Of a DNA stretch of 64,000 nucleotides, positions 1 through 64,000 are shown piece by piece. The stretch is from Halorubrum sp. Hd13 (GTDB lineage Archaea; Halobacteriota; Halobacteria; Halobacteriales; Haloferacaceae): NCBI RefSeq assembly GCF_002252755.1, contig NZ_NHOY01000110.1:1-64000 (forward strand), given 5' to 3'. Position 1 is the stretch's first letter; the number at the start of each line of letters is the position of its first letter. Made by a program: the position numbers and the translations under genes. The notes beneath the pieces are model-generated. The model had not been told where the DNA came from. It worked only from the letters and a program-made list of their open reading frames with translations, and searched no databases.

Positions 1-155
1 GGGCGGACAGGCCGCCTCTGAAGGACGGTTCGGAATCCGCTCCGTTCCGACCGATTCCTAACTACGTATAGAGCGGCCTGTCAGTTAAACCTCGGTATAT
101 GAAACTCGGTACAGACGTTCGGCCAGTGGATTGCTTCCCACCATGTCGGCTTCAT

Positions 156-175
156 CACCCGCCTAAAGGCGGGTG
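156..175. repeat. IS1341/PATE-like terminal palindrome
   Basis: A 20-nt palindrome (CACCCGCCT-AA-AGGCGGGTG, 9-bp arms) lies in the gene-free left edge (1-262). Hairpins of this kind close tnpB-only (IS1341-type) insertion sequences and their short non-coding derivatives (PATEs) in haloarchaea. No tnpB or second end is visible here, so I read it as a solo end or remnant. It could instead be a terminator for the leftward NfeD-like gene that ends at 263. The rest of 1-262 shows no gene I can support. Confidence 0.4.
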
Positions 176-262
176 TATTCGCCTTCCAGTCTGTATAACC
201 GGGGTATCCGCGAGGCCGGACAAGTGTCTTGTCCACCCGAGTCCCGAGCGGCCCCGGGGGGA

Positions 263-919
263 TCACTCGCGTTCGGTCTCGGTCTCGGCGTCGGCCTCGC
301 GTTCCCCGTCGGTCTCCGCTTCCAAGTCGTCCCCGCCCGCGGCCTCGGCGGCCTCCTTCCGGGCGCGGTCCGCCGCGAGCTCTTTGTCGATGTCGTCCTC
401 GACGTATCCCATCGACTCGACGGTGACGACGTTGCCGCCGCCGGGATCGACGACCATCACCTCCTCGCCCTCCTCGATCGTGCCCTCGATCGAGCGCGCG
501 GAGTAGTAAGGGTTGAAGCCGCCGCCGGAGAGCTTCACCTCGCCGCCGGAGGTCGTCACGGCCTCGGTGACGGTGCCGGTCTTCCCTTTCAGCGAGTCGC
601 TGTCGCTGGTCTGTTGCTGGCCCTTCCCGCCGTACAGGTCGAACTCGTGGTAGCCGTAGAAGGCGGCCGCGCCGAAGAGGAGCGTCAGCAGCGCCATGAC
701 GAGCGTGAGGCCCGCGCCCGCGATACCGAGCGACGTCAGCAGGAGCCCGCCGAGCCCCGCGCCGATCAGCGCGATACCGACGACGATGAAGTTCGCGCCC
801 GGCGCGAGCGCCTCCGCCATAGAGAGCAGCAGGCCGGCCGTCAACAGCAGGAGGGGGAGCGTGTCCGGCCCGATCAGTCCGGACTGGAGGAGCGATCCGG
901 CGCCCGTGATCAGATCCAT
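263..919 (-). CDS. NfeD-like membrane protein
   Basis: A 218-residue protein. About 85 hydrophobic N-terminal residues form three or so membrane segments (roughly residues 20-37, 40-62 and 66-88). A soluble domain at about 110-180 has the small beta-barrel (OB-like) pattern of NfeD proteins: 'LKGKTGTVTEAVTTSGGEVKL' type strands ending in a Gly-rich turn. The last 35 residues are a charged Glu/Asp/Arg tail. NfeD proteins act at the membrane with SPFH/stomatin partners. Here the SPFH gene lies far away (44878-46014), so a partnership is only inferred from the families. No operon partner is visible. Confidence 0.75.
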   Translation of the reverse strand: MDLITGAGSLLQSGLIGPDTLPLLLLTAGLLLSMAEALAPGANFIVVGIALIGAGLGGLLLTSLGIAGAGLTLVMALLTLLFGAAAFYGYHEFDLYGGKGQQQTSDSDSLKGKTGTVTEAVTTSGGEVKLSGGGFNPYYSARSIEGTIEEGEEVMVVDPGGGNVVTVESMGYVEDDIDKELAADRARKEAAEAAGGDDLEAETDGEREADAETETERE

Positions 920-1043
920 GTCCGGACGTACGGCCGCGGCGGTATAAGTGGTAGTACGAGGGCCGGGCCGTCAGCGGCGAAAACGCGGGAACGCGCGCCG
1001 TCGGCTGAGAACCGGGGAAGACGCGCGCCGTCGACGAGGTGCC

Positions 1044-1289
1044 TCAGAACCCGAACACCAGCACGCCGACCGTGATCGCGACCCCGAGCGCGACGAACAC
1101 GGCGTTCTCGACGTCGATGGGTCCGGGTTCGATCGGCTCCTCTTCGGGAGTGCCGGTGTCCTCCGTGACGCCGTCCGGGCCGACGTCGTCGACGGCGAAC
1201 CGCCACTGGCGCTCGCCGGCGCCGTCGGTGTCCCGGGCCTCGTTCGCCCGGCTCCGCGTGTCGCCGTCGGCGTCCTCGTCGCTGGACAT
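1044..1289 (-). CDS. small haloarchaeal membrane protein (DUF7312-like)
   Basis: An 81-residue protein. An acidic, disordered N-terminal half leads into 'PIEPGPIDVENAVFVALG' and a single C-terminal hydrophobic helix (about residues 60-80) that ends at the stop codon. The pattern matches a small haloarchaea-specific family I know as DUF7312, whose function is unknown. It lies between the NfeD-like gene and pyk on the same strand, with gaps of more than 60 bases on both sides, so co-transcription is uncertain. Confidence 0.6.
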   Translation of the reverse strand: MSSDEDADGDTRSRANEARDTDGAGERQWRFAVDDVGPDGVTEDTGTPEEEPIEPGPIDVENAVFVALGVAITVGVLVFGF

Positions 1290-1351
1290 ACCCGGTGATA
1301 GGCGCGTCGGTGATAAATGGCTGGCGGGTACGGGTCGGCGAGGGAGGCCGG

Positions 1352-3109
1352 CTATCGATTGCGCGCCGCCGCGATCACGTCGCCGTCGTAGATGACGCCG
1401 CGCTCGCCGTCGAGCGTGACCACGCTCCCGTCGGCGACGCTCTCGGGGAGCGTCGCGCCGGCGACCATCGGGACGCCGAGCTCGCGGGCGACGACGGCGG
1501 GGTAGCCGGTCATCCCCTCGCGGGCGTCGATGATCCCGACGAGCGCGTCGAGGTCACCCGAGAACTCGCCCTCGAAGCCGGGGCCGAGCGCGACGATGGA
1601 GCCCGCGGGAACCTCGCTCAGGTCGCCGTCGTCGGTCCGGTGGACGGGCGCGGCGACGCGGCCCGCGACCGCCGCCTTCCCGGTCACCAGCGTCTCGGCC
1701 GCGACGTGGACCTTCAGCGTGTTCGTCGTGTTCGTCCCCTCGAACTCGGTCAGCATCCCGGAGAGCACCACGAGCGTGTCCCCGGACGAGGCGCCGCCGG
1801 TGTCGAGCGCGGCGTCGACCGCGTTGTCGAGGATCGCCTCCATGTCGCTGGCGTACCCGGTCAGGACGGGTCTGACCCCCCACGAGAGCGCGAGCTGTCG
1901 CCGGACCCGGTCGTTCGGGGTCGTCGCGACCACGGGGACGCCCGGCCGGAACATCGCGGTCTTACGGGCCGTGAAGCCGGACTCCGACACCGCGACGACG
2001 GTGGACGCGCCGATGTCGCGGGCGAGGTAGCGGGCCGAGCGCGCCAGCGCCTCGGTTCGCGAGCCCTCCGCGGCGGCCGGGACGCGCTGCTCGCGCGTCT
2101 CGGCGTACTCGTCGCTGGACTCGACCTCGCGGACGATGCGGTCCATCGTCTCCACGACGTTGACGGGGTCGTCGCCGATGGCGGTCTCGCCCGAGAGCAT
2201 CACCGCGTCGGTGCCGTCGAGGACCGCGTTGGCGACGTCCGAGGCCTCCGCGCGGGTCGGCCGGCGCGAGTGGACCATCGAGTCGAGCATCTCCGTCGCG
2301 GTGATGACGGGGACGCCCGCGTTGACGCACTTCCGGATGATCCGCTTTTGAATGACGGGGACGTCCTCCAGCGGGCACTCCACGCCGAGGTCGCCGCGCG
2401 CGACCATCACGCCGTCCGCGGCGTCGACGATGCCGTCGAGGTTCTCGACCGCGCCGGCCCGCTCGATCTTCGCGACGACCGGGATGTCGTCGCCGCCGCG
2501 CTCCTCGAGCTCGTCGGCGATCTCGTAGACGTCGGCGGCGTTCCGCACGAAGGAGGCCGCGACGAAGTCGGCGTTCGTCCGGACGGCCAGGTCGAGCTCG
2601 TCTTCGTCCTCGGGCGTGATCAGGTCGACGTCGATGGCGACGCCGGGGAGGTTGACGCCCTTCCGCGAACTGAGCTCCCCGCCGGAGACGACGGTGGCGA
2701 CGACGGCGTCGCCGTCGACCCGCTCGACGCGGCACTCGATCCGGCCGTCGTCGAGGAGGACCGTGTCGCTCGGGCCGGCGGCCGCGATGGAGTGCGTGAG
2801 CCCCACGCGCTCGGGAGTGGCGCCGTCGCCCTCCGCGAACGTCACCTCGGAGCCCGTCGCGAGCCGGATCGGCTCGTCGAGCTCCGCGGTGCGGACCTCC
2901 GGACCCTTCAGGTCGACCATCACCGCGAGCGGGTCATCGATCGCGTCGTCGACCGCGCGGGCCCGCTCGATGACCTTCTCGCGGTGGGCCGTCGTCCCGT
3001 GGCTGGCGTTCAGCCGGACGACGGACATCCCCGCGTCGGCGAGGGCGCGGATCGCGTCCCGGTCGTCCGACGCGGGACCGATCGTACAGACGATCTTTGC
3101 GTTGCGCAT
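1352..3109 (-). CDS. pyk: pyruvate kinase
   Basis: A 585-residue enzyme converting PEP and ADP to pyruvate and ATP, the last step of glycolysis. The chosen ATG begins MRNAKIVCTIGPASDD, the family N terminus; an ATG 27 bases upstream would add unrelated residues. The barrel and B domain carry 'VARGDLGVEC' (metal and phosphate region) and 'KIERAGAVENLDGI' (catalytic Lys). After the allosteric domain comes an extra domain (about residues 480-585) homologous to the PEP-utilising swivel domain. It reads 'GMTGYPAVVARELGVP' where PEP synthase has G-x-T-S-H, so the phospho-His is Tyr and the domain cannot carry phosphate. ppsA, the reverse reaction, is at 28916-31267. Confidence 0.96.
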   Translation of the reverse strand: MRNAKIVCTIGPASDDRDAIRALADAGMSVVRLNASHGTTAHREKVIERARAVDDAIDDPLAVMVDLKGPEVRTAELDEPIRLATGSEVTFAEGDGATPERVGLTHSIAAAGPSDTVLLDDGRIECRVERVDGDAVVATVVSGGELSSRKGVNLPGVAIDVDLITPEDEDELDLAVRTNADFVAASFVRNAADVYEIADELEERGGDDIPVVAKIERAGAVENLDGIVDAADGVMVARGDLGVECPLEDVPVIQKRIIRKCVNAGVPVITATEMLDSMVHSRRPTRAEASDVANAVLDGTDAVMLSGETAIGDDPVNVVETMDRIVREVESSDEYAETREQRVPAAAEGSRTEALARSARYLARDIGASTVVAVSESGFTARKTAMFRPGVPVVATTPNDRVRRQLALSWGVRPVLTGYASDMEAILDNAVDAALDTGGASSGDTLVVLSGMLTEFEGTNTTNTLKVHVAAETLVTGKAAVAGRVAAPVHRTDDGDLSEVPAGSIVALGPGFEGEFSGDLDALVGIIDAREGMTGYPAVVARELGVPMVAGATLPESVADGSVVTLDGERGVIYDGDVIAAARNR

Positions 3110-3212
3110 ACCGCCGGGTTCGGCGCACGCCCGCAAAAAGGCACACGGTTGAGTCGGGAGCGAGTGAACGTTCGTGACGTTCGCCGGGCGTCGGACGCGG
3201 TCACGCGTTCGG

Positions 3213-3701
3213 TCAGGGAGTGAGTCCGACCGACAGCGCGAGGGCGGCGGCGCCGACCCCGAGGAACAGCCGGTTCGCTCGCGGGTTCGCCGCCGGCGTC
3301 AGGTCGAGCGTGACGTGCCACGCCGAGAGGGGGCGAAACGGCCGGATCCCCATCGGCGTGATCGCGTCGCCGGCGACGTGCGAACAGAGCGAGAGGGTCG
3401 CGACGCCGCCGACGAAGGCCGGGGTCCACGGCGGGAGGGCGACCCCGGTCGGCGCGCCCGCAGGGAGGGCGATCCCGGCCGCGAGCGCCGCGAACGCCCC
3501 CGCGGCGACGGCGAACGCGACCGTGTGCGTCGGGCCGCGGTGCGCGACCGGCAGTCGGTGGTCGAGGTCGGGGAGCGTCGAGCACGCGACGGCGACCGCC
3601 GCGCCGAGGACCGCCAGTCCGGGCTCGCCGGCGACCCGGACCGCCCCCGCGACCGGCGCGTACGCGAGCAGCGCGATGCCGACGTGGCCCCGCCAGTACA
3701 T
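3213..3701 (-). CDS. YdjM/YbcI-like membrane-bound metal-dependent hydrolase
   Basis: A 162-residue integral membrane protein of the DUF457/YdjM family. The family motif is visible as H6 in 'MYWRGHVGIALLAY', 'TLPDLDHRLPVAHRGPTHT' (Asp-x-Asp-His, then His-Arg-Gly-x-Thr-His) and a later 'SHVAGDAITPMGI'. These His and Asp residues are the proposed metal site. Four or so hydrophobic segments alternate with them. The physiological substrate is not established for archaea. It is a single gene facing left, with about 100 bases to pyk upstream of its stop. Confidence 0.75.
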   Translation of the reverse strand: MYWRGHVGIALLAYAPVAGAVRVAGEPGLAVLGAAVAVACSTLPDLDHRLPVAHRGPTHTVAFAVAAGAFAALAAGIALPAGAPTGVALPPWTPAFVGGVATLSLCSHVAGDAITPMGIRPFRPLSAWHVTLDLTPAANPRANRLFLGVGAAALALSVGLTP

Positions 3702-3806
3702 GGGTGTCGCTCTGCGGATACCGACAATAAATCCGTCGGGGGAGGAGCGTCGTCAGCGGGGCGCTGAGCGTTGGCGGGGGGAGGTGTTCGCGTCTCGGAC
3801 CGCGCC

Positions 3807-4742
3807 TCAGTCGTCGGCCGGCGCGGGCGCGTCGCCCGCGGAGAGACGGACGTCGGGGCCGTCGACGCCGAGTTCGTCGAGCGCGGACTGCGCGGCGCGC
3901 TTCCCGGAGACGAGCATCGCGCCGAACGTCGGGCCCATCCGGGGGAGGCCGTGAGCGGTCGCGACCGCCATGCCGGACGCGATCAGCCCGTCGTGGACGA
4001 CGCCGGTGTGCTCGACGACTCGGTCCTCGCTCTCGCCGACCCACATGGAGTCGTGGCCGGGCGAGTCGTGGCCGGGGGCGCCGTACTCGCCGTCGCCGGT
4101 CTGGTCCATCCCGGTGTTGTGCTCCTTCGCGTGCTCGATGCCGGGCGCCGAGAGGACGCCGCGCTCGTCGAGCTTGCTGATCGCGACCGCGTCGTGGCCG
4201 GTCGCGTCGATCACGAGGTCGGACTCGACCGCGATGGGGTCGACGCAGGTTATCTCGCGCGGGAGCGCGTGGACGGGCGTCCAGTTCATCACGATCCCGC
4301 CGACGCGGTGGTCCTCGCGGACGACGAGGTCGGTGAACTCCGTCATGTTCTGGACGCGCGCGCCGGCGTCGCAGGCGGCCTTGATCAGCCCGGAACAGGC
4401 CTCGGGGCCGGCCGCCGTGTAGAGGCCGTCGACGTCCTCGACCGGCTCGTAGTCGACGTCGAGGTCATCGAGGATCTCTTGGGCGGGGTCCCGGACGGTG
4501 ACGGTGTTCATCAAGAACCCGCCGAGCCAGAAGCCGCCGCCGAGGTAGTTGTTCTTCTCGACGATCATGACCTTCACGCCGCGCTCGGCCAGCTCCTTGG
4601 CCGCCATCAATCCGGACGGACCGCCGCCGAGGACGATGACCTCGGAGTCGGTGAACTCGAGGAAGCCGTCGGTCCACTCGTTGCCGATCGCCTTCGTCAC
4701 GTCGGTCTCGCTCACGTCGCTGAAGCCGTCGAATCCTTGCAT
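3807..4742 (-). CDS. thi4: Thi4 thiazole synthase (ADP-thiazole synthase), Cys type
   Basis: A 311-residue enzyme making the thiazole half of thiamine from NAD, glycine and sulfur. The FAD/NAD-binding start is seen as '[16 protein letters not shown]' (residues 35-50) and the conserved '[12 protein letters not shown]' follows. The motif 'ITCVDPI' places Cys166 where yeast and plant Thi4 have the suicidal sulfur-donor Cys. Methanogen enzymes with His at this position use free sulfide instead. An essential active-site Cys is known for Haloferax Thi4, so single-turnover or Cys-dependent chemistry is likely here. It is a single-gene unit. A near-perfect palindrome abuts the start codon (4743-4768). 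Confidence 0.95.
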
Positions 4743-4768
4743 ACAACTTAGTGATATTACTTAGTTGT
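4743..4768. promoter_or_regulatory. candidate thi4 operator palindrome
   Basis: A 26-nt inverted repeat, ACAACTTAGT-GATATT-ACTTAGTTGT, has arms pairing at 9 of 10 positions and directly abuts the thi4 start codon. Haloarchaeal thi4 and thiC are known to be repressed by the ThiN-domain regulator ThiR when thiamine is ample, so this is a candidate ThiR site. The assignment is inference. A TATA-like gtttataagc on the minus strand (about 4818-4827) would place the palindrome inside the transcribed leader. Confidence 0.5.
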
Positions 4769-4850
4769 GAAAGGCGTTGCGGTCGATACGCGGAGTACGG
4801 ACCCGGCGATACGGTCGATTGCTTATAAACAGTAACCGCTGGAACGGCAG

Positions 4851-5062
4851 CGAACGCCTCCGAAGCCCCGGCCACTCGGCTAGACGTGGTCGACAACGGA
4901 TCGAAACCGAACGCCTCCAAAGCCCCTTTGAGTCCCGTCCGACCGCACCGTGATACGCCTCACGCCTCCCCAGCCTCGCGGTTCGCGCTCTCCGAGCGCT
5001 CACCGCGTCCCTCGCGGACCCCTCGCGGTCGCCGATGGCGACCGCTCGGCGGCGCGCCGCCG
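4851..5062 (+). repeat. C-box repeat family, copy 1
   Basis: The 482-base gap between thi4 and the eL43 gene holds a non-coding repeat. Two A boxes (4852-4872 and 4909-4926, core 'AACGCCTCC(A/G)AAGCCCC') are followed by 'TTGAGTCCCGTCC' (4928-4940) and then by the conserved 20-mer CTCACGCCTCCCCAGCCTCG (4959-4978). Downstream is a block of hairpins, including a perfect 9-bp stem with a GAT triloop at 5025-5045. The same modules occur at 38222-38630, and the 20-mer again on the minus strand near 60553. Short ORFs that read through it (for example a 64-codon one from 4886) look spurious. Confidence 0.7.
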
Positions 5063-5224
5063 CTTCAGTGTCTCAGTTGACCACCGATGTCAGACTCGCG
5101 AATCGAGCGCCCGCAGCGGGGTCGAAGCGTCGATATCTCCGCATCTCTGGCTCGGTCGGCCCGTCCCCCGCGGCGCCCCCGACTCGTAGCCTTTTTACCC
5201 GCGCTGGCGGTAGACGGACTCACT

Positions 5225-5491
5225 ATGGCTGAGGACAAGGCACGAAGCACCGGTAGTGCGGGCCGATTCGGCGCTCGCTACGGCCGGGTCTCCCGCAAGC
5301 GGGTCCAGGACATCGAAGAGGAGATGCGCAACGCGACCGTCGACGGCGACGACGTCACGCGCAAGGGCACCGGCATCTGGGTGAACGAGGAGACCGGCGA
5401 GACGTTCACGGGCGGCGCGTACCGCCCCGAGACGCCCGGCGGCCGCACCGTCCGCCGCTCCATCCGCGCCGCGCTCGCCGACGAGGAATAG
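5225..5491 (+). CDS. rpl37ae: 50S ribosomal protein eL43 (L37Ae), zinc-less form
   Basis: An 88-residue large-subunit protein recognised by its start '[17 protein letters not shown]' and its end '[11 protein letters not shown]' with '[11 protein letters not shown]'. In most archaea and eukaryotes the middle carries a C-x2-C ... C-x2-C zinc ribbon. Here the equivalent stretch (residues 37-60) reads '[20 protein letters not shown]' and the protein has no Cys at all, so the zinc site is gone while the fold-defining flanks remain. The start ATG was chosen because upstream in-frame codons encode unrelated residues. It leads the operon rpoP-pcc1-pfdB-DUF3194. Confidence 0.95.
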
Positions 5492-5494
5492 GTA

Positions 5495-5629
5495 ATGAGC
5501 TACAAGTGCTCCCGCTGTAAGCGAGACGTCACCCTCGACGAGTACGGCGGCGTGCGCTGCCCGTACTGCGGCCACCGCGTCCTCCTGAAGGAGCGCGGCG
5601 GCGACGTGAAGGAAGTGAACGTCGAGTAA
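5495..5629 (+). CDS. rpoP: DNA-directed RNA polymerase subunit P (Rpo12)
   Basis: A 44-residue protein, the archaeal counterpart of eukaryotic Rpb12. It starts MSYKCSRC and carries a zinc ribbon of C5-x2-C8 and C22-x2-C25 ('[15 protein letters not shown]'). It starts 3 bases after the eL43 stop codon, a tight operon arrangement seen across archaea. Unlike eL43 beside it, all four zinc-binding Cys are kept. Confidence 0.97.
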
Positions 5630-5649
5630 CCGTCCGGGCCGATCCGACC

Positions 5650-5913
5650 GTGACGGCGTCCCGCGCACACGAGGCGGTCCTCTCGTTCGCCTACCCCTCC
5701 GAGCGGCGCGCACGGCTCGTCGCCGACGCGCTCGCCCCCGAGGTCGGCGAGATCGACGACGCGCGCTCGGCCGCGACCGTCTCCCGCGACGGCGACGCGG
5801 TTCGGGTCCGGGTCGCCGCGGACGACCTCGTCGCCCTCCGCGCCGGGATCAACAGCTGGTCCCGACTCGTCGAGGTCGCGGAGCGGGTCGAGGCCGCGTC
5901 CGGTCGCGGGTAA
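5650..5913 (+). CDS. pcc1: KEOPS complex subunit Pcc1
   Basis: An 87-residue protein of the Pcc1 family, with strand '[21 protein letters not shown]', later '[20 protein letters not shown]' and a C-terminal helix. Pcc1 dimers bind Kae1 and tRNA in the KEOPS complex, which makes N6-threonylcarbamoyl-adenosine (t6A). The start is GTG at 5650, the only start that keeps the first beta strand and stays clear of rpoP. Its place after rpoP and before prefoldin beta is conserved in archaea. A diverged paralogue sits at 59388-59699 (probable Pcc2). Confidence 0.88.
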
Positions 5914-6029
5914 CCGCCGACCCGATTCGGAGATCCCCCGCTGTCCGCCCGCTCACGGTCCCTCTCCGGCGGTACGGCCGATGGGGACGAAGACGTGGGT
6001 TTTTCCGTCCGGACCGCCTCGCTTCGCCT

Positions 6030-6428
6030 ATGCAAGGGAACATGCCGCCCGAGGCACAGGAGAAGATCGAGGAGCTTCAGGAACTGCAGGAGACCGCACA
6101 GCAGGTCGCCGAGCAGAGGGAGCAGGCGCAGACCGCGCTCAACGAGTCGAAGACGGCGCTCGACGCCCTCGAAGACGTCGACGAGGACGCCGGAATGTAC
6201 CGCGAGATCGGCGAGGTCCTCGTCGAGACGGACTACGAGTCCGCCTACGACGACCTCGAGAACAAGGTCGACTCGCTCGAGGTCCGCGTCGAGCAGCTCC
6301 AGAAGCAGGAGGAGCGCGTCGAGGAGCAGTTCGACGACCTGCAGGGCGAGCTCCAGCAGATGCTTCAGGGCGGCGCCGGCGGCGGCGGTCCGATGGGCCC
6401 GGGCGGTCCGGGCGCGGGCGGCGCGTAA
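6030..6428 (+). CDS. pfdB: prefoldin beta subunit
   Basis: A 132-residue co-chaperone subunit. Four beta-type chains with two alpha chains make the prefoldin hexamer, which holds unfolded proteins for the thermosome. Two long coiled-coil helices (about 8-50 and 78-115, heptad-rich in Leu, Gln and Glu) flank a beta hairpin around '[13 protein letters not shown]'. The Gly/Pro-rich tail '[15 protein letters not shown]' is typical of haloarchaeal members. It belongs to the eL43-rpoP-pcc1 run, though the gap of 116 bases may hold its own promoter. Confidence 0.95.
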
Positions 6429-6435
6429 GCGTTCG

Positions 6436-6678
6436 ATGAGCGACGAGCCGTCGGACGACGAAGTGGTCCGCACCGCGGCCGAGGCCGCGGAGGGCGTCAT
6501 TTTCGCCCACTACGACCAGTCGGCGGTGACCGACCTCGACGTCACGGTGACGTTCGAGGAGGGCGTGCTCGACGTCGACGTCTACCTGAACGCCCCGGAG
6601 GACCCCGACCCCGACGCGGTCGCCCGCGAGGCGGCCGAGACCGCCGGCGAGGCGGTCGATGAGCTGTTCGCGGAGTAA
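6436..6678 (+). CDS. DUF3194 family protein
   Basis: An 80-residue protein that begins 7 bases after the pfdB stop codon. It shows an N-terminal helix ('DDEVVRTAAEAAEGVIF'), two beta strands ('DLDVTVTFEEGVLDVDVYL') and a C-terminal helix. This matches DUF3194, an archaeal family usually found next to prefoldin beta. Its role is unknown, and the constant linkage suggests a link to protein folding or translation. Confidence 0.75.
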   Translation: MSDEPSDDEVVRTAAEAAEGVIFAHYDQSAVTDLDVTVTFEEGVLDVDVYLNAPEDPDPDAVAREAAETAGEAVDELFAE

Positions 6679-6701
6679 GCGGTCGTTTCCTCCCGCTTTT
6701 C

Positions 6702-6785
6702 GACGAGTCCGACGAACCTGGCGACGGGTCCGACTACGCTGACGACGGGTCCGACTATCCCGACGACGGGTCCGACCGTCGCGGC
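6702..6785. repeat. 21-bp tandem repeat, four units
   Basis: Four units of 21 bases with the core 'GACGGGTCCGACTA' start at 6702, 6723, 6744 and 6765, beginning 24 bases after the DUF3194 stop codon. The first and last units are the most diverged. No gene is credible across it. It is one of eight short tandem repeats in the window. Confidence 0.8.
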
Positions 6786-6888
6786 CTCGACGCGCGTCAC
6801 GGGTCCGAGAGCGACGCACGGGAGCGGCGCGGTCCCCACGGGACCCTCACCGACAGCTATTAATCGAAGTATTGTGAACTGTTACCGC

Positions 6889-7086
6889 ATGTCATCGAGC
6901 TACGGCGGCACGTCGGCGTTCGATCGGCTCCGTGCTCGGCTCGACGGAAGCGCCCTCGCCTGCGAGGAGTGCGGGTTCGTCGACGACGAGGGCGAGTGGG
7001 AGGCGGTCACCACCGGCGGGACCGTCGAGTACCGACGTGAGTGCCCGAGCTGCGGGACCGAACACGTCCACCGGTACCGACTCTGA
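6889..7086 (+). CDS. small zinc-ribbon protein (HVO_0649-like)
   Basis: A 65-residue protein with 'CEECGFVDDEGEWEAVT' (C-x2-C) and 'ECPSCGTEHVHRYRL' (C-x2-C) in the C-terminal half, a one-domain zinc ribbon. I believe it belongs to a haloarchaeal family named after HVO_0649. The ATG at 6889 is preferred to the one 15 bases upstream, because the family starts with the Ser-rich segment before 'FDRLRARLDGS'. Its function is unknown. It lies 24 bases ahead of the stress-protein gene, so the two may be co-transcribed. Confidence 0.65.
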   Translation: MSSSYGGTSAFDRLRARLDGSALACEECGFVDDEGEWEAVTTGGTVEYRRECPSCGTEHVHRYRL

Positions 7087-7110
7087 GCCGCGGGGGAAGA
7101 CTCGGCCGCG

Positions 7111-7536
7111 ATGTACGACGAGATCCTCTGTGCGACCGACGGGAGTCCCGGGAGCGATGACGCCGTCGAACACGCGGGCAGCATCGCCGAGTTGGCCGGC
7201 GCGCGGATCCACGCGCTGTTCGTGGTCGACGAGACGATCGCCGGCGCCGACCGCTGGGACGTGGTCGTCGAGCGCGAGGAGGAGCGCGGCGAGCGCGCGC
7301 TCGACGCCGTCGCCGCGGCCGGCGCGGAGCGCGGCGTTCCGGTCGAGAGGCACCTCCGGCGCGGCCGGCCGCACGAGGCGATCCTCGACGCCGCGGACGA
7401 CTACGGGGCCGACCTGATCGTGATGGGGACGCACGGTCGGACCGGGGTCGGCCGGTTCATCGCGGCCGGGTCGGTCGCCGAGCGGGTCGTGCGACACAGC
7501 GAGGCGCCGGTACTGACCGCGCGGGTGGAAGAGTGA
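7111..7536 (+). CDS. universal stress protein (UspA family)
   Basis: A 141-residue cytoplasmic protein of the USP fold. It starts [19 protein letters not shown], has the helix '[20 protein letters not shown]', and ends with '[19 protein letters not shown]', the ATP-binding G-x2-G-x9-G-S pattern. ATP-binding USPs act in stress survival, but the partner cannot be told from sequence. Haloarchaea carry dozens of these genes. Confidence 0.93.
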
Positions 7537-7561
7537 GCGGGGCCGAAAACGGGGGGAGCGT

Positions 7562-8116
7562 CTACGCCGACTCGCAGATCGAAACGAAGTTCTCGAACAC
7601 CTCGTCGCCGCGCTCGGTGTGGGCGACCTCCGGGTGCCACTGGACGCCGTACAGGTCGGCCTCCGGGTTCGACATCGCCTCGATGCCGCAGACGTCGGAG
7701 GTGGCGGTCCGGGCGAACCCCTCCGGGAGCGACTTCACTTCGTCGGCGTGCGAGGCCCACACGCGGGTGTCGGGCGAGAGCGACCCGACGAGCGGGTCCT
7801 CGTCGTCGACGATCTCCACGTCGACGTCGGCGTAGCCGCCGTAGTCGCCGCCGCCGACCTCGCCGTCGAGCTCGGCCGCGATCAGCTGCATCCCGAGGCA
7901 GATACCGAAGACAGGGACGTCCAGATCGAGGTAGTCCGGCGCGTTGCCGACGCGGTCCATGTCGGGGCCGCCGGAGAGGACGACCCCGTCCGCCTCCACC
8001 TCGTCGGCCGGCTCCTCGGCCGAGACAATCTCGGTGTCGACGCCGATGTCGCGGAGCGCCCGCCGCTCGAGGTGCGTGAACTGGCCGTGGAGGTCGATGA
8101 CGACGATCCGGGTCAT
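7562..8116 (-). CDS. guaAA: GMP synthase subunit A (glutamine amidotransferase)
   Basis: A 184-residue class I glutamine amidotransferase. It frees ammonia from glutamine for XMP to GMP conversion by a separate synthetase subunit, the two-subunit form used by archaea. Cys73 sits in the nucleophile elbow 'FGICLGMQ' and His161/Glu163 in 'VQWHPEVAH' complete the triad. The start MTRIVVIDLHGQ is the family start, and an in-frame ATG 24 bases upstream adds unrelated residues. The synthetase subunit is not in this window. Confidence 0.93.
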   Translation of the reverse strand: MTRIVVIDLHGQFTHLERRALRDIGVDTEIVSAEEPADEVEADGVVLSGGPDMDRVGNAPDYLDLDVPVFGICLGMQLIAAELDGEVGGGDYGGYADVDVEIVDDEDPLVGSLSPDTRVWASHADEVKSLPEGFARTATSDVCGIEAMSNPEADLYGVQWHPEVAHTERGDEVFENFVSICESA

Positions 8117-8239
8117 GGCCCCGATTGACGGCTCCCGCACAAAAACGGCTCGGAACGGGCCGCAGTATCGTGGTGTTTTCGACGCTCTCGACGCCTCGGT
8201 AATGCACGAACGAGGATCGGTCGAGGGTCCGCACCCCGC

Positions 8240-9760
8240 TCAGAGGTCGAGCGGCCCGCTCTTCGTGAACTCCCGGAGCAGCACGGTCGCGTACGATCCG
8301 CTCGGGAGCGCGAACGCGAACCGGGGGTCTCCGTCCGAGAACGCCACGTCGAGGTCGGTGCGCAGGAGGAGCGCCCGGCGCGTGCCCGCGGAGTCGAACT
8401 CGCCGGGGAGCGCGAAGTCGCCGGGCTCGATCCCGGCGTCGGCGAGGACCTCGCGCTCGATCTCGCCGGGCTCGCCGTCGCCGAGTTCGGTCTCGGTCCC
8501 GACGAGCGGAGCCGTCACGAACGCCCGGCCGCGCTCGCAGTGCCGGGAGACGACCGACACGCGGTCGGCGTCGACCCGCTGGAGTCGGTCTGTATCGGGG
8601 GCGTACAGCTCGTCGGGGGCGTCGCCGTCGGCGAAGCAGACCACGTCGCCGGCGACGGGGCGATCGAACGGGAGGCCGCGCCGGAGCCGCTCGCTCGCGA
8701 TCCGGTTGAAGAGGAACGACTGGGCCGCGTTGACGAACAGGCGCTGGAGGTTCGACGGCACCGCCTCCAGCGCGTGCCACCAGTCCTCGTCGTCTGGCGG
8801 CGCGTCGGGGGCGACGCCGCGGTCGGCGAGCCGGTGGACCATCGAGCGCTCGAACCGGAGCTTGCCCGGGATCGCGTCGAGGCAGGCGCCCCAGTCGCCG
8901 TCGCCGGTACCGTCGGCGGCGGAGCGCTCGGCGTCGGCGACGTCGGCGGCGGCCGCCCCGCCCGCGATACCCTCCCCGGCGACCTCGGGGTTCACGCCGA
9001 ACGCCGCGTCGACGCGGTCGCGCGCGGCCCGCGTGTCGTCAGGCTCCGTCTCGGCGGGGTTACCCGCGTACAGCCGGACCGCCTCGCGCGGGTCGTTCCG
9101 GGCGATCGCGAGCCCCACGACGTGGGTGACGGGCCGCCGGCTTCCGAACCGCTGTTGGCCGAAGTAGTTCGGGACGCCGACGGTCGCGCCGCTCGCGAGG
9201 TCGGCGTCGGCGCTCGCGGCGTCGGCCGAGTCGCTCTCGTCGCCCGCGAACCCACGGAGGTCGCGCACCGCGTCGGCGACGCGGCCGGGCGCCTCCCCCA
9301 CCGCGTCGGCGACCCGGATCTCGAAGGCGTTGCCGGCCAGATCGCCGAAGGAGAGCCGCCGGCCGGCCCGACCGAGCGCCTCGATCTCGGCGCCGCGGAT
9401 CGCGGGGAGGTCGTCGGGGTCGACCTCGCGGAGCGTGAACAGCTGCGTCGTGACCGCGCGCTTGTCCTTCGTGCCGGCCCACGAGACGCGCTCGCGGCTG
9501 ATCCCGAGCGCGTCGGAGATCCGGCGCGCGAAGTCGTTCGTGTCCCAGTCGCGCAGCGTGACGCGGACGACAAGTTCGGGGTAGCTCCCGCGGTCTGCGC
9601 CGAGCGGCTCCGGCTCGAACGCCTCCAGTTCGCGGACGCGGAAGTCCTCGGGAGACTCCCGGAGCCGGCCGCCGATCCCGTCGGCGTCACTGACGTAGTA
9701 GTCCATGCCGACCGCGCGCTCGGTCGGGTGCGCCTCGCGGAGGTCGCGTTCGGAGGCCAT
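8240..9760 (-). CDS. truD: tRNA pseudouridine(13) synthase TruD
   Basis: A 506-residue enzyme that makes pseudouridine at tRNA position 13. Key motifs are '[11 protein letters not shown]' near the N terminus and '[11 protein letters not shown]', where Asp99 is the catalytic residue, followed by 'NYFGQQRFG'. The insertion at about 210-300 is Ala/Asp rich, as is common in haloarchaeal TruD. The start codon directly abuts the pth2 stop codon with no base between, so the two genes form one transcript with pth2 first. Confidence 0.95.
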
Positions 9761-10099
9761 CTAGTACAGCGAGAGGTCGCCGGTCACGCGGTCGACGGTG
9801 TCGTCGCGGGCGGGCCCGACGGCGAGCGCGGTGACGGTCCCCGGCTCCAGTTGGGTGTGGCCCGCGTCTCGGACGATGGCGTACGGGATCCCCTCCGTCT
9901 CCGCCTTGTCGGCCAGCGCGAACAGCTGGCTCTCGGAGTCGCCCTTCAGCACGACCTTCTTCTGTCCGTCGCCCTGCCACTTCTTGCGGGCGCGGCGCCC
10001 CGCGTCCTGGTACGCCGACAGCGACGCGTGCGCGACCTGCGCGGCGAGCTTCCCCTCGCCCATGCCGATGTCCGTGCGGGCGACGATGGCCTGCTTCAT
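9761..10099 (-). CDS. pth2: peptidyl-tRNA hydrolase, Pth2 type
   Basis: A 112-residue enzyme recycling peptidyl-tRNA released from stalled ribosomes. The start [21 protein letters not shown] is diagnostic and contains the catalytic Asp and Lys region, followed by '[11 protein letters not shown]' and '[11 protein letters not shown]'. An alternative ATG 12 bases upstream adds only MERD. It is the first gene of a pth2-truD pair with zero spacing. Confidence 0.96.
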
Positions 10100-10217
10100 G
10101 TCCCGTTCCACCGCCGCCGCGGGTTTAGCGCTTTGCTCTCGGCCGGACCGGCGGCCGACCGGCTGGACGGAGCGATGGCAAAAAAGAAGAGTGGAACCGC
10201 GAGGCGGTCGGCCGGCC

Positions 10218-11069
10218 TCAGTCGTCGGCGGGCGAGGCGCCGCCGGAGGCGGAGCCGAGGCCCGAGGCCATCTTGGCGACCGCGCTCTCGTTGTCGACGA
10301 CCCACCGCAGGAGGAGGAACGCGAAGAGGTACTTCGCGATGATGTCCATCCCGCTGTACGCCCACGAGGTGATCGCGACGTCGAGCACCGCGAGCCCCTC
10401 GGCGCCGAGCGCCCAGAAGATCGGGTAGCCGAGCCACAGGACCACGGTGAGCACCTTCAGCGTGTTGAAGATCTCGGCGGTGCCGGCGACCTCGGCGTCC
10501 CGTGCCCACTCGGCGAGCAGGATGTAGAGGACGACGGCGAAGAAGGCGCAGCTGATGACGTACCAGACCCAGCGTAGCATGTATGAGGACGTGGTCAGCG
10601 CGGCCGCGAGACCGGTGACGCACATCCCGATGTCGGCCACGACGGCCGTGAACAGCTTCGTCATGTTCGAGCCGGCGAGCAGGCCGAGCGCGATGAGGAT
10701 CATCGGCGTCGACAGCGCCCACGTGAGATACCGGCCCCACGGAGTGAGCACCTCCTGACCGGCCAGCGCGTGTCCGGCCGGCATCTCGAGGAAGCTGACC
10801 GTGAGTCCGGAGACGAGTCCGGTGTAGCTCGATATCGACACCAGCGGTACCATCAGCGTGGCGACGAAGATCAGCTGAGCGCGGGGGTCCTCCACGTTCC
10901 GGCCCATGTACACGAACAGGAGGATGGACAGGCCCGCGAGGGCGATGTTTATCCAGAGCGACGCGCTCAGGAGCTGATCGCTCTGAATCGCTTGGAACAC
11001 GTCGGTTTGAGTCATTTCGAGCGGGACGATTCCCTGCGCGAGTAGGTCGGCCGCTGCTGTTTCGATCAT
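10218..11069 (-). CDS. hop: halorhodopsin, light-driven chloride pump
   Basis: A 283-residue retinal protein of seven helices in the cell membrane that pumps chloride inward on light absorption. The start [10 protein letters not shown] follows a strong GGAGGT ribosome binding site. Helix C reads '[21 protein letters not shown]': Thr116, Ser120 and Ala127 stand where bacteriorhodopsin has Asp85, Thr89 and Asp96, the TSA pattern of chloride pumps. Arg113 is kept. Lys246 in '[10 protein letters not shown]' is the retinal Schiff-base Lys. The tail 'GGASPADD' resembles the Natronomonas protein. No bacteriorhodopsin or sensory rhodopsin gene is in the window. Retinal could come from Brp at 48680. 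Confidence 0.98.
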
Positions 11070-11070
11070 G

Positions 11071-11121
11071 CGACGTACCTCCTTACGTCGCGGGACAATT
11101 AAATGGACCAACCTGACAGGT
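11071..11121 (-). promoter_or_regulatory. hop promoter: Bat-type UAS, TATA and hairpin around the RBS
   Basis: Read on the minus strand, the parts are in order. First is ACCTGTCAGGTTGG (11108-11121), which keeps every invariant base of the Halobacterium bop-regulon UAS (ACC-N7-TT-N-G). Four bases later comes an A/T box, ATTTAATT (about 11097-11104), as TATA element. Last is CGACGTA-AGGAGG-TACGTCG (11071-11090), a perfect 7-bp inverted repeat with the Shine-Dalgarno sequence as its loop, ending one base before the ATG. From the TATA position transcription should start near 11075, so it is open whether the inverted repeat acts as RNA hairpin or as DNA operator. Confidence 0.65.
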
Positions 11122-11216
11122 AAGGGTTTCTCAACGGATTCCGGTCTCGGCCGGAATAGTTCGAAAACCTCAGCTTCTGCGGCCCGATAATGAACGGTCG
11201 ATCCAAAGTCTCCCGT

Positions 11217-12740
11217 TCATCGCCCGATCAGCGGAATCCGGTCGAAAGGACCGCCGGCGACGTCCGCCGCGACCGCGTCGGCGCAGTGCTCCCCGCTCAG
11301 CAGGCACATCGGGACGCCGATCCCGGGGTTGCTGCTCCCGCCGACGTAGTAGAGCCGGTCGACCCCCCGGACCCGCGGGCCGGGGCGGAGCGGTCCCGTC
11401 TGTCTCATCGTGTGCGCGAGCCCGAGCGCGCTCCCGCCCGGTCGGTCGAACCGGTCGGCGAAGTCGGAGACGGACGCCGACTCCTCGACGACGATCCGGT
11501 CGCGGAGGTCGGTCCCGGTGTACGACGCGACCGCGTCGAGGACGCGCTCGCGGAACGCGGCCCGGCGGTCGGGGCCGTCGTCCAAGCCTGGCGCGATCGG
11601 GACGAGCGTCACGACCGTCTCGTGGCCCTCCGGCGCGACCGACGGGTCGGTGCGCGAGGGCACGTTCACGTATATCGTCGGGTTCTCGGGCCACGCGGGC
11701 GACTCGAAGATGGCGTCGAAGTGGGGCTTCCAGTCGGTCGGCAGCGCCAGCGTGTGGTGCGCCAGCGAGTCGAGGGACCCCTCCACGCCGAGGTAGAGCA
11801 GGAAGGCGCTCGGGCCGTACGTCCGCCGGTCCCAGTAGTCGCCGAAACGGGGCACCGCGCCCTCGGGGAGCAGCTCGCGCTCGACGTGCTCGGGCGGCGC
11901 GTTACAGACGACCCGGTCGTGGACGTAGCGGTCGCCGCCCAGCTCGACGGCGACCTCGTCGGGCCCCGGCTCGATTCCGGTGACGCCGACCCCCGTGTGG
12001 ACGTCCGCGCCCTGCGCCGTCGCGACCGCCTCGATCGCCTCGATCACCTCGTACATCCCGCCGAGCGGGTAGTAGACGCCGTGCCCGAAGTCCACGTGGC
12101 TCATCAGCTGGTACAGGGCGGGGGTGTTGTACGGCGACCCGCCGAGGAAGACGAGGGTGTACTGGAGCAGCTGGCGGAGCTTCGGGTGCTCGACGTACGA
12201 CGCGACGTGTTCGTCGAGCGTGTCGAACAGGTTGAGCTTGCGGCCGCCGGCGAGGACGTCGGTCGAGAGGTAGTCGCGGAACCGCGACCGCCCCGGCCGC
12301 ACGAAGCTGTCCATCCCGACCTCGTAGGCCGTCTCGGCGTCGTCGAGGTACCGGCGAAACGCGTCGCCCGCGCCGGCCTCGTACGAGTCGAACAGCGCCG
12401 CGGCCGCGTCCGGGTCCGCGGGGACGTCGACCCGGTCCCCGTCGTCCCAGAACACGCGGTAGTGCGGGTCGAGCCGCTCCAGCTCGTAGAAGTCCTCCGG
12501 ATCGCGGCCGAATCGCTCGAAGAAGCGTTCGAACACGTCCGGCATGAGGTACCACGAGGGACCGGTGTCGAACCGGAACCCGTCGCGTTCCAGCCGGCCG
12601 GCCACCCCGCCCACGCGCTCGCGGCGCTCGTAGAGCGTCACCTCGGCCCCGGCGTCGGCGAGGTGCGCGGCCGCCGAGAGCCCGCCGACGCCGCCGCCCA
12701 CGATACCGATCGAGACCCCGTCGAGCCCGCGCGCTGTCAT
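11217..12740 (-). CDS. crtI: phytoene desaturase family protein (CrtI-like)
   Basis: A 507-residue FAD enzyme of the CrtI family. The dinucleotide fold is 'SIGIVGGGVGGLSAAAHLADAG' type near the N terminus, with 'ERVGGVAGRLERDGFRFDTGPS' following. The C-terminal family signature 'YYVGGSSNPGIGVPMCLLSG' is complete. It should introduce double bonds into phytoene on the way to lycopene, the precursor of bacterioruberin and beta-carotene (the retinal source). The ATG at 12740 was chosen over one 45 bases upstream because the fold starts 8 residues later. The related CrtD-type 3,4-desaturase cannot be excluded. It faces the same way as hop, 147 bases upstream of the hop start. Confidence 0.85.
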   Translation of the reverse strand: MTARGLDGVSIGIVGGGVGGLSAAAHLADAGAEVTLYERRERVGGVAGRLERDGFRFDTGPSWYLMPDVFERFFERFGRDPEDFYELERLDPHYRVFWDDGDRVDVPADPDAAAALFDSYEAGAGDAFRRYLDDAETAYEVGMDSFVRPGRSRFRDYLSTDVLAGGRKLNLFDTLDEHVASYVEHPKLRQLLQYTLVFLGGSPYNTPALYQLMSHVDFGHGVYYPLGGMYEVIEAIEAVATAQGADVHTGVGVTGIEPGPDEVAVELGGDRYVHDRVVCNAPPEHVERELLPEGAVPRFGDYWDRRTYGPSAFLLYLGVEGSLDSLAHHTLALPTDWKPHFDAIFESPAWPENPTIYVNVPSRTDPSVAPEGHETVVTLVPIAPGLDDGPDRRAAFRERVLDAVASYTGTDLRDRIVVEESASVSDFADRFDRPGGSALGLAHTMRQTGPLRPGPRVRGVDRLYYVGGSSNPGIGVPMCLLSGEHCADAVAADVAGGPFDRIPLIGR

Positions 12741-12876
12741 CGTCGATAGAACGGTTTCCGGCCGGGAGAGTCGTGTCCGTCCCACGACGGGGTTTTATAA
12801 ATTCCACGCGCGGCTCGGTCGACGGACGTACTCGTTCGGGACCGTTCTTTTACCGGTCCGTCGGCTTAATTCGAAC

Positions 12877-13608
12877 ATGTCGCGGGGGTCACGTCGCTCG
12901 TCGTCCGCCGACGGTTCGACCGACCCCCACGCCGACGATCCCCCCGACGACGACCGCGACAGCCCGATACCCGACGAGCCCGCCGGCGGGTCGCGGGGCG
13001 TCCGCGCTCGCCTCGCCGTCCGGGACCCGCCGCACGCGCCGGTCGCCGAGGCGCTCCCCGACGGGACGGTCGCCACCGGCGTGGAACGCGTCCGCCTCGA
13101 CGACGCCGTCGTCTCGGAGTTCCGCACAGAGCGGCCGATCGACGCGGATCCCGTGTTCGCGGCCGACGGCGAGTACGTCTACCGGATCCGGAGCCCTCCG
13201 ACGGAGCCGTACCCCTGCCGGTCGATCGAGTCGCTCGGCCACCCGGTCTCCGACGTCACGGTCCGGACGGGCCCCGACCGGATCCTGCTCACGCTCTCGT
13301 TGCCCACCGGCGACCCGATCGGCGACATCGTCGAGACCGTCGAGGCCACGGGGGCGTCGGTCACGCTCGAACGGCTCACCCGGTCCGGCGCGTCGGGCGA
13401 CTGCGACCCGGTCGTCGTCGATCGGGACCGGCTCACCGACCGACAGCGCGAGGTCGTCCGGACCGCCCACCGGCTCGGGTACTTCGAGTACCCGCGCGAG
13501 GCCGACGCGGAGGCGGTCGCGGCGGCCGTGGGGATCGCCCGGTCGACGTTCGCCGAGCACCTCGCGGCCGCGCAGCGGCGGGTGTTCGACGAGCTCGTGG
13601 ACCCGTGA
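12877..13608 (+). CDS. HTH_10 (Bat-type) transcriptional regulator
   Basis: A 243-residue DNA-binding protein. A disordered acidic N terminus (1-45) precedes a middle domain (about 46-170) of the type that comes before HTH_10 in bacterioopsin-activator proteins. The C-terminal HTH_10 reads 'LTDRQREVVRTAHRLGYFEY' then 'AAAVGIARSTFAEHLAAAQ' (about 190-240). It lacks the PAS and GAF sensor domains of Bat. It is divergent from crtI with a shared 136-base gap holding a TATA palindrome (ttttataaa, 12792-12800), so control of crtI or hop is plausible but inferred from position. Confidence 0.8.
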   Translation: MSRGSRRSSSADGSTDPHADDPPDDDRDSPIPDEPAGGSRGVRARLAVRDPPHAPVAEALPDGTVATGVERVRLDDAVVSEFRTERPIDADPVFAADGEYVYRIRSPPTEPYPCRSIESLGHPVSDVTVRTGPDRILLTLSLPTGDPIGDIVETVEATGASVTLERLTRSGASGDCDPVVVDRDRLTDRQREVVRTAHRLGYFEYPREADAEAVAAAVGIARSTFAEHLAAAQRRVFDELVDP

Positions 13609-13719
13609 CGGGAGCCGAGCCGTCGGACGGAGCGGTCCGCCGCTTCCCGAGGCCCGCGACGGTTCCCACGCGGTGGGGCGAACCGCGATATTGAAACGAC
13701 TGAAACCCCGAGGACGGGT

Positions 13720-14148
13720 ATGCATCGCAGACGGTTCCTCCGGCGGATCGGGGCGGCCGGCGTCGGCACCGGGGCGACCGCGTCCCTCGCCGGCTGCGCC
13801 GGCGTCGGCGGCGAGCCGGACTACGACGTCGGGATGGTCGCGTCCGGGTACCGCCCCGCCGAGCTGACCGTGTCCGTCGGGGACACGGTCGTCTGGGAGA
13901 ACACGAGCTCGCGGGCGCACACGGTGACCGCCTACGAGGCGGCGATCCCCGACGCGGCGGAGTACTTCGCCTCCGGCGGCTACGAGGACGAGGAGACCGC
14001 CCGCGAGGCGTGGGCGTCCGACTTCGGCGGCGGACTGGAGAACGGCGACCGCTTCTCGCACACCTTCGAGGTCGCCGGGCGCTACGACTACGTCTGCATC
14101 CCGCACGAGACCGGGGGGATGTACGCGACCGTCTTCGCGGAGGAGTGA
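13720..14148 (+). CDS. halocyanin-like blue copper lipoprotein
   Basis: A 142-residue exported electron carrier. A Tat signal (RRRFLRRIG) runs into the lipobox 'SLAGC', making Cys26 the lipidated residue, so the protein should sit on the outer face of the membrane. The cupredoxin copper ligands are visible as His67 ('SRAHTV'), Cys126, His129 and Met134 ('VCIPHETGGM'). It is the first gene of a same-strand set with a UreH-like exporter and a copper ATPase, which suggests copper supply or use in respiration. A second halocyanin, with a C-terminal membrane anchor instead, is at 22700-23338. Confidence 0.92.
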   Translation: MHRRRFLRRIGAAGVGTGATASLAGCAGVGGEPDYDVGMVASGYRPAELTVSVGDTVVWENTSSRAHTVTAYEAAIPDAAEYFASGGYEDEETAREAWASDFGGGLENGDRFSHTFEVAGRYDYVCIPHETGGMYATVFAEE

Positions 14149-14236
14149 CGTGCGCCGCAGCCGTCGCGGACCGTCGGTCTCGTCCCCGACGAAACCCATT
14201 ACCGCCCGCGACGCCAAGACGCGGTAACACACGCCC

Positions 14237-15079
14237 ATGGACATCTCGACGCTTCTGGGGACCGACGTCCTGCTGTTCCTGGCCATCGGGCTGCTCGGCG
14301 GCGCCCACTGCATCGGCATGTGCGGCCCGCTCGTGACGGTGTACGCCGGCCGGATGCGCGAGGGGGACGGCCGGACCGACGGCGGGGGCGCGGCGAGCGG
14401 CGGGGCCGCCGCGTCCGCGGCCTCCGACGGTCGCGGGAGCCACCTCACGACCTACGAGGTCCGCCAGCACGCGCTGTTCAACCTCGGCCGCGCGGCGAGC
14501 TACGCGACCATCGGCGCGGCGCTCGGCGCGCTCGGCGGGGTCGTCCTCGTCACGACGGCGACGCTGACCGGCGCGGCGGAGCTCGTCCGGGGCGTCGTCG
14601 GCCTCGGCGTCGGCGCGGCCGTGATACTCGTCGGCGTTCGGTACGCGCTCGGCGGCGCGACCGGGGGGATCCACCTCCCGGGACTCGAACGAGTCACCGG
14701 CTGGCTCACCGGCCACGTCGACCGGCTCGCGAACGGCCCCGGCATCGTCGGGCTCGGCGCGGTCCACGGCCTCCTCCCCTGCCCGATCCTCTACCCGGCG
14801 TACCTCTACGCGTTCGCCAGCGGCTCGGCGGTCAGCGGCGGAATCGCGCTCGCGGCGCTCGGGATCGGAACGATGCCCGCCGTCTTCCTCTACGGCACCG
14901 TGATCGAGAGCGTCGACGCCGTCCACCGGCGCCGGATCCACCGGCTGCTCGGCGTCGCCTTCGTCGCGCTCGGCTACGTCCTGTTCGCGCACGGACTGAT
15001 GTCGGTCGGAATCTCCGTGCCGCACCCGCGGCTCCCGTTCTGGAACCCGCTCGACGCCGGGACGATGGGGGGGATGTGA
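14237..15079 (+). CDS. UreH-like/TauE-SafE family membrane protein (copper handling)
   Basis: A 280-residue protein with six or so membrane segments. The diagnostic opening 'GLLGGAHCIGMCGPLVTVYAG' holds His and two Cys in helix 1, the mark of the UreH-like (DsbD_2) family found with ccoI, ccoS and other copper or nickel genes. A later helix has 'GAVHGLLPCPILYPAYLYA', another Cys-Pro pair likely to bind metal. A charged Gly/Ala-rich loop (about 38-70) is inserted after helix 1. Its stop codon is three bases from the start of the copper ATPase gene, so the two are one transcript and probably one pathway. Confidence 0.85.
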   Translation: MDISTLLGTDVLLFLAIGLLGGAHCIGMCGPLVTVYAGRMREGDGRTDGGGAASGGAAASAASDGRGSHLTTYEVRQHALFNLGRAASYATIGAALGALGGVVLVTTATLTGAAELVRGVVGLGVGAAVILVGVRYALGGATGGIHLPGLERVTGWLTGHVDRLANGPGIVGLGAVHGLLPCPILYPAYLYAFASGSAVSGGIALAALGIGTMPAVFLYGTVIESVDAVHRRRIHRLLGVAFVALGYVLFAHGLMSVGISVPHPRLPFWNPLDAGTMGGM

Positions 15080-15082
15080 CCG

Positions 15083-17656
15083 ATGAGCGCGCCCGACTGC
15101 ACCCTCTGTGAACTCCCGACCGACGGCGTCGACGTGACCGACGACGCGGGCAACGAGTTCTGCTGTCCCGGCTGTCGAGACGTGTACGCGGCCCTCGGCG
15201 ACGTCGACGTCGACGCCGACGCGGTTCGGGAGCGTCGACGCGCGGGCGACGAAGGCGGGGAGGCCGGGGGCGATGAGGCCGGCGACGACGTCCCGGCCGA
15301 CCACGAGGCGACGTTCCTCGAGGTCGACGGGATGCACTGCGCGACCTGCGAGGCGTTCATCGAGACGGTCGCGACCCGGACGGAGGGGGTCAGCGCCGCG
15401 AGCGCCAGCTACGTCACGGACACCGTCCGGATCGACCACGACCCGGACGGCGTCTCGACCGACGACCTCTCGGAGGCGGTGAGCGGGCTCGGCTACAGCG
15501 CGTACCCCCGCGACGACGCCTTCGCGCGCCGGCAGGCCGACAACATGGCGACGGCCCGGCTCGCGGCCGGCGTGCTCGTCGGGATGGCCGTCATGCTGCA
15601 GTACATCGTCATCATCTATCCGACCTACTTCGCGTTCCCCTTCTACAACGAGCGCACCCTGGAGTACCTCGACCAGGCGATGTCGTCGACGTCGGGGACG
15701 TACTTCTTCATCGTGATCGCGGTCCTGACGACCGTCGTCCTCCTGTTCACCGGGAAGCCGATACTGCGGGGCGCCTACGTCAGCGCGAAGACGCGGTCGC
15801 CGAACATGGACCTCCTCGTCGCCATCGCGGCGGTGAGCGCGTACGTCTACAGCACGCTCGCGGTGATATTCGTCGAGTCGCCGTCGATCTACTACGACGT
15901 GACGGTCGCGATCATCGTGATCGTCACCGTCGGCAACAGCTACGAGGACTCGATCAAGAAGCGCGCGACGGAGCTCCTCTCGGACCTCACCGCGGTGCAG
16001 GTCGACAGCGCTCGGCGGGTCGTCGGGACCGGCGACGCCTCCGGCGGCTCCGATGCGGCCGATGCGGGGGCCGTCACCCAGACGGAGGAAGTCGCCATCG
16101 ACGCGCTCGAACCCGAGGATCGCCTGCTCGTGCGGGCGGGCGAGCGCGCCCCGGTGGACGGCGAGGTCGTCGCCGGCGACGCCGCGGTCGACGAGTCGGT
16201 CGTCACCGGCGAGTCGATGCCGGTCCGGAAGACCGCCGGCGACGACGTGGTCGGCGGCTCCGTGGTCGCCGACGGTTCGCTGACGATCGCGGTCGGTCCC
16301 GACGCGAGCTCCAGCCTCGACCGCGTCGCGGAGCTCGTCTGGGACCTCCAGAGCGGGAACCACGGCGTCCAGAAGCTCGCCGACCGGCTCGCGACGGTCT
16401 TCGTCCCGGTCGTCCTCGCGGTGGCCGTCGTCGCCGCCGCCGCGAACCTCGCGCTCGGCAACGGCGTCACCGAGGCGATGCTCGTCGGGCTCACGGTGCT
16501 CATCGTCTCGTGCCCCTGTGCGCTCGGGCTCGCGACCCCGCTCGCGGTCGCCGCCGGGATCCGCGACGCGCTCGAGCGGTCCATCGTGATCTTCGACGAC
16601 ACCGTCTTCGAGCGGGTCCGCGACGCGACCACCGTCGTCTTCGACAAGACGGGGACGCTCACCACCGGCGAGATGGAGGTGATCGCCGCCGACGTCGACG
16701 ACGACCTCCTCCGGCTCGCGGCCGCGTTGGAGGAGCGGTCGGCCCACCCGGTCGGCCGGGCCATCGCCGCGGCGCGAGCGCGCGGAGACGCTCGCGGAGA
16801 CCCGGACGCGTCGCCCGCCCCCGCGGCGGTCGCCGACGGCGGGACGACCGAGTCGGCGTCGCCCGACGACGGAGCCGGCGCGACCGCCGGCGGCGACGCC
16901 GGAGGCGCGACCGACGCGCTCGCGGTCGAGGGCTTCGAGAGCCACGCCCGCGGGGTCTCCGGGACGGTCGACGGGACCGACGTGGTCGTGGGCCACCCCG
17001 CCCTGTTCGACGAGCGCGGCTGGACCGTCCCCGACGAGATCCGGCGGGCGGTCGCCGAGGCGCGCGACGTGGGTCGCGTCCCCGTCGCGGTGGGGCGCGA
17101 CGGCGCCGCCGAGGGCGTCGTCGTGGTCGGCGACGAGCTGCGCGAGGGGTGGGAGGAGACGGTGACCGCGCTCGCCGACGAGGGCGTCGACGTGGTCGTG
17201 CTGACGGGCGACGACGAGCGCGCGGCGACCGTCTTCGAGGAGCACGAGGCGGTCTCCTCGGTCTTCGCGGGCGTCCCGCCGGAGGGGAAAGCCGAGACGA
17301 TAACGCGGCTGAAGGCGAGCGGGCTCACGGTGATGGTCGGCGACGGGACCAACGACGCGCCGGCGCTCGCCGCCGCGGACCTCGGGATCGCGCTCGGCGG
17401 CGGCACGGCGATGGCGGCCGACGCCGCCGACGTGGCGATCGTCGACGACGACCTCGGCTCGGTCGCGACCGTCTTCGAGCTGTCGCGGGCGGCCGGCCGG
17501 CGCGTGAAGGGGAACATCGGCTGGGCGTTCCTGTACAACGCGGTCGCGATCCCGCTCGCGGTCACCGGCCTGCTCAACCCCCTGTTCGCCGCGGTCGCGA
17601 TGGGCGCGTCGAGCCTGCTCGTCGTGACGAACTCCTCGCGGGCGCTGCTGGAGTGA
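15083..17656 (+). CDS. copper-transporting P1B ATPase, CcoI/FixI-like
   Basis: An 857-residue P-type ATPase. In order: an N-terminal Cys cluster (C6-x2-C9 and 'CCPGC' at 27-31), the CcoI-type metal-binding domain; an Asp/Gly linker; an HMA domain with 'GMHCATC' (83-89); membrane helices with the transport motif 'SCPCALG' (C477-P-C479); Asp521 in 'DKTGT', the phosphorylated residue; the nucleotide-binding domain; and 'GDGTNDAPALAAADLGIA'. CcoI pumps deliver copper outward for cytochrome oxidase assembly rather than for detoxification. With the UreH-like protein and halocyanin upstream, that role fits better than simple resistance. Confidence 0.93.
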   Translation: MSAPDCTLCELPTDGVDVTDDAGNEFCCPGCRDVYAALGDVDVDADAVRERRRAGDEGGEAGGDEAGDDVPADHEATFLEVDGMHCATCEAFIETVATRTEGVSAASASYVTDTVRIDHDPDGVSTDDLSEAVSGLGYSAYPRDDAFARRQADNMATARLAAGVLVGMAVMLQYIVIIYPTYFAFPFYNERTLEYLDQAMSSTSGTYFFIVIAVLTTVVLLFTGKPILRGAYVSAKTRSPNMDLLVAIAAVSAYVYSTLAVIFVESPSIYYDVTVAIIVIVTVGNSYEDSIKKRATELLSDLTAVQVDSARRVVGTGDASGGSDAADAGAVTQTEEVAIDALEPEDRLLVRAGERAPVDGEVVAGDAAVDESVVTGESMPVRKTAGDDVVGGSVVADGSLTIAVGPDASSSLDRVAELVWDLQSGNHGVQKLADRLATVFVPVVLAVAVVAAAANLALGNGVTEAMLVGLTVLIVSCPCALGLATPLAVAAGIRDALERSIVIFDDTVFERVRDATTVVFDKTGTLTTGEMEVIAADVDDDLLRLAAALEERSAHPVGRAIAAARARGDARGDPDASPAPAAVADGGTTESASPDDGAGATAGGDAGGATDALAVEGFESHARGVSGTVDGTDVVVGHPALFDERGWTVPDEIRRAVAEARDVGRVPVAVGRDGAAEGVVVVGDELREGWEETVTALADEGVDVVVLTGDDERAATVFEEHEAVSSVFAGVPPEGKAETITRLKASGLTVMVGDGTNDAPALAAADLGIALGGGTAMAADAADVAIVDDDLGSVATVFELSRAAGRRVKGNIGWAFLYNAVAIPLAVTGLLNPLFAAVAMGASSLLVVTNSSRALLE

Positions 17657-17676
17657 CGGGCGGCGGGAGGCCGCGC

Positions 17677-17919
17677 TCAGTACATCAGCACGGCGGTGAG
17701 GAGCCATCCGACCCCGACGGCGACCGACGCGGCGGTCGGCGACCGGGTCGGTTCGGTCGGCGGGTTTCGGAAGAGAATCTCGTAGAGGACGAGCGTGGAC
17801 ACGAGGCTCCCGCCGGCGAGCCCCTGGTGAAGGGCCACCGCGGAGTGGACGCTCGCCCCGGCACCGGCGATCATCGCGGCCGCGATCACCGCGAGCAGCC
17901 AGTCGTAGTAGCTCGCCAT
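17677..17919 (-). CDS. small membrane protein, unknown
   Basis: An 80-residue protein with three hydrophobic stretches (about 8-24, 32-48 and 63-79) and a Pro/Thr/Arg-rich loop between the second and third. No family is recognised. It lies tail to tail with the copper ATPase and head to head with the aldo-keto reductase, and its start codon is 8 bases from a strong inverted repeat (17928-17957). Predicted membrane topology, GC-rich codon use and an operator-like start region support it as a real gene. Confidence 0.6.
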   Translation of the reverse strand: MASYYDWLLAVIAAAMIAGAGASVHSAVALHQGLAGGSLVSTLVLYEILFRNPPTEPTRSPTAASVAVGVGWLLTAVLMY

Positions 17920-17927
17920 TCCCTCGT

Positions 17928-17957
17928 CGATACTTGTGACTCAGTTGCCAAGTATCG
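17928..17957. promoter_or_regulatory. inverted repeat between divergent genes (candidate operator)
   Basis: Perfect 9-bp arms, CGATACTTG (17928-17936) and CAAGTATCG (17949-17957), are separated by 12 bases. The repeat sits in the 131-base gap between the leftward small membrane protein and the rightward aldo-keto reductase, where a dimeric winged-helix repressor would bind. The half-site TACTTG/CAAGTA resembles sites of redox or MarR/HxlR-type regulators, but the protein is not known. Confidence 0.55.
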
Positions 17958-18050
17958 CTCGTCGCTTCCCGCGAGCCGATAACCGAGGGCGCGGGCCGAC
18001 GGATGACCGGAACCGCAACCGACTTTCCCCTCACACGACTACCCGGAGCC

Positions 18051-18881
18051 ATGTCACAGCGACAGCGGTCCTTCGACGTACCGACCCGCGACGGGATGCC
18101 CGTGCTCGGGCTCGGCACGTGGGAGAACGACGAGCCGGCGCAGTGCACCGAGTCGGTGAAGACCGCGCTGGAGACCGGCTACCGCCACGTCGACACCGCC
18201 CAGATATACGGCAACGAGGCGGCCGTCGGCGACGGAATCGCCGCGGCCGACATCGACCGCGACGACGTGTTCCTCGCCACGAAGGTGTGGATCGACCAGC
18301 TCGCTCCCGAGGACGTGGCCGCGTCCACCCGCGAGAGCCTCGAGAAGCTCGGCACGGAGTACGTCGACCTGCTGTACGTCCACTGGCCGGCGGGCGCGTA
18401 CGACCCCGAAGAGACGCTGCCCGCGTTCGCCGAGCTCCGCGACGACGGCCTGATCGACCGGATCGGCGTCTCGAACTTCGAGCCGCACCACCTCGACGCC
18501 GCGACCGACGCGCTCGGCGAGGCGCCGTTCGCGAACCAGGTGGAGATGCACCCGCTGCTCCGGCAGGAGGAGTTGCGCGAGTACGCCGACGCCAACGGCG
18601 TCGAGCTCGTCGCCTACTCTCCCCTCGCCCGCGGGGTCGTGCTCGACGACCCGGCGATCACTCACATCGCCGAGAAGCACGGCGTCAGCGCCGCGCAGGT
18701 GAGCCTCGCGTGGCTCCGCGAGAAGGGCGTCACCGCCATCCCGAAGGCGACGGGAGAGGATCACATCGTCGACAACTGGGCGAGCATCGGGCTCGAACTG
18801 GACGACGAGGACGTCGAGGAGATCGACACCCTCGGTCGGACCGACCGCCAGCTGAACCCGGACTTCGGCCCGGACTGGTAG
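18051..18881 (+). CDS. aldo/keto reductase
   Basis: A 276-residue NADPH-dependent reductase with the (beta/alpha)8 fold. The catalytic tetrad is visible: Asp48 and Tyr53 in 'YRHVDTAQIYGNE', Lys78 in 'FLATKVW', and His111 in 'LLYVHWP'. 'IGVSNFEPHHL' and 'IPKATGEDHI' are the family's later motifs, the last near the cofactor phosphate site. The natural substrate cannot be read from sequence. The start MSQRQRSFDVP is preferred; an in-frame ATG 48 bases upstream adds residues not typical of the family. A strong inverted repeat lies about 95 bases upstream. Confidence 0.93.
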   Translation: MSQRQRSFDVPTRDGMPVLGLGTWENDEPAQCTESVKTALETGYRHVDTAQIYGNEAAVGDGIAAADIDRDDVFLATKVWIDQLAPEDVAASTRESLEKLGTEYVDLLYVHWPAGAYDPEETLPAFAELRDDGLIDRIGVSNFEPHHLDAATDALGEAPFANQVEMHPLLRQEELREYADANGVELVAYSPLARGVVLDDPAITHIAEKHGVSAAQVSLAWLREKGVTAIPKATGEDHIVDNWASIGLELDDEDVEEIDTLGRTDRQLNPDFGPDW

Positions 18882-18938
18882 TCGGACCAATGACGGCGCG
18901 GCCCCGTTAGGGACCGGTGACGGCGCGCGTCGCGCCCC

Positions 18939-19400
18939 TCATTTTCCGCCGACGTCCCGTTGTTGGAGCCCGGTCCACTCGTCGATCTCGAAGCGGTAGC
19001 CGCGGACGCCGCGCATCGGATGCGCGGACGAGAAGACGTTCGGGTGCCACGCGTTCTCCATCGCGCTCCGGAGCTCGTCCCACTCCCCCTCCTCGACGGC
19101 GGTGATTCGGCCGGTCAGCGAGACGCTCTGCCAGTCGTACATGGACTCGGCGCGGTAGACCAGGAACTGAGCCCGTCCCGCCTCGGTCACGAGCGTCTCC
19201 TTCCGGCTCTCGGACCCGAACAGCAAGAAGACGAAATACAGCGTCGCGTCCCCGTCGAAGCCGAACGAGATCGGGAGGAGATACGGGAGGTCGTCGGTCG
19301 GGAGCCCGAGCGTTCCGACCCCCTCCGCTTCGAGGAGCTCCCCCATCTGGCCCTCGCTCATCGAGGCCGCCGTGGACTCGGCGATTGCGTCGATGCCCAT
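18939..19400 (-). CDS. pyridoxamine 5'-phosphate oxidase family flavin-binding protein
   Basis: A 153-residue split-barrel protein. 'GVGTLGLPTDDLPYLLPISFGF', 'LYFVFLLFGSESRKETL' and 'DWQSVSLTGRI' are the strand pattern of the PPOX flavin-binding family, which is abundant in haloarchaea. True PdxH residues for pyridoxine chemistry are not evident, so a general FMN or F420-type reductase role is more likely. It is a single leftward gene between two rightward regions. Confidence 0.8.
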   Translation of the reverse strand: MGIDAIAESTAASMSEGQMGELLEAEGVGTLGLPTDDLPYLLPISFGFDGDATLYFVFLLFGSESRKETLVTEAGRAQFLVYRAESMYDWQSVSLTGRITAVEEGEWDELRSAMENAWHPNVFSSAHPMRGVRGYRFEIDEWTGLQQRDVGGK

Positions 19401-19559
19401 GATAGATAATGTTTGTCGTACAGCATAAGACTACTGCGACCCCTCACCGTCCCGTCGACGAGCCGAATCCCGGGGCGCTCGACGCGATATCCCGGGCGTC
19501 GGTCCCGCGCCGGCTCCGCACTTCACCCCGCGTCCGATCTCCATCTCAGACGCGTCGAC

Positions 19560-21437
19560 TCAGACGTGCTCGGCGAGGAAGTCGACGACTTCGCGGTACG
19601 CCTCGATGCGGTTCTCCAGCTTCGCGAAGCCGTGCCCCTCGTCGTCGAAGATCAGCTTGCGCACCGGGACGCCCTGCTCGCGCGCCTCCTCGACGATCTG
19701 TTCGGCCTCGTCCACGGGCACCCGCGGGTCGTTCGCGCCGTGGAGGACGAACAGGGGGGAGTCGATGGCCTCGATGTTGTTGATCGGCGAGATCGACGCC
19801 AGGAACTCCCGGTCCTCGTCGAGCGAGCCGTACTCGGCCTCGCGGAGCTCGCGGCGCCAGTCGCCGGTGTTCTCCAGGAAGGTGACGAAGTTCGCGATGC
19901 CGACGATGTCGACGCCGGCGGCCCACAGCTCGGGGTACTCGGTGAGCGCGGCGAGCACCATGAAGCCGCCGTAGGAGCCGCCCATCGCGACGACGCGGTC
20001 GGGATCGACCTCGGGGTGGTCGTGGAGCCACTCGACGCCGGCCTCGACGTCGGCCACCGAGTCCATCCGCTTCTCCACGTCGTCGAGCGCGGAGTAGGCC
20101 TTCCCGTACCCGGAGGAGCCGCGGACGTTCGGTTCGAAGACGGCGTAGCCGTTGTTCAGCAGGTACTGCTTCACCGAGGCGAACGAGGGGCGGCGCTGCG
20201 ACTCCGGCCCGCCGTGGATGTCGACGACGACGGGGTAGCCGCCCTCGGGCGGCTCCGTCTCCGGGACGGAGAAGAAGGCGGGGATCTCCCGGCCGTCGAA
20301 GGTCGGGTAGTGGACGAGCTCGGGCTCGACGAACGTGTCCGGCGGGATCCCGGCGGTCGAGGCGGCGGTCCAGCGCTCCGTCTCGCCGGTGGTCGCGTCG
20401 ACGACGTAGGCGTTCGCGTTGTGGGTGCTCCCGGTCGCGGTGACCGCGAAGCGGTCGCCGTCCGGCCCGAAGCTCACGCCGCCGGCGACGCCCCTCGGGA
20501 GGTCCGGGGCCGGGAACGGGTCGATCCGGTCGGGGTCGACGAGCTCCCCGACCGTCAGCTCGGTGTAGCCGTCGACGTTCCGCGAGTAGACGACGCGGCG
20601 GGACTCCTCGTCGACCGCGACGCCGTCGACGTTCCAGCCGTCGTCGCCGCCCGGCTTCTCTGGGGCGTCGTCCGACTCGTCGGCGCCGGCGCCGCCCTCG
20701 AGGGCCGACCCCTCGCCGGACGCGACCACGGTGAAGTCGCCGGTCGCGAGCTCGAGCCGCTCCAAGCGGAGCGTGTCGCTGTCGCGGTCGGTGACGAGGT
20801 ACAGCGACTCGCCTTCCGGGCCCCACTCCGGACTGCCGTACCGGACGTCGCCCTCGTGAGGCGTGTGATGCGTCAGGTCGCCGCTCGCGACGTCGAGAGT
20901 GTACACGTCGTGATCGAACGAGGAGTGCGCCTCGTGGACGATCAGCCGGTCGTCGCTCGGCGACCAGCCCGCGACGGAGAGCCAGCCGTCGCCCTCGCAC
21001 ACCAGCTCGGCGTCGTCGCCGGTCGCGTCGCGGTCCTGCACGTACACGTCGAACACGGACTCGTCGCGCCGGTTGGAGGCGAACGCGAAGCGGTCGCCCT
21101 CGGAGTCCCAGCCGCCCCAGCGGTGCTTCGCCTCGGGGCGCTCGGTGAGGTCGACGATCTCGCCGGACTCGTAGTTGAGCCGGTAGAGCTGCGCGCGCTC
21201 GTTGCCGCCCTCGTCCATCCCGAAGACGGCCTCGGCGCGCTCGGGCGACGAGTCGACGAACGAGACCGCCTCCTCGAAGAACGTGTGCTGTTCGGGCCAC
21301 CCCAGCGGCTCGTCGAGAGACCACACCTGGCCGGTGCCGGTCGTGTTCAGCAGGAAGGAGAGCCGACCGTCGGGCCCCAGGTCCGCTCCGCCGGCGTTCC
21401 GCACGTTGAGGTACCGTTCGATGTCGTACCGGTGCAT
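19560..21437 (-). CDS. S9 family peptidase (acylaminoacyl/prolyl oligopeptidase type)
   Basis: A 625-residue serine peptidase. The N-terminal two thirds (about 1-370) show repeating WD-like blades ('PDGRLSFLLNTTGTGQVWSL', 'SEGDRFAFASNRRDES') of a beta-propeller that filters substrates. The C-terminal alpha/beta hydrolase domain has Ser488 in 'MGGSYGGFM', the Asp in 'HGANDPRVP' and the His in 'DEGHGFAKLENR'. No signal peptide is seen, so it works in the cytoplasm on short peptides. An acidic insertion near 250-275 is of the halophilic type. Confidence 0.93.
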   Translation of the reverse strand: MHRYDIERYLNVRNAGGADLGPDGRLSFLLNTTGTGQVWSLDEPLGWPEQHTFFEEAVSFVDSSPERAEAVFGMDEGGNERAQLYRLNYESGEIVDLTERPEAKHRWGGWDSEGDRFAFASNRRDESVFDVYVQDRDATGDDAELVCEGDGWLSVAGWSPSDDRLIVHEAHSSFDHDVYTLDVASGDLTHHTPHEGDVRYGSPEWGPEGESLYLVTDRDSDTLRLERLELATGDFTVVASGEGSALEGGAGADESDDAPEKPGGDDGWNVDGVAVDEESRRVVYSRNVDGYTELTVGELVDPDRIDPFPAPDLPRGVAGGVSFGPDGDRFAVTATGSTHNANAYVVDATTGETERWTAASTAGIPPDTFVEPELVHYPTFDGREIPAFFSVPETEPPEGGYPVVVDIHGGPESQRRPSFASVKQYLLNNGYAVFEPNVRGSSGYGKAYSALDDVEKRMDSVADVEAGVEWLHDHPEVDPDRVVAMGGSYGGFMVLAALTEYPELWAAGVDIVGIANFVTFLENTGDWRRELREAEYGSLDEDREFLASISPINNIEAIDSPLFVLHGANDPRVPVDEAEQIVEEAREQGVPVRKLIFDDEGHGFAKLENRIEAYREVVDFLAEHV

Positions 21438-21579
21438 GGGGTCCGGTTCCGCCCGCGGTGGGAAACCGTTTCGGGTGGCGGAGGGGCGGTTTCGGACCGT
21501 TCCCGTGCGCCCGACGACGTCCGCCCGACGCCGCCCCGATGCCGTGTCTTTTTATTCGGGCCCGTCGTCCGGTCGCCGT

Positions 21580-22626
21580 ATGCGCGTCGCGTTCGCCTCG
21601 CTTTTCGCCCCGGGTCACGGCGACACGCCGGCCCGGGAGCGGACGCGACGAGTCGCCCGCGGACTCGCCGACCGCGGCCACGAGGTCGTCTGGCTCTGTT
21701 CGCGCTGGTGGGGCGGCGACCTCGACGCCTTCGAGGAGGACGGGATCGAGTACCGGTCGGTGACGACGGACCCGTCGCCCACGGCGTTCGCGGCGCGGCT
21801 CCCCGTCGCGCTCCGCCGCGTCGATCCCGACGTCGTCCACGCGGTCAACAGCCCGCCGACGCCGGGGCTCGGCGCGACGGTCGCGGGGACGCTGACGAGG
21901 ACGCCGGTCGTCGTCGACTGGTGGCGCGACCACCCCGCGGACGCCGCCCGGCGGTACCGCTTCCTCGCCCGGGGCGCAGACGCGGTCACCGCCCCCTCGC
22001 GGACGACGAAGACGCGGGTCCGCGAACACGGGGCCGACGGCGACGACGTGCGGGTGGTCCCCGAGAGCGTCGACTTCGAACTCGTCGAGTCGGCCGGCGT
22101 CGACGACCGGTTCGACGCGGTGTACGCCCGACGGTTGGACCGCCACGCGAACGTCGAGACGTTCCTGCTCGGACTCGCGGAGCTCCGCGGACGCGACTGG
22201 ACCGCCGCCGTCGTCGGCGACGGCCCCGAGCGGGAGCGGATCGAGGCGACCGCGCGCGACCTCCGGATCGACGACCGGGTGTCGTTCCTCGGCGACCTCC
22301 CGCGCCGCGAGCGCGTCGAGCTGTACAAGGGGACCCACGTCGTCGCCGCGACGGCGACGTGGGAGACGTTCGCGACCGAGCTGTTGTGGGCCCTCGCATG
22401 CGGCTGCGTCGCCCTCGTCGAGTACCAGGCCGACTCCAGCGCCCACGAGCTCGTGGAGGGTCGCGAGCGCGGCCGCCTCGTCACGAGCCCGGCCGAGCTC
22501 GCGGACGAGTTCGTCGCCGTCGGCGACCTCGAACGGAAGCCGATCGAGCGGGAGTTCGCGAGCTACGACCGCGACGCGGTGTTAGACCGGTACGTCGAGA
22601 CGTACCGCGGGCTCCTCGGCGAGTGA
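21580..22626 (+). CDS. glycosyltransferase, GT4-like
   Basis: A 348-residue protein of the GT-B fold. The start MRVAFASLFAPGHGDTPARE is chosen because upstream in-frame codons overlap the promoter of the divergent peptidase. The C-terminal domain has 'VVGDGPERERIEATARDLRIDDRVSFLGDLPRRERVELYK', the sugar-nucleotide region, and a degenerate E-x7-E ('ETFATELLWALACGCV'). The sugar and acceptor are unknown; N-glycan or lipid glycosylation is possible. No neighbouring glycosylation genes are seen. Confidence 0.82.
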   Translation: MRVAFASLFAPGHGDTPARERTRRVARGLADRGHEVVWLCSRWWGGDLDAFEEDGIEYRSVTTDPSPTAFAARLPVALRRVDPDVVHAVNSPPTPGLGATVAGTLTRTPVVVDWWRDHPADAARRYRFLARGADAVTAPSRTTKTRVREHGADGDDVRVVPESVDFELVESAGVDDRFDAVYARRLDRHANVETFLLGLAELRGRDWTAAVVGDGPERERIEATARDLRIDDRVSFLGDLPRRERVELYKGTHVVAATATWETFATELLWALACGCVALVEYQADSSAHELVEGRERGRLVTSPAELADEFVAVGDLERKPIEREFASYDRDAVLDRYVETYRGLLGE

Positions 22627-22699
22627 ACTGAAAAGGCGGGTCGAAATCTCGGATCGGCGACGCGCCCGCCGACCGCCGCGCGGTCGCGCCGAACGCCGA

Positions 22700-23338
22700 C
22701 TACTCCTCGTCGCCGGTTATCGTCCCGCCGTACTTCATGAAGACGAACGCCAGCCCGAGCGTGCTCACCATCGCGATGAACGTGGCGATGCCGAGCGCGC
22801 GGGCGCCCTGCGGGACGAAGACGGCGTTCGATCCGCCGCCGCCGCCCGTCGACTCGGTCTCGATGTCCCCGCCGACGGCGAGGCCGGCGTGCATCCCGAC
22901 CGCGGTGTGGGGAACGCAGTGGTAGTGCGTGATGCCGACGTCCTCCTCGCTCGTCTCGTACTCGTAGGTGTACCCCTCCTCGCCGACCGGGTCGCCGCTG
23001 TCGAGGCTGGCCGGGCCGCCGCCCTCGACGGTCTGGACGTTGTGGGCGCCGCCGTTCCCCGTCCATTCGAAGGTGATGGTCGTTCCCGGGTCGACCCACA
23101 GGAGGGTCGGGTCGAAGGCGAGACCGCTGTCGCCCGCGCCGACGGAGACGGTCACCTCGCTCTCGCCGCGGGCGTCCTGATACGACCCGACGTTCCCGCT
23201 GCTGGCCCCGCTCGGCCAGACCGGCTGTTCCTCCTGTGCCGCCGCGGTCCCCGCCGTCGCCGTCGCCGCCCCGGCGGCAGCGGTCGCGCCGCCCGCGGTC
23301 CGCATGAACGCGCGCCGGGAGACGTCGTCCGAGCTCAT
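22700..23338 (-). CDS. halocyanin-domain blue copper protein with C-terminal membrane anchor
   Basis: A 212-residue exported protein. A Tat signal (SRRAFMRTAGG, 7-17) with an Ala-rich core ends near 'TAAAQ'. The cupredoxin domain (about 40-155) has ligands His99 ('GGAHNV'), Cys141, His144 and Met149 ('HYHCVPHTAVGM'). A Gly-rich linker leads to a transmembrane helix (about 180-202), so the copper domain stands outside on a stalk. Such proteins carry electrons to terminal oxidases. The ATG at 23338 is set by the Tat motif; longer reading frames run through a divergent promoter. Confidence 0.9.
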   Translation of the reverse strand: MSSDDVSRRAFMRTAGGATAAAGAATATAGTAAAQEEQPVWPSGASSGNVGSYQDARGESEVTVSVGAGDSGLAFDPTLLWVDPGTTITFEWTGNGGAHNVQTVEGGGPASLDSGDPVGEEGYTYEYETSEEDVGITHYHCVPHTAVGMHAGLAVGGDIETESTGGGGGSNAVFVPQGARALGIATFIAMVSTLGLAFVFMKYGGTITGDEE

Positions 23339-23467
23339 ATCACCCGGTTCGTGACGGGTTGTAGTGAATATGTTGATCCGGACGCGGGCGGGATCGGCGT
23401 CCGGCCCCGCCGGCGAAGGCCGACGCGTCGGCGACGGGCGTATAAAAACGGCGCCCGTACGTCGGCC

Positions 23468-23944
23468 ATGAGCTATCCGGTCACCTACTACTGTCCGCAC
23501 TGCGGGACGCTCGTCGAGCTCGAACGCGACGGCTACCTCGCGGACAAGGCCGTGACGCCGTACCCCCTCGAGGGGTGGACGTACGTCGCCCCCGCGGAGC
23601 CGTTCGAGGATCGGGACGGCGTCGACGGCGTCAGATTCGTCTGCGGCGAGAGCGACGGGGTCGTCTGGGACCCGCACGACGGGGTTCGCGGGCCGGACGT
23701 CGGCGGGGCGGTCGCCAGCGACGGAGAGGGCGGGGACGAGCGGGAAAGCGAAGTCGACGACCCCGGCTGCGGCGAGCCGTTCTACCTCTCGTTCGTCCGG
23801 TACGACGAGGGACGCGAGATCGACCCGCGCGCCGAGAGCGAGCTGGTCGAGATCGACCCCGACCCGCGGCCGAGCGGACCGCGCGGGCCGAGCGGGCCGG
23901 GCGGCGTCGGAGACGACGGCGACTCCGACGGCGGGTTCTGGTAG
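23468..23944 (+). CDS. Cys-rich haloarchaeal protein, unknown
   Basis: A 158-residue protein starting MSYPVTYYCPHCGTLVELERDG, a C-x2-C half ribbon. Two further Cys (in 'FVCGESDG' and 'PGCGEPFYLSFVRY') could close the zinc site. A long Asp/Glu/Gly spacer lies between them, and the C-terminal 30 residues are Pro/Gly/Ser low complexity. No family is recognised. It is divergent from the anchored halocyanin, with 129 bases between starts. Confidence 0.65.
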   Translation: MSYPVTYYCPHCGTLVELERDGYLADKAVTPYPLEGWTYVAPAEPFEDRDGVDGVRFVCGESDGVVWDPHDGVRGPDVGGAVASDGEGGDERESEVDDPGCGEPFYLSFVRYDEGREIDPRAESELVEIDPDPRPSGPRGPSGPGGVGDDGDSDGGFW

Positions 23945-24026
23945 CGCGAAACCGCGGACCGACTCCGGACGCCGATCCGTCACGATCGACCGTACAATTA
24001 TCACCGTGAGGCGTGACGAGGCAGGT

Positions 24027-24356
24027 ATGCCGGACACCAAATCGGGGCGCGACAAGCAGGCCCGCGACGAGGAGCGCCGACGGATCGAGCGCGACATCTC
24101 GGAGGCCCGCGAGCGCGGCGACGAGGCGGAACCGTCGGACGACGGCCCGGAGGAGTGTTACCGACGCGGCTGCGACGAGCCGGCCGCGTTCGAGGTCACC
24201 GAGCGGTATCAGGAAGAGACCGGAACCGGCGCCGTGGAGGCGACCGCCCTCCTCTGCGTGGACCACACGGCCGCGGAAGGGCCGGCCAATCTGGACAGCG
24301 CGTACGAGGGGTACGTCTTCCGCGTCGAACCGATCTCGACGGGCGACGGCGACTGA
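24027..24356 (+). CDS. small charged haloarchaeal protein, unknown
   Basis: A 109-residue protein. The first 45 residues are highly charged (Arg/Glu/Asp), likely helical or disordered. A compact half follows with 'CYRRGCDEPAAFEVTERYQ' and 'ALLCVDHTA', so Cys-x4-Cys, Cys and His could bind zinc. The pattern is that of a haloarchaeal conserved hypothetical. The stop codon lies in the first unit of a 23-bp tandem repeat. Confidence 0.65.
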   Translation: MPDTKSGRDKQARDEERRRIERDISEARERGDEAEPSDDGPEECYRRGCDEPAAFEVTERYQEETGTGAVEATALLCVDHTAAEGPANLDSAYEGYVFRVEPISTGDGD

Positions 24357-24404
24357 GCCCGGGAGTCCACGGCGGCTGAACCCGGGAGTCCACGGCGACT
24401 GAGC
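24348..24404. repeat. 23-bp tandem repeat copying a gene 3' end
   Basis: Two full 23-base units (24348-24370 and 24371-24393) and an 11-base partial unit share 'CTGA(G/A)CCCGGGAGTCCAC'. The first unit contains the last two codons and the stop of the preceding gene, and the later units repeat that coding end outside the gene. Replication slippage or short-repeat recombination would produce it. Confidence 0.85.
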
Positions 24405-24480
24405 GGAGCCGACGGGCGCGCGACGCGGACGGCGGTGCCAACAGACAAACCCCTTAACCGGGGAGCGAAAAGTATCGAGC

Positions 24481-25419
24481 ATGGAAAGCATCAATCGGAC
24501 CGCGATCGAGCTCGTCGACGAGGCGCTCGACTTCGCCGGTGAGCTCGACGTCGTCGGCTACGAGCTGGAGAACGGCGCCACCGTCGTCGACTTCGGGATC
24601 GACGCCGCCGGCGGCGTCGAGGCCGGGCTCCTGCTCGCCGAGATCCAGACCGCCGGCCTCGCGAACCTCCGCACTCGCGTGGGCGAGGTCGCCGGCGCGC
24701 CCCGCCAGTACGTGGAGCTGTCGACGGACCACCCCGCGATCGCGCTGCTCTGTTCGCAGAAGGCCGGCTGGGAGCTCGACTTCGAGTCCGGTTACGAGGG
24801 GCTCGGCTCGGGTCCCGCCCGCGCGCTCGTCGGGCAGGAGGCGGAGTTCGAGCGCGTCGGCTACTACGACTCCTCCGAGTTCGCCACGCTCACCGTCGAG
24901 TCGACCGCGCTCCCGACCGAGGAGGTCGCCGAGCACGTCGCCGACCTCGCCGAGGTCGACCCCGAGGGCGTCTTCCTCCCGGCGTACGCGACCGGCTCGA
25001 CCGCCGGCTCGGTCGCCACCGCGGCCCGCGCGGCGGAGCTCGCCGTCTTCCGCCTGCTGGAGCTCGGCTACGAGCCGACCGACGTGCTCCACGCGTCCGG
25101 CGCCGCGCCGATGGCGCCGGTGACCCGCGACGAGGACCTCGCGATGGGCCGGACGAACGACGCCCTCGCGTACGGCGGCGAGGTCCACCTGCAGGTCGCG
25201 CGCGACGACGACCGCTTCGACCAGATCGTCTCGACCGCCCGCGAGGAGTACGGCACCCCCTTCGTCGAGGTGTTCGAGGACGCGGGCTGGGACTTCTACG
25301 AGGTCGACGAGCGCGTCTTCGCGCCGGCGAAGGTCACCGTCGACGTCGTCGACGGCCCCGTCTACGCCGTCGGCGAGACGGACGAGGAGCTGCTCGCCGA
25401 GTCGTTCGACTACCGCTGA
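24481..25419 (+). CDS. mch: methenyltetrahydromethanopterin cyclohydrolase homologue
   Basis: A 312-residue protein matching Mch along its length: MESINRTAIELVDEAL, 'VVDFGIDAAGGVEAGLLLAEI', 'LCSQKAGWEL', 'ALGSGPARAL'-type turn (seen as 'GLGSGPARAL'), 'SSEFATLTVES' and 'YATGSTAGSVATAARAAEL'. In methanogens it interconverts methenyl- and formyl-H4MPT. Haloarchaea are not methanogens and use folates, yet keep mch, so the C1 carrier here is unsettled. A TATA-like 'CCTTAACC' lies about 30 bases upstream. Confidence 0.93.
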   Translation: MESINRTAIELVDEALDFAGELDVVGYELENGATVVDFGIDAAGGVEAGLLLAEIQTAGLANLRTRVGEVAGAPRQYVELSTDHPAIALLCSQKAGWELDFESGYEGLGSGPARALVGQEAEFERVGYYDSSEFATLTVESTALPTEEVAEHVADLAEVDPEGVFLPAYATGSTAGSVATAARAAELAVFRLLELGYEPTDVLHASGAAPMAPVTRDEDLAMGRTNDALAYGGEVHLQVARDDDRFDQIVSTAREEYGTPFVEVFEDAGWDFYEVDERVFAPAKVTVDVVDGPVYAVGETDEELLAESFDYR

Positions 25420-25440
25420 GACGGTCGCGGATCGACGTCG

Positions 25441-25989
25441 ATGCGAATCAAGCCCGTCCCCGACCCCCCGGCCGCCGTCGACGACCTCCGCGAGCTCCAG
25501 CGCGCGGTGCCGCTCGTCCCCGGCAGCACCGACGACTGCTGCGCCCGCCTCCGCGACCGGTGCGGGCTCGCCGACCGGCGGGTCGCGAACGACTGGCTCG
25601 CGTTCCTCCGCGCGCTCGGACTCGTCCGGGAGACGTCGCGGGGGTTCGTGCGGACCGACGCGGAGCCGACCCCGGAGCTGGTCCGCGAGGGACTCCGCGA
25701 GGGCGTCCTGCTCGCGCCGGAGGCGCTGGCCGCTCTCCGGGAGGCCACGCCCGAGGACCCGGTCACGCCCGAGGCGCTGTTCGAGGCGACCCGCGAGTCG
25801 GTCCCGCGACACGACCGCGCTCGCGACCCGGAGTGGGAGGCGACGTGGCGCGACCGGGCGGCCCGGCTGCTGGCGTGGCTCGCGCTCGTCGACCTCGCCC
25901 GGCGGGTGTCGAACGACGGGGAGAGAGACGGCGACGCGGGGGGGACTCCCGCCTACGTCGCCGGCGACGAGGCGGAGACGTCTCCCTGA
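25441..25989 (+). CDS. haloarchaeal hypothetical protein, possibly winged-helix
   Basis: A 182-residue acidic, all-helical-looking protein, 21 bases after mch and probably co-transcribed with it. The stretch 'DDCCARLRDRCGLADRRVANDWLAFLRALGLVRETSRGFVRT' (about 31-72) resembles a winged-helix module, and 'EWEATWRDRAARLLAWLALVDL' a later amphipathic helix. No catalytic motif is seen and I do not recognise the family. Function unknown. Confidence 0.6.
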   Translation: MRIKPVPDPPAAVDDLRELQRAVPLVPGSTDDCCARLRDRCGLADRRVANDWLAFLRALGLVRETSRGFVRTDAEPTPELVREGLREGVLLAPEALAALREATPEDPVTPEALFEATRESVPRHDRARDPEWEATWRDRAARLLAWLALVDLARRVSNDGERDGDAGGTPAYVAGDEAETSP

Positions 25990-26059
25990 GCGCCCCGCGC
26001 GCAATCGGCGTGAGCGCCCCGCGACAAGCCTTTTAGTCGGCGCCGGAGAGGGTGTTCGC

Positions 26060-27265
26060 ATGGGACGATTCGACCGGCGGGAGTCGCCGCTGTCGGTCAC
26101 GTACGAGCCGACGAGCGTGAAGGACCTGCTCGTGGAGATGAAAGACACCGCGGAGCTGCTGATCGATCTGTCGTACTCGGCGGTGCTCCACGGGAGCCCG
26201 ACGATCGCCGAGGAGGTCGTCGAGCTCGAACACCGGATGGACGTCCTCCAGATGCGCGCGCGGATGAGCCTCATGCTCGCGGCGCGGAGCCCCGACGAGG
26301 CCGAGACGCTCGCGCCGGTGCTCGGCGTGGTCGGCGCGGCGGACAAGATCTCCGACGCCGCGGGCGACATCGCGAAGATCATCACCGATGAGATCGGCCT
26401 CCCCGACGCGATGCGCGGCGCGCTCACGGGCGGCGTCGAGACGCTCGTCCGCGGCACCGTCGCGTCGGACTCCGGCTACGCCGGTCGCACGCTCAAGGAC
26501 ATCGACTTGGAGTCGAAGACGGGGGTCCGAGTCATCGCGATCCGGCGCGACGACGACTGGATCCTCAACCCCGGACCGAAGACGCGGATCGAGGTCGGCG
26601 ACGTGACGCTCCTCCGCGGCCCGGAGACGGGCGTCGTCGAGGCGTACCCCGAGCTGGCGGGCGAGCCGTTCGAGCCGGCGGAGCCGGTCGAGCCCGCGAT
26701 CGACGACCTGGAACGCGCGGTCGACTCGATCGTGCTGATGAAGAACCTCTCCGAGCTCGCGGTCGACCTGGCGTACGGCTCGATCCTGTTCAACAACGAG
26801 GAGCTCGCGGAGGAGGTGTCCAACCTGGAGATCGAGGTCGACGCGCTCCAGTCGCGGTTCGAGGCGTGGACCCTCCGCGCCGCGCGAGAGGCCGACGACC
26901 CCGTCTCGCTCCGCGGGCTGATCCACCTCGGCGTCGCCACCGAGGAGATCTCGGACGCCGCGGTGAAGATCACCGAAGGCGTCAGGCGCAACTTGGGCGT
27001 CCACCCCGTCGTGGAGATGGCGGTCCAGGAGTCGGACGAGATCATCACGCGGACCGTGGTCCGGGAGGGGAGCGACCTCGCGGGCACGAGCGTGACGAAC
27101 GGGATCCCCACGACCGACGTCTCCACGAGCGTGATCGCGATCCGCCGCCCGGACGAGGGGTGGCTGATCGGTCACGACATCGACACGGTGCTGCGCGCCG
27201 GCGACGCCGTCATCTCGAAGGGGACTCGCACCTCCGCCGAGGAGTTCGAGGCGCTCGCGTCGTGA
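26060..27265 (+). CDS. double PhoU-RCK_C (TrkA-C) potassium-regulatory protein
   Basis: A 401-residue cytoplasmic protein with an internal duplication. Each half has a PhoU-like helical part ('KDLLVEMKDTAELLIDLSYS' near 20 and 'VLMKNLSELAVDLAYGSI' near 230) followed by a TrkA-C/RCK_C domain ('GRTLKDIDLESKTGVRVIAI' near 145 and 'GTSVTNGIPTTDVSTSVIAI' near 345, each ending in 'GDVTLLRG' or 'GDAVISKG'). RCK_C domains bind nucleotides such as c-di-AMP or other ligands and gate K+ channels or transporters. No transporter gene is adjacent, so the partner is unknown. It overlaps the next gene by 4 bases. Confidence 0.85.
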   Translation: MGRFDRRESPLSVTYEPTSVKDLLVEMKDTAELLIDLSYSAVLHGSPTIAEEVVELEHRMDVLQMRARMSLMLAARSPDEAETLAPVLGVVGAADKISDAAGDIAKIITDEIGLPDAMRGALTGGVETLVRGTVASDSGYAGRTLKDIDLESKTGVRVIAIRRDDDWILNPGPKTRIEVGDVTLLRGPETGVVEAYPELAGEPFEPAEPVEPAIDDLERAVDSIVLMKNLSELAVDLAYGSILFNNEELAEEVSNLEIEVDALQSRFEAWTLRAAREADDPVSLRGLIHLGVATEEISDAAVKITEGVRRNLGVHPVVEMAVQESDEIITRTVVREGSDLAGTSVTNGIPTTDVSTSVIAIRRPDEGWLIGHDIDTVLRAGDAVISKGTRTSAEEFEALAS

Positions 27266-27615
27266 CCGCCCCGCCGACCGCGGACCCCGAGGGCCTCGCC
27301 CGCGCCTACTACGACGCGCTCGACGCCGGCGACTACGAGCGGCTCCGAGGGCTGCTCGCCCCGGACTTCGCCCAGCGACGCCCGGACCGCACCTTTGAGG
27401 GGCGCGACCGCTTCGTGGCGTTCATGCGCGACGAGCGGCCGATGACGGACACGACCCACGCCGTCGACGCGGTGTACCCGTCCGGCCCCGGCGTCGCCGT
27501 TCGGGGACGACTGCTGGACGCCGACGGCGACGAGGTGTTCGCGTTCGTCGACGTCTTCGACGTCTCGGACGGGAGGCTCGCCTCGCTGGAGACGTACGCC
27601 GGCGACGGGGAGTGA
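27262..27615 (+). CDS. nuclear transport factor 2 (NTF2)-like protein
   Basis: A 117-residue cone-fold protein starting at a GTG that overlaps the stop of the PhoU-RCK gene (GTGA). 'ARAYYDALDAGDYERLRGLLAPDF' and 'RFVAFMRDERPMTDT' are the helix pair of NTF2-like/SnoaL-type proteins, with strands 'AVRGRLLDADGDEVFAFVDVFDV' following. The family covers enzymes and ligand binders, and no active site is clear. Translational coupling ties it to the upstream K+-regulatory gene. Confidence 0.78.
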   Translation: MTAPPTADPEGLARAYYDALDAGDYERLRGLLAPDFAQRRPDRTFEGRDRFVAFMRDERPMTDTTHAVDAVYPSGPGVAVRGRLLDADGDEVFAFVDVFDVSDGRLASLETYAGDGE

Positions 27616-27695
27616 TTCGAACTCGGCGGCGGCGGGGGGTGAACCGAACTCGGCGGCGACGGGGAGTGAACCGAACTCGGCGGCGACGGAGCGGG
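27598..27695. repeat. 27-bp tandem repeat at a gene 3' end
   Basis: Three 27-base units (27598-27624, 27625-27651, 27652-27678) and a 17-base partial unit repeat '(GG)CGACGGGGAGTGA(A/T)(C/T)CGAACTC'. Unit 1 holds the last codons and TGA stop of the NTF2-like gene, and later units lie outside it. The 3' end of that gene has thus been copied in tandem, as at 24348. Confidence 0.85.
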
Positions 27696-27715
27696 CGCGC
27701 CGAGTCGGGCGTCGC

Positions 27716-28783
27716 TCACGCGCGGATCCGGTCGAGGTCGGCGACGAACGCCCGGAGCGCGTCGCGCGTCACGTGGGGCATGCAGACGACGCGGAGCTCG
27801 CCCGCGGCCGTCCGCGACACCTTCCAGCCGGCATCCCGGAGCGCGTCGAACTCGGCCTCGGGGAGCGCCGCGGCGACGAGCGGGAGCGTCGGCTCGACGA
27901 CGTCGTAGCCGCGCTCGGCGAGGGCCTCGGCGAGCCACGCGGCGTCGTCGGTCGCGCGCTCGCTCGCTTCGCGGTACCCGTCGGGCCACAGCGCCTCCAT
28001 CGCGGCGACCGCGCCGGCGACGCCAGCGCCGCTCCGGGTGCCGGTCAGGGTCGCCTGCGACCGCGTCTCCAAGTAGGGCGTGTCGACCGCGAGCGCGTTC
28101 ATCGCGGCCGGTTCCCGGGCGAGGAGCCCGCCGGCGGGAACGGGGGCCTGTCCGAACTTGTGGGGGTCGATCGTCAGCGTGTCGATCGGGGCGTCGCCGA
28201 ACGACCACGCGCGGTCGGCGAACGGAAGGACGAACCCGCCCCACGCGGCGTCGACGTGCATCAGCGCGCCGGCGTCGTGGGCGATCTCGGTCAGCGCCGG
28301 GATCGGGTCCACGCGCCCGTACTCCGTGCTGCCGGCGACGCCGACGACCAGCGCGGTGGCGTCGTCGACGGCGGCCGCGACCGCGTCGGTCCGGGCCCGG
28401 TAGTCGTCGTCGACGGGGACCGTCCGCAGTTCGAGGTCGAGCAGCTCCGCGGCCTTGTGGAACGAGAAGTGGCCGCTCTCGGGGACGACGACGTTCGCGT
28501 CGCTCGCGTCGTGTCGGTTCCGCGCGGAGCGGACCGCCTGCACGTTCGCCTCGGTCCCGCCGGCGGTGACGTAGCCCGCCGCGTCGGTCGGCTCGGGGTG
28601 GGCCGCGAGCGTCGCGAGCAGCTCGACCGCGCGCGTCTCCAGCGACGCGACCGCCTCGTAGGTGGCCGGGTCGCCGGGGTTCGTCGCGAGGTAGCGCTCG
28701 GCCGCCTCCCGGGCCGCGGGGTGCGGTTCGGTACACATCGAGGAGAGCACCCGGTCGAACGACTGCGGCTCGGGCTGCTGCAT
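27716..28783 (-). CDS. mfnA: L-tyrosine/L-aspartate decarboxylase (MfnA family)
   Basis: A 355-residue PLP enzyme of the group II decarboxylases. Lys209 in '[15 protein letters not shown]' binds PLP, with '[10 protein letters not shown]' before it and '[19 protein letters not shown]' near residue 70. In methanogens MfnA decarboxylates tyrosine for methanofuran. In haloarchaea aspartate decarboxylation to beta-alanine for coenzyme A is the likelier task, which is inference from pathway logic. It is a single gene upstream of an insertion-sequence remnant. Confidence 0.9.
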
Positions 28784-28834
28784 TCAAGAAACCGTTACCG
28801 CGGAGGGTCTTACCCGTTCCGAAAAAGTGAGGAG

Positions 28835-28866
28835 AAAACCTCGCGCTTCAGCGCGGGGAGGATGTC
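28835..28866 (+). mobile_element. solo end of an IS1341-type element (remnant)
   Basis: A hairpin CCTCGCGC-TTCA-GCGCGGGG (28839-28858) is followed by 'AGGATGTCAAC', in the 132-base gap between ppsA and mfnA. This TTCA-loop hairpin with a purine-rich tail resembles right ends of tnpB elements in haloarchaea as I know them. No tnpB is near it, so it would be a leftover end or a MITE. It differs in sequence from the ends of the intact element at 43371-44873. An intrinsic terminator for ppsA is the alternative. Confidence 0.4.
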
Positions 28867-28915
28867 AACCGTTCCGTTCTCGGCTCCGAGAGACAAAATC
28901 CGGTTCAGCACGGCC

Positions 28916-31267
28916 TCAGCGCACCGAGTCGAGGAGGAGCCGCTGTTCGGTCCGCTTCACCTCGTGTTGGACGTCGCGGACGGCGTCGATGTTCGCCGAG
29001 ATAGAGGAGACCCCCTCCTCGACGAGGAAGTCGACCATCTCCGACTTGGAGCCGGCCTGCCCGCAGATGCTCGTGTCGACGCCGAGCTCGCGGCACGTCT
29101 CGATCGTGTCGCCGATCAGCTGGAGCACCGCGGGGTGGAGCTCGTCGAACCGGCCGGCGACGTGCTCGTTGTTGCGGTCGACCGCCAGCGTGTACTGCGT
29201 GAGGTCGTTGGTGCCGAAAGAGGCGAAGTCGATACCGGCGGCGGCCAGCTCCCCGATCTGCAGCGCGCTCGCCGGCGTCTCGATCATCACGCCCCACCGG
29301 TGCGTCTCGGGGTCGATGCCGGCGTCGCGCATGTGTCCCGTTATCGCTTCGACGTCGGTCGCGTCGTTGACGAGGGGGAACATCACCTCCAAGTTGTCGT
29401 ACCCCATGTCGAAGAGGCGCGCGAACGCGGCGAGCTCCTGCCGGAACGGGTCGGGCTTGTCGAGGCTCCGCCGGATCCCGCGCCACCCGAGCATCGGGTT
29501 GTGCTCGTTGGGCTCCCCCTCGCCGCCCTCCAGTTCGCGGAACTCGTCGGTCGGCGCGTCGATGGTACGCACGCGGACCGGCCGCGGGTAGAACTCGTCG
29601 GCGACGCGGCGCACGCCCTCGATCAGCTCGTCCTGGTACGCGCGGGCGCCGTGGTCGTTGATGTACTTCTCGGGGGTCTTCCCGAGCGAGAGCACCATGT
29701 GCTCGATCCGGAGGAGTCCGACCCCGTCGGCGCCCGTCGCGGCCGCGCGTTCGGCCGCCTCGGGGATCGAGACGTTCACCTTCACCTCCGTCGCCGTCAT
29801 CGGCTTTACCGGCGTCTCGGGGCGGGCCGCCTCCACGGGCTCGAACTCCTCGCCGGGCTCGGCCTCCTCGTCGACGCCGGCGCGGACGGTGCCCTTGTCG
29901 CCGTCGAGGGTGACCTCCTGGCCGTCCTCGAGCAGTCGCGTCCCGTTACCCGTCCCGACGACGGCCGGGACGCCGAGCTCGCGGGAGATGATCGCGGCGT
30001 GGCTCGTCATGCCGCCCTCGTCGGTGACGATCCCCGCGGCGCGCTTCATCGCCGGGACCATGTCCGGCATCGTCATCTCCGTGACCATCACGTCGCCCTC
30101 CTGGACCTGGTCGAGGTGGTCGAGCTTGTGGACGATCCGGACCGCGCCGGAGACGACCCCCGGGCTCGCGCCGAGCCCGTCGGCGAGGACGTCCTCGTCC
30201 GCGCCGGCGGATCCGCCGTTGGCCGCGCCGGGCCGGCCCGACGCGCCCCCGACGGTGGACTTCTTCGGGGTCTCTCCGCCGGTCCCGCCCGCGTCCGCGC
30301 CGCCCTCGTCGCTCTCGTCCTCCTGAATCGTCGTGATCGGTCGCGACTGGAGCATGTATATCTCGCCGTCGCGGATCGCCCACTCGACGTCTTGCGGCGT
30401 CCCGTAGTGGTCCTCGACGCGCTCGCCGAGCGCGACCAGATCCCCGATCTCCGCGTCGGAGAGGACCCGCGCGGTGCGGCGCTCCTCGTCGACGTCGAGC
30501 TGGACCGTCTCGCCGGTCTCGGCGTCCTTCACCATCTCCACCTTCTTGTCCGCGACGGTGACCTGATCGACGGCGCCGCGCTCGCGGTCGTACACGTAGT
30601 TGTCGGGCGACACCGTGCCGGAGACGACCGCCTCGCCGAGCCCCCACGCGGCCTCGATGGTGATCTGCGGGTCGCCGGTCGAGGGGTGGCTGGTGAACAT
30701 CACGCCGGACTTCTCGGCGTCGACCATCCGCTGGACGACGACCGCGATGTCGACGTCGGCGTGCGGGAACCCCCGCTGCTGCCGGTAGTAGATCGCTCGC
30801 TGGGTGAAGAGGGAGGCCCAGCACTCCTTCACTCGGCGGAGCAGGTCGTCCTCGCGGACGTTGAGGAACGTCTCCTGTTGCCCGGCGAACGAGGAGTCCG
30901 GGAGGTCCTCGGCGGTCGCCGAGGACCGCACGGCGACGAACGCCTCCTCCTCGCCGCCCATCGAGCGGTACCGTTCCAGGATCTCCTCGCGGACCTCCTC
31001 GGGGAACGGCGTGTCGAGGATGAGCTCTTCCGCCCGCTCCTCGGCCGCGCGGAGCGCGGCGGAGTCCTCGGGATCGACGTCGACGGCCGAGAACAGCTCC
31101 TCGTCGATCCCCGCCTCCTCGATGAAGGTCCGGTACGTGCCCGCGGTGACGGCGAATCCCGGGGGAACCGGGAGTCCGGCGCCGATGAGTTCACCGAGCG
31201 ACGCGGCCTTCCCGCCGACGGTCCCGACGTCGTCGGCGTCAACGTCCTCCAGCCAGAGTACTGCCAT
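28916..31267 (-). CDS. ppsA: phosphoenolpyruvate synthase
   Basis: A 783-residue enzyme forming PEP from pyruvate and ATP for gluconeogenesis. The start MAVLWLEDVDADDVGTVGGK opens the ATP-grasp domain, with 'VAVRSSATAEDLPDSSFAGQQ' inside it. The swivel domain has the phospho-His in 'GGMTSHAAIISRELGVP', intact in contrast to the pyruvate kinase copy. The PEP-binding barrel ends with 'SICGQAGSKSEMVDFLVEEGV'. An Asp/Gly/Ser linker (about 330-360) is of the halophilic type. Codons upstream of the chosen ATG encode Arg-rich, non-family residues. Confidence 0.96.
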   Translation of the reverse strand: MAVLWLEDVDADDVGTVGGKAASLGELIGAGLPVPPGFAVTAGTYRTFIEEAGIDEELFSAVDVDPEDSAALRAAEERAEELILDTPFPEEVREEILERYRSMGGEEEAFVAVRSSATAEDLPDSSFAGQQETFLNVREDDLLRRVKECWASLFTQRAIYYRQQRGFPHADVDIAVVVQRMVDAEKSGVMFTSHPSTGDPQITIEAAWGLGEAVVSGTVSPDNYVYDRERGAVDQVTVADKKVEMVKDAETGETVQLDVDEERRTARVLSDAEIGDLVALGERVEDHYGTPQDVEWAIRDGEIYMLQSRPITTIQEDESDEGGADAGGTGGETPKKSTVGGASGRPGAANGGSAGADEDVLADGLGASPGVVSGAVRIVHKLDHLDQVQEGDVMVTEMTMPDMVPAMKRAAGIVTDEGGMTSHAAIISRELGVPAVVGTGNGTRLLEDGQEVTLDGDKGTVRAGVDEEAEPGEEFEPVEAARPETPVKPMTATEVKVNVSIPEAAERAAATGADGVGLLRIEHMVLSLGKTPEKYINDHGARAYQDELIEGVRRVADEFYPRPVRVRTIDAPTDEFRELEGGEGEPNEHNPMLGWRGIRRSLDKPDPFRQELAAFARLFDMGYDNLEVMFPLVNDATDVEAITGHMRDAGIDPETHRWGVMIETPASALQIGELAAAGIDFASFGTNDLTQYTLAVDRNNEHVAGRFDELHPAVLQLIGDTIETCRELGVDTSICGQAGSKSEMVDFLVEEGVSSISANIDAVRDVQHEVKRTEQRLLLDSVR

Positions 31268-31585
31268 TCGTGTACCCGGAGGATCCGCGAGCCGACCTAT
31301 GAAGCTTCCGGCCGACACTTCGGTGAATAAAAGATTACTCAGTCGCGAGTTACGGGTGCGCCGAGGGCGGCGACCGAAACCGGACGTCACGGTCGGTCAA
31401 CGGATCGAACGCGGGGAGGTGGGCCGAAGCGGGCGAACGAGAGAGGGCCGAAGCAGTCAGGGAACGACGAACCGTCCGTCGGTCCGTACCCGTTTTTCAT
31501 CCCCGTTTATCGTATACTTACCCCCCGTCAAGAGAGTCAGCACCCGTAACGTGTTACAGGTGTTGTAACATCTCGCCCGGAACGG
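31268..31585 (-). promoter_or_regulatory. ppsA upstream region with inverted repeat
   Basis: This 318-base gap has no gene. Reading toward ppsA, an inverted repeat TGTTACA-GGTGT-TGTAACA (31552-31570, perfect 7-bp arms) overlaps a smaller GTAAC-GT-GTTAC (31546-31557). Next come an A/T box around 31507-31519 ('TTATCGTATACTTA' on the plus strand) and a second one near 31322-31333 ('GTGAATAAAAGA'). Either could be the TATA element; the nearer gives a short leader. The inverted repeat could be an operator for carbon-source control, or a terminator of the gene ending at 31586. Confidence 0.45.
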
Positions 31586-32287
31586 TCACTCGTCGGCGAG
31601 CCGCTCGCGCTCCGCGCTCAGGATCCGCTCCCAGACGCCGAACAGCCGGCTGTTCAGGTCGTACCGATCGTTCACTCGGCGGACCCACGCGTCATCGGCG
31701 AACAGGAGGCGTTGGAACCGACGGACGGGCGGCGAGAGCGACGCCCGGTCGCCCCCGTAGTACGACACCGTCTCCTCGCGAGTCCGCTCGACGAGGTCGG
31801 GCGGGACGCCGATCCCGTCGGCCGCGGCGGCGTGGTTGAACCACTCCAAGTGTAACAGCGCGTCGGCCAGCAGGAAGCGGTCGCGGAACCCCGAGACCCC
31901 CGCGAGCGCGGGTCGGCCGTCGACGGTCACGTCCCGCGGGCGGGAGAACCGCGGGGCGGCCACCGTCACGCCGGCGGCTCCCGCGACCGCCGCGGCGACG
32001 CGCCGAAGGCGCCAGTCGCCGTACCGAACCGGAGCGATCAGCGCGAGCTCGTACCACGTCGGCAGCCACTCGCAGTACGGTTCGGAGAAGGCGCCGTCGG
32101 CGAGCAGCGTCGCCGCGACCGACCGCGCCTCGGCGGGCGACAGCGTCGTGTGATCGGTCCGGAGCCGCTCGACGACCCGCGCGCCGTCGACCGCGTCGGC
32201 TCCCGCGAACCCCATGCCGTCGGCGACGTGGCGGGTGTACGCGCGGCTCGCCGCGTACCAGTCGGCGAAGTCGGCGGGCGCCGTCAA
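31586..32287 (-). CDS. haloarchaeal hypothetical protein, unknown
   Basis: A 233-residue protein rich in Ala, Arg and aromatic residues. Recognisable stretches are 'WYAASRAYTRHVADGMGF', 'EPYCEWLPTWYELALIAPVRYGDW' and the C-terminal 'RFQRLLFADDAWVRRVNDRYDLNSRLFGVWERI'. It looks soluble and mostly helical. I know no family or active site for it. The start follows a pyrimidine-rich repeat tract. Confidence 0.6.
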   Translation of the reverse strand: MTAPADFADWYAASRAYTRHVADGMGFAGADAVDGARVVERLRTDHTTLSPAEARSVAATLLADGAFSEPYCEWLPTWYELALIAPVRYGDWRLRRVAAAVAGAAGVTVAAPRFSRPRDVTVDGRPALAGVSGFRDRFLLADALLHLEWFNHAAAADGIGVPPDLVERTREETVSYYGGDRASLSPPVRRFQRLLFADDAWVRRVNDRYDLNSRLFGVWERILSAERERLADE

Positions 32288-32356
32288 GCGGAGGAGTCGG
32301 AGGACCGTGATGCGTCGGTTACGGCCGCGGCCGACAAAACCGCTCCGCCCCGTCGC

Positions 32357-32458
32357 CCCGTCCCGTTCCGTCTCATTCCGCCCTGTCCCGTTCCGTCTCG
32401 TCCCGTCTGTTCCGTCCCGTCTCGCCCCGTCTGTTCCGTCCCGTCTCGCCCCGTCTCG
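32357..32458. repeat. pyrimidine-rich tandem repeat (24-bp unit)
   Basis: About 100 bases composed almost wholly of C, T and G on the plus strand, built from 'TCCCGT(T/C)CCGTCTCG' variants. Two perfect 24-base units, GTCTGTTCCGTCCCGTCTCG plus CCCC, lie at 32405-32428 and 32429-32452. It ends two bases before the stop codon of the MinD-partner gene, the same 3'-end placement as other repeats here. Confidence 0.75.
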
Positions 32459-32459
32459 A

Positions 32460-33128
32460 TCAGCGCTCCGGTCCGGACTCGCTCGCGGTCGCGAGGTCGG
32501 CGTTGGGGTCGTCGCCCCCGGGGTGCTCGTCCGCGAGCGCCGCGTCGAGCCCCCACTCGTCGGCGCGCTCTGCCGCCTCCGCCCGCGCCTGCTCGCGTAT
32601 CGCCTCGATCCGGTCGTCGTCCGCGAGGAACGCCGCGACGGCGTCGGCGTCGTCCGCCCCCGGGTCGTCCAGCCGCTCGTCGGGTGCCGCGTCGCGGGTG
32701 CGGTCGGCGAGCGCCGGGTCGTCCGCGAGCTCCGTCGCCGCCGCGCCCGGGGCGACGCGGAGCGCGTCTGCCTCGTGGGCCGCGTCGAGCCCGCCGCCGT
32801 CGACCGCGTACAGTTCGACGCGGTACGGGCCGGGCACCGCGAGCTCCGCGAGGGCGTCGGGACCGCCGCTGTCGGTGACGGTGTTGTACGCGAGCACGGG
32901 AACCCCGTCCGCGAAGGTGAGAACGCCGCGCGCGTCCCCCTCCAGGAGGAGCGTCTCCTGCGGGACGATCGTCGCGTAGCCCGTCAGACCGCGGTCCAGC
33001 GCCCGCGAGAGCGTCGTGGCCACGTCGGAGACGACGCGCGACCGGAGGAGGGTCCCGCGGGGGATCCGAAGCTCCGGGGCCTCGTTCGACTCCCCGGGCC
33101 CCGTCGGTCCGTCTGCGGACCCCGTCAT
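32460..33128 (-). CDS. MinD-partner protein with DUF4388-like domain (possible MapA homologue)
   Basis: A 222-residue protein whose ATG overlaps the stop of the MinD-family gene (ATGA). The folded part (about 20-110) reads 'RALDRGLTGYATIVPQE', 'LLLEGDARGVLTFADGVPVLAYN' and 'ALAELAVPGPYRVELYAVDG', a pattern like DUF4388 (a Gly-x-Leu-x-Phe-x-x-Gly core). The C-terminal half is acidic and helical. In Haloferax volcanii minD2 overlaps a downstream partner, mapA, in the same way. Homology to MapA is my inference and untested. Confidence 0.6.
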   Translation of the reverse strand: MTGSADGPTGPGESNEAPELRIPRGTLLRSRVVSDVATTLSRALDRGLTGYATIVPQETLLLEGDARGVLTFADGVPVLAYNTVTDSGGPDALAELAVPGPYRVELYAVDGGGLDAAHEADALRVAPGAAATELADDPALADRTRDAAPDERLDDPGADDADAVAAFLADDDRIEAIREQARAEAAERADEWGLDAALADEHPGGDDPNADLATASESGPER

Positions 33129-33892
33129 GGCGTGTCCGGCACGACCGCGCTCCGGAACCGGTCGGCGACCGCGTCGCCGTCGCCGTCGCGCACGTCGAGT
33201 CGGGCCGCGGCCCGTCGGTAGCCGGCCGCCGCGTCGCTCTCCGGCGCGTGCGCGACGAGGGGCTCTCCGGCGCGGCGCGCGTCCCGGACCACGTCGCTGT
33301 CGGGGACGCGGGCGAGCACCGGCCCCCCGAAGTGGCGCTCGGCCTGCTCGGCCACGTCGGCGGCGTCTTCCCGGACCTTGTTGAAGAGAACGCCCGCAGT
33401 CTCCGTCCCGTACGAGCGGGCGTACTCCTGAACCTTCAGTCCGTCCGAGAGCGCGGGAATCGTCGGCTCGACGACGACGACGACCCGGTCCGCGAGGACG
33501 ACCGGAAGCACCGCCGACTTCGAGCCGAGCGCGGCCGGCGAGTCGAGCAGGAGCACGTCGGTGTCGCTCGCGAGCTCGGCGACGACGTCGCGGAGCCGCT
33601 CGGGCTCGGCCGCCTCGAACCCCGCGAGCGACGTGCCGCAGGGGACGACGGAGAGGCCGAACCGTTCGTACGTCGCCTCCGTAACGCCGGTCGCGGTCCC
33701 CTCGACGAGCAGGTCGTGGAGGGTGACCGCCGCGTCGTCGAGCCCGGCGTGAAAGAGGAGGTTCGCCATCCCCGTGTCGGCGTCCACGACGGTGACGTCG
33801 TGTTCGTCGGCCAGCGCCATCCCGAGCGCGAGCGTGCTCGTCGTCTTGCCCGTGCCGCCCTTCCCGCTGGCGACCGCGAACGCCTCGACCAT
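33125..33892 (-). CDS. minD: MinD/ParA-family ATPase
   Basis: A 255-residue deviant Walker A ATPase: 'SGKGGTGKTTSTLALGMALA' (residues 9-28), 'VVDADTGMANLLFHAG' and 'VLLLDSPAALGSKSAV' (Walker B region). Archaeal MinD proteins place cell-surface machines, such as archaella and chemosensory arrays, rather than FtsZ. No membrane-targeting helix is obvious at the C terminus. The ATG at 33892 is preferred to a GTG six bases upstream. It forms a coupled pair with the gene at 32460-33128. It may be the MinD2 type, but the subgroup needs alignment. Confidence 0.85.
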   Translation of the reverse strand: MVEAFAVASGKGGTGKTTSTLALGMALADEHDVTVVDADTGMANLLFHAGLDDAAVTLHDLLVEGTATGVTEATYERFGLSVVPCGTSLAGFEAAEPERLRDVVAELASDTDVLLLDSPAALGSKSAVLPVVLADRVVVVVEPTIPALSDGLKVQEYARSYGTETAGVLFNKVREDAADVAEQAERHFGGPVLARVPDSDVVRDARRAGEPLVAHAPESDAAAGYRRAAARLDVRDGDGDAVADRFRSAVVPDTP

Positions 33893-34049
33893 GCGCACAC
33901 CTGTCCGGTCGCTCGGCTAAAGGCTGTCCATCGCGAGTGCGAGCGAGCGGGCGACCGCGGACCGGACGCCGCCGTGGGCCGGACGCGGCCGCGGGCGCGG
34001 GCCGAACCCCACCGGACAGCGTTTTGCCGTTCGGCGCCAATCCCCGACC

Positions 34050-35384
34050 ATGCCAACCGTCATCGACGCCGACGCGTTCCGCGACGCGATCGACGAGCGC
34101 CGACGCGGCGAGCGGCCGTTCACGCTCGTCGACACGCGGCCCCGAGGGAGCTACGAGAGCTGGCGGATCGCCGACTCGGTCCACTACTTCTACAAGCCGT
34201 TCCACGAGTTCGACGTCGACGACTTCGAGGCCGAGACCGGGGTCGACGCGGACGACGCGATCGTCACCGTCTGCGCGAAGGGAAAGGCCTCGCTCGACTT
34301 CGCCGAGGAGCTCGAAGCGGCGGGCTACGACGACGTGACCGTCGTCGCGGACGGGATGCGGGGCTGGTCGGGCGTGTACGACCGGACCGAGGTCCCGCTC
34401 CCGGACGCGGGCGACGACCCGCTCGACGTCGTCCAGATCCAGCGGCGCGCGAAGGGGTGTCTCGGGTACCTCGTGGTAGGCGACCGGCCGGCGGACGGCG
34501 ACGCTGAACGGGACGGCTCCGACCGCGTCGCCGTCGCTGATTCCGACGGCTCCGACCGCGTCGCCGTCGCTGATTCCGACGGCTCCGACCGCGTCGCCGT
34601 CGCTGTCGACGTCTCGCGCCACGGCGACGAGTGGCGGGCGGCGGCCGCCGAACGCGACGCGTCGATAGGGGCGGTCCTCGACACGCACGTCCACGCCGAC
34701 CACCTCTCCGGTGGTCGGGCGCTGGCCGACGAGCTCGGCGTCCCGTACTACCTCCCCGCGGCGGCCGCCGAGCGCGACGTCGCCTACGCGTTCGAACCCC
34801 TCGCGCGCAACGAGACGCTCGACGTCGGCGGCGTGGCGGTGAAGGCGCTCGCGACCCCCGGCCACACCGATGACGGCGCGAGCTACCTCGTCGGGCGGTC
34901 GGCGGTTCTCACCGGCGACACGCTGTTCACCGACAGCGTCGGTCGGACGGAGCTGCAGTTCGCGGCGGGCGGCGACGACGCGGCCGGCGGCGGAAGCGAG
35001 TCCGCGGGCGCCGCGACCGGTGCCGAACGGCTCTACGACTCGCTCCACGCGACCCTGCTCGCGGAGCCGGACGGCGTCGTCGTCTGTCCCGGCCACTTCG
35101 CGGTCGGGAACGACGGGACGACCGGCGACGTCGAGCCCGGCGAGCCGGTGACGACGACGGTGGGCGCGGCGCGCCGGGAGCTCGACGTGCTCGGACTCGA
35201 CCGCGAGGCGTTCGTCGACCGGATCACGGCGACGCTCCCGGAGAAGCCGCCGAACTACGAGCGCGTCATCGCGGCGAACCGCGGCGTGGAGTCGCCGCCG
35301 GACGAGACCGCGGCGATCGAGCTGGAGCTGGGTCCGAACCGGTGTGCGGCGGACGCGGGCGGGGAGTCGACGGCGGACGACTGA
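34050..35384 (+). CDS. rhodanese-MBL fold hydrolase fusion (sulfur metabolism)
   Basis: A 444-residue two-domain enzyme. The N-terminal rhodanese domain (about 1-115) has the active Cys75 in 'VTVCAKGKAS'. The C-terminal metallo-beta-lactamase domain has 'DTHVHADHLSGG' (H-x-H-x-D-H), 'ATPGHTDDGASYLVG' and 'VVCPGHFAVGN', the metal ligands of persulfide-dioxygenase-like (ETHE1) enzymes. It probably handles persulfides or thiosulfate. Fusions of these domains more often have rhodanese at the C terminus; here it leads. The linker carries three 11-residue repeats (see 34512-34610). Confidence 0.9.
   Translation: MPTVIDADAFRDAIDERRRGERPFTLVDTRPRGSYESWRIADSVHYFYKPFHEFDVDDFEAETGVDADDAIVTVCAKGKASLDFAEELEAAGYDDVTVVADGMRGWSGVYDRTEVPLPDAGDDPLDVVQIQRRAKGCLGYLVVGDRPADGDAERDGSDRVAVADSDGSDRVAVADSDGSDRVAVAVDVSRHGDEWRAAAAERDASIGAVLDTHVHADHLSGGRALADELGVPYYLPAAAAERDVAYAFEPLARNETLDVGGVAVKALATPGHTDDGASYLVGRSAVLTGDTLFTDSVGRTELQFAAGGDDAAGGGSESAGAATGAERLYDSLHATLLAEPDGVVVCPGHFAVGNDGTTGDVEPGEPVTTTVGAARRELDVLGLDREAFVDRITATLPEKPPNYERVIAANRGVESPPDETAAIELELGPNRCAADAGGESTADD
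34512..34610 (+). repeat. in-frame 33-bp triplication (11-residue repeat)
   Basis: Three 33-base units at 34512, 34545 and 34578 encode DGSDRVAVADS, DGSDRVAVADS and DGSDRVAVAVD (residues 155-187) in the rhodanese-MBL protein. The first two units are identical in DNA and the third differs only at its end, so the expansion is recent. The unit is a multiple of three and sits in the first strands of the MBL domain, where it would add a loop. Confidence 0.95.
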
Positions 35385-35479
35385 GTCGGCGGTGGTCGAG
35401 GCGCCGCCCGTCGCTGATCGATCCTCCACGGTATCGCGACGCGCGCTCCGGTTCGAGCGCCGCGGTCACCCGCTCGCGG

Positions 35480-35764
35480 TCATCCGTCGTCCGACCGGTT
35501 CGCGATCCGGGTCGCGACCTCGCGCGCGGCGGCGACGCGGTCGTCGGCGTCCGGGTCACCGGTACCGTCGACCTCCGCGAGCAGCGTTCGGATCTCGTCG
35601 GCTCGCCTGGCGACGGTCGCGTCGTCGAGGCCGCCGTCGGCGATCTCCGCGGCCAGCGCCTGTGCCTCCCCGAGTCGCCAGCCGGCCTCGCGCTCCACGG
35701 GTAGCTCCTCGGTGGCCGCGAGGTGCTCGTACAGCGCCGCGGCCGGGTCGAACTCGTCGCTCAC
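35480..35764 (-). CDS. haloarchaeal hypothetical protein, helical
   Basis: A 94-residue acidic protein predicted all-helical: 'PAAALYEHLAATEELPVE', 'WRLGEAQALAAEIADGGLD' and 'AARREVATRIANRS'-like ends. It has no Cys, no membrane segment and no known family. It lies 18 bases downstream of the gene at 35783-36055 on the same strand, so the two are probably co-transcribed. Confidence 0.6.
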   Translation of the reverse strand: MSDEFDPAAALYEHLAATEELPVEREAGWRLGEAQALAAEIADGGLDDATVARRADEIRTLLAEVDGTGDPDADDRVAAAREVATRIANRSDDG

Positions 35765-35782
35765 GGTTCCGTCACTGTCACG

Positions 35783-36055
35783 TCACTCGTCGTGGATGAA
35801 CACGAGCCGCTTCGTCTCGGTGTTACACAGGCAGAGGTCGATCCCGTCGCGGGTCGCGCCGATCTGCTGCCAGCCGTGGTCGCTGACGAACAGCGTCTGG
35901 AACACGCCGCGGTCGCAGTCCGGATTCGGGCAGCCGACGCCGGCGGCGTTCTTGTAAACGGTCGTCCCCCCGCCGGAGCTCTGGCGCACTAACCCGTCGC
36001 GCAGCGAGCGAAACTCCTCGGCAGACATCGGTCCGTCCGTGTCCTCGTCTCCCAT
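35783..36055 (-). CDS. Cys-containing haloarchaeal protein, unknown
   Basis: A 90-residue protein. 'GVGCPNPDCDRGVFQTLFVSD' (C-x4-C) and 'GIDLCLCNTETKRLVFIHDE' (C-x-C) suggest a small metal-binding or redox fold. The start MGDEDTDGPMS follows a clear TATA box, GATATATAAAC (36079-36089), placed for a nearly leaderless transcript. This decides against the longer frame starting at 36103. Function unknown. Confidence 0.65.
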   Translation of the reverse strand: MGDEDTDGPMSAEEFRSLRDGLVRQSSGGGTTVYKNAAGVGCPNPDCDRGVFQTLFVSDHGWQQIGATRDGIDLCLCNTETKRLVFIHDE

Positions 36056-36194
36056 GTCTTGACGTTCGCGGGCCACGATATATAAACCGGCGGTCCGTGA
36101 CAACCGATAACATGGCCGGCGCGCCGGTCGCTCGGGGAGTCGAAGGGATTCGCAAGCCGATCAGCCTCGCGGGTCAGTCGGACTCGCTGTTTGA

Positions 36195-37091
36195 TCAGTC
36201 GGACTCGCTCTTTACGGCGTCCGCGTACGCGTCCGCGAGCCGGGTCGGCTCGGGGAGCTTGTACCCCGCGCACAGCGCGTCGACGAGTTCGACGGTCGTC
36301 TCGGCCGAGACCCGGTGTCCGGAGCTCACGTACAGGGGATTCACGCGGCGGCTGTTCGGGTACTGCCGCGACTGAAATGCGTGACCGATAACGGGGGCGA
36401 CGTCGCCCGCGTCGGCGCCCCTCTCGATCGTCTCCACCGAGTCGTCCGCGCGGATCGGCGTCCGCCACCCCTCGGGCCGCTCCTCGGTCGTCGATTCGGG
36501 CTCGCCGCACAGCAGGCGCTTCGCGACGCCGACGCTCGGGACGTCGAGCAGGACGCCGACGTGGGTCGCGATGCCGGCCTCCCGGAAGTGGATCCGGCCG
36601 GAGCCGTCGCAGACCAACAGGTCCGGCTCGGCGTCTAACGCGTCGAGCGCGGCCAGCATCGGCTCCCCCTCGCGAAACGCGAGGAGACCCGGAACGTACG
36701 GGATCGAGAGCGGCGTGGTCGCGCTCGCGTACTCGATCACGGCGCCGTCACGGATCGCGACCGCGGCCGAGACCGCTCTGTCCTCGCCGTCGTCCGGGGT
36801 CAGGAACGCCTGATCGACGCCGACGACGACCGGCGCGTCGGGATCGCCGGCGTCTCGGTGCGTACCCGGGAGCGACTCCTGGCGCGCGTCCGGAAGCCCC
36901 TCGGTCAGATCCGCGGGCTCGTCGATCGCGACCGCGGTCGGGTCGATGCCGTGGTCGTCCGCGAACGTCGCCGTCGCGGCCAGGTCGCGCTGGAGCGACT
37001 CCATCTCGGCCCGGGAGAGCGCGGGGTCCGGGAGGAACTCAGGGCGCGCGACGGCGTCGGGATCGACCGGCGACCGCTCCGGTGGGGCCAT
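36195..37091 (-). CDS. nfi: endonuclease V
   Basis: A 298-residue DNA repair enzyme cutting near deaminated bases such as inosine. 'VVGVDQAFL' holds the first catalytic Asp, 'SIPYVPGLLAFREGEPML' is the family's PYxPG/FRE motif, 'LLVCDGSGRIHFREAGIATHVG' holds the second Asp and the G-x-G-x-x-H pattern, and 'GVAKRLLCG' follows. The 70-residue N-terminal extension is usual in haloarchaea. The start codon directly abuts the rhomboid stop codon, so both are on one transcript with rhomboid first. Confidence 0.94.
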   Translation of the reverse strand: MAPPERSPVDPDAVARPEFLPDPALSRAEMESLQRDLAATATFADDHGIDPTAVAIDEPADLTEGLPDARQESLPGTHRDAGDPDAPVVVGVDQAFLTPDDGEDRAVSAAVAIRDGAVIEYASATTPLSIPYVPGLLAFREGEPMLAALDALDAEPDLLVCDGSGRIHFREAGIATHVGVLLDVPSVGVAKRLLCGEPESTTEERPEGWRTPIRADDSVETIERGADAGDVAPVIGHAFQSRQYPNSRRVNPLYVSSGHRVSAETTVELVDALCAGYKLPEPTRLADAYADAVKSESD

Positions 37092-38054
37092 TTAAAATCG
37101 CCCGCCGGGACCGCCCGGACCACCGGGACCGCGCGGGCCGCGCACGCCTCCCATGTTCGTCCCGCCGGGACCGCCCGCGGACCGCGCGAGGCTCTCGTTG
37201 CGCTTCCCGAACGCGAGGCCGATCGCGAACCCGATCAGGTGCGCGAGGTGCGCGATGCCGCCGACGCCGCCCGTGCCGCTCTGGATCACGAGCACCGCCG
37301 AAATCAGGGCGATCCCCCACGTGAGGTACTTGATTTTCATCGGGATGACGAAGAAGAGGAGCACCTGCATGTTCGGCCGCCACACGGTGAGCACGCCTAA
37401 GATTGCGAAGCCGGCGCCGCTGGCCCCGAGCACGCCCGTCGTCGGCGCGCCGGTCGCGACCGCGAACAGGACGTGGCCGAGGCCGGCGAGGATCCCCGCG
37501 CCGAAGAAGAACGCCACGAAGCGGCGCGAGCCGACCGCGCGCTCGACGAGCGGGCCGAAGAACAGGATCACGATGCTGTTGCCGATGATGTGGAACAGCT
37601 GGAGTCGGGAGTGCGATAGCACGGACGTCACCCACGTCCAGACGCGGCCGATCGCGTCCGACCGGAGGACGAAGATCTGACTGTGGGCGGCGTCGCCGAG
37701 GGTGAGCGTCACGACCCACTGCGCGAGGAAGGTGATCCACATCGCCGCCAACAGGGCGTACGTGGCGTTGCCCCGAAAGTAGCTCACCAGGCCGCCGGTG
37801 CTCGTCTCGCGGTCGATGCGGCGCTTGACGCGGTCCGCGACGCCCGCGGACTCGCCGCCGGAGGCGCTCGATCCGCCGGCCTCGACGCTCTCGTCGAAGC
37901 CGCTGTCGAACACCCCGCCCGGGTCGTTCCACTCGGAGAGGCCCGGACAGTTGTGGTTCTCCGGCAGACGGTGTTCGGCGCAGAACGTCTGTCCGCACCG
38001 CTTACACTGATACGGGAGGTTCTCGTACTCCCCACACACGTCGCACGTCGCCAT
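37092..38054 (-). CDS. rhomboid protease with AN1-type zinc finger
   Basis: A 320-residue membrane protease. The N terminus is an AN1-like zinc finger, 'CDVCGEYENLPYQCKRCGQ' with 'FCAEHRLPENHNC' (Cys/His ligands 4-36). An acidic linker leads to six or seven membrane helices. Ser212 in 'GVLGASGAGFAILG' and His272 in 'AHLAHLIGFAIG' are the catalytic pair. Rhomboids cut membrane proteins within the bilayer, and the cytoplasmic zinc finger may recruit substrates. The C terminus is Gly/Pro low complexity. Its stop codon abuts the start of nfi. Confidence 0.93.
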   Translation of the reverse strand: MATCDVCGEYENLPYQCKRCGQTFCAEHRLPENHNCPGLSEWNDPGGVFDSGFDESVEAGGSSASGGESAGVADRVKRRIDRETSTGGLVSYFRGNATYALLAAMWITFLAQWVVTLTLGDAAHSQIFVLRSDAIGRVWTWVTSVLSHSRLQLFHIIGNSIVILFFGPLVERAVGSRRFVAFFFGAGILAGLGHVLFAVATGAPTTGVLGASGAGFAILGVLTVWRPNMQVLLFFVIPMKIKYLTWGIALISAVLVIQSGTGGVGGIAHLAHLIGFAIGLAFGKRNESLARSAGGPGGTNMGGVRGPRGPGGPGGPGGRF

Positions 38055-38221
38055 TACCTCTACTTACGGGGGCCTTCCTAAAGCGGTTTGGCTCTCAGAC
38101 GTGGTGGGCGGGAAAACGATTCGTGAGCGGGACGGCTATTTATAAGAACGAGAACGAGTTTTACCCGATAACACCGACCTAGTACCGACTGTTTGTATAT
38201 AAACCGTCGCTGACGCGGTGG

Positions 38222-38630
38222 ACACTTCCAAAGCCCGAGCCGCTCGGCGATACGTCTTCGACGACCCCACACCAAACGCCTCCAAAGCCCCGGCCGCGAG
38301 GACTCGCGTGACTCGCTGTCGTTCGAAAGGCGCGGAGCGCCTTTCGTGATGTCGTCAGAACGCCCTGCGTTCTGACTGCCAGCCGGGAATCTCTGATTTC
38401 CGGCGATGACGAAACGGCTCCGCCGTTTCGAACCACGCGCTTCAGTCGCTCGCGGTGCTCGCTCCTTCCAGTGCTTGCGTCGTCAGGCGTCGTCCTCGCG
38501 ACTGCCCGCTTGAGTCCCGCCCCGCACAGCACCGCACCTCACGCCTCCCCAGCCTCGTCGGTCGCCCATCGCTTCGCTCGGGCGACCGACTCCAGCGAGA
38601 GACCGGAGGTCTCTCTGGCAGCCGGTGGCG
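38222..38630 (+). repeat. C-box repeat family, copy 2 (expanded)
   Basis: The 675-base gap between rhomboid and aroD contains no credible gene. From left it holds A box 1 ('TTCCAAAGCCCGAGCCGCTCGG', 38226 on), A box 2 ('AACGCCTCCAAAGCCCC', 38275-38291), an array of four hairpins (38324-38430), a B box 'TTGAGTCCCG' (38510-38519) and the conserved 20-mer CTCACGCCTCCCCAGCCTCG (38538-38557). Then come a 10-bp hairpin (38558-38589) and CCAG-cg-AGAGACC-GGA-GGTCTCT-CTGG (38592-38618). A and B boxes are adjacent in copy 1 and about 220 bases apart here, because the hairpin array lies between them. Confidence 0.75.
38324..38430 (-). mobile_element. four-hairpin array related to the tnpB 3' flank
   Basis: Four perfect hairpins lie in 107 bases: 38324-38346 (10-bp stem, GGA loop), 38354-38376 (9-bp stem GTCAGAACG, 5-nt loop), 38382-38404 (10-bp stem, TCT loop) and 38410-38430 (9-bp stem, TCC loop). 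On the minus strand the middle two match the two hairpins after the tnpB stop codon (44776-44825) in order, spacing and stems, including 'GCAGTCAGAACG' and 'CGTTCTGACGACA'. I read it as a solo, tnpB-less copy of that flank. Whether it is transcribed as a guide-RNA scaffold is unknown. Confidence 0.65.
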
Positions 38631-38729
38631 ACGCCGCCGGCGACCTCGCGCGTGCGACTCGCGCCCGTCGGGCGCTCGCCGGCACGCGCCGCCGCTGGTT
38701 GGTTTATGAGTGATCTGTTTATGAGTGAT

Positions 38730-39434
38730 CTACCCGTCCACGTCGTCGCCACGCAGTCCGTCGACGAGGCCGCGGAGCGTCGCGAGCGGGTACTGCCCGG
38801 GCGCGGTCGCGTTCGCGGGGTCGACGGGCGCGTAGCCGATCTTCGAGCCGTAGATCGGGGTGACGGCGCGGGTGTGACGGCCGGGCTCGCCCATGCACAT
38901 CGTCGCGACGCGGTGGCCGGCCGCGGTCGCCTCGTGGGTCGCCTCGATCATCGCGAGCGCGTCCCGAGGGGCGGTCGCGGTCGTTGCCAGCTTCCCGACG
39001 TCGCCCTCGTTCGCCGCGTCACCGAGCAGGTCGACGAGCGCGGCCGGCTCCGGCGTCGACTCGAAGTCGTGGACGGAGACGACGACGCTGACCCCCTCCT
39101 GGCGGGCCGTGTCGCGAAGCGCGGTCGCGTGCGACTGCGCTCCCTGGGGCGCGTTCCCGCGGAGTGCCGCGAGCTCGACGTCGACCGCGGCGACCGCGTC
39201 GTCTCCGAGCGCGGTCGAGAGCTCGTCGTACCGTGCCACGTCCTCTGCCTCGCCGCCCTCCCACGACGCGCGGTTCGTGACGAGAAGCGGGAGCTCGCCG
39301 TCGTAGGCATCGAGCTGGACGAGCGGGGCGTCCGCGAGGTCCATCCGGAACTCCACGGCGTCGGCGTGCTCGCGGGCGCGCGGCTCCTCGGAGAGGTCGG
39401 CCGTGCTCGCGGTCAGGACGAACTCTTCGAACAT
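38730..39434 (-). CDS. aroD: 3-dehydroquinate dehydratase, type I
   Basis: A 234-residue enzyme of the shikimate pathway that dehydrates 3-dehydroquinate. His122 in 'VVVSVHDFESTP' and Lys148 in 'GDVGKLATTATAP' (Schiff base) form the type I active site. 'AVEFRMDLAD' and 'SKIGYAPVDPANATAPGQYP' are further family motifs. No other aro gene is next to it. Its stop lies at the edge of the C-box repeat region. Confidence 0.93.
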   Translation of the reverse strand: MFEEFVLTASTADLSEEPRAREHADAVEFRMDLADAPLVQLDAYDGELPLLVTNRASWEGGEAEDVARYDELSTALGDDAVAAVDVELAALRGNAPQGAQSHATALRDTARQEGVSVVVSVHDFESTPEPAALVDLLGDAANEGDVGKLATTATAPRDALAMIEATHEATAAGHRVATMCMGEPGRHTRAVTPIYGSKIGYAPVDPANATAPGQYPLATLRGLVDGLRGDDVDG

Positions 39435-39515
39435 ACCAGGGCGTTCCGCGGCCGGGGACTTAGCTGTGTGCGTGCGCGTCGAGAACGGGCCGCAGAAACG
39501 GAGGACGCGAGAGCC

Positions 39516-40490
39516 TTACGCGACGAGGCCGTCCTCGGCCTCCAACAGCTCGTGGTACCGGTTCCGGATGGTGACCTCGCTGATGTCGGCGACCTCGCTG
39601 ACGGCGGCCTGCGTCGTCTTCTCGTTGGTGAGGAGGGCGGCGGCGTAGACGGCGGCGGCCGCGAGGCCGACCGGCGACTTGCCGGAGTGGACGCCCTTCT
39701 CCTTGGCGTTGCGCAGGAGGCTCTTCGCGCGCATCTCGGACTCCTCGGAGAGCTCCAGGTCGGAGGCGAACCGGGGGACGTACTGCTCGGGGTCGGCGGG
39801 CTTCACTTCGAGCTTGAGCTCGCGGACGACGTAGCGGTACGTCCGGGCGATCTCGGCCTTCTCGACGCGGGAGACGTCGGCGATCTCGTCGAGGCTGCGC
39901 GGGACGCCGGCCATCCGGGCGGCGGCGTACACGCAGGAGGTGGAGACGCCCTCGATGGAGCGGCCGGGGAGCAGGTCCTCGTCGAGCGCGCGGCGGTAGA
40001 TGACGGAGGCGGTCTCGCGGACGTTGTCCGGGAGCCCCTGCGCGCTGGCCATGCGGTCGATCTCGCCGAGCGCCTGCTTCAGGTTGCGCTCCTTCGAGTC
40101 GCGGGTGCGGAACCGCTCGTTCCACTTGCGGAGCCGCTGCATCTTCTGGCGCTGACGCGCGCCGAGCGACCGACCGTACGCGTCCTTGTCGCGCCAGTCG
40201 ATGTTCGTCGAGAGCCCCTTGTCGTGCATCGTGTTGGTCGTCGGGGCGCCGACGCGGCTCTTCTCGTCCTTCTCGCGGGAGTCGAACGCGCGCCACTCCG
40301 GCCCGCGGTCCACCGAGTCGGCCTCCACGACGAGCCCGCAGTCGGCGCAGACGCTCTCGCCGTGCTCCTCGTCGTTGATGACGTTGCCGTCGCACTCCGG
40401 ACAGCTCAGCGTCTCGTCGGTCTGTTCCGATTCCTTCTCGTCGGTCTCAGTTCGGGAGCGACTCCCCCGCGTGTGTAATCGTTCACTCAT
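39516..40490 (-). CDS. tfb: transcription initiation factor IIB (TFB)
   Basis: A 324-residue general transcription factor. The N-terminal zinc ribbon has C30-x2-C33 and C48-x2-C51. The B-reader/linker follows with 'GPEWRAFDSREKDEKSRVG', then two cyclin-fold repeats (about 125-215 and 225-320) with 'SVIYRRALDEDLLPGRSIEG' and 'GLAAAAVYAAALLTNEKTTQ'. The last helices 'ISEVTIRNRYHELLEAE' bind the BRE. Haloarchaea have many TFB paralogues, and which one this is cannot be told. The ATG at 40490 gives the usual short tail before the ribbon. Confidence 0.95.
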   Translation of the reverse strand: MSERLHTRGSRSRTETDEKESEQTDETLSCPECDGNVINDEEHGESVCADCGLVVEADSVDRGPEWRAFDSREKDEKSRVGAPTTNTMHDKGLSTNIDWRDKDAYGRSLGARQRQKMQRLRKWNERFRTRDSKERNLKQALGEIDRMASAQGLPDNVRETASVIYRRALDEDLLPGRSIEGVSTSCVYAAARMAGVPRSLDEIADVSRVEKAEIARTYRYVVRELKLEVKPADPEQYVPRFASDLELSEESEMRAKSLLRNAKEKGVHSGKSPVGLAAAAVYAAALLTNEKTTQAAVSEVADISEVTIRNRYHELLEAEDGLVA

Positions 40491-40726
40491 GGCTAAACTC
40501 TCTCTCGGTAACTGAACACGGTCCGAGAGCGATCTTGCCCGATAGACGGTAGAACCGAACTTAAAACGACCGGAACGTGTCGCCGGAAACCCGACGAAAG
40601 GACACGATCTATCACGTGTTTTCGAGGTGCGACACGACCGCCGATCCTGACCGACCGTCGGCCGACGCACCGCGGGCTTCGCACCGACCGAAACGCTTGG
40701 GCCGTCGGCGCCCCGAGTCGGCGACC

Positions 40727-41509
40727 ATGACCGCGCCCCGCGTCGTCTCGCTGGCCCCGAGCGCGACCGCGACCGTGACCGCTCTCGGCGCCGCCGACGC
40801 GCTCGTCGGCGTCACCCACCACTGCGACCCGCCCGCGGATGCGGGGTCGGCGCACGGGAGGGAGTCCCCGCTCGCCGTCGGCGGGTGGCTGAACCCCGAC
40901 CTCGACCGCGTCGCCGACCTCGATCCGGACGTCGTCCTCACGAGCGACGGGCTTCAGAGCGACCTCGCCGACGCGTGTCGCGAGCGCGGCTTCGACGTCC
41001 GCCACCGCGAGCCGGCGACGCTCGGAGAGGCGGTCGAGGCGTTCGCCGCCCGCGGCGCCGACGTGGGGCGGCCGGAGGCGGGAGAGCGGCTCGCCGCGGA
41101 GGCCCGCGGGCGGCTCGATCGAGTCGCCGAGGCGGTCGCGGACCGCCCCCGACCGACGGTGTACTGCGAGGAGTGGTCGGACCCGCCGATGGCCGCCGGC
41201 AACTGGGTGCCCGACGCCGTGCGCGCCGCGGGGGGCGGCTACCCGTTCGTCGACCCGGGCGAGCGCTCCCGCGAGGTCACTCTCGCGAGCGTCGAGGCGG
41301 CCGATCCCGACCACCTCGTCGTCCACGTCTGCGGGCACGGCGACCGGGTCGACCCCGCGAGCGTCGCGGAGCGCGACTGGACCGTCGACGCGCCCGTTCA
41401 CGTGATCGACGACTCCCTCCTGAACCAGCCGAGCCCGGCGCTGATCGACGGCGTCGAGCGACTGGCCGAACTGTTCCACCCGGAGGCGTTCCCGGGGTCG
41501 ACGTCGTAG
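40727..41509 (+). CDS. cobalamin/metal-chelate binding protein (BtuF-like fold, no signal)
   Basis: A 260-residue helical-backbone metal receptor. 'RVVSLAPSATATVTALGAADALVGVTHHCD' is the typical first domain, followed by 'VADLDPDVVLTSDGLQ' and the long linking helix. There is no signal peptide or lipobox at the chosen ATG, so it is cytoplasmic, unlike transporter-bound BtuF. Such soluble forms are common in archaea and their ligand is unproven. A longer frame upstream overlaps the divergent tfb promoter and was rejected. Confidence 0.82.
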   Translation: MTAPRVVSLAPSATATVTALGAADALVGVTHHCDPPADAGSAHGRESPLAVGGWLNPDLDRVADLDPDVVLTSDGLQSDLADACRERGFDVRHREPATLGEAVEAFAARGADVGRPEAGERLAAEARGRLDRVAEAVADRPRPTVYCEEWSDPPMAAGNWVPDAVRAAGGGYPFVDPGERSREVTLASVEAADPDHLVVHVCGHGDRVDPASVAERDWTVDAPVHVIDDSLLNQPSPALIDGVERLAELFHPEAFPGSTS

Positions 41510-41572
41510 CCGCGGCACCGACCCGCGGCGCCGACCCGACGGCTATTCGTACTCCGTCGCCCAACCGCCGGT

Positions 41573-42127
41573 ATGCGAGTCGGCGTCGGCAGCGGCAACC
41601 CGGTGAAGCGGCGCGCGGTCGAACGGGTCCTCGAGTCGTCGCGGGGGCGGGACCTCGCCGCCGAGCGCTCCGCGGACCCGACGACCGTCGCGGTCGAGTC
41701 GGTCCCCGTTCCGTCCGGAGTGAGCGAGCAGCCGACCGGTCACGCAGAGACTATCGCCGGCGCGGAGAACCGCGCCGAGACGGTCCTCGACGCGGGCGGG
41801 TACGACCTCGGCGTCGGGATCGAGGGCGGCGTAGCGCGGTTCGACGGCGCCGAGGAGCTGTTCCTCGTCATGTGGGCGGCGATCGACGACGGGTCGCAGA
41901 TGGGCCGCGGGAGCGGACCGAGCGTCGCGCTCCCCGCGGACGTTAGCGCGCGGATAGCCGGCGGCGAGGAGCTCGGTCCCGTGATGGACGACGTGCTCGA
42001 CACGACCGGCGTCGCGAAACGCGGCGGCGCCGCCGGGGCGCTGACGGCCGGCCGGATCGACCGCGCCGACGCGTTGGCGACGGCGGTGGCGGGGGCGCTC
42101 GGCCCGTTCGTGTCCGACCTGTACTGA
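41573..42127 (+). CDS. DUF84 inosine/xanthosine triphosphatase
   Basis: A 184-residue house-cleaning phosphatase of the YjjX/DUF84 family that removes ITP and XTP. 'MRVGVGSGNPVKRRAVERVL', 'PVPSGVSEQPTGHAETIAGAENRA' and 'GVGIEGGVARFDG' are the conserved blocks, and 'GAAGALTAGRIDRADALATAV' the end. It pairs in theme with endonuclease V, which repairs the same damaged bases in DNA and is 4.5 kb away. Confidence 0.92.
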   Translation: MRVGVGSGNPVKRRAVERVLESSRGRDLAAERSADPTTVAVESVPVPSGVSEQPTGHAETIAGAENRAETVLDAGGYDLGVGIEGGVARFDGAEELFLVMWAAIDDGSQMGRGSGPSVALPADVSARIAGGEELGPVMDDVLDTTGVAKRGGAAGALTAGRIDRADALATAVAGALGPFVSDLY

Positions 42128-42286
42128 GTCGGCGACGGGTCTCGGTCCCGCGGCGTTCGGTTTTCGTACCGAAACCGGGGACCGGTCCGGTGGTCGACGG
42201 TCTTTTTTCGGGGACGAATCACCCGACTGCGGCGTGTTAACCGGGTCTACCAACCCGCTTATGGGCGGACGTCGCCTGTATCGGGT

Positions 42287-42541
42287 ATGAGCACGGTCCA
42301 ATCGGACGCCGTCGTCGTCGAACCCGCCGGCCTCTCCGCGAAGCAGGCGCGGATCCTGCGCTACCTGCGCGAGAACGCCGGCGACCGGACGTACTTCAAG
42401 TCGCGGCTGATCGCCGACGACCTCGACCTCTCCGCGAAGGAGGTCGGCGCGAACATGGGCGCCGTCGCCGAGGCGGCCGCCGACATCGATGTCGAGAAGT
42501 GGGGGTACTCCTCCGGCACGACGTGGATGGTGACGGAGTAG
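42287..42541 (+). CDS. winged-helix protein (DUF7123-like)
   Basis: An 84-residue protein: 'LSAKQARILRYLRENAGDRTYFKSRLIADDLDLSAKEVGANM' is a helix-turn-helix and 'VEKWGYSSGTTWMVTE' the C-terminal wing strand. I know the family as DUF7123, conserved across haloarchaea with unknown target. A/T-rich elements (GTGTTAACC near 42234) lie upstream as likely promoter. Confidence 0.75.
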   Translation: MSTVQSDAVVVEPAGLSAKQARILRYLRENAGDRTYFKSRLIADDLDLSAKEVGANMGAVAEAAADIDVEKWGYSSGTTWMVTE

Positions 42542-42614
42542 AGGCGGGAAGGGTCGGAGAATAGCATCGTCGGCTACGGTTGTCGGCTACAGCCCGTCGA
42601 CTACGGGCAGTCGA

Positions 42615-43223
42615 TTACGGGTCGTAAGCGACGATTTCGGCTGCGTCGTCGGCGAACGCGACGGCGTCGGCGTCGAACGAGTCGGCGTATCGGACCACGA
42701 GCGTGAGCAGCCGTTCCGGCTCGGTCAGCACGTAGCCGTCGGTCCGGTCGAGCAAGCCGGCGTCGTCGAGCGCGCCGGCCGCGGCGCTGATCGTCGGCCG
42801 CGACACGTCCAGCGCGGCCGCGAGCTCCGCTCCCGTCGCGTCCGGGTCGCGCAACAGCGCGAGCACCATCCCGCGGGGCGTGTCCCGTCGGAGGTACCCG
42901 AGCGCTCGCTTGTCGAGGTCGTCGAACCGACCCGACGGGAAGTACCGGCGGTAGTCGGCGTCCTTCGTCGACTCGATCTCGCCCGCCTCCTCCAGCTTCC
43001 GGAGGTGGTACTGCGCCTCGCCGGTCCCGAGCCTGAGGTCGTCGCGGAGCTTCGAGAAGTGGGCGCCGGGGGTCGTCGGCACGTAGCCGCGGATCGCCTC
43101 GCGGGTCTCGTTGGCGTCGTCGCCGCCGTCGGCGCTCGCGGTCCCGACGAAGGGCGCGGCGGCTCCGATGGCGGCGAACCGCCGGAGCGTCTCGCGCTTC
43201 CGTCCGTCGAACCCATCAGTCAC
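42615..43223 (-). CDS. winged-helix protein with Tat-like N terminus
   Basis: A 202-residue protein from a GTG start. Residues about 50-100 form one HTH ('AHFSKLRDDLRLGTGEAQYHLRKLEEAGEI') and about 115-170 a second ('ATGAELAAALDVSRPTISAAAGALDDAGLL'), both typical of haloarchaeal regulators. The first 30 residues read 'RKRETLRRFAAIGAAAPFVG' then TASADGG, which looks like a Tat signal with a cleavage site. That is odd for a DNA-binding protein. The GTG is set by a stop codon pattern and by loss of family character upstream. It may be a misread start, with residue 35 or so being the true beginning. Confidence 0.65.
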   Translation of the reverse strand: MTDGFDGRKRETLRRFAAIGAAAPFVGTASADGGDDANETREAIRGYVPTTPGAHFSKLRDDLRLGTGEAQYHLRKLEEAGEIESTKDADYRRYFPSGRFDDLDKRALGYLRRDTPRGMVLALLRDPDATGAELAAALDVSRPTISAAAGALDDAGLLDRTDGYVLTEPERLLTLVVRYADSFDADAVAFADDAAEIVAYDP

Positions 43224-43500
43224 GCGAGAGGATAGTCGGCCGCGCGACAAAAGCACTTCGTTCGGGGCAGCGTCAGAATATCCGGTCGTTCGGGCGGCGA
43301 TACGGGAGATACGTATCGCTGGCGACGGCGGTATCGGCGTCGCGGCCGATAAGGATTTTCGAGGTGGAGCCCCCGACCTCAAGGAGCGAACGGAGTGAGC
43401 GAGTAGGTCGGGGAAGAAACCGATATGGTACGACACAACCGCCACACTGCGACCGACCGATTCCCGTGTCCATAAGTACCGTCGGGTACCCTCTGAAAAC

Positions 43501-44745
43501 ATGGATGTGCGTCGAACCGCCGTCGTGAAACTCGCCGTTTCCGACGAGCAACGCGACGCACTCCACCGAACCGCCGAGCAATACCTGTACTGCGCGAACC
43601 GAACCGCCGACTACTGTTGGTCCGACACCTCCTACACCGAGTGTAAGACCAACAAGCGAGAGGTTCGTGACGCGCTCTATTCCGAACTTCGAGAGGAGAC
43701 AGACCTACAGGCCCAACTTGTCCAAGCCGCTATCAAACGCGCTGTCGAAGCGGTCAAAGCGTGTGTCGAACGGTGGAAAAAGGGACAGCGCGTCTCTCAA
43801 CCGACGTTCACCGCCGAAACGATGGACTACGACATCCGGAGCGCAACCTTCTACCGGAACAAGGTGTCGCTGGCAACTGTTGAGGGCCGAGTCGAACCGT
43901 CGTTTGTTCTCCCGGCAGACAGTCCGACGCCCTACGAGCGGTACGTACTCTCCGAGAACTACGAGTTCCGCGAGAGTACGCTTCGGTACGACACGGCCAC
44001 TGACGAGTTCTATCTCAACATTTCGATGCGACGGACAGACGGTGATGGGGTTTCGGAAGATACCGGGCACTCCGACCAAACGGTCCTCGGTATCGACCTC
44101 GGCGTCAATAGCCTCGCCGTGTCCTCAACCGGCACGTTTTGGCAGGGGGACGACTACGACCACTGGTGTCGTGAGTTCGAGAAGCGACGTGGCGAGATGC
44201 AACGGCGCGGCACGCAGGCCGCACACAAGGCCCTGCTTCGCCTCGGGAAGCGTGAAGAAGCCTGGCGCAAACAGTATATCCACACGATCGCCAACGAACT
44301 CGTCTCGGAAGCCGTCGAACACGACTGCGACGTGATCGCGTTCGAAGACTTGAGCGACATTCGAGAACGACTTCCACAGGCAGAGTGGCACCACGTCTGG
44401 GCGTTCCGACGCTTGTTTGAGTACGTCTCCTACAAAGCCCCTAAACAGAGTGTCTCCGTGGAACAGGTCGAGCCGAGCCACACATCCCAACGCTGTTCTC
44501 GGACGGACTGTGGGTTCACGCACGAGAATAACCGCCATGGAGAACAGTTTGAATGCCAGAAGTGTGGGTATGAGGTGAACGCGGATTACAACGGCGCAAA
44601 GAATATCGGGCTACGGCACGCTCGAAAGCGGACACACAGACTCCGTTCCTCGCCCAAGTCGGGGAGCGGAGACGCACAAGTAGACGTGCGTGTGAATGGT
44701 GGGACGTTGAACGGTGAGAGTCACCAGCCTATTGCTGGCGACTGA
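43501..44745 (+). CDS. tnpB: TnpB RNA-guided endonuclease (IS1341-type 'transposase')
   Basis: A 414-residue, apparently intact TnpB, an RNA-guided DNA nuclease and the ancestor type of Cas12. The split RuvC site is complete: Asp199 ('VLGIDLGVNS'), Glu282 ('IAFEDLSDI') and Asp362 ('NADYNGAKNIG'). The zinc ribbon has C332-x4-C337 and C352-x2-C355. The N terminus (about 1-190) is the RNA/DNA-recognition part. Codon use is less GC-biased than in neighbours (more A/T at third positions), a sign of transfer. It lies between a regulator gene and SPFH without breaking either. Its guide RNA would come from its 3' end and flank. Confidence 0.95.
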   Translation: MDVRRTAVVKLAVSDEQRDALHRTAEQYLYCANRTADYCWSDTSYTECKTNKREVRDALYSELREETDLQAQLVQAAIKRAVEAVKACVERWKKGQRVSQPTFTAETMDYDIRSATFYRNKVSLATVEGRVEPSFVLPADSPTPYERYVLSENYEFRESTLRYDTATDEFYLNISMRRTDGDGVSEDTGHSDQTVLGIDLGVNSLAVSSTGTFWQGDDYDHWCREFEKRRGEMQRRGTQAAHKALLRLGKREEAWRKQYIHTIANELVSEAVEHDCDVIAFEDLSDIRERLPQAEWHHVWAFRRLFEYVSYKAPKQSVSVEQVEPSHTSQRCSRTDCGFTHENNRHGEQFECQKCGYEVNADYNGAKNIGLRHARKRTHRLRSSPKSGSGDAQVDVRVNGGTLNGESHQPIAGD

Positions 44746-44775
44746 TTGCCGGGAGTCTACATCAAAGCCTCATCA

Positions 44776-44873
44776 CCAGAAATCTCTGATTTCTGGTTAG
44801 CAGTCAGAACGCGGCACGTTCTGACGACACCCTCAAGGACCGAGGCGCGGAGCGCCGAGGGAGTAGGGTGGGG
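44776..44873 (+). ncRNA. probable omega-RNA 3' part / right-end hairpins of the tnpB element
   Basis: Three hairpins follow the tnpB stop codon: CCAGAAATC-TCT-GATTTCTGG (44776-44796), GTCAGAACG-CGGCA-CGTTCTGAC (44803-44825) and the right-end hairpin (44828-44870). TnpB guide RNAs are known to span the tnpB 3' end and the right end, with the guide being the flanking DNA. Sense RNAs overlapping tnpB 3' ends are reported in Halobacterium. The guide here would be antisense to the 3' end of the SPFH gene. The 5' end of the RNA lies somewhere in the last part of tnpB and cannot be fixed from sequence. Confidence 0.55.
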
Positions 44874-44877
44874 TAGT

Positions 44878-46014
44878 TTACGTCTCGCGCTCGACCTCTT
44901 CGTCGACTGGCTCCTCGTCCATCTCCTGAATGACCTCGTCCGCGGACTTGATGTCCGCGCCGGCGCCGCCGGCCTTGACCGCTTCGGCCTCCTTCTCCAG
45001 CTCCTCGACGTCCATCTCGGCGGACTCCTCGATCTGCCCGAGGATCTCGTCGATGTCGTCGAGCCCGAGCATCTTGCGGGTGTCGTCGTCGAACTCCTGT
45101 CCCTCGAGCCCCTCCATGTCCTGAACGTCGGAGCCGGAGAGCGCCTTGCCGTAGCGGCCGACGAGGCTGGTGAGCTCCTGCGGGAGGACGAACGTCGTCG
45201 ATTCGCCCTTGCCGATCTCCTCGAGCGTCTCCATCCCGCGCTCGATGATGGCGCGCTCGCCCATCGACTCCGCGGACCGCGCCCGGAGGACCGTCGAGAT
45301 CGCGTCCCCCTGCGCCTCGAGGATCTGGCTCTGCTTTTCCCCCTGCGCCCGGATGATGTTCGACTGCTTGTCACCCTCGGCCTGCTCGACCGCCGAGCGG
45401 CGTTCCCCCTGCGCCTCGAGGATCATCGCGCGGCGGCGGCGCTCGGCGGAGGTCTGCTGCTCCATCGCCTGCTGGACGTCCTTCGAGGGGTTGACCTCGC
45501 GGACCTCGACGCTCTCGACGCGGATCCCCCACTCGTCGGTCGGCTCGTCCAGCTCCTTCCGGATCTTCGCGTTGATCTCCTGGCGCTTGTTCAGCGTGTC
45601 GTCGAGCTCCATGTCGCCGAGGACGGCGCGGAGCGTGGTCTGCGCGAGGTTCGAGACCGCCTTCTTGTAGTCGTCCACCTCGAGGAACGCCTTCTTCGCG
45701 TCCATCACCTTGATGTAGACGACCGCGTCCGCCGTCACCGGCGAGTTGTCCCGCGTGATCGCCTCCTGGCGGGGAACGTCAAGCGTCTGCGTCCGCATGT
45801 CGAACGCGTACGTCCGGGAGACGAACGGCGGGATGAGGTTGATACCCGGTTCCAGCAGCTTCCGGTACTCGCCGAACACCGTGAGCGTCTTCTTCTCGTA
45901 GGCGTCGACGATCTCGAACGACTGCCAGAGCGTGATGACCACCAGCAACAAGAAGAGTAGGCCGATGCTCACCAGGCCGAAGCCGAAACCGGATTGGAGG
46001 GGAGTCGGATCCAT
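44878..46014 (-). CDS. SPFH/Band 7 (stomatin-like) membrane protein
   Basis: A 378-residue protein anchored by one N-terminal helix (about 10-30). The SPFH domain follows: 'EKKTLTVFGEYRKLLEPGINLIPPF', 'DVPRQEAITRDNSPVTADAVVYIKV' and 'WGIRVESVEVREVNPSKDVQQAMEQQ'. Then comes a long coiled coil rich in Ala, Glu and Gln ('AERRRRAMILEAQGERRSAVEQAEGDKQ'), and an acidic C-terminal tail. Stomatins form membrane rings and often work with NfeD proteins; one NfeD-like gene is at 263-919. Its stop codon coincides with the right edge of the tnpB element, so the last residues could derive from the insertion. Confidence 0.94.
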   Translation of the reverse strand: MDPTPLQSGFGFGLVSIGLLFLLLVVITLWQSFEIVDAYEKKTLTVFGEYRKLLEPGINLIPPFVSRTYAFDMRTQTLDVPRQEAITRDNSPVTADAVVYIKVMDAKKAFLEVDDYKKAVSNLAQTTLRAVLGDMELDDTLNKRQEINAKIRKELDEPTDEWGIRVESVEVREVNPSKDVQQAMEQQTSAERRRRAMILEAQGERRSAVEQAEGDKQSNIIRAQGEKQSQILEAQGDAISTVLRARSAESMGERAIIERGMETLEEIGKGESTTFVLPQELTSLVGRYGKALSGSDVQDMEGLEGQEFDDDTRKMLGLDDIDEILGQIEESAEMDVEELEKEAEAVKAGGAGADIKSADEVIQEMDEEPVDEEVERET

Positions 46015-46100
46015 ACCCCGAACTTAGGCCATCCCGTTCTTAATACTTCGCCCACGTGAGGGCTCGTTCCGCCGATTCTGGCGCGAGTCGCGGCCGCGGG

Positions 46101-46541
46101 TCACGCCCCGTCCGCCTCGAACCGCTCCGCGACGGCGTCGAGGGTCGCCCGCACCTGCCGCTCGTTGAACCGCCGGACCACGGGCTCTCCGAGGGCGGTC
46201 AGCGCGTTCTCCGGGAGGTCGTACTCCGCCGCGTACGTCAGTCTCGTCCCGCCGTCCGTCGGCTCGAACGTCAGGTCGATCGCGCCCGTCAGCCGACCGC
46301 GGAGCTCGAATGTCATTCGCTCGGTCGGTTCGTGGACCGTCTGGACGATCTCCCCGTCGATTCCGAGGCCCGCCATCCGGTAGGTGTACGCCAGACGCTT
46401 CCCGCCGTTCGGGAGCCGCTCGACGTCCCTGACGGCTTCGAGGCGGGGCGTGACGGCGGCGTGGTTGCGCGGGTCGTCGAGGAAGTCGAAGACGGACTGC
46501 GGGTCGGCGTCGATATCGGCGGAGTCGCGTGCGCTGAACAT
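46101..46541 (-). CDS. SRPBCC family protein
   Basis: A 146-residue helix-grip protein (START/Bet v1-like): 'DADPQSVFDFLDDPRNHAAVTP', strands 'RLAYTYRMAGLGIDGEIVQTV', 'RMTFELRGRLTGAIDLTFEPT', and a C-terminal helix 'FNERQVRATLDAVAERFEADGA'. It probably binds a hydrophobic ligand. It begins 15 bases after the stop of the Bat-like sensor, so it is likely co-transcribed with it and may bind a lipid or isoprenoid linked to that pathway. The ligand is not readable. Confidence 0.82.
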   Translation of the reverse strand: MFSARDSADIDADPQSVFDFLDDPRNHAAVTPRLEAVRDVERLPNGGKRLAYTYRMAGLGIDGEIVQTVHEPTERMTFELRGRLTGAIDLTFEPTDGGTRLTYAAEYDLPENALTALGEPVVRRFNERQVRATLDAVAERFEADGA

Positions 46542-46556
46542 GGAGCGAACCGGTGT

Positions 46557-48560
46557 TCAGTTCCGCGAGCGCGGGTCGACGTACGCCTCGACGAGCTTGC
46601 GCTCGGCCGCCCGGAGGTGCTGGTGGAACGTCTGTCGGGTGATCCCCATCCGCTCGGCGATCTCGGAGCCGTCGACCGGGCGGGGCCACTCGAAGTACCC
46701 GTTCAGCTCGGCCGTCTTCAGCGCCGACCGCTGGCGGTCGGTGAGGCGGTCGTCGACGGCCGCCGCGAACTCCGTCAGGCTCCGGTCGCGACTCTCGCGC
46801 TCGACGCGGGAGCGGAGCTCGACGCTCTCGTACTCCGCGCGGAACACGTCGAGCATCCCGCGTACGTCCTGCTCGGGCGGCGCCTCGATGGTGATGCTCG
46901 CGCTCGTCGCGTCGGCGGTGGCCTCGACGACGACGCCGCCGTACTCCGCGAGCCGCGTCAGCGGCGGCGACTGGGTGGCGGTCACGGCGATCGTGACGTC
47001 GCCGTTCGTCTCCGAAACCAGCCGGGCCGACTCGACGAACGGAAGCGCCTCGACCTCGCTCACGTCCTCGGTCGGGTCCGACGCCCTGAGGTACAGCTCG
47101 CAGGCGTCGTCGTCGAGGCGCGTGGTGCCGAGGTGTTCGATCTCCCCGCCGAGCGCGGCGGCGACCCGCGAGAGCGAGAACGAGGGGTCCCCGATCGCGA
47201 CCCGGAGCTCCACGACGCGGTCGGTCGTGAGGATGCGGGTCGTCTCCACCGAGTGGAGCCCGTTGGCGATCATCTTCCCGACCGACTCGCACACCTTCCG
47301 CTCGCGCCGGTCGAGGGCGTTCCCCTCGCTGCTGTAGATGCCGAGGAGGCCGTACCGCCGGTGGCCGTACGTGATCGGGACGACGAGGAGACGGGGCGCG
47401 CCGACCGCGCTCGGTGCGAGCCGGCCGTCCGAGCCGCTCCCGGCGGCCCGCCCGTGGACCTCCTCGGTCTCGATCGCCTCTCTGACTTCCGGCGGCGTCT
47501 CGTCGAGGGAGAACGACGCTCCCGCCTCGAGCGAGATCCCGCTCGCCGCGGTCACGTCCAGCCGCCCCGTCGCCGACGAGACCTCCGCGATCCAGCCGCC
47601 CATGTATCCCGGCTCGTCGGCGATCTCCTCGCAGACGCGCTCGGCGATCGTCTCCGAGTCCCGGCTCTCGACGAGTATCCTGCTGATTTCGCTGAGCAGT
47701 CCGTTCACCCGGCCGAGGACACGGTCGAGGGCCTGTCGCTCCGTGGCGAGCTTCTCCGCGCGCTCCTCCGCGAGCTGCTCCGCGCGCTTGCGGTCGGTGA
47801 CGTCGTTCTGGAACCCGACGTAGTGGGCCAGGTCGCCGTCGGCGTCGTACACCGGGGCGACCGTCAGCTCGTTCCAGAAGGGGGTTCCGTCCCGTCGGTA
47901 GTTCCGGATCTCGACGGTGATCTGCTCCTCCGCCGAGATCGCGCTCGAGAGCCGTTCGACCGTCTCGGGGTCCGTCCCGGGACCCTGTAGGAAGCGGGGG
48001 TTCCGACCGATGGCCTCCTCGGTCGGATACCCCGTGTGATCTTCCCACGCGTCGTTGACGTACACGAGCGGGTAGTCGGGCAGTTCGGGGTCGCTGAGAC
48101 TGACCCCGACGGGCGCCTCGCTCACTGCGCGGCTGACCTCCTCCACGCTGGGCTCGTGCCCCGAGACGTCCTGCTTGGCGCCCGGCGCGCCCTCCGCGGA
48201 GCAGACCGTCGAGACGTCGGTCACCAGGCGATCGATCGACGCGGAGCCGTTCTTGTGGAGGAACTCGTCGACGCCGCTCTCGAAGGCGGCCTCCAACACC
48301 TCCTCGTCCTCCACCGCGGAGAACATCACGACCGGAATCCGAGCGTCGGACTCCTCGATCGCCTCCGCCAGCGCGAGACCGTCGTCGCCCGGCAGGGAGT
48401 ACTCGCTCACGATGCAGTCGTACTCGCCAGTGGTCACCTTCGCCACCGCGGCGGTGGCGTTGTTGACCGTCGTAACGTCGAACCCCGCGGCGCCGAGCGC
48501 CGACGTGATTCGATCGCTCCCCTCCTCCGGATGGACCAAAAGGGCCCGAGAACCCGGCAT
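46557..48560 (-). CDS. Bat-like sensor regulator: receiver, PAS (LOV-like), GAF, HTH_10
   Basis: A 667-residue protein. Residues 1-120 are a receiver-like domain, but the acidic pocket reads 'LLVHPEEGS' and Glu53 in 'CIVSEYSLPG' replaces the phospho-Asp, so it cannot be phosphorylated normally. Residues about 145-255 are a PAS domain with 'GRNPRFLQGPGTD', the LOV signature with Pro188 in place of the flavin-binding Cys. A coiled linker, a GAF domain (about 290-440), the HTH_10-associated domain and HTH_10 ('LTDRQRSALKTAELNGYFEW', 'GITRQTFHQHLRAAE') follow. It is divergent from brp, the same partner as bat in Halobacterium, where Bat activates the opsin regulon. Confidence 0.9.
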   Translation of the reverse strand: MPGSRALLVHPEEGSDRITSALGAAGFDVTTVNNATAAVAKVTTGEYDCIVSEYSLPGDDGLALAEAIEESDARIPVVMFSAVEDEEVLEAAFESGVDEFLHKNGSASIDRLVTDVSTVCSAEGAPGAKQDVSGHEPSVEEVSRAVSEAPVGVSLSDPELPDYPLVYVNDAWEDHTGYPTEEAIGRNPRFLQGPGTDPETVERLSSAISAEEQITVEIRNYRRDGTPFWNELTVAPVYDADGDLAHYVGFQNDVTDRKRAEQLAEERAEKLATERQALDRVLGRVNGLLSEISRILVESRDSETIAERVCEEIADEPGYMGGWIAEVSSATGRLDVTAASGISLEAGASFSLDETPPEVREAIETEEVHGRAAGSGSDGRLAPSAVGAPRLLVVPITYGHRRYGLLGIYSSEGNALDRRERKVCESVGKMIANGLHSVETTRILTTDRVVELRVAIGDPSFSLSRVAAALGGEIEHLGTTRLDDDACELYLRASDPTEDVSEVEALPFVESARLVSETNGDVTIAVTATQSPPLTRLAEYGGVVVEATADATSASITIEAPPEQDVRGMLDVFRAEYESVELRSRVERESRDRSLTEFAAAVDDRLTDRQRSALKTAELNGYFEWPRPVDGSEIAERMGITRQTFHQHLRAAERKLVEAYVDPRSRN

Positions 48561-48679
48561 AGGATGCCTTTCGTCGGCCGAGGAATTAAGGTTTGATACC
48601 GGCGAAGGATGACCGGGTTACTTAAAAGACTCCATAATTTCGGCGTGCACACAACACGCTCGGACCCGTACATGCGGAC
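48561..48679. promoter_or_regulatory. shared brp / bat-like promoter region
   Basis: The 119 bases between the two divergent starts hold a TATA-like CTTAAAAG (48621-48628) set for brp and an AATTAAGG (48583-48590, plus strand) usable leftward. Overlapping the first is 'ACCGGGTTACTTAA', which has the ACC-N7-TT of the Bat UAS but A instead of the final G. That is one mismatch in the invariant bases and a poor position, so I give it little weight. Confidence 0.4.
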
Positions 48680-49723
48680 ATGTCCACGCGAGCCGTGAGC
48701 CGCGCCCGTCGCCGACTTTTCGGAGAACCGGAACGGACCGCTATCGACGCCTCGCGCGCCGCGCTACTGGTCCTCACCGTCGCGTTCGCCGGCGTGTACG
48801 CGACCGGCACCGAACCGAGCCTCCGGACGCAGATGCTCGTGTACCTCGTCGGGATGGTCGCGCTGAACCTCCCGCACGGCGGGTACGAGCACTTCTCGAA
48901 CCTCCGGCGCCGCGGGCTCCCCTTCGGCGCGCGCTACGTGGGGCTGTACCTCGCGTTCGTCGTCGGCTTCGTGGGGGTGTTCGTCGTCGCCCCGATGCCG
49001 GCGCTCGCGCTCGCGTTCGGCACGGCGGTCGCGAAGGGGGGGAACGGCGACCTCCACGTGATGGACGCGCTCGTCGGCACCGACCACCTCGTCTCGCGGC
49101 CGCAGCGCGCGCTCGCCGCCCTCGTCCGCGGCGGCGCCGTGATGATCGTCCCGGCCGTCGCGTGGACGGAGACGTTCTACGGCTTCACCGGCTACATGCT
49201 GAACGTGTTCGACGGGTCGCTCGTCGGTCCCGCAGCGAGCTCGCCGGAGGCGTTCACCACGGCGCTGGGCGCGGCCTACGGGCTCGGCGTCCTCCTCCAC
49301 CTCGGCGGCGGGCTCGCGACGGGCGGGGGCGTCACGCGGTCGTGGGTGCTCGACGCCGCCGAGACGCTGCTGCTCGTCGGCTACTTCGTCTTCGTGCCCG
49401 TGGTGATCGCCATCGGGCTCTACTTCCCGCTGTGGTACTCGCTGCGGCAGTCCGCCCGGAGCATGGTCGTCGAGGAGGCGCGGCCGAGTCGGACCGAAGG
49501 CGTCTCCGTCGTGATGGCGTGGGGCGTGCTCGTGGTCGGCGCGCTCGTGACCGCATCGGTCGCGAGCGCGCTGTGGCTGGTCGCGCCGAACCCGCTCGCC
49601 GGCGGCTCGCTGCTGCCGGGGGCGGTCGCCTTCTACACGATCTTCGTCTGCATCATCGCGCTCCCGCACGTCGTCGTCGGCGAGTGGCTCGACTTCGGAC
49701 GGGGGATCTGGTACGTTCCCTGA
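48680..49723 (+). CDS. brp: Brp/Blh-type beta-carotene 15,15'-dioxygenase
   Basis: A 347-residue integral membrane enzyme cleaving beta-carotene into two retinals. Conserved His and Asp motifs, the presumed iron site, are seen in 'LNLPHGGYEHFSNL' (His66, His71), 'GNGDLHVMDALVGTDHLVSRP' (His126, His136), 'LHLGGGLATGG' and 'IIALPHVVVGEWLDFGRG'. About eight hydrophobic segments fit the family. It supplies the chromophore for halorhodopsin (10218-11069). In Halobacterium brp and bat lie next to the opsin gene; here brp and the bat-like gene are a divergent pair 37 kb from hop. Confidence 0.95.
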   Translation: MSTRAVSRARRRLFGEPERTAIDASRAALLVLTVAFAGVYATGTEPSLRTQMLVYLVGMVALNLPHGGYEHFSNLRRRGLPFGARYVGLYLAFVVGFVGVFVVAPMPALALAFGTAVAKGGNGDLHVMDALVGTDHLVSRPQRALAALVRGGAVMIVPAVAWTETFYGFTGYMLNVFDGSLVGPAASSPEAFTTALGAAYGLGVLLHLGGGLATGGGVTRSWVLDAAETLLLVGYFVFVPVVIAIGLYFPLWYSLRQSARSMVVEEARPSRTEGVSVVMAWGVLVVGALVTASVASALWLVAPNPLAGGSLLPGAVAFYTIFVCIIALPHVVVGEWLDFGRGIWYVP

Positions 49724-49825
49724 GCCGACGGCCGCACGCGTCTCGACCGGCCGCGGCCCGGCGTCTGCGGCCCGGTCGCTCGACAGATAACAAGCACTAA
49801 AACCCGGCTCGTCGACCGATCCGGT

Positions 49826-50578
49826 ATGCGTTTCCGGTTCGTCGAGCGGCTCGGGCTCGCGGACGCGGTGACGGTGGCGAACGCGGCCGTCGGCTTCCTC
49901 GCCGTCGTCGCGGCGGCCGTCGACCTCGAGCTCGCCGCCCGGCTGGTGCTGCTCGCCGCCGTCGCCGACGGGCTCGACGGGGTGGTCGCGAGACACCGCG
50001 GCTCGACCGACGCGGGGCCGTACCTCGACTCGCTGGCCGACGTGGCCTCGTTCGGCGTCGCGCCGGCGACCCTCGTCGCGGTCGTCGTCCTCGACGCGGC
50101 GTCGTTCGCGAGCGACCCCGTCTTCGTCGCCGTCGGCGTCGGCGCCGGCGCCCTGTTCGTCGCGACGGCGGTCGCCCGGCTCGGGCTGTACACCGCGTAC
50201 GACAGCGACGCCCGCGAGACGGTCGGCGTGCCGACCACGCTGGCGGCGACGATCCTCGCGGCGGCGGTGATCGCCGGCTACACCGACCCGAGCGTCCTGA
50301 TCGCGGCGACCGCCGCGTTCGCGCTCCTCATGGGGACGACGGTCACGTACCCGGACCTCCACGCGCAGGACGCGCTCGTGATGGGCGTCGTGCAGGCCGC
50401 CGTCATCCTCACTCCGGCCGGACACATGTTGACCGACGCTCTCCCGGCGTGGATCGGCGAGGGATTCGCGTTCGCGCTCCTCTTCCTGGCGTGCGGCTAC
50501 CTCCTCCTCGGCCCGCGGTTCTACTGGGGCGACGGGATCCGATCACCCCCCGACGACGCGGACGAACGCGGGGTCTGA
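49826..50578 (+). CDS. pssA: archaetidylserine synthase (CDP-alcohol phosphatidyltransferase)
   Basis: A 250-residue membrane enzyme of the CDP-alcohol phosphotransferase family. The signature DG-x2-AR-x8-G-x3-D-x3-D is exact in 'DGVVARHRGSTDAGPYLDSL' followed by ADVASFG. It joins serine to CDP-archaeol to make archaetidylserine. In Haloferax this enzyme type is needed for archaeosortase (ArtA)-linked anchoring of surface proteins to lipids, so a role in protein sorting is likely. Six or so hydrophobic helices are seen. The decarboxylase partner is not in the window. Confidence 0.9.
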   Translation: MRFRFVERLGLADAVTVANAAVGFLAVVAAAVDLELAARLVLLAAVADGLDGVVARHRGSTDAGPYLDSLADVASFGVAPATLVAVVVLDAASFASDPVFVAVGVGAGALFVATAVARLGLYTAYDSDARETVGVPTTLAATILAAAVIAGYTDPSVLIAATAAFALLMGTTVTYPDLHAQDALVMGVVQAAVILTPAGHMLTDALPAWIGEGFAFALLFLACGYLLLGPRFYWGDGIRSPPDDADERGV

Positions 50579-50705
50579 CCCGCGGCGGGCCGCGAGATCG
50601 CCGGGGCGGATGCCCGACGACGCGGAGTGCGTACCGAGCCGGCGGCTCGGCGAACGCGGATCGGGGAACGGAAAAACGGCGTCGAGGCGTCGGCGTCGGA
50701 GCGGC

Positions 50706-51437
50706 TTACAACAGGTCGTCGAAGTCCTTGTGTCGGGTGATGTCGACGCCGTCCTCGGTAACGACGGCGACGTTGATGCCGTTGCCGGACGCGAGGTCGC
50801 GCTCGACGGCGGACTGGATCGCCTTCGCGGCGATGGTCTTCGCCTCGTCGACGGTGACGTCGTCGTGGTACTCCTGTTCGAGGACACCGAGGGCGTACTG
50901 GGAGCCGGAGCCGGTGACGGTGTACTCCTCCTCGGTGGTGCCGCCGAGGGCGTCGATGGAGTAGATGTGGGCGCCCTCGTCGTCGACGCCGCCGAGGATC
51001 GGCTGGACGATGAAGAACGCGCCCGTCCGGAGGAGGTTCCCGGTGAGCGTCGACAGCGCCTCCATCGACATGTCCTGGCCGCGACGGGTCTCGTAGAGGC
51101 TCGTCTCGGCCTTGAGCGTGGAGATGAGGTTCTGTGCGGCGGAGACGGAGCCGGCGATCGTGAGGGCGCCGCGGGGGTGGATCTCCTCGACCTTCTGGAC
51201 GTCCTTCGAGGAGACCATGCCGCCGAGGGAGGCGCGCATGTCGGTCGCCATCACGACGCCGTCCGCGGTCCTGATGCCGACGGTCGTCGTTCCGGTCTTC
51301 ATCTCGCCCTCGCCGTCGGCCTGCGCCGCGCGGCGCTCGCTGTGTTCGAACTCGCCGAGCTCGGGTCCGAAGACGGGCTGGTCGCGGCCCAGCTCGTCGG
51401 CCGTCCCCTCGGAGAGGTCGCCAGTCGGTGTTCGCAT
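50706..51437 (-). CDS. psmB: proteasome beta subunit
   Basis: A 243-residue precursor of the catalytic ring of the 20S proteasome. A 49-residue propeptide ends at the conserved Gly-Thr bond in 'MKTGTTTVGIRTADG', so Thr50 becomes the N-terminal nucleophile after self-cleavage. 'GVVMATDMRASLGGMVSSKD' holds the catalytic Asp and Lys (Lys in 'SSKD'), and 'ALGGTTEEEYTVTGSGSQYALGVLE' the SGS region. The ATG at 51437 is preferred to one 36 bases upstream. Confidence 0.96.
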   Translation of the reverse strand: MRTPTGDLSEGTADELGRDQPVFGPELGEFEHSERRAAQADGEGEMKTGTTTVGIRTADGVVMATDMRASLGGMVSSKDVQKVEEIHPRGALTIAGSVSAAQNLISTLKAETSLYETRRGQDMSMEALSTLTGNLLRTGAFFIVQPILGGVDDEGAHIYSIDALGGTTEEEYTVTGSGSQYALGVLEQEYHDDVTVDEAKTIAAKAIQSAVERDLASGNGINVAVVTEDGVDITRHKDFDDLL

Positions 51438-51685
51438 TACGCCTTCGTTGGCCCGGCGCGCAGATAAAGGCAACCCTTCGGGGACCGCCCGCCGGTTCCG
51501 ACGGGCATATTCGTCGCGGGCCGTCGCGGCCCGCGCGTCGCAGTCGAGTCGGTCGATCGTCGCGACGAGGCCACGGCTCCGCGGAACGTGAGACGGAGAG
51601 CGAGCGGGGACGAACGGGCGGCCGAACCGACGCGAGCGCCGTCGCTCGGCGATGGGAACGGACGGTCCGGGTCGAAAACGGTCGC

Positions 51686-51859
51686 CTACTCCTCGACGCG
51701 CTCGTACACCTCGCCGGTGGTCTCAACGAGTCGGCCGACGGGGACGTTGATACCGAGGCGCGTGCGGGCGAAGACGGCCACCGGGAACAGCGAGATACCA
51801 ATCGCGACGGTCGCCTGGTGGATCCCGAAGATGGCCGCCGAGCGGATGCGGTCGAACAT
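51686..51859 (-). CDS. small membrane protein, unknown
   Basis: A 57-residue protein with one hydrophobic segment ('GIHQATVAIGISLFPVAVFA', about 11-30) and a C-terminal amphipathic stretch 'RLGINVPVGRLVETTGEVYE'. A TATA box, TGTATATAAATAC (51887-51899), is placed for a near-leaderless start at 51859 and supports the short form. Small haloarchaeal proteins of this kind are conserved, but no function is known to me. Confidence 0.65.
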   Translation of the reverse strand: MFDRIRSAAIFGIHQATVAIGISLFPVAVFARTRLGINVPVGRLVETTGEVYERVEE

Positions 51860-52176
51860 GGGTCTTCGAACGACCGGAACGGAGTTGTATATAAATACTT
51901 TCCGGCGCGTGCTCACCGGCTACCCCGACGCAGTCATACGTTTTCGTATCATAGATTAACGATTATGAAATATAATCGGCGGACTGTCACGATCGGCATA
52001 TCCACGGCGGTGTGAACCCCGCTCGTTTCCATAAGTTACGAGTAACCATCGCACCTCGTGCGCCTCGCATCCGGGGGGCGAAGGGGTCCCCGCGACCGTC
52101 GTCGAGACGCGGCGGCGGACCCCGTTCCGGCCGCGGACCGAACGGGATTTATCCGGGGCGTCGCGTACGGAGAGAC
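51860..52176. other. A/T-rich intergenic region with small inverted repeats
   Basis: The 317 bases hold the TATA box of the leftward small gene, ATACG-TTTT-CGTAT (51936-51949) and GATTAT-GAAAT-ATAATC (51961-51977), all far more A/T-rich than the surroundings. A 16-codon ORF (ATG 51965, stop 52013-52015) starts like an exported protein (MKYNRRTVTIGI) and stops at once. It may be the remnant of a lost gene. The promoter of the UDG-family gene should lie near 52150. Confidence 0.5.
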
Positions 52177-52935
52177 GTGCAGAACGTTACGGACCGGACG
52201 CGCAACCCCTTCGGGATGCGCCCGGACTGCCGGTCGTTCGTCCCCGGTTACGGCGACGCCAACGCCGACTTCCACGTCGTCGGCGACCACCCTGACATCC
52301 ACGGCGGCGTCGAGACGGGAATCCCGTTCACCGGCGAGCCGTGGTCGCCGGCGTTCCTCTCGGCGCTGACCGAGGGGGGACTGCTCGCGGGGATCGCCGA
52401 GGGCGCGGCGCCGGACGGTACGAGCGGGACCGATGGGACCGCGCCGGCGACGAGCGACGAAGCCGCGCCGGCGACGAGTAACGAGATCGCGGCGAACGGG
52501 GGGCGATCGGACGGAGACGCGGAGTTCGAACCGCTCCGCACCGAGCGCACGTACTTCTCGTACCTCCACATGTGCGTGCCCGACGGCGAGCCGACCGAAG
52601 CGTCGTACGACGACATGGAGCGCTTCTTCGACGCCGAACTCCGCGCGATAGCCGCGCACGTCCTCCTCCCGGTCGGCGCCCGGGCGACCGCACACGTCCT
52701 CGAGCAGTACACGGCGCGGGCGTGGAAGACCGAGATCGACATGGACGCGCTCCACGGCGAGGAGCTCCTCGGCTCCGGGTGGCTCGTCCTCCCGGTCAAG
52801 GACCCGGCCGAGTGGGCGGCGGGCGACGCCGAACGGCTCGTCGACGCCCTCCGGGAGCTGCGGTCGACGGACTTCCGTCGCGAGAGCGACCTCGGACGCT
52901 TCATCGCGGGGAGCGACCCGTACCTCGTTCGGTGA
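52177..52935 (+). CDS. uracil-DNA glycosylase family protein
   Basis: A 252-residue protein from a GTG start (MQNVTDRTRNPFGMRPDC). 'FVPGYGDANADFHVVGDHPD' with 'GIPFTGEPWSPAF' parallels the G-E-x-P-G and following blocks of the UDG superfamily, and the rest is haloarchaeal in character. Two to four Cys could hold an iron-sulfur cluster as in family 4 enzymes, but fewer are seen than needed (Cys21, one more in 'HMCVPDG'). A low-complexity insert (about 80-120, Thr/Ala/Asp/Ser) splits the fold. Catalysis is thus unproven. Confidence 0.75.
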   Translation: MQNVTDRTRNPFGMRPDCRSFVPGYGDANADFHVVGDHPDIHGGVETGIPFTGEPWSPAFLSALTEGGLLAGIAEGAAPDGTSGTDGTAPATSDEAAPATSNEIAANGGRSDGDAEFEPLRTERTYFSYLHMCVPDGEPTEASYDDMERFFDAELRAIAAHVLLPVGARATAHVLEQYTARAWKTEIDMDALHGEELLGSGWLVLPVKDPAEWAAGDAERLVDALRELRSTDFRRESDLGRFIAGSDPYLVR

Positions 52936-52965
52936 GCGAGTCGCGCCGACCCAGGCGGAGTCGAT

Positions 52966-53022
52966 CGGATCGCGCGTCGGCCGTCGGACCGCGCGTCAAC
53001 CGTCGGATCGCGCGTCGACCGT
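52966..53022. repeat. 19-bp tandem repeat, three units
   Basis: Three 19-base units with the pattern CGGA(T/C)CGCGCGTC(G/A)(G/A)CCGT start at 52966, 52985 and 53004. They lie 30 bases after the stop codon of the UDG-family gene, in a 404-base convergent gap that has no gene I can support. Confidence 0.8.
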
Positions 53023-53186
53023 CGGCCGGATACGCGTGCGGTTTCGGCCCTCCTCCGACGTGTGGATCGGCACATCCGAATAGAGAGCGGCGATTCGGTG
53101 CCCGATCGTCAGCTATACCTCTACCGCGCCAGCCATATTTGTCACTACTCCCCGAATTTTATACCGGTCCCCGTTATTCGTCACCA

Positions 53187-53270
53187 GACGCCCGAACGAT
53201 CGGGCGTCGGCCGTAGGACTGGTACTCCATACGGCGGCTTGGTCAGCAGCGGCCCTCACGGGCCGTTTTC
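53187..53270. terminator. hairpins in a convergent gap (likely terminators)
   Basis: GACGCCCG-AACGAT-CGGGCGTC (53187-53208) is a perfect 8-bp hairpin. CGGCCC-TCAC-GGGCCG (53250-53265) is followed by TTTT on the plus strand, the shape of an intrinsic terminator. They lie between the rightward UDG-family gene and the leftward asparagine-synthase-like gene and could end both transcripts. An A/T-rich stretch at 53140-53165 separates the first from the tandem repeat. Confidence 0.5.
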
Positions 53271-53339
53271 CGACGAAATAACTCAGTCGCGGAGCGCCCG
53301 CGCCGTCGAGTCGTCCCGTTAGCGACGACGCGAGCGGCG

Positions 53340-54533
53340 TCAGTCGCCCGGCAACAGGTCCTCGAGGTACCGGCCGACGTGGTCGTCCATGCGCCGCTTG
53401 AACCCGGCCCGCCGGGCGAGGCGGTCGAGTTCCCGAGAGACGTAGGTCCCGTACTGGACCGCCTTCTTGTCGGCCGTCCGGACCGACTCCGGCACGCGTC
53501 CGGCCGCCGCCCGACGGAGCGCGACCTTCCGTTCCCCGTCGCTCGCGAGCAGTTCGCCCGGCAGCGCGAGGGCGGCCGAGACGACGCGGTCGTCGAGCAG
53601 CGGCGCGACCGGTTCGACCCCCGCCGCGCGGAGCGCGAGCACGTCGCGTTCGAGCTGGGCCGGTAGCGTCCGGACGGTCTCGGTCCGGGCGCCACGGACT
53701 GTGTCCGCGTCGACGCGGTCGTCCGTCGCCGGCTCGACGACCTTGCTGTAGCCGCCGAACAGCTCGTCCGCGCCCTGCCCGACCGCGAGCCGATCGACCC
53801 CGTCGGCCGCGGCCGCCTCGGCCGCGAGGTACAGCGGCACCGCGATCGCGAGGTCCATCGGGTTGCGACGTCCCGTGACGCCGGCGACCGCCCGGACGGC
53901 GCGCAGTAGCTCCTCGTGCGTGATTTCCACGACGCGGAGCTCGCGGTCCATCGCCGCGGCCGCCTCGCGTGCGGCCGCGACGTCGTGACACCCCTCGAAG
54001 CCGGCGACGTAGCAGGGCGCGTCCGGGGCGCCGGCCGCGACAAGCCCGGAGTCGACGCCGCCGGAAAAGGCGACGGCGAGCCGGCCGGGTCCGTCGGGTC
54101 CGCCGGACTCGTCCGCGAGCCCGCCGAGCGCGTCGTCGACCGCAGCGTCGACGGCCGCCTGCGCGGCCTCCGGTTCGGCCGGCGGTCCGACGGGGAGCGT
54201 CCAGACGCGGTCGACCCCGCTCGCGGACGCGACGCTCCCCGCCGGGACCCGCTCCGGGTCGTCGAGGGCGGCCCGGTCGAAGCTCCACGCGTCCGGGTCG
54301 GTCGGCGCGCGATCGGTCGCGGCGGCCGAGTCGCCCCCGATCGCCTCGCGCTCGGCGAACAGCGGCTGGCGTCCGAGGACGTCGCGGACGAGGACCGGGC
54401 CGTCGCGGTCGGGCGGGTCGGCGAGGCGGCCCGCGAACCCGCGCCCGCCGGGGAGGGGATCGCCGTCGCGGAGGGCGTCGCGAACGCGGTCGGGCGACGT
54501 CCCGCGCAGGTCGGCGGAGGGGAGTTCTGCCAT
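53340..54533 (-). CDS. asparagine-synthase-like protein lacking the glutaminase Cys
   Basis: A 397-residue protein. The C-terminal synthetase domain is intact: 'VAFSGGVDSGLVAAG' (PP-loop, about 152-165) binds ATP, and 'AVGQGADELFGGYSKVV' and 'ADKKAVQYGTYVSRELDRL' follow. The N-terminal part (1-130) resembles a shortened Ntn glutaminase but starts MAELPS, with no Cys2, so it cannot take ammonia from glutamine. It may adenylate another acid using free ammonia or another amine. It begins 6 bases after the PHP gene and shares its transcript. Confidence 0.85.
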   Translation of the reverse strand: MAELPSADLRGTSPDRVRDALRDGDPLPGGRGFAGRLADPPDRDGPVLVRDVLGRQPLFAEREAIGGDSAAATDRAPTDPDAWSFDRAALDDPERVPAGSVASASGVDRVWTLPVGPPAEPEAAQAAVDAAVDDALGGLADESGGPDGPGRLAVAFSGGVDSGLVAAGAPDAPCYVAGFEGCHDVAAAREAAAAMDRELRVVEITHEELLRAVRAVAGVTGRRNPMDLAIAVPLYLAAEAAAADGVDRLAVGQGADELFGGYSKVVEPATDDRVDADTVRGARTETVRTLPAQLERDVLALRAAGVEPVAPLLDDRVVSAALALPGELLASDGERKVALRRAAAGRVPESVRTADKKAVQYGTYVSRELDRLARRAGFKRRMDDHVGRYLEDLLPGD

Positions 54534-54539
54534 CGCGGT

Positions 54540-55223
54540 CTACCGCAGCGCGTCGAGCGCGCGGAGCGCGCGGCGCTTCGCGCCGCCGCCGAACTGGCGG
54601 AGCGAGATGCGCCACGGGGTCCGTTTCCCGACGACGCTGGTCCGACCGTCGCGGATCGCGGAGAGGATCGCGTCGGCCGAGTGTTCGTCGGCGCCGACCT
54701 CGGTCACCGCCTGGCCGACCATCTCCGAGATGTGAGCGTCGCTGCCGGCCGTCATCGGGAGCCGGTTCCGGATCGCGAACTTCTCCGCCTGCCGGTTCGA
54801 GCGCCCCGTGAACAGCCGGGAGTTGTACACCTCGATGGCGTCGGCGCCGGCGAGCTGGTCGTCGGTGATGTGGGCGGCGACGCCGTGGCGGGACTTCTGG
54901 AAGGGGTGGGGGACGACCGCGATCCCGCCCTGATCGCGGATGCGGTCGAGCGTCTCGTCGAAGGGGAGCCCGCTCTCGACGCGCTCGTCGATGCCGAACG
55001 CGAGCACGTGACCGACCGCGCAGGTCACTTCCATGCCGACGATGCCGACGAGCCCGTATTCGGGGGCCTTCTCGGCCGCCTCGATGCTGGCGTCGATCTC
55101 GTCGTGGTCCGTGACGGCGAGCGCGTCCAGCCCGACCGCGGCCGCCTGCTCCAACAGGAGGTCGACCGGGTCGCGGCCGTCGTAGGACAGCGCGGAGTGC
55201 GCGTGGAGCTCGACCGATAGCAC
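54540..55223 (-). CDS. PHP-domain metal-dependent phosphoesterase
   Basis: A 227-residue protein of the PHP family: 'VELHAHSALSYDG' (H-x-H), 'DALAVTDHDEID', 'GMEVTCAVGHVLAFG', 'VVPHPFQKSRHG' and 'AGSDAHISEMVGQ' provide the His, Asp and Glu metal ligands. Related enzymes cleave phosphate esters of small molecules or nucleotides. It belongs to a leftward run NhaC, TRAM-like, PHP, asparagine-synthase-like. Confidence 0.9.
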   Translation of the reverse strand: MLSVELHAHSALSYDGRDPVDLLLEQAAAVGLDALAVTDHDEIDASIEAAEKAPEYGLVGIVGMEVTCAVGHVLAFGIDERVESGLPFDETLDRIRDQGGIAVVPHPFQKSRHGVAAHITDDQLAGADAIEVYNSRLFTGRSNRQAEKFAIRNRLPMTAGSDAHISEMVGQAVTEVGADEHSADAILSAIRDGRTSVVGKRTPWRISLRQFGGGAKRRALRALDALR

Positions 55224-55271
55224 GCTCGTTTCTTCGGCGGTCGTCTTAAAAAGCGCCCCGGTCCGGGGCGG

Positions 55272-55538
55272 TCAGAACGCGCTCCCGCCGACCGTCTCGC
55301 GGTAGATTCCGGTGCCGCGGTGGGCCGTCTCGTCCCACGTCTCGACCGCGACCCGAATGCGAGTGTTTACGGCGTCGTCGGGCGCGTCCTCGATCCGGAG
55401 CGTCGAGTCGCCGATGCGGGCGACCGTCTCGCCGCCCGCGTCGCCGGTGACCATCACCTCGAGCACGTCGCCGGGCTCGTAGTCGGGTGTCGACCCCCGG
55501 AACGACCACCCGGCGAGGAACTTCTCGAAGCGGCTCAT
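55272..55538 (-). CDS. TRAM/OB-like small protein
   Basis: An 88-residue protein, mostly beta: 'YEPGDVLEVMVTGDAGGETVARIGDSTLRIEDAP' then 'VNTRIRVAVETWDETAHRGTG'. This looks like a TRAM domain, a small RNA-binding barrel found alone in archaea. Its ATG overlaps the NhaC stop codon (ATGA), so the two are translationally coupled. An RNA-binding role is inferred from the fold only. Confidence 0.65.
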   Translation of the reverse strand: MSRFEKFLAGWSFRGSTPDYEPGDVLEVMVTGDAGGETVARIGDSTLRIEDAPDDAVNTRIRVAVETWDETAHRGTGIYRETVGGSAF

Positions 55539-57196
55539 GCGCGCGACACCTCCTCGGAGATCCGGTCGGGGATGTACTCCCGCCCGAAGCCGGTGATCGC
55601 GGCCAGCAGGAAGACGATGACGAGGAACCAGCCGTGGAACACGTACGGCACCACCTCGATCGGGTTGACGACCATCTCCGCCCCGTACTGCTCGCCGAGC
55701 CCGCCGGGTCCGACCATCACCTGGTAGCCGACGAGGACGCCGCCGGCCCACGGGAAGATGTACCCGAGCGCCGAGGTGTTGGCGTCCAAGATGTTCGCGC
55801 GCCGGTAGCCGTTGATGTTGAACTTCTCGCCGATCCGCGCGATGTACGGCGCGATCGCGATCTCCGCGGCCGTGTTGATCGTGATCATTCCGTTGATCGT
55901 CGCCGTGCCGAGGACCATCGTCAGTTCAGCGCGGCGGACGTTGGTCGCGACGGAGTTGAGCAGGAACTCCTGAATCGCCGCGAACCCGCCGCCGCGGATC
56001 ATGATCTGCGCCATCGCCACGATCAGGAGGGTCAGCACGATGAGCGGGAAGAACCCGGTCGCGCCCGTGTACAGACTCCCGCCCACGCCCGCGGTTTCGC
56101 CGACCGCGACGAACGGGAGCGAACTGAACGTTCCGGCCTCGGGCACCGTGAACACGAGGACGTCGCTCACCGACGAGAGGCCGAACGCGAGGTTGAACGC
56201 GACGGCGACGACGAGTCCCCACGAGATCGCCTCGACGATGTGACGCCCGGCGACCGCCGTGAGGATGACGGTTCCCATCGAGACCAGGTGGACCAGCCCG
56301 AGTGCGTTCGCGGATTCGCGGAGCGCGACGGCACCCTCCAGACTCACGCCGGACATGATCGACCCCGCGATCAGGTACGCGGCGAAGGCGGGGATCGCCG
56401 CCGCGATCGCGTACTTGAACCGCGAGGCGACGACGCCGCCGATGTCGGCGTCCTGCGTCACCGCGCTCACGATCGTCGTGTCGCTGACGGGCGCGAGGTT
56501 GTCTCCGAACACCGCGCCAGACAGGATCGCGGCGAACAGCAGCACCGGGTTCGCGCCGATCAGCACGCCGGCCGGGAAGAACAGGGTGACGAACGCGATG
56601 GTGGCCCCGTACCCCGTCCCGATCCCGGTCGCGAGCAGGCCGCAGAGGACGAACGCGGCCGCCGGGAAGGTCGCCGCGCCGACGTTCAACGCGTTCGCGG
56701 CGAAGATGAGCCCCTCTACGAATCCGCCGACCTGCAGGGTGTCGGCGAACATGCCGGCCCACAGCCACGCCACGATCGCGGTCGCGGCGACGCGCTGGGT
56801 CATCCCCTCGAAGATGGTGTCGGCGTACGTCTTCCAGTCGCCTCGCGCGAAGAACATCCCGAGGATAGTCCCGACGAGCGCGCCGATGACGAGGCCGTTC
56901 GTGTCGCCGATCCCGAGGACGCCGCTCTGGAAGATGGCCCAGACGATGAAGAAGGCGAGCGGGATCGTGCTCGCCCACTTCCCGCCGTAGAAGCTGATCC
57001 GGGGCTCGTTCGTCGCTCCGGACTCGTCGCCGAACCCGCCGTCGGCGACGAGGACCGGGTCGCCGGCCGACTCGCGACCGCCGCTCGGCGGTGCACCGTC
57101 CGGCGGTACGCGGTCCGGCTGGACGTCGTCGGGCGGTTCATCGGGCGGTTCGTCGTCGACGCGATCCGCCGAATCGTCGTCTTGTGGATCGATCAT
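55535..57196 (-). CDS. nhaC: Na+/H+ antiporter, NhaC family
   Basis: A 553-residue membrane antiporter with an acidic, Pro-rich N-terminal tail (about 1-65) and ten or more helices. The NhaC signature 'SGAVFGDNLAPVSDTTIVSA' is present, as is 'GIGTGYGATIAFVTLFFPAG'. It should expel sodium in exchange for protons, central to life at high salt. The leading tail is unusual for the family but common in haloarchaeal proteins. It is the first gene of a four-gene leftward run. Confidence 0.92.
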   Translation of the reverse strand: MIDPQDDDSADRVDDEPPDEPPDDVQPDRVPPDGAPPSGGRESAGDPVLVADGGFGDESGATNEPRISFYGGKWASTIPLAFFIVWAIFQSGVLGIGDTNGLVIGALVGTILGMFFARGDWKTYADTIFEGMTQRVAATAIVAWLWAGMFADTLQVGGFVEGLIFAANALNVGAATFPAAAFVLCGLLATGIGTGYGATIAFVTLFFPAGVLIGANPVLLFAAILSGAVFGDNLAPVSDTTIVSAVTQDADIGGVVASRFKYAIAAAIPAFAAYLIAGSIMSGVSLEGAVALRESANALGLVHLVSMGTVILTAVAGRHIVEAISWGLVVAVAFNLAFGLSSVSDVLVFTVPEAGTFSSLPFVAVGETAGVGGSLYTGATGFFPLIVLTLLIVAMAQIMIRGGGFAAIQEFLLNSVATNVRRAELTMVLGTATINGMITINTAAEIAIAPYIARIGEKFNINGYRRANILDANTSALGYIFPWAGGVLVGYQVMVGPGGLGEQYGAEMVVNPIEVVPYVFHGWFLVIVFLLAAITGFGREYIPDRISEEVSRA

Positions 57197-57552
57197 GTGA
57201 CGTTCCTACGCGGCCGGTGACCGACGACCCACCTAAATCCTCCTTTCTCACGCCGCGTGCCAGACGGTCGGTCGATTCCGTCCCGGACGCGTCGCGGTCC
57301 ACAAGAACACGCTTAAGAACCCCGACGGCGAGGTCATGGATGGGAACAGCACAGCTGCAGATCCGACGCGCCGGGGCCTCTTCGCCCGCGGCTTGGGAAT
57401 GTAGCAGTGCACCGACGCCTCCGGCGTCGCGGCTCGGGCCGGTCCGCTCGCGCGGATCGGGCCGCGGGACCGCTCGCTCGATGCGAGCCCTCGACAGCCG
57501 CGCCGCGCGGAGCCGCGGTCACGTTGTGGTTGTGCCGTTCCAATTTCAGACA
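57197..57552 (+). other. long, hairpin-rich leader region of the S15 gene
   Basis: A 356-base gap between the divergent nhaC and rps15. A TATA-like 'GCTTAAGAA' (about 57310-57318) would start a rightward transcript near 57335 and give a leader of about 215 bases. Within it are CGACGCC-TCC-GGCGTCG (57413-57429), GC-rich pairs at 57437-57475 and several shorter stems. No gene or tRNA is recognised here. A second, closer promoter cannot be excluded. Confidence 0.4.
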
Positions 57553-58023
57553 ATGGCACGAATGCACACGCGCCGTCGCGGTTCGTCCGGTTCGGACAAG
57601 CCGGCGACGGACGAGAATCCGGAGTGGAGCGACGTCGACGCCGAGGACATCGAGTCCCGCGTCGTCGAACTGGCGGAGCAGGGCCACGACCCCAGCGTCA
57701 TCGGCCTCAAGCTGCGTGACGAGGGCGTCAAGGGCGTTCCGGTCCCCGACGTGAAGCTGGCGACCGGCAAGAAGCTCACCGAGATCCTCGAGGAGCACGA
57801 CGCCGCCGCGGAGTACCCCGAGGACCTCCGCAAGCTGATGGAACGCGCCGTCCGCCTCCGCGAGCACATGGCGGAGAACGGCCAGGACTACCAGAACAAG
57901 CGCGCGCTCCAGAACACCGAGTCGAAGATCCGCCGCCTCGCGAACTACTACCGCGGCGACGAGATCGACGAGGAGTTCACGTACACCTACGAGCGCGCCG
58001 CCGAACTGGTCGGCGACGAGTAA
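57553..58023 (+). CDS. rps15: 30S ribosomal protein uS15
   Basis: A 156-residue protein that binds 16S rRNA early in small-subunit assembly. 'MARMHTRRRGSSGSDKP' is the archaeal N-terminal extension. 'PSVIGLKLRDEGVKGVPVPDVKLATGKKLTEIL' and the C-terminal 'NKRALQNTESKIRRLANYYR' are the conserved core. It leads the genes for RecJ-like, Pcc2 and eS1, a neighbourhood kept in archaea. Confidence 0.97.
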   Translation: MARMHTRRRGSSGSDKPATDENPEWSDVDAEDIESRVVELAEQGHDPSVIGLKLRDEGVKGVPVPDVKLATGKKLTEILEEHDAAAEYPEDLRKLMERAVRLREHMAENGQDYQNKRALQNTESKIRRLANYYRGDEIDEEFTYTYERAAELVGDE

Positions 58024-58088
58024 CGACGCCGCGCGACGCTCCGAGGAACCGACGCGGAACCGAAGACGACGCGACGCGCTGAACGGGC

Positions 58089-58142
58089 GACGAACCGCCC
58101 GCGACCGACGAACCGCCCGCGACCGACGAACCGCCCACGACC
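58089..58142. repeat. 18-bp tandem repeat, three units
   Basis: GACGAACCGCCCGCGACC is repeated at 58089, 58107 and 58125, with one base changed in the last unit. It lies between the uS15 stop codon and the start of the RecJ-like gene. It is read as non-coding, since all frames are short. Confidence 0.9.
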
Positions 58143-58167
58143 GATCCACGACAGCACCACCCGACCC

Positions 58168-59391
58168 ATGACCGAAGCGACGACCGCCACGCCCGCCCCC
58201 GACGCCCTCGCCGACGTCCTCGCCGACGCGCCGTTCGCCCGGCTCGTCGCGACCGACGACGGCGACGCGCTGGCAGCCGCGGGGCTGCTCGCCCGGGCGC
58301 TGCGAGCCGTCGGCACGCCGTTCCAGGTCCGAGTCTCGACCGATCCGGTTCCCGGCGACGCCGACGACGGCGTCTCGGTGACCGTCGGGGCCGCCCGCGG
58401 TCCGCACGCGATCCCGGGCGCCGGACGCCCGGCGAGCACGGACGCGTTCGCGGTCTCGCGCGCGCTCGGCGTCGAGCCGGACCCCGTCGTCGCCCTCGCG
58501 GGCGTCGTCGCGGCCGGCTCCGTCCCCGGAACGGACGGCTCCGGCGACGCGCTCGACGCCGCCGAGGCGTCGGAGCGCGTCCGCCGGCGACCCGGCGTCG
58601 CGATTCCGACCGCGGACCTCGCGGACGGAGTCGCGGCCTCGACGCTCGTCCGGACGCCGTACTCCGGCGACCCCGAGAGCGCGCGAGCCGCACTCGCTGA
58701 GCTCGGGCTCCCGGCCGCCCTCGACGACGACGCCCACCGACGCCTCGCGTCGCTGGTCGCCGTCGACGTCGCGGACGCGGACGGGAGCAGCGCGCGGGCC
58801 GCCTCGGCGGTCGAGCGCGCCCTGCGCCCGTACGCGGCGGACGGCCCGTTCGAGACGGTCGGCGGCTACGCCGACGTCCTCGAGGCGCTCGCCCGCGAGG
58901 CCCCCGGAACGGGGGTCGCGCTGGCGCTCGACCCCGAGCCGAGCGACGACCTGCGGACCGCCGCGCTCGACGCGTGGCGGTCCCACGGGCTGGCGGCGCA
59001 CCGCGCGCTCGACGCCGCGACGACCGGCCGGTACGACGGCTGCGTCGTCGTCCGCGTCGACCTCGCGGGGAGCGACCCGGACGAGGACGGCGCCGCCGCG
59101 CGCGACGCGGCCGCCGTCCTCCCGACCGTCGCCCGGCTCGCCCGCGACTTCCGGTCGCCCGAGCCGGTCGCCGTCGCGGTGGACGAGACGGCCGGTCGGC
59201 TGGCCGCGGCGGCGGTCGAGCCCCTCGGGCTCGGCGACGCCTGTCGGTCGGTCGCCACCGAGTTCGACGGCGACGGCTGGGGGACCGCCGAGCGCGGCGG
59301 GCTCGCGGTCGGCGCTGGCGGTGAGGGCGGCGGAACCGAAACCGACGGCGACATCACGGGCGCGCTCGCCGCGCTCAGGGAGGCGCTATGA
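58168..59391 (+). CDS. RecJ-like (DHH superfamily) protein with degenerate active site
   Basis: A 407-residue protein in the place where archaea between uS15 and eS1 carry a RecJ-like exonuclease. 'FARLVATDDGDALAAAGLLARAL' (about 25-47) is the first DHH-superfamily block, but the Asp-His-His triad itself is absent and most metal ligands are not seen. The nuclease is therefore probably inactive, like Cdc45-type relatives. It starts after an 18-bp tandem repeat and overlaps pcc2 by ATGA. Confidence 0.7.
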   Translation: MTEATTATPAPDALADVLADAPFARLVATDDGDALAAAGLLARALRAVGTPFQVRVSTDPVPGDADDGVSVTVGAARGPHAIPGAGRPASTDAFAVSRALGVEPDPVVALAGVVAAGSVPGTDGSGDALDAAEASERVRRRPGVAIPTADLADGVAASTLVRTPYSGDPESARAALAELGLPAALDDDAHRRLASLVAVDVADADGSSARAASAVERALRPYAADGPFETVGGYADVLEALAREAPGTGVALALDPEPSDDLRTAALDAWRSHGLAAHRALDAATTGRYDGCVVVRVDLAGSDPDEDGAAARDAAAVLPTVARLARDFRSPEPVAVAVDETAGRLAAAAVEPLGLGDACRSVATEFDGDGWGTAERGGLAVGAGGEGGGTETDGDITGALAALREAL

Positions 59392-59699
59392 GCGGGGACG
59401 ACCCCCGTGGCGACGGGGCGACCCGGACGGCGACCGTCCGGACGACCCACGCCGACGCCGCCCTCGTCGCCGCCGCGCTCGCCCCGGACGAGACCGACTC
59501 GATGGCCACCCGCGTCGACGGCGACGCGATCGAGTGCGCGATCGAGCGGCCGACGACCGGCGGACTGCGGTCGACCGTGGACGACCACGTCGTGAACGCA
59601 CGCGTCGCAGATCGAATCGTCGAGCGCGCGAGGACGCACCTCGCGGCCGACGACGGAGGGCGCCGCTCCGACACCAACGGCGACACCACCAACACATGA
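59388..59699 (+). CDS. pcc2: Pcc1 paralogue, probable KEOPS subunit Pcc2
   Basis: A 103-residue protein: 'TATVRTTHADAALVAAALAPDE', 'IECAIERPTTGGLRSTVDDHVVNARVADRIVERA' follows the Pcc1 strand-helix order, with an acidic tail. Archaeal KEOPS has a fifth subunit, Pcc2, a Pcc1 paralogue that pairs with Pcc1 and corresponds to eukaryotic Gon7. With the canonical Pcc1 at 5650-5913, this diverged copy is the best Pcc2 candidate. It overlaps the RecJ-like stop and the eS1 start by ATGA on both sides, so its output is tied to ribosomal protein synthesis. Confidence 0.8.
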   Translation: MSGDDPRGDGATRTATVRTTHADAALVAAALAPDETDSMATRVDGDAIECAIERPTTGGLRSTVDDHVVNARVADRIVERARTHLAADDGGRRSDTNGDTTNT

Positions 59700-60343
59700 G
59701 CGAACGATCCGTATCCAAGAGCAGAGAACAGAAGCGCTGGTACACCGTGCTGGCGCCCGAACAGTTCGACCGGCAGGAGCTCGGCGAGACCCTCGCCGAG
59801 GAGCCCGACCAGGTCGTCGGCCGCACGATCACGACGACGCTCGGCGAGCTCACCGGCGACTCCGGCGCGAACAACACCAAGCTGACGTTCAAGATCACCG
59901 ACGTCGGCAGCGACACGGCGTACACCGAGTTCATCACCTACGAGCTCACGCGGGACTACCTGCGCTCGCTCGTCCGCCGCGGCGCCTCCAAGGTCGAGGC
60001 GTCGATCACGGTGCTGACGACGGACGACTACCGCATCCGCGTCCAGCCCGTGGCGCTGACGACCAAGAAGGCCGACCGCTCCCAGGAGAAGGCGATCCGC
60101 CGCGTCATGATCGACAAGGTCCACGCGGCCGCCGAGGAGCGCACCTTCGTGGAGTTCGTCGACGCCATCGTCGAGGGGAACCTCTCCTCGGCCATCTACG
60201 GCGAGGCGAAGCTGATCTACCCGCTGCGCCGCGTCGAGGTCCAGAAGCTGACGCTGGAGGCGCGGCCGCGCGAGGTCGCCGCCGAGGAGGAGGCCGCCGT
60301 CGACGTCGACGCCGACGAAGTGGCGGTCGACGCCGACGAGTAA
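59696..60343 (+). CDS. rps3ae: 30S ribosomal protein eS1 (S3ae)
   Basis: A 215-residue small-subunit protein: 'MSERSVSKSREQKRWYTVLAP', 'VVGRTITTTLGELTGDS', 'RRGASKVEASITVLTTDDYRIRVQPVALTTKKADRSQEKAIRRVM' and 'KLIYPLRRVEVQKL' are diagnostic. The acidic tail 'VDVDADEVAVDADE' is haloarchaeal. Its start overlaps the pcc2 stop (ATGA). It is the last gene of the uS15 run; the following 317 bases hold the third C-box repeat. Confidence 0.96.
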   Translation: MSERSVSKSREQKRWYTVLAPEQFDRQELGETLAEEPDQVVGRTITTTLGELTGDSGANNTKLTFKITDVGSDTAYTEFITYELTRDYLRSLVRRGASKVEASITVLTTDDYRIRVQPVALTTKKADRSQEKAIRRVMIDKVHAAAEERTFVEFVDAIVEGNLSSAIYGEAKLIYPLRRVEVQKLTLEARPREVAAEEEAAVDVDADEVAVDADE

Positions 60344-60458
60344 CGCCCCGTCAGACGACCCCGTGCGACTTTTCCGTTTATAAATCGCCTAGCCGCGGCG
60401 CCGGCGCGCGACGGACGGCGCGTTGTGCCACGGCCCTACGTATAGAAGAGCCGCGGTG

Positions 60459-60573
60459 GCGCGTGCCTCCGAGTGGCCGACAGGCCACGAGGAGCACGCG
60501 CGAGGGACGCCGTGAGCGACGTGGGCGACCGGCGGGAGCCCGGAGCGAGCGGCGAGGCTGGGGAGGCGTGAGG
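60459..60573 (-). repeat. C-box repeat family, copy 3
   Basis: In the convergent gap between eS1 and the GNAT gene (60344-60660) the minus strand has 'CGACCGCACCG' (60578-60588) and three bases later the 20-mer CTCACGCCTCCCCAGCCTCG (60553-60572), the same order as in copy 1. Beyond it lies a long hairpin (60459-60501): GCGCGTGC and GTGGCC arms around a GACA loop. No A box is visible. No gene is supported in this gap. Confidence 0.7.
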
Positions 60574-60660
60574 TCGCGGTGCGGTCGCAACGAGAGCTTC
60601 GGAGGAGGTCATCGTAGAGTCAGCACCGAACCCACCGAGCGAAGCTTCACGAGCAACCGC

Positions 60661-61257
60661 TCACTCCACGGGACGCGTCAGCCGCTCGCGGTACGCCTCG
60701 AACCCCTGTTTCTCGTAGAACGCCAGCGCCCGCTCGTTGTCGGCGTCGACGTCGAGCCGGAGCTCCTCGCAGTCCCGCTCTCGGGCGTCGATCGCCGCGC
60801 GCTCCATCAGTCGGTCGGCGAGCCCGGTGCCGCGGAACGCCGCCGAGACGTAGAGGTCCCCGACGACGAGCCGGTCGGGGCGGTCGAACACGACGGGACA
60901 GGCGTCGACGCCGGTCGAGACGAACGCGACGAGGTCGCGGTCCGGGCCGGGGACGCCCGGAGCCGCGGGGGCCGCGGGATCGAGCGCCCCTGGCCCCTCG
61001 GAATCGAGCGCCGCGGCGTCGACCGGCTCGTCCGATCCGCCGGCGGCGGCGACCGAGACCACCCAGAGCCGGTAGTCGTCCTCGCGGAGTCGATCGAGCC
61101 GGAAGTCGGTCTCCTCGGCGATCAGCTCCCCCTCGGGCCGGTCGGCGAGGGCGTGCCCGTCGACGCGCTCGGCGAGGTCGCGGTGATACGGGAGCCACAG
61201 CTCGGCGACGTACCGCGCCGCGGCGGCCCGGGTGGCCGACAGTCGTCGGAGTCGCAT
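60661..61257 (-). CDS. GNAT family N-acetyltransferase
   Basis: A 198-residue acyltransferase. '[31 protein letters not shown]' contains the acetyl-CoA motif (R-x-x-G-x-G/A) and '[27 protein letters not shown]' the closing strand and helix. A Pro/Ala-rich insert (about 75-105) is unusual. The substrate is unknown. The ATG at 61257 is used, because the longer frame would read through a 22-bp tandem repeat. Confidence 0.88.
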
Positions 61258-61306
61258 ATGCCGTCGATCGACGCCGGCGACATACGCGTTCGGGTTCTTC
61301 GCGGGT

Positions 61307-61416
61307 CGCGTTCGGGGCGTGTTCGGGTCGCGTTCGGGGCGTGTTCGGGTCGCGTTGGAGGCGTGTTCGGGTCTCGGCCGGGGCGCGTTCGAGTCGCGTT
61401 GGAGGCGCGTGCGAGT
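61307..61416. repeat. 22-bp tandem repeat, five units
   Basis: Five 22-base units at 61307, 61329, 61351, 61373 and 61395 follow CGCGTT(C/G)G(G/A)GGCGTGTTCGGGT. The first two are identical and the others progressively diverge. They lie between the divergent starts of the GNAT gene and rpoL, the only one of the eight tandem repeats placed 5' of genes. They could space or overlap promoter elements of both. Confidence 0.9.
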
Positions 61417-61480
61417 CGTCCGCATCCTCCGATATCCGGGAGACGAAAGCTTGAAACGCCGCTCGCCCGACCCCACGAGT

Positions 61481-61759
61481 ATGGAACTGCGGGTCATCGA
61501 GAAGACCGACACGGAACTCCGCATCGAGATCGCCGGCGAGGATCACACGTTCATGAACGTGCTGAAGGGCGTCCTCCTGGAGACGGACGGCGTCGCGGCC
61601 GCGACCTACGACATGAATCCCGAACAGTCCGGCGGCCAGACGGAGCCGGTGCTGACGGTGAAGTCCGAGTCCGACGACCCGCTCGACCTGCTCGCCGACG
61701 CCGCGGCGGCGATCACCGACCGGACGGGCGCGCTGCGCGACGCCGTGCGAGCCGCCTGA
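61481..61759 (+). CDS. rpoL: DNA-directed RNA polymerase subunit L (Rpo11)
   Basis: A 92-residue subunit that pairs with RpoD to form the assembly platform of RNA polymerase, like the alpha dimer. [20 protein letters not shown] and '[24 protein letters not shown]' are family motifs, and the last helix '[20 protein letters not shown]' closes the protein. A GAAAGCTTGAAA stretch 20 bases or so upstream may be promoter. Confidence 0.95.
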
Positions 61760-61873
61760 ACCGGTTTTTTCCGCGACCCCCGAGCGTCTTTTCGTCTCGT
61801 TCCGCCGCCTCGAAGCCGCTCGCTCCGCCGGACGAGGGGCATACCTAAGTGCCGACTCCAGAAACGGGCAGGT

Positions 61874-62920
61874 ATGCCACCGAGCGTACTCATGCTGGGA
61901 TGGGGGTACCCGCCGAACATCACCGGCGGGCTCGACGTCCACGTCGGCGAACTGTTCTCCGGGCTCCGCGACGACCTCGGGGTGGAGGCCACTCTCGTGT
62001 TGCCCGCCGAGTTCGCGCCGGACGACGAGCCGGGCCTCGAACCCGTGGAGACAGGCGACGGAGACATCGCCGCCCGCATCGAGCGCCTCAGCGACCGGTT
62101 CGCCGAGCTGGCGCCCGACCACGACGTGATCCACACGCACGACTGGTTCGGCTACGCGCCGGGGCGGCAGGCCGCCCGCGCGTCGGACGCGACGTGGGTC
62201 TCGTCGTTCCACTCGCTGGCGAGCGACCGCAACATCGACCCCCCCACGCGCGAGGTCGAGACCGAGCGCCGGCTCGCGAACGCCGCCGACACGAACATCG
62301 CCGTCAGCGAGATCGTCCGCGGGGACATCAAAGAGCTGTACGACGCCGACTCCCGCGTCGTGTACAACGGCTTCTCGACGCCGAAGTTCTCGGGCAAGGA
62401 CGTCCGTGAGGACCTCGATATCGACGGCGAGATGCTGTTCTTCGTCGGCAGACACACCGACCAGAAGGGGATCTCCCACCTGCTGTACGCGATGAAGAAG
62501 CTCCGCGGGCGCGACGTCACCCTCGTCGTCGGCGGGTCGGGCCACCAGACGGAGCAGCTGAAGCGCTTCGCTGAGCTCCTCGGTATCGAGGACCGCGTCG
62601 AGTTCGTCGGCTACGTCCCCGAGGCGGAACTGGGCGACTACTACGCCGCCTCGGACGCGTTCGTCTCCCCCTCGTACGCGGAGCCGTTCGGGATCACGAT
62701 CACGGAGGCGCTGGAGGCGGGGACGCAGGTCGTCGCGACGCCATCGGGCGTCGCCGAGGTGCTCCCCGACGGCTGTCTCGTGGAGGTCGAGACGGACTCG
62801 GAGTCGATCGTCGACGGCCTCATCGAGGCGCTCGACCGCGAGGAGCCGCCGCAGTACGAGCGTCGGGAGTGGCTGGACGTGGCGGAGGACACGCTGGCGG
62901 TGTACGAGGACGTGGCGTAG
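61874..62920 (+). CDS. glycosyltransferase family 4 protein (glycogen-synthase-like)
   Basis: A 348-residue GT-B enzyme: 'LMLGWGYPPNITGGLDVHVGELFSGL' with the Gly-Gly nucleotide loop, 'DVIHTHDWFGYAPG', 'VGRHTDQKGISHLLYAMKKL' and 'PSYAEPFGITITEALEAGTQVVATPSGV' (E-x7-E). This is close to archaeal glycogen synthase-type GT4 proteins. It could make storage or surface glycans. It is a single rightward gene. Confidence 0.9.
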   Translation: MPPSVLMLGWGYPPNITGGLDVHVGELFSGLRDDLGVEATLVLPAEFAPDDEPGLEPVETGDGDIAARIERLSDRFAELAPDHDVIHTHDWFGYAPGRQAARASDATWVSSFHSLASDRNIDPPTREVETERRLANAADTNIAVSEIVRGDIKELYDADSRVVYNGFSTPKFSGKDVREDLDIDGEMLFFVGRHTDQKGISHLLYAMKKLRGRDVTLVVGGSGHQTEQLKRFAELLGIEDRVEFVGYVPEAELGDYYAASDAFVSPSYAEPFGITITEALEAGTQVVATPSGVAEVLPDGCLVEVETDSESIVDGLIEALDREEPPQYERREWLDVAEDTLAVYEDVA

Positions 62921-62947
62921 AGCGCGGTCCGACCCTCTCGATCCGGC

Positions 62948-63268
62948 CTACTCCTCGTCGCGGCGGTACACGTCGAACTCGGTCGCCGGCTCGGGGTGGC
63001 TGATACGGAACCCCTCGGCCGTCTCGACCACGCCGCGGGTGCTGCCGGAAGTGCCGCCGTACGGGCTCTCCTCGCCGTCGACTCCGCTCGCACCCTGATA
63101 CGGCGAGGTGTACGGCGACCCCGACACGGGCTCGTCGAAGCTCTCGGGTGGGAGGTAGATCCGCTCGCCGCCGTCGGAGCGGACGACGACCGCGACGTCG
63201 CGGGTCCCGGTCACGTCGATGACGGTTCGTTCCCCCGTGACGCGCGCGTCGACGTCTATCTCGTCCAT
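62948..63268 (-). CDS. haloarchaeal hypothetical protein (DUF7510-like)
   Basis: A 106-residue protein, acidic. 'IDVDARVTGERTVIDVTGTRDVAVVVRSDGGERIYLPPESF' and 'GVVETAEGFRISHPEPATEFDVYRRDE' are beta-rich halves around a Ser/Gly/Tyr linker. I associate it with a haloarchaeal family (DUF7510), not firmly. It is divergent from the RPA gene with 156 bases between starts, so a link to DNA metabolism is possible only by position. Confidence 0.6.
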   Translation of the reverse strand: MDEIDVDARVTGERTVIDVTGTRDVAVVVRSDGGERIYLPPESFDEPVSGSPYTSPYQGASGVDGEESPYGGTSGSTRGVVETAEGFRISHPEPATEFDVYRRDEE

Positions 63269-63424
63269 GTCTCACGTTGCGAACGGGGACGGTTTAGCAG
63301 TACCGGCGCGAGCGCCCGCCCGTCGCCGGGGACACTTCGAGCGGACCGACCGTGTCGCCCCGCGTCCCCCCGACCGTCCCCGGGTGGTGAATCCTTTTGT
63401 GCGGTCGCGTCGAAGTCGACTTCG

Positions 63425-64000
63425 ATGGACGTCAACAGCCATGCCGAGGAGCTCGCCTCCGACCTCGGCGTCGACAAAGAGGAGGTCAAAGCCGACCTGG
63501 AGAACCTGCTGGAGTACAGCGTCCCGATCGACGAGGCGAAACAGAGCGTCCGGCGAAAACACGGCGGCGGCGGGGGTTCGACGCCGACGCCGGACGCGGT
63601 CGACGTGGGCGAGATCACCACCGACAACGACGGCGTGACGGTCACCGTCAAGGTGCTCACGCAGGGGACCCGAACGATCCGGTACCAGGGCGACGACCTC
63701 ACGATCCGCGAGGGCGAGGTCGCCGACGAGACGGGCGTCATCTCCTACACCGCCTGGCAGGACTTCGGGTTCGAGCCCGGCGACTCGCTGACGATCGGCA
63801 ACGCCGGCGTCCGGGAGTGGGAGGGCGAGCCGGAGCTCAACCTCAACGACTCCACCACCGTCGCCATCGCGGACGAGTCGGTCGATGTCGACCGCGAGGT
63901 CGGCGGCGACCGGAACCTCGTCGACATCAGCGCGGGCGACCGCGGGCGCAACGTCGAGGTCCGCGTGCTGGAGGTCGACGAGAAGACGATCTCCGGGCGC
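63425..64000 (+). CDS. rpa: replication protein A / single-stranded DNA-binding protein (partial)
   Basis: The first 192 residues of an OB-fold single-stranded DNA-binding protein cut by the window edge. MDVNSHAEELASDLGVDKEEVKADLENLLEYSVPIDEAKQSV is the N-terminal helical domain of haloarchaeal RPA. A Gly-rich linker leads to a first OB fold ('VTVTVKVLTQGTRTIRYQGDD', 'ISYTAWQDFGFEPGDSLTIGN') and the start of a second ('GDRGRNVEVRVLEVDEKTISG'). It protects single strands in replication and repair. The stop lies beyond 64000. Confidence 0.92.
   Translation, partial: MDVNSHAEELASDLGVDKEEVKADLENLLEYSVPIDEAKQSVRRKHGGGGGSTPTPDAVDVGEITTDNDGVTVTVKVLTQGTRTIRYQGDDLTIREGEVADETGVISYTAWQDFGFEPGDSLTIGNAGVREWEGEPELNLNDSTTVAIADESVDVDREVGGDRNLVDISAGDRGRNVEVRVLEVDEKTISGR

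Follow-up and report, generated by a model that had tools for sequence, protein, structure and literature searches.

The window analysed here, a 64-kb stretch of the genome of Halorubrum sp. Hd13, contains exactly three occurrences of the 20-mer CTCACGCCTCCCCAGCCTCG: at 4959 and 38538 on the plus strand and at 60553 on the minus strand. All three match the original prediction letter for letter; dinucleotide shuffles of the window yield 0.03 matches even when three mismatches are allowed. Each 20-mer had also been described as lying next to a GCACC-containing box and ahead of perfect hairpins. The order (GCACC-type box, 20-mer, hairpins) holds in three of three cases; the hairpins themselves are not simply perfect, as GA/GA mismatches interrupt them on the opposite strand. 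Copies 1 and 2 do share the A and B boxes attributed to them, namely two A boxes (ACxCCTCCAAAGCCCC type) and a B box (TTTGAGTCC; CTTGAGTCC in copy 2), and neither kind of box is recognisable in copy 3.

The most complete copy, copy 2, is flanked by a rhomboid-family gene (37092-38054) and by a gene for an aroD-type enzyme (38730-39434, assigned by sequence), both on the minus strand. The interval first proposed for it, 38222-38630, does fall on the element but truncates it: the real span is about 38196 to 38709. Its parts, and the extents of the other two copies, are given below; R1 is a covariance model made from 69 thinned copies, and “hp” stands for a hairpin.

38196-38709, minus (the structured, G-rich strand): copy 2, full-length element; R1 match at 38395-38557 (minus), 86 bits
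38196-38203: TATA-like box (TATATAA, by sequence) bordering the A units on the left
38224-38241, plus: A box 1, ACTTCCAAAGCCCGAGCC
38278-38295, plus: A box 2, GCCTCCAAAGCCCCGGCC, 54 bases past box 1; the S0 stem begins at its end
38291-38505, minus: S0, a long hairpin; its stem varies and covaries, and further in lies a ladder whose 2-bp steps are split by GA/GA mismatches
38317-38436, within S0: inserted multi-hairpin module, GTCGTTCGA-hp-TCGTGATG-hp-...-hp-CGAACCACG
38505-38517, plus: B box, CCCGCTTGAGTCC, usually CCCCTTTGAGTCC; on the opposite strand, its AAAG pairs with the CUUU from the A box
38524-38537, plus: linker box, GCACAGCACCGCAC
38538-38557, plus: the 20-mer; the opposite strand reads CGAGGCUGGGGAGGCGUGAG
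38558-38589, minus: hairpin P1; letters vary among copies and orthologues, pairing is kept
38594-38644, plus: inserted double-hairpin module, AGC-hp-TGGCAG-hp-CGAC
38648-38689, minus: hairpin P2, with outer helix GCGCGUGC / GCACGCGC, a GA/GA tandem mismatch and an inner stem
38703-38709: TATA-like box 6-8 bp beyond the right end, TTTATGA here vs. TTTATAAATA in most copies
4823-5064, minus: copy 1, with TATA-like box, two A boxes, B box, 20-mer (4959-4978), P1 and P2; S0 deleted
60452-60607, plus (the structured strand): copy 3, with the 20-mer on minus (60553-60572), P1 and P2

Copy 2 is thus the full-length element plus inserted hairpin modules, which enlarge its S0. S0 is missing from the other two window copies. 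In copy 1, which lies upstream of the L37Ae gene, the A and B boxes are joined directly at CCCC, and R1 matches 4912-4978 (minus) with 56.5 bits and without the S0 interior. Copy 3 comprises only the right half of the element (R1 match 60553-60607, plus, 35.9 bits) and sits between two convergent genes, S3Ae (59747-60343, plus) and GNAT (60661-61257, minus). The surrounding DNA also holds an S15-Halobacteria ribosomal leader (RF03143; 57340-57410, 71 bits) and a tRNA-Pro(CGG) gene (61308-61408) whose length, 101 bases, suggests an intron.

A pile-up of 66 copies from the Halorubrum sp. Hd13 genome defined the layout of the element, given here from left to right on the strand of the 20-mer. The left part is made up of A units, one to four in tandem, each about 57 bases long (TTATAAAT - spacer - GAACACCTCCAAAGCCCCAGCC). 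S0 extends from within the final A box to GGCTGCCCCTTTGAGTCCC, the B box, which is followed by the GCACCGCAACCGCAC linker, the 20-mer, the variable hairpin P1, CTCCCTCGCGCGTGC, the hairpin P2, and GCACGCGCCACCGC; in most copies, the TATA-like TTTATAAATA lies 6-8 bases past GCACGCGCCACCGC. Some copies contain inserted multi-hairpin modules. The whole is a modular element of some 0.4-0.5 kb with three hairpin domains, in which the 20-mer is the best-conserved box. Boxes resembling TTTATAAAT flank both ends; being self-palindromic and part of repeated units, they are indistinguishable from target-site duplications. At one locus (L041:1863-2029), the inner S0 is reversed between intact stem arms, a natural inversion.

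How widespread is the element? The original prediction had supposed many copies genome-wide, and the Halorubrum sp. Hd13 assembly (3.81 Mb, 130 contigs) bears this out: the 20-mer occurs 40 times exactly and 68 times with up to two mismatches, while the reversed 20-mer, used as a control, gave one match. Counted as elements, there are 66-73 copies (73 by R1 at E ≤ 1e-4). Every Halorubrum genome searched (53 of 53) carries the 20-mer, in 8 to 182 copies at ≤1 mismatch, and the richest reaches 194 copies at ≤2 mismatches. With copies throughout genome and genus, a local duplication confined to the window was dismissed. An exact scan of named genomes found the 20-mer mainly in Halorubrum, and also in Haloparvum, Halorussus, and a few uncultured haloarchaea. 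The family is not limited to the genus: R1 at E ≤ 0.001 detected it across the order, in 68 of 87 genera (218 of 293 genomes); across the phylum beyond the order, the same model found one genome with a weak match. At E ≤ 1e-4, one genome (G022) holds at least 150 copies, and four others hold 79, 71, 13, and 38. Outside Halorubrum, many matches are confined to the S0 domain; S0 is thus the most widespread part. In a genome of another family (G205; e.g., C4:27248-27456 and C1:537262-537421), the 20-mers form inverted pairs about 140-190 bases apart, an arrangement unlike that of Halorubrum.

These copies lie between genes. None of 204 scored copies (57-58 in Halorubrum sp. Hd13, 147 in other genomes) falls inside a gene, and 22 of the 58 in Halorubrum sp. 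Hd13 lie between convergent genes, compared to 25 of 143 gene pairs in a sample of about 164 kb of that genome (Fisher p = 0.003). Beside co-directional genes, the two orientations number 14 vs. 11-12 in Halorubrum sp. Hd13 and 38 vs. 26 in the set from other genomes. The lack of an orientation preference in Halorubrum sp. Hd13 speaks against an mRNA leader or tail, and that explanation was dismissed.

Does the element encode a protein? One regularity speaks for it: of 133 spacings between tandem A boxes in all fetched loci, 127 are multiples of three (57, 54, 51, 48, 66, 69, 75, and 21 bases). Nothing else in the element keeps a frame, however. S0, the linker, P1, and P2 have lengths that fall into each of the three frames, which argues that the element is not coding and leaves no sign of protein-level selection on a reading frame across the copies. 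The gene finder called no gene across any of the 204 scored copies, and in our reading the A-box variants would be mostly non-synonymous on the open minus frame. We therefore dismissed a protein-coding region, to which we assign next to no probability, and the earlier description of the repeat as non-coding stands.

We examined which strand carries the information. The informative strand is the opposite, G-rich one, and the 20-mer is just one of the boxes in a larger fold. In 69 of 69 S0 domains (mean -80.3 vs. -61.4 kcal/mol) and in 134 of 137 right domains, the G-rich strand folds better, as judged by folding energies that inherently favour G-rich strands and GA/GA loops. Stems are more than 95% Watson-Crick at the best-aligned positions. 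Where a mismatch is one-sided, A-C is commoner than G-T on the 20-mer strand, which corresponds to G-U on the opposite strand: our pair-table tally, with the near-invariant pair 2-17 left out, gives about 70 G-U vs. 19 A-C cells, and the ratio is about 2 to 1 over the core stem columns of 229 copies. The linkers outside the stems are the best-conserved parts of the element. Its conserved G runs are GGCUGGGGAGG (68/69 copies), AAAGGGGC (54/69), GGGGCUU (68/69), and GGYGGGA (52/69), and GGCTGGGGAGG, within the strand opposite the 20-mer, is present in 68 of 69 aligned copies.

The hairpins have a recurrent internal architecture. On the G-rich strand, P2 takes forms such as TCC-GA-GTGG...CCAC-GA-GGA, GGT-GA...GA-ACC, and CGT-GA...GA-ACG, with GA/GA steps set between pairs that vary. 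The S0 tip, NN-GA-NN-GNA-NN-GA-NN, is fully paired in 91 of 191 copies and occurs in 16 sequence variants. When 149 right domains were folded, GA/GA accounted for 208 of 238 two-by-two loops; folding energies favour such loops, but their positions had first been spotted by eye in conserved sequence. GAA, GGA, and GCA, all of the GNA type, are the commonest triloops in these domains. The opposite strand would show UC/UC.

Covariation was assessed on the 69 thinned copies over 31 consensus pairs, with shuffled and slid registers as controls. Pairs were formed in 96.3% of cells (83.4% when shuffled), two-sided changes occurred at 23 of the 31 pairs, and the covariation score was 0.366, vs. 0.142 for shuffled and 0.03-0.06 for slid registers. 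The covariation that the original prediction had left to be checked is thus strong, and it recurs outside Halorubrum. In 39 R1 matches from fetched loci of other genera, 26 of 31 pairs changed on both sides and the score was 0.412 (0.114 shuffled, 0.03-0.05 slid); this alignment was fitted to R1 and leans to the model, and copies related by descent do not count as independent; even so, nearly all the stem letters are different. The AAAG/CUUU helix that closes S0 is flanked by C-G in Halorubrum and by G-C in most other genera, with a GCAAAG/CUUUGC form in one. Covariation on one strand above both kinds of control is expected of a structured non-coding RNA and is seen here. Across the order, the stems vary freely in their letters but keep both their pairing and their mismatches.

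Could such pairing persist in passive, REP-like palindromes through templated mutation, without selection? The P1 stems, which are nearly perfect and yet wholly different in their letters from copy to copy, are what this process would leave behind. Templated repair of palindromes would keep stems perfect but would also erase GA/GA, and GA/GA is kept while the flanking pairs covary; moreover, the best conservation lies in the linkers, outside the stems. Selection on the fold would be the better reading, and we disfavour passive palindromes as very improbable. The element is probably functional, its fold having kept its pairing across most of the order.

Orthologous copies bear on its age. Upstream of L37Ae, about 17 of the 28 species whose flanking sequence sufficed carry the element, with a single orientation throughout; downstream of aroD, 19-20 of 29 species carry it (in the doubtful one, Ns cover the 20-mer), likewise with a single orientation. 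Position and orientation kept at two loci indicate that the element is old. The stems of these orthologous copies have diverged widely and are still complementary, and no two copies in the Halorubrum sp. Hd13 genome are 90% alike over 200 bases. The copies are thus old, with pairing kept copy by copy, and the absence of near-identical copies led us to dismiss a recent expansion. Several species have short, empty spacers from which the whole region from the A units to the TATA-like box is absent. These empty orthologous sites lie between species, with flanks too diverged to place the exact junction, and no fresh insertion was seen.

The window also contains an IS605-type element. Its TnpB gene (43501-44745; Pfam OrfB_IS605 and Cas12f1-like_TNB) lies between ends at about 43375-43412 (left) and 44832-44876, and its left-end hairpin, AAGGAGCGAACGGAGTGAGCGA, is letter-for-letter identical to an S0 tip. 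A relative at another locus (L204) keeps this hairpin inside a covarying stem (CCCGACCT/AGGTCGGG vs. CTCCGGCCT/AGGCCGGAG). At L204:5330-5460, the right-end hairpin is split by a double-hairpin module, TCGTTCGA-hp-GTGATGACG-hp-GGACCACG, resembling the insertion of a small mobile repeat into a palindrome; the module is of the same kind as that inserted inside S0 of copy 2. A double hairpin resembling those inserted in the repeat also lies on the 3' side of the window TnpB element. In Haloquadratum, small mobile repeats are described as inserting into palindromes of IS605 elements and of PATEs, the palindrome-associated transposable elements of that genus (PMC3119063). On these sequence likenesses, the element may descend from, or be related to, IS605 ends. 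The matching S0 tip sits in the middle of the element as delimited here, however. A likeness of the A box to an IS605 right end (ACATCAAAGCC) was set aside because it spans few bases and, given the hairpin match, lies on the wrong strand.

Our main rival explanation builds on this kinship: the element would be a non-autonomous IS200/IS605-related element, a heterogeneous PATE, with hairpins that serve as single-stranded DNA substrates for a transposase acting in trans and with copies that are old insertions. The shared left-end hairpin, its covarying relative at L204, and the double-hairpin modules that break both the IS605 right end and the element, like the small mobile repeats of Haloquadratum (PMC3119063), all favour it, as do the highly variable copy number and the existence of empty sites. 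Against it, about 17-20 of 28-29 species retain orthologous copies whose place and orientation are unchanged and whose stems still match, closely similar copies are lacking in Halorubrum sp. Hd13, and the fold is conserved order-wide, unlike simple terminal palindromes. TnpB-like genes occur at only 4 of about 300 fetched loci, for which reason a linkage to TnpB was dismissed; a plasmid or phage element was dismissed as well, with only three weak matches in plasmids and none in phages. On balance, we consider the transposon reading rather unlikely, though the one to be taken most seriously among the alternatives.

The G-rich strand might instead fold as single-stranded DNA at a chromosomal site and bind a replication, repair, or chromosome-organising protein. 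The intergenic, multi-copy, gene-orientation-neutral placement suits such a site, as do its rarity on plasmids and absence from phages, and the AT-rich boxes at both ends would help unwinding. GNA triloops with tandem GA are, moreover, exceptionally stable in DNA. However, along one complete chromosome, copies in either direction are numerous and widely scattered, with no visible link to replication direction, so a replication-strand marker was dismissed, and a protein that binds duplex DNA would not need strand-specific mismatches. We regard a chromosomal DNA site as improbable.

The reading that we prefer, at a probability of roughly one half, is that each copy encodes, opposite the 20-mer, a large structured folded strand, most likely a stand-alone non-coding RNA of about 300 nt. 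The data point to a strand-specific folded single strand, probably RNA; RNA is the simplest form, and the tolerance of wobble pairs fits it, though single-stranded DNA is possible. From its TATA-like end, the G-rich strand folds through P2, P1, the conserved G-rich linker (the 20-mer complement, GUGCGG-type repeats, and GGUGGGACUCAAAG), and the long S0. At the foot of S0, AAAG pairs with CUUU; the upper part is a ladder of 2-bp steps split by GA/GA, with a GNA triloop at its top. The strand would be transcribed. Proteins commonly dock at tandem G-A steps, and the fold may be read by a protein as a shape. More speculatively, a quadruplex could form from the four conserved G runs in a cytoplasm rich in potassium. 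The copies would work independently of adjacent genes.

Several observations count against the RNA reading. If the right-hand TATA-like box is a promoter with the usual archaeal TATA-to-start spacing, the transcript would start inside the 5' arm of P2, which would then not be whole. G-U makes up only about 3-4% of pairs, which is low for RNA, and GNA triloops and tandem GA are just as stable when formed by single-stranded DNA. The copy number (8 to about 190 among species) and the empty sites resemble those of mobile elements, and S0 is not kept in all copies. A fuller proposal, that this is a new class of large, high-copy, shape-defined haloarchaeal “GA-ladder” RNA, possibly with a G quadruplex at the multi-molar potassium level of the cytoplasm, which arose from or was spread by IS605-type ends and was then held in place by selection as a cellular RNA, is possible but tentative.

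Is the element already known? The original prediction knew of no named element of this kind, and we found none. At gathering thresholds, Rfam 15 identified only the S15 leader at 57340 in the whole window and no family over the element; a representative full element (L011) had no Rfam 15 match at E ≤ 5 with permissive filters. The 20-mer core and the A box are absent from the literature searched, which covered few subscription papers, so an earlier description elsewhere is possible. Among work on haloarchaeal repeat and RNA families, nothing equivalent was found, and the Haloquadratum PATEs and small mobile repeats are the only close relative. Like PATEs, the element is transposase-free, haloarchaeal, and palindrome-rich, with many heterogeneous copies and interruptions by small hairpin modules (PMC3119063); it carries an IS605-end hairpin tip, and, with no gene called over the scored copies, it shares their being too short for a transposase. 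It differs in its larger size, its conserved linkers between stems, its order-wide covarying fold, and its orthologues kept in place, with no insertion polymorphism shown. The REP and BIME sequences associated with RAYT transposases are likewise dispersed, intergenic, and palindromic (PMC2817692, PMC3733652), and the likeness extends to about 100 copies per genome and to a composite arrangement. A REP, however, is a short single palindrome of 20-40 bp, whereas the element has about 400-500 bp, three hairpin domains with variable stems, and GA-mismatch ladders. IS605 ends share the GC-GA-AC-GNA-GT-GA-GC hairpin in a covarying stem, but an IS605 element has two short terminal hairpins around tnpB, and the element is a multi-domain non-coding unit. 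HEARO-like RNAs of bacteria are large, structured, tied to mobile elements, and present in several copies per genome; the element resembles them in all of these respects by description, but it matches no Rfam 15 family. It belongs with dispersed, structured, intergenic elements, and there is a realistic chance that it is a new RNA class.

For the haloarchaea, which include standard laboratory archaea, these findings describe an apparently unnamed structured element that is present in most genera of the order, at up to about 190 copies per genome, and that links cellular non-coding sequence with the ends of IS605 transposons. Short open frames across such elements are likely not proteins. Based on tandem G-A mismatches, the element offers a testable case of conservation of shape rather than of sequence.
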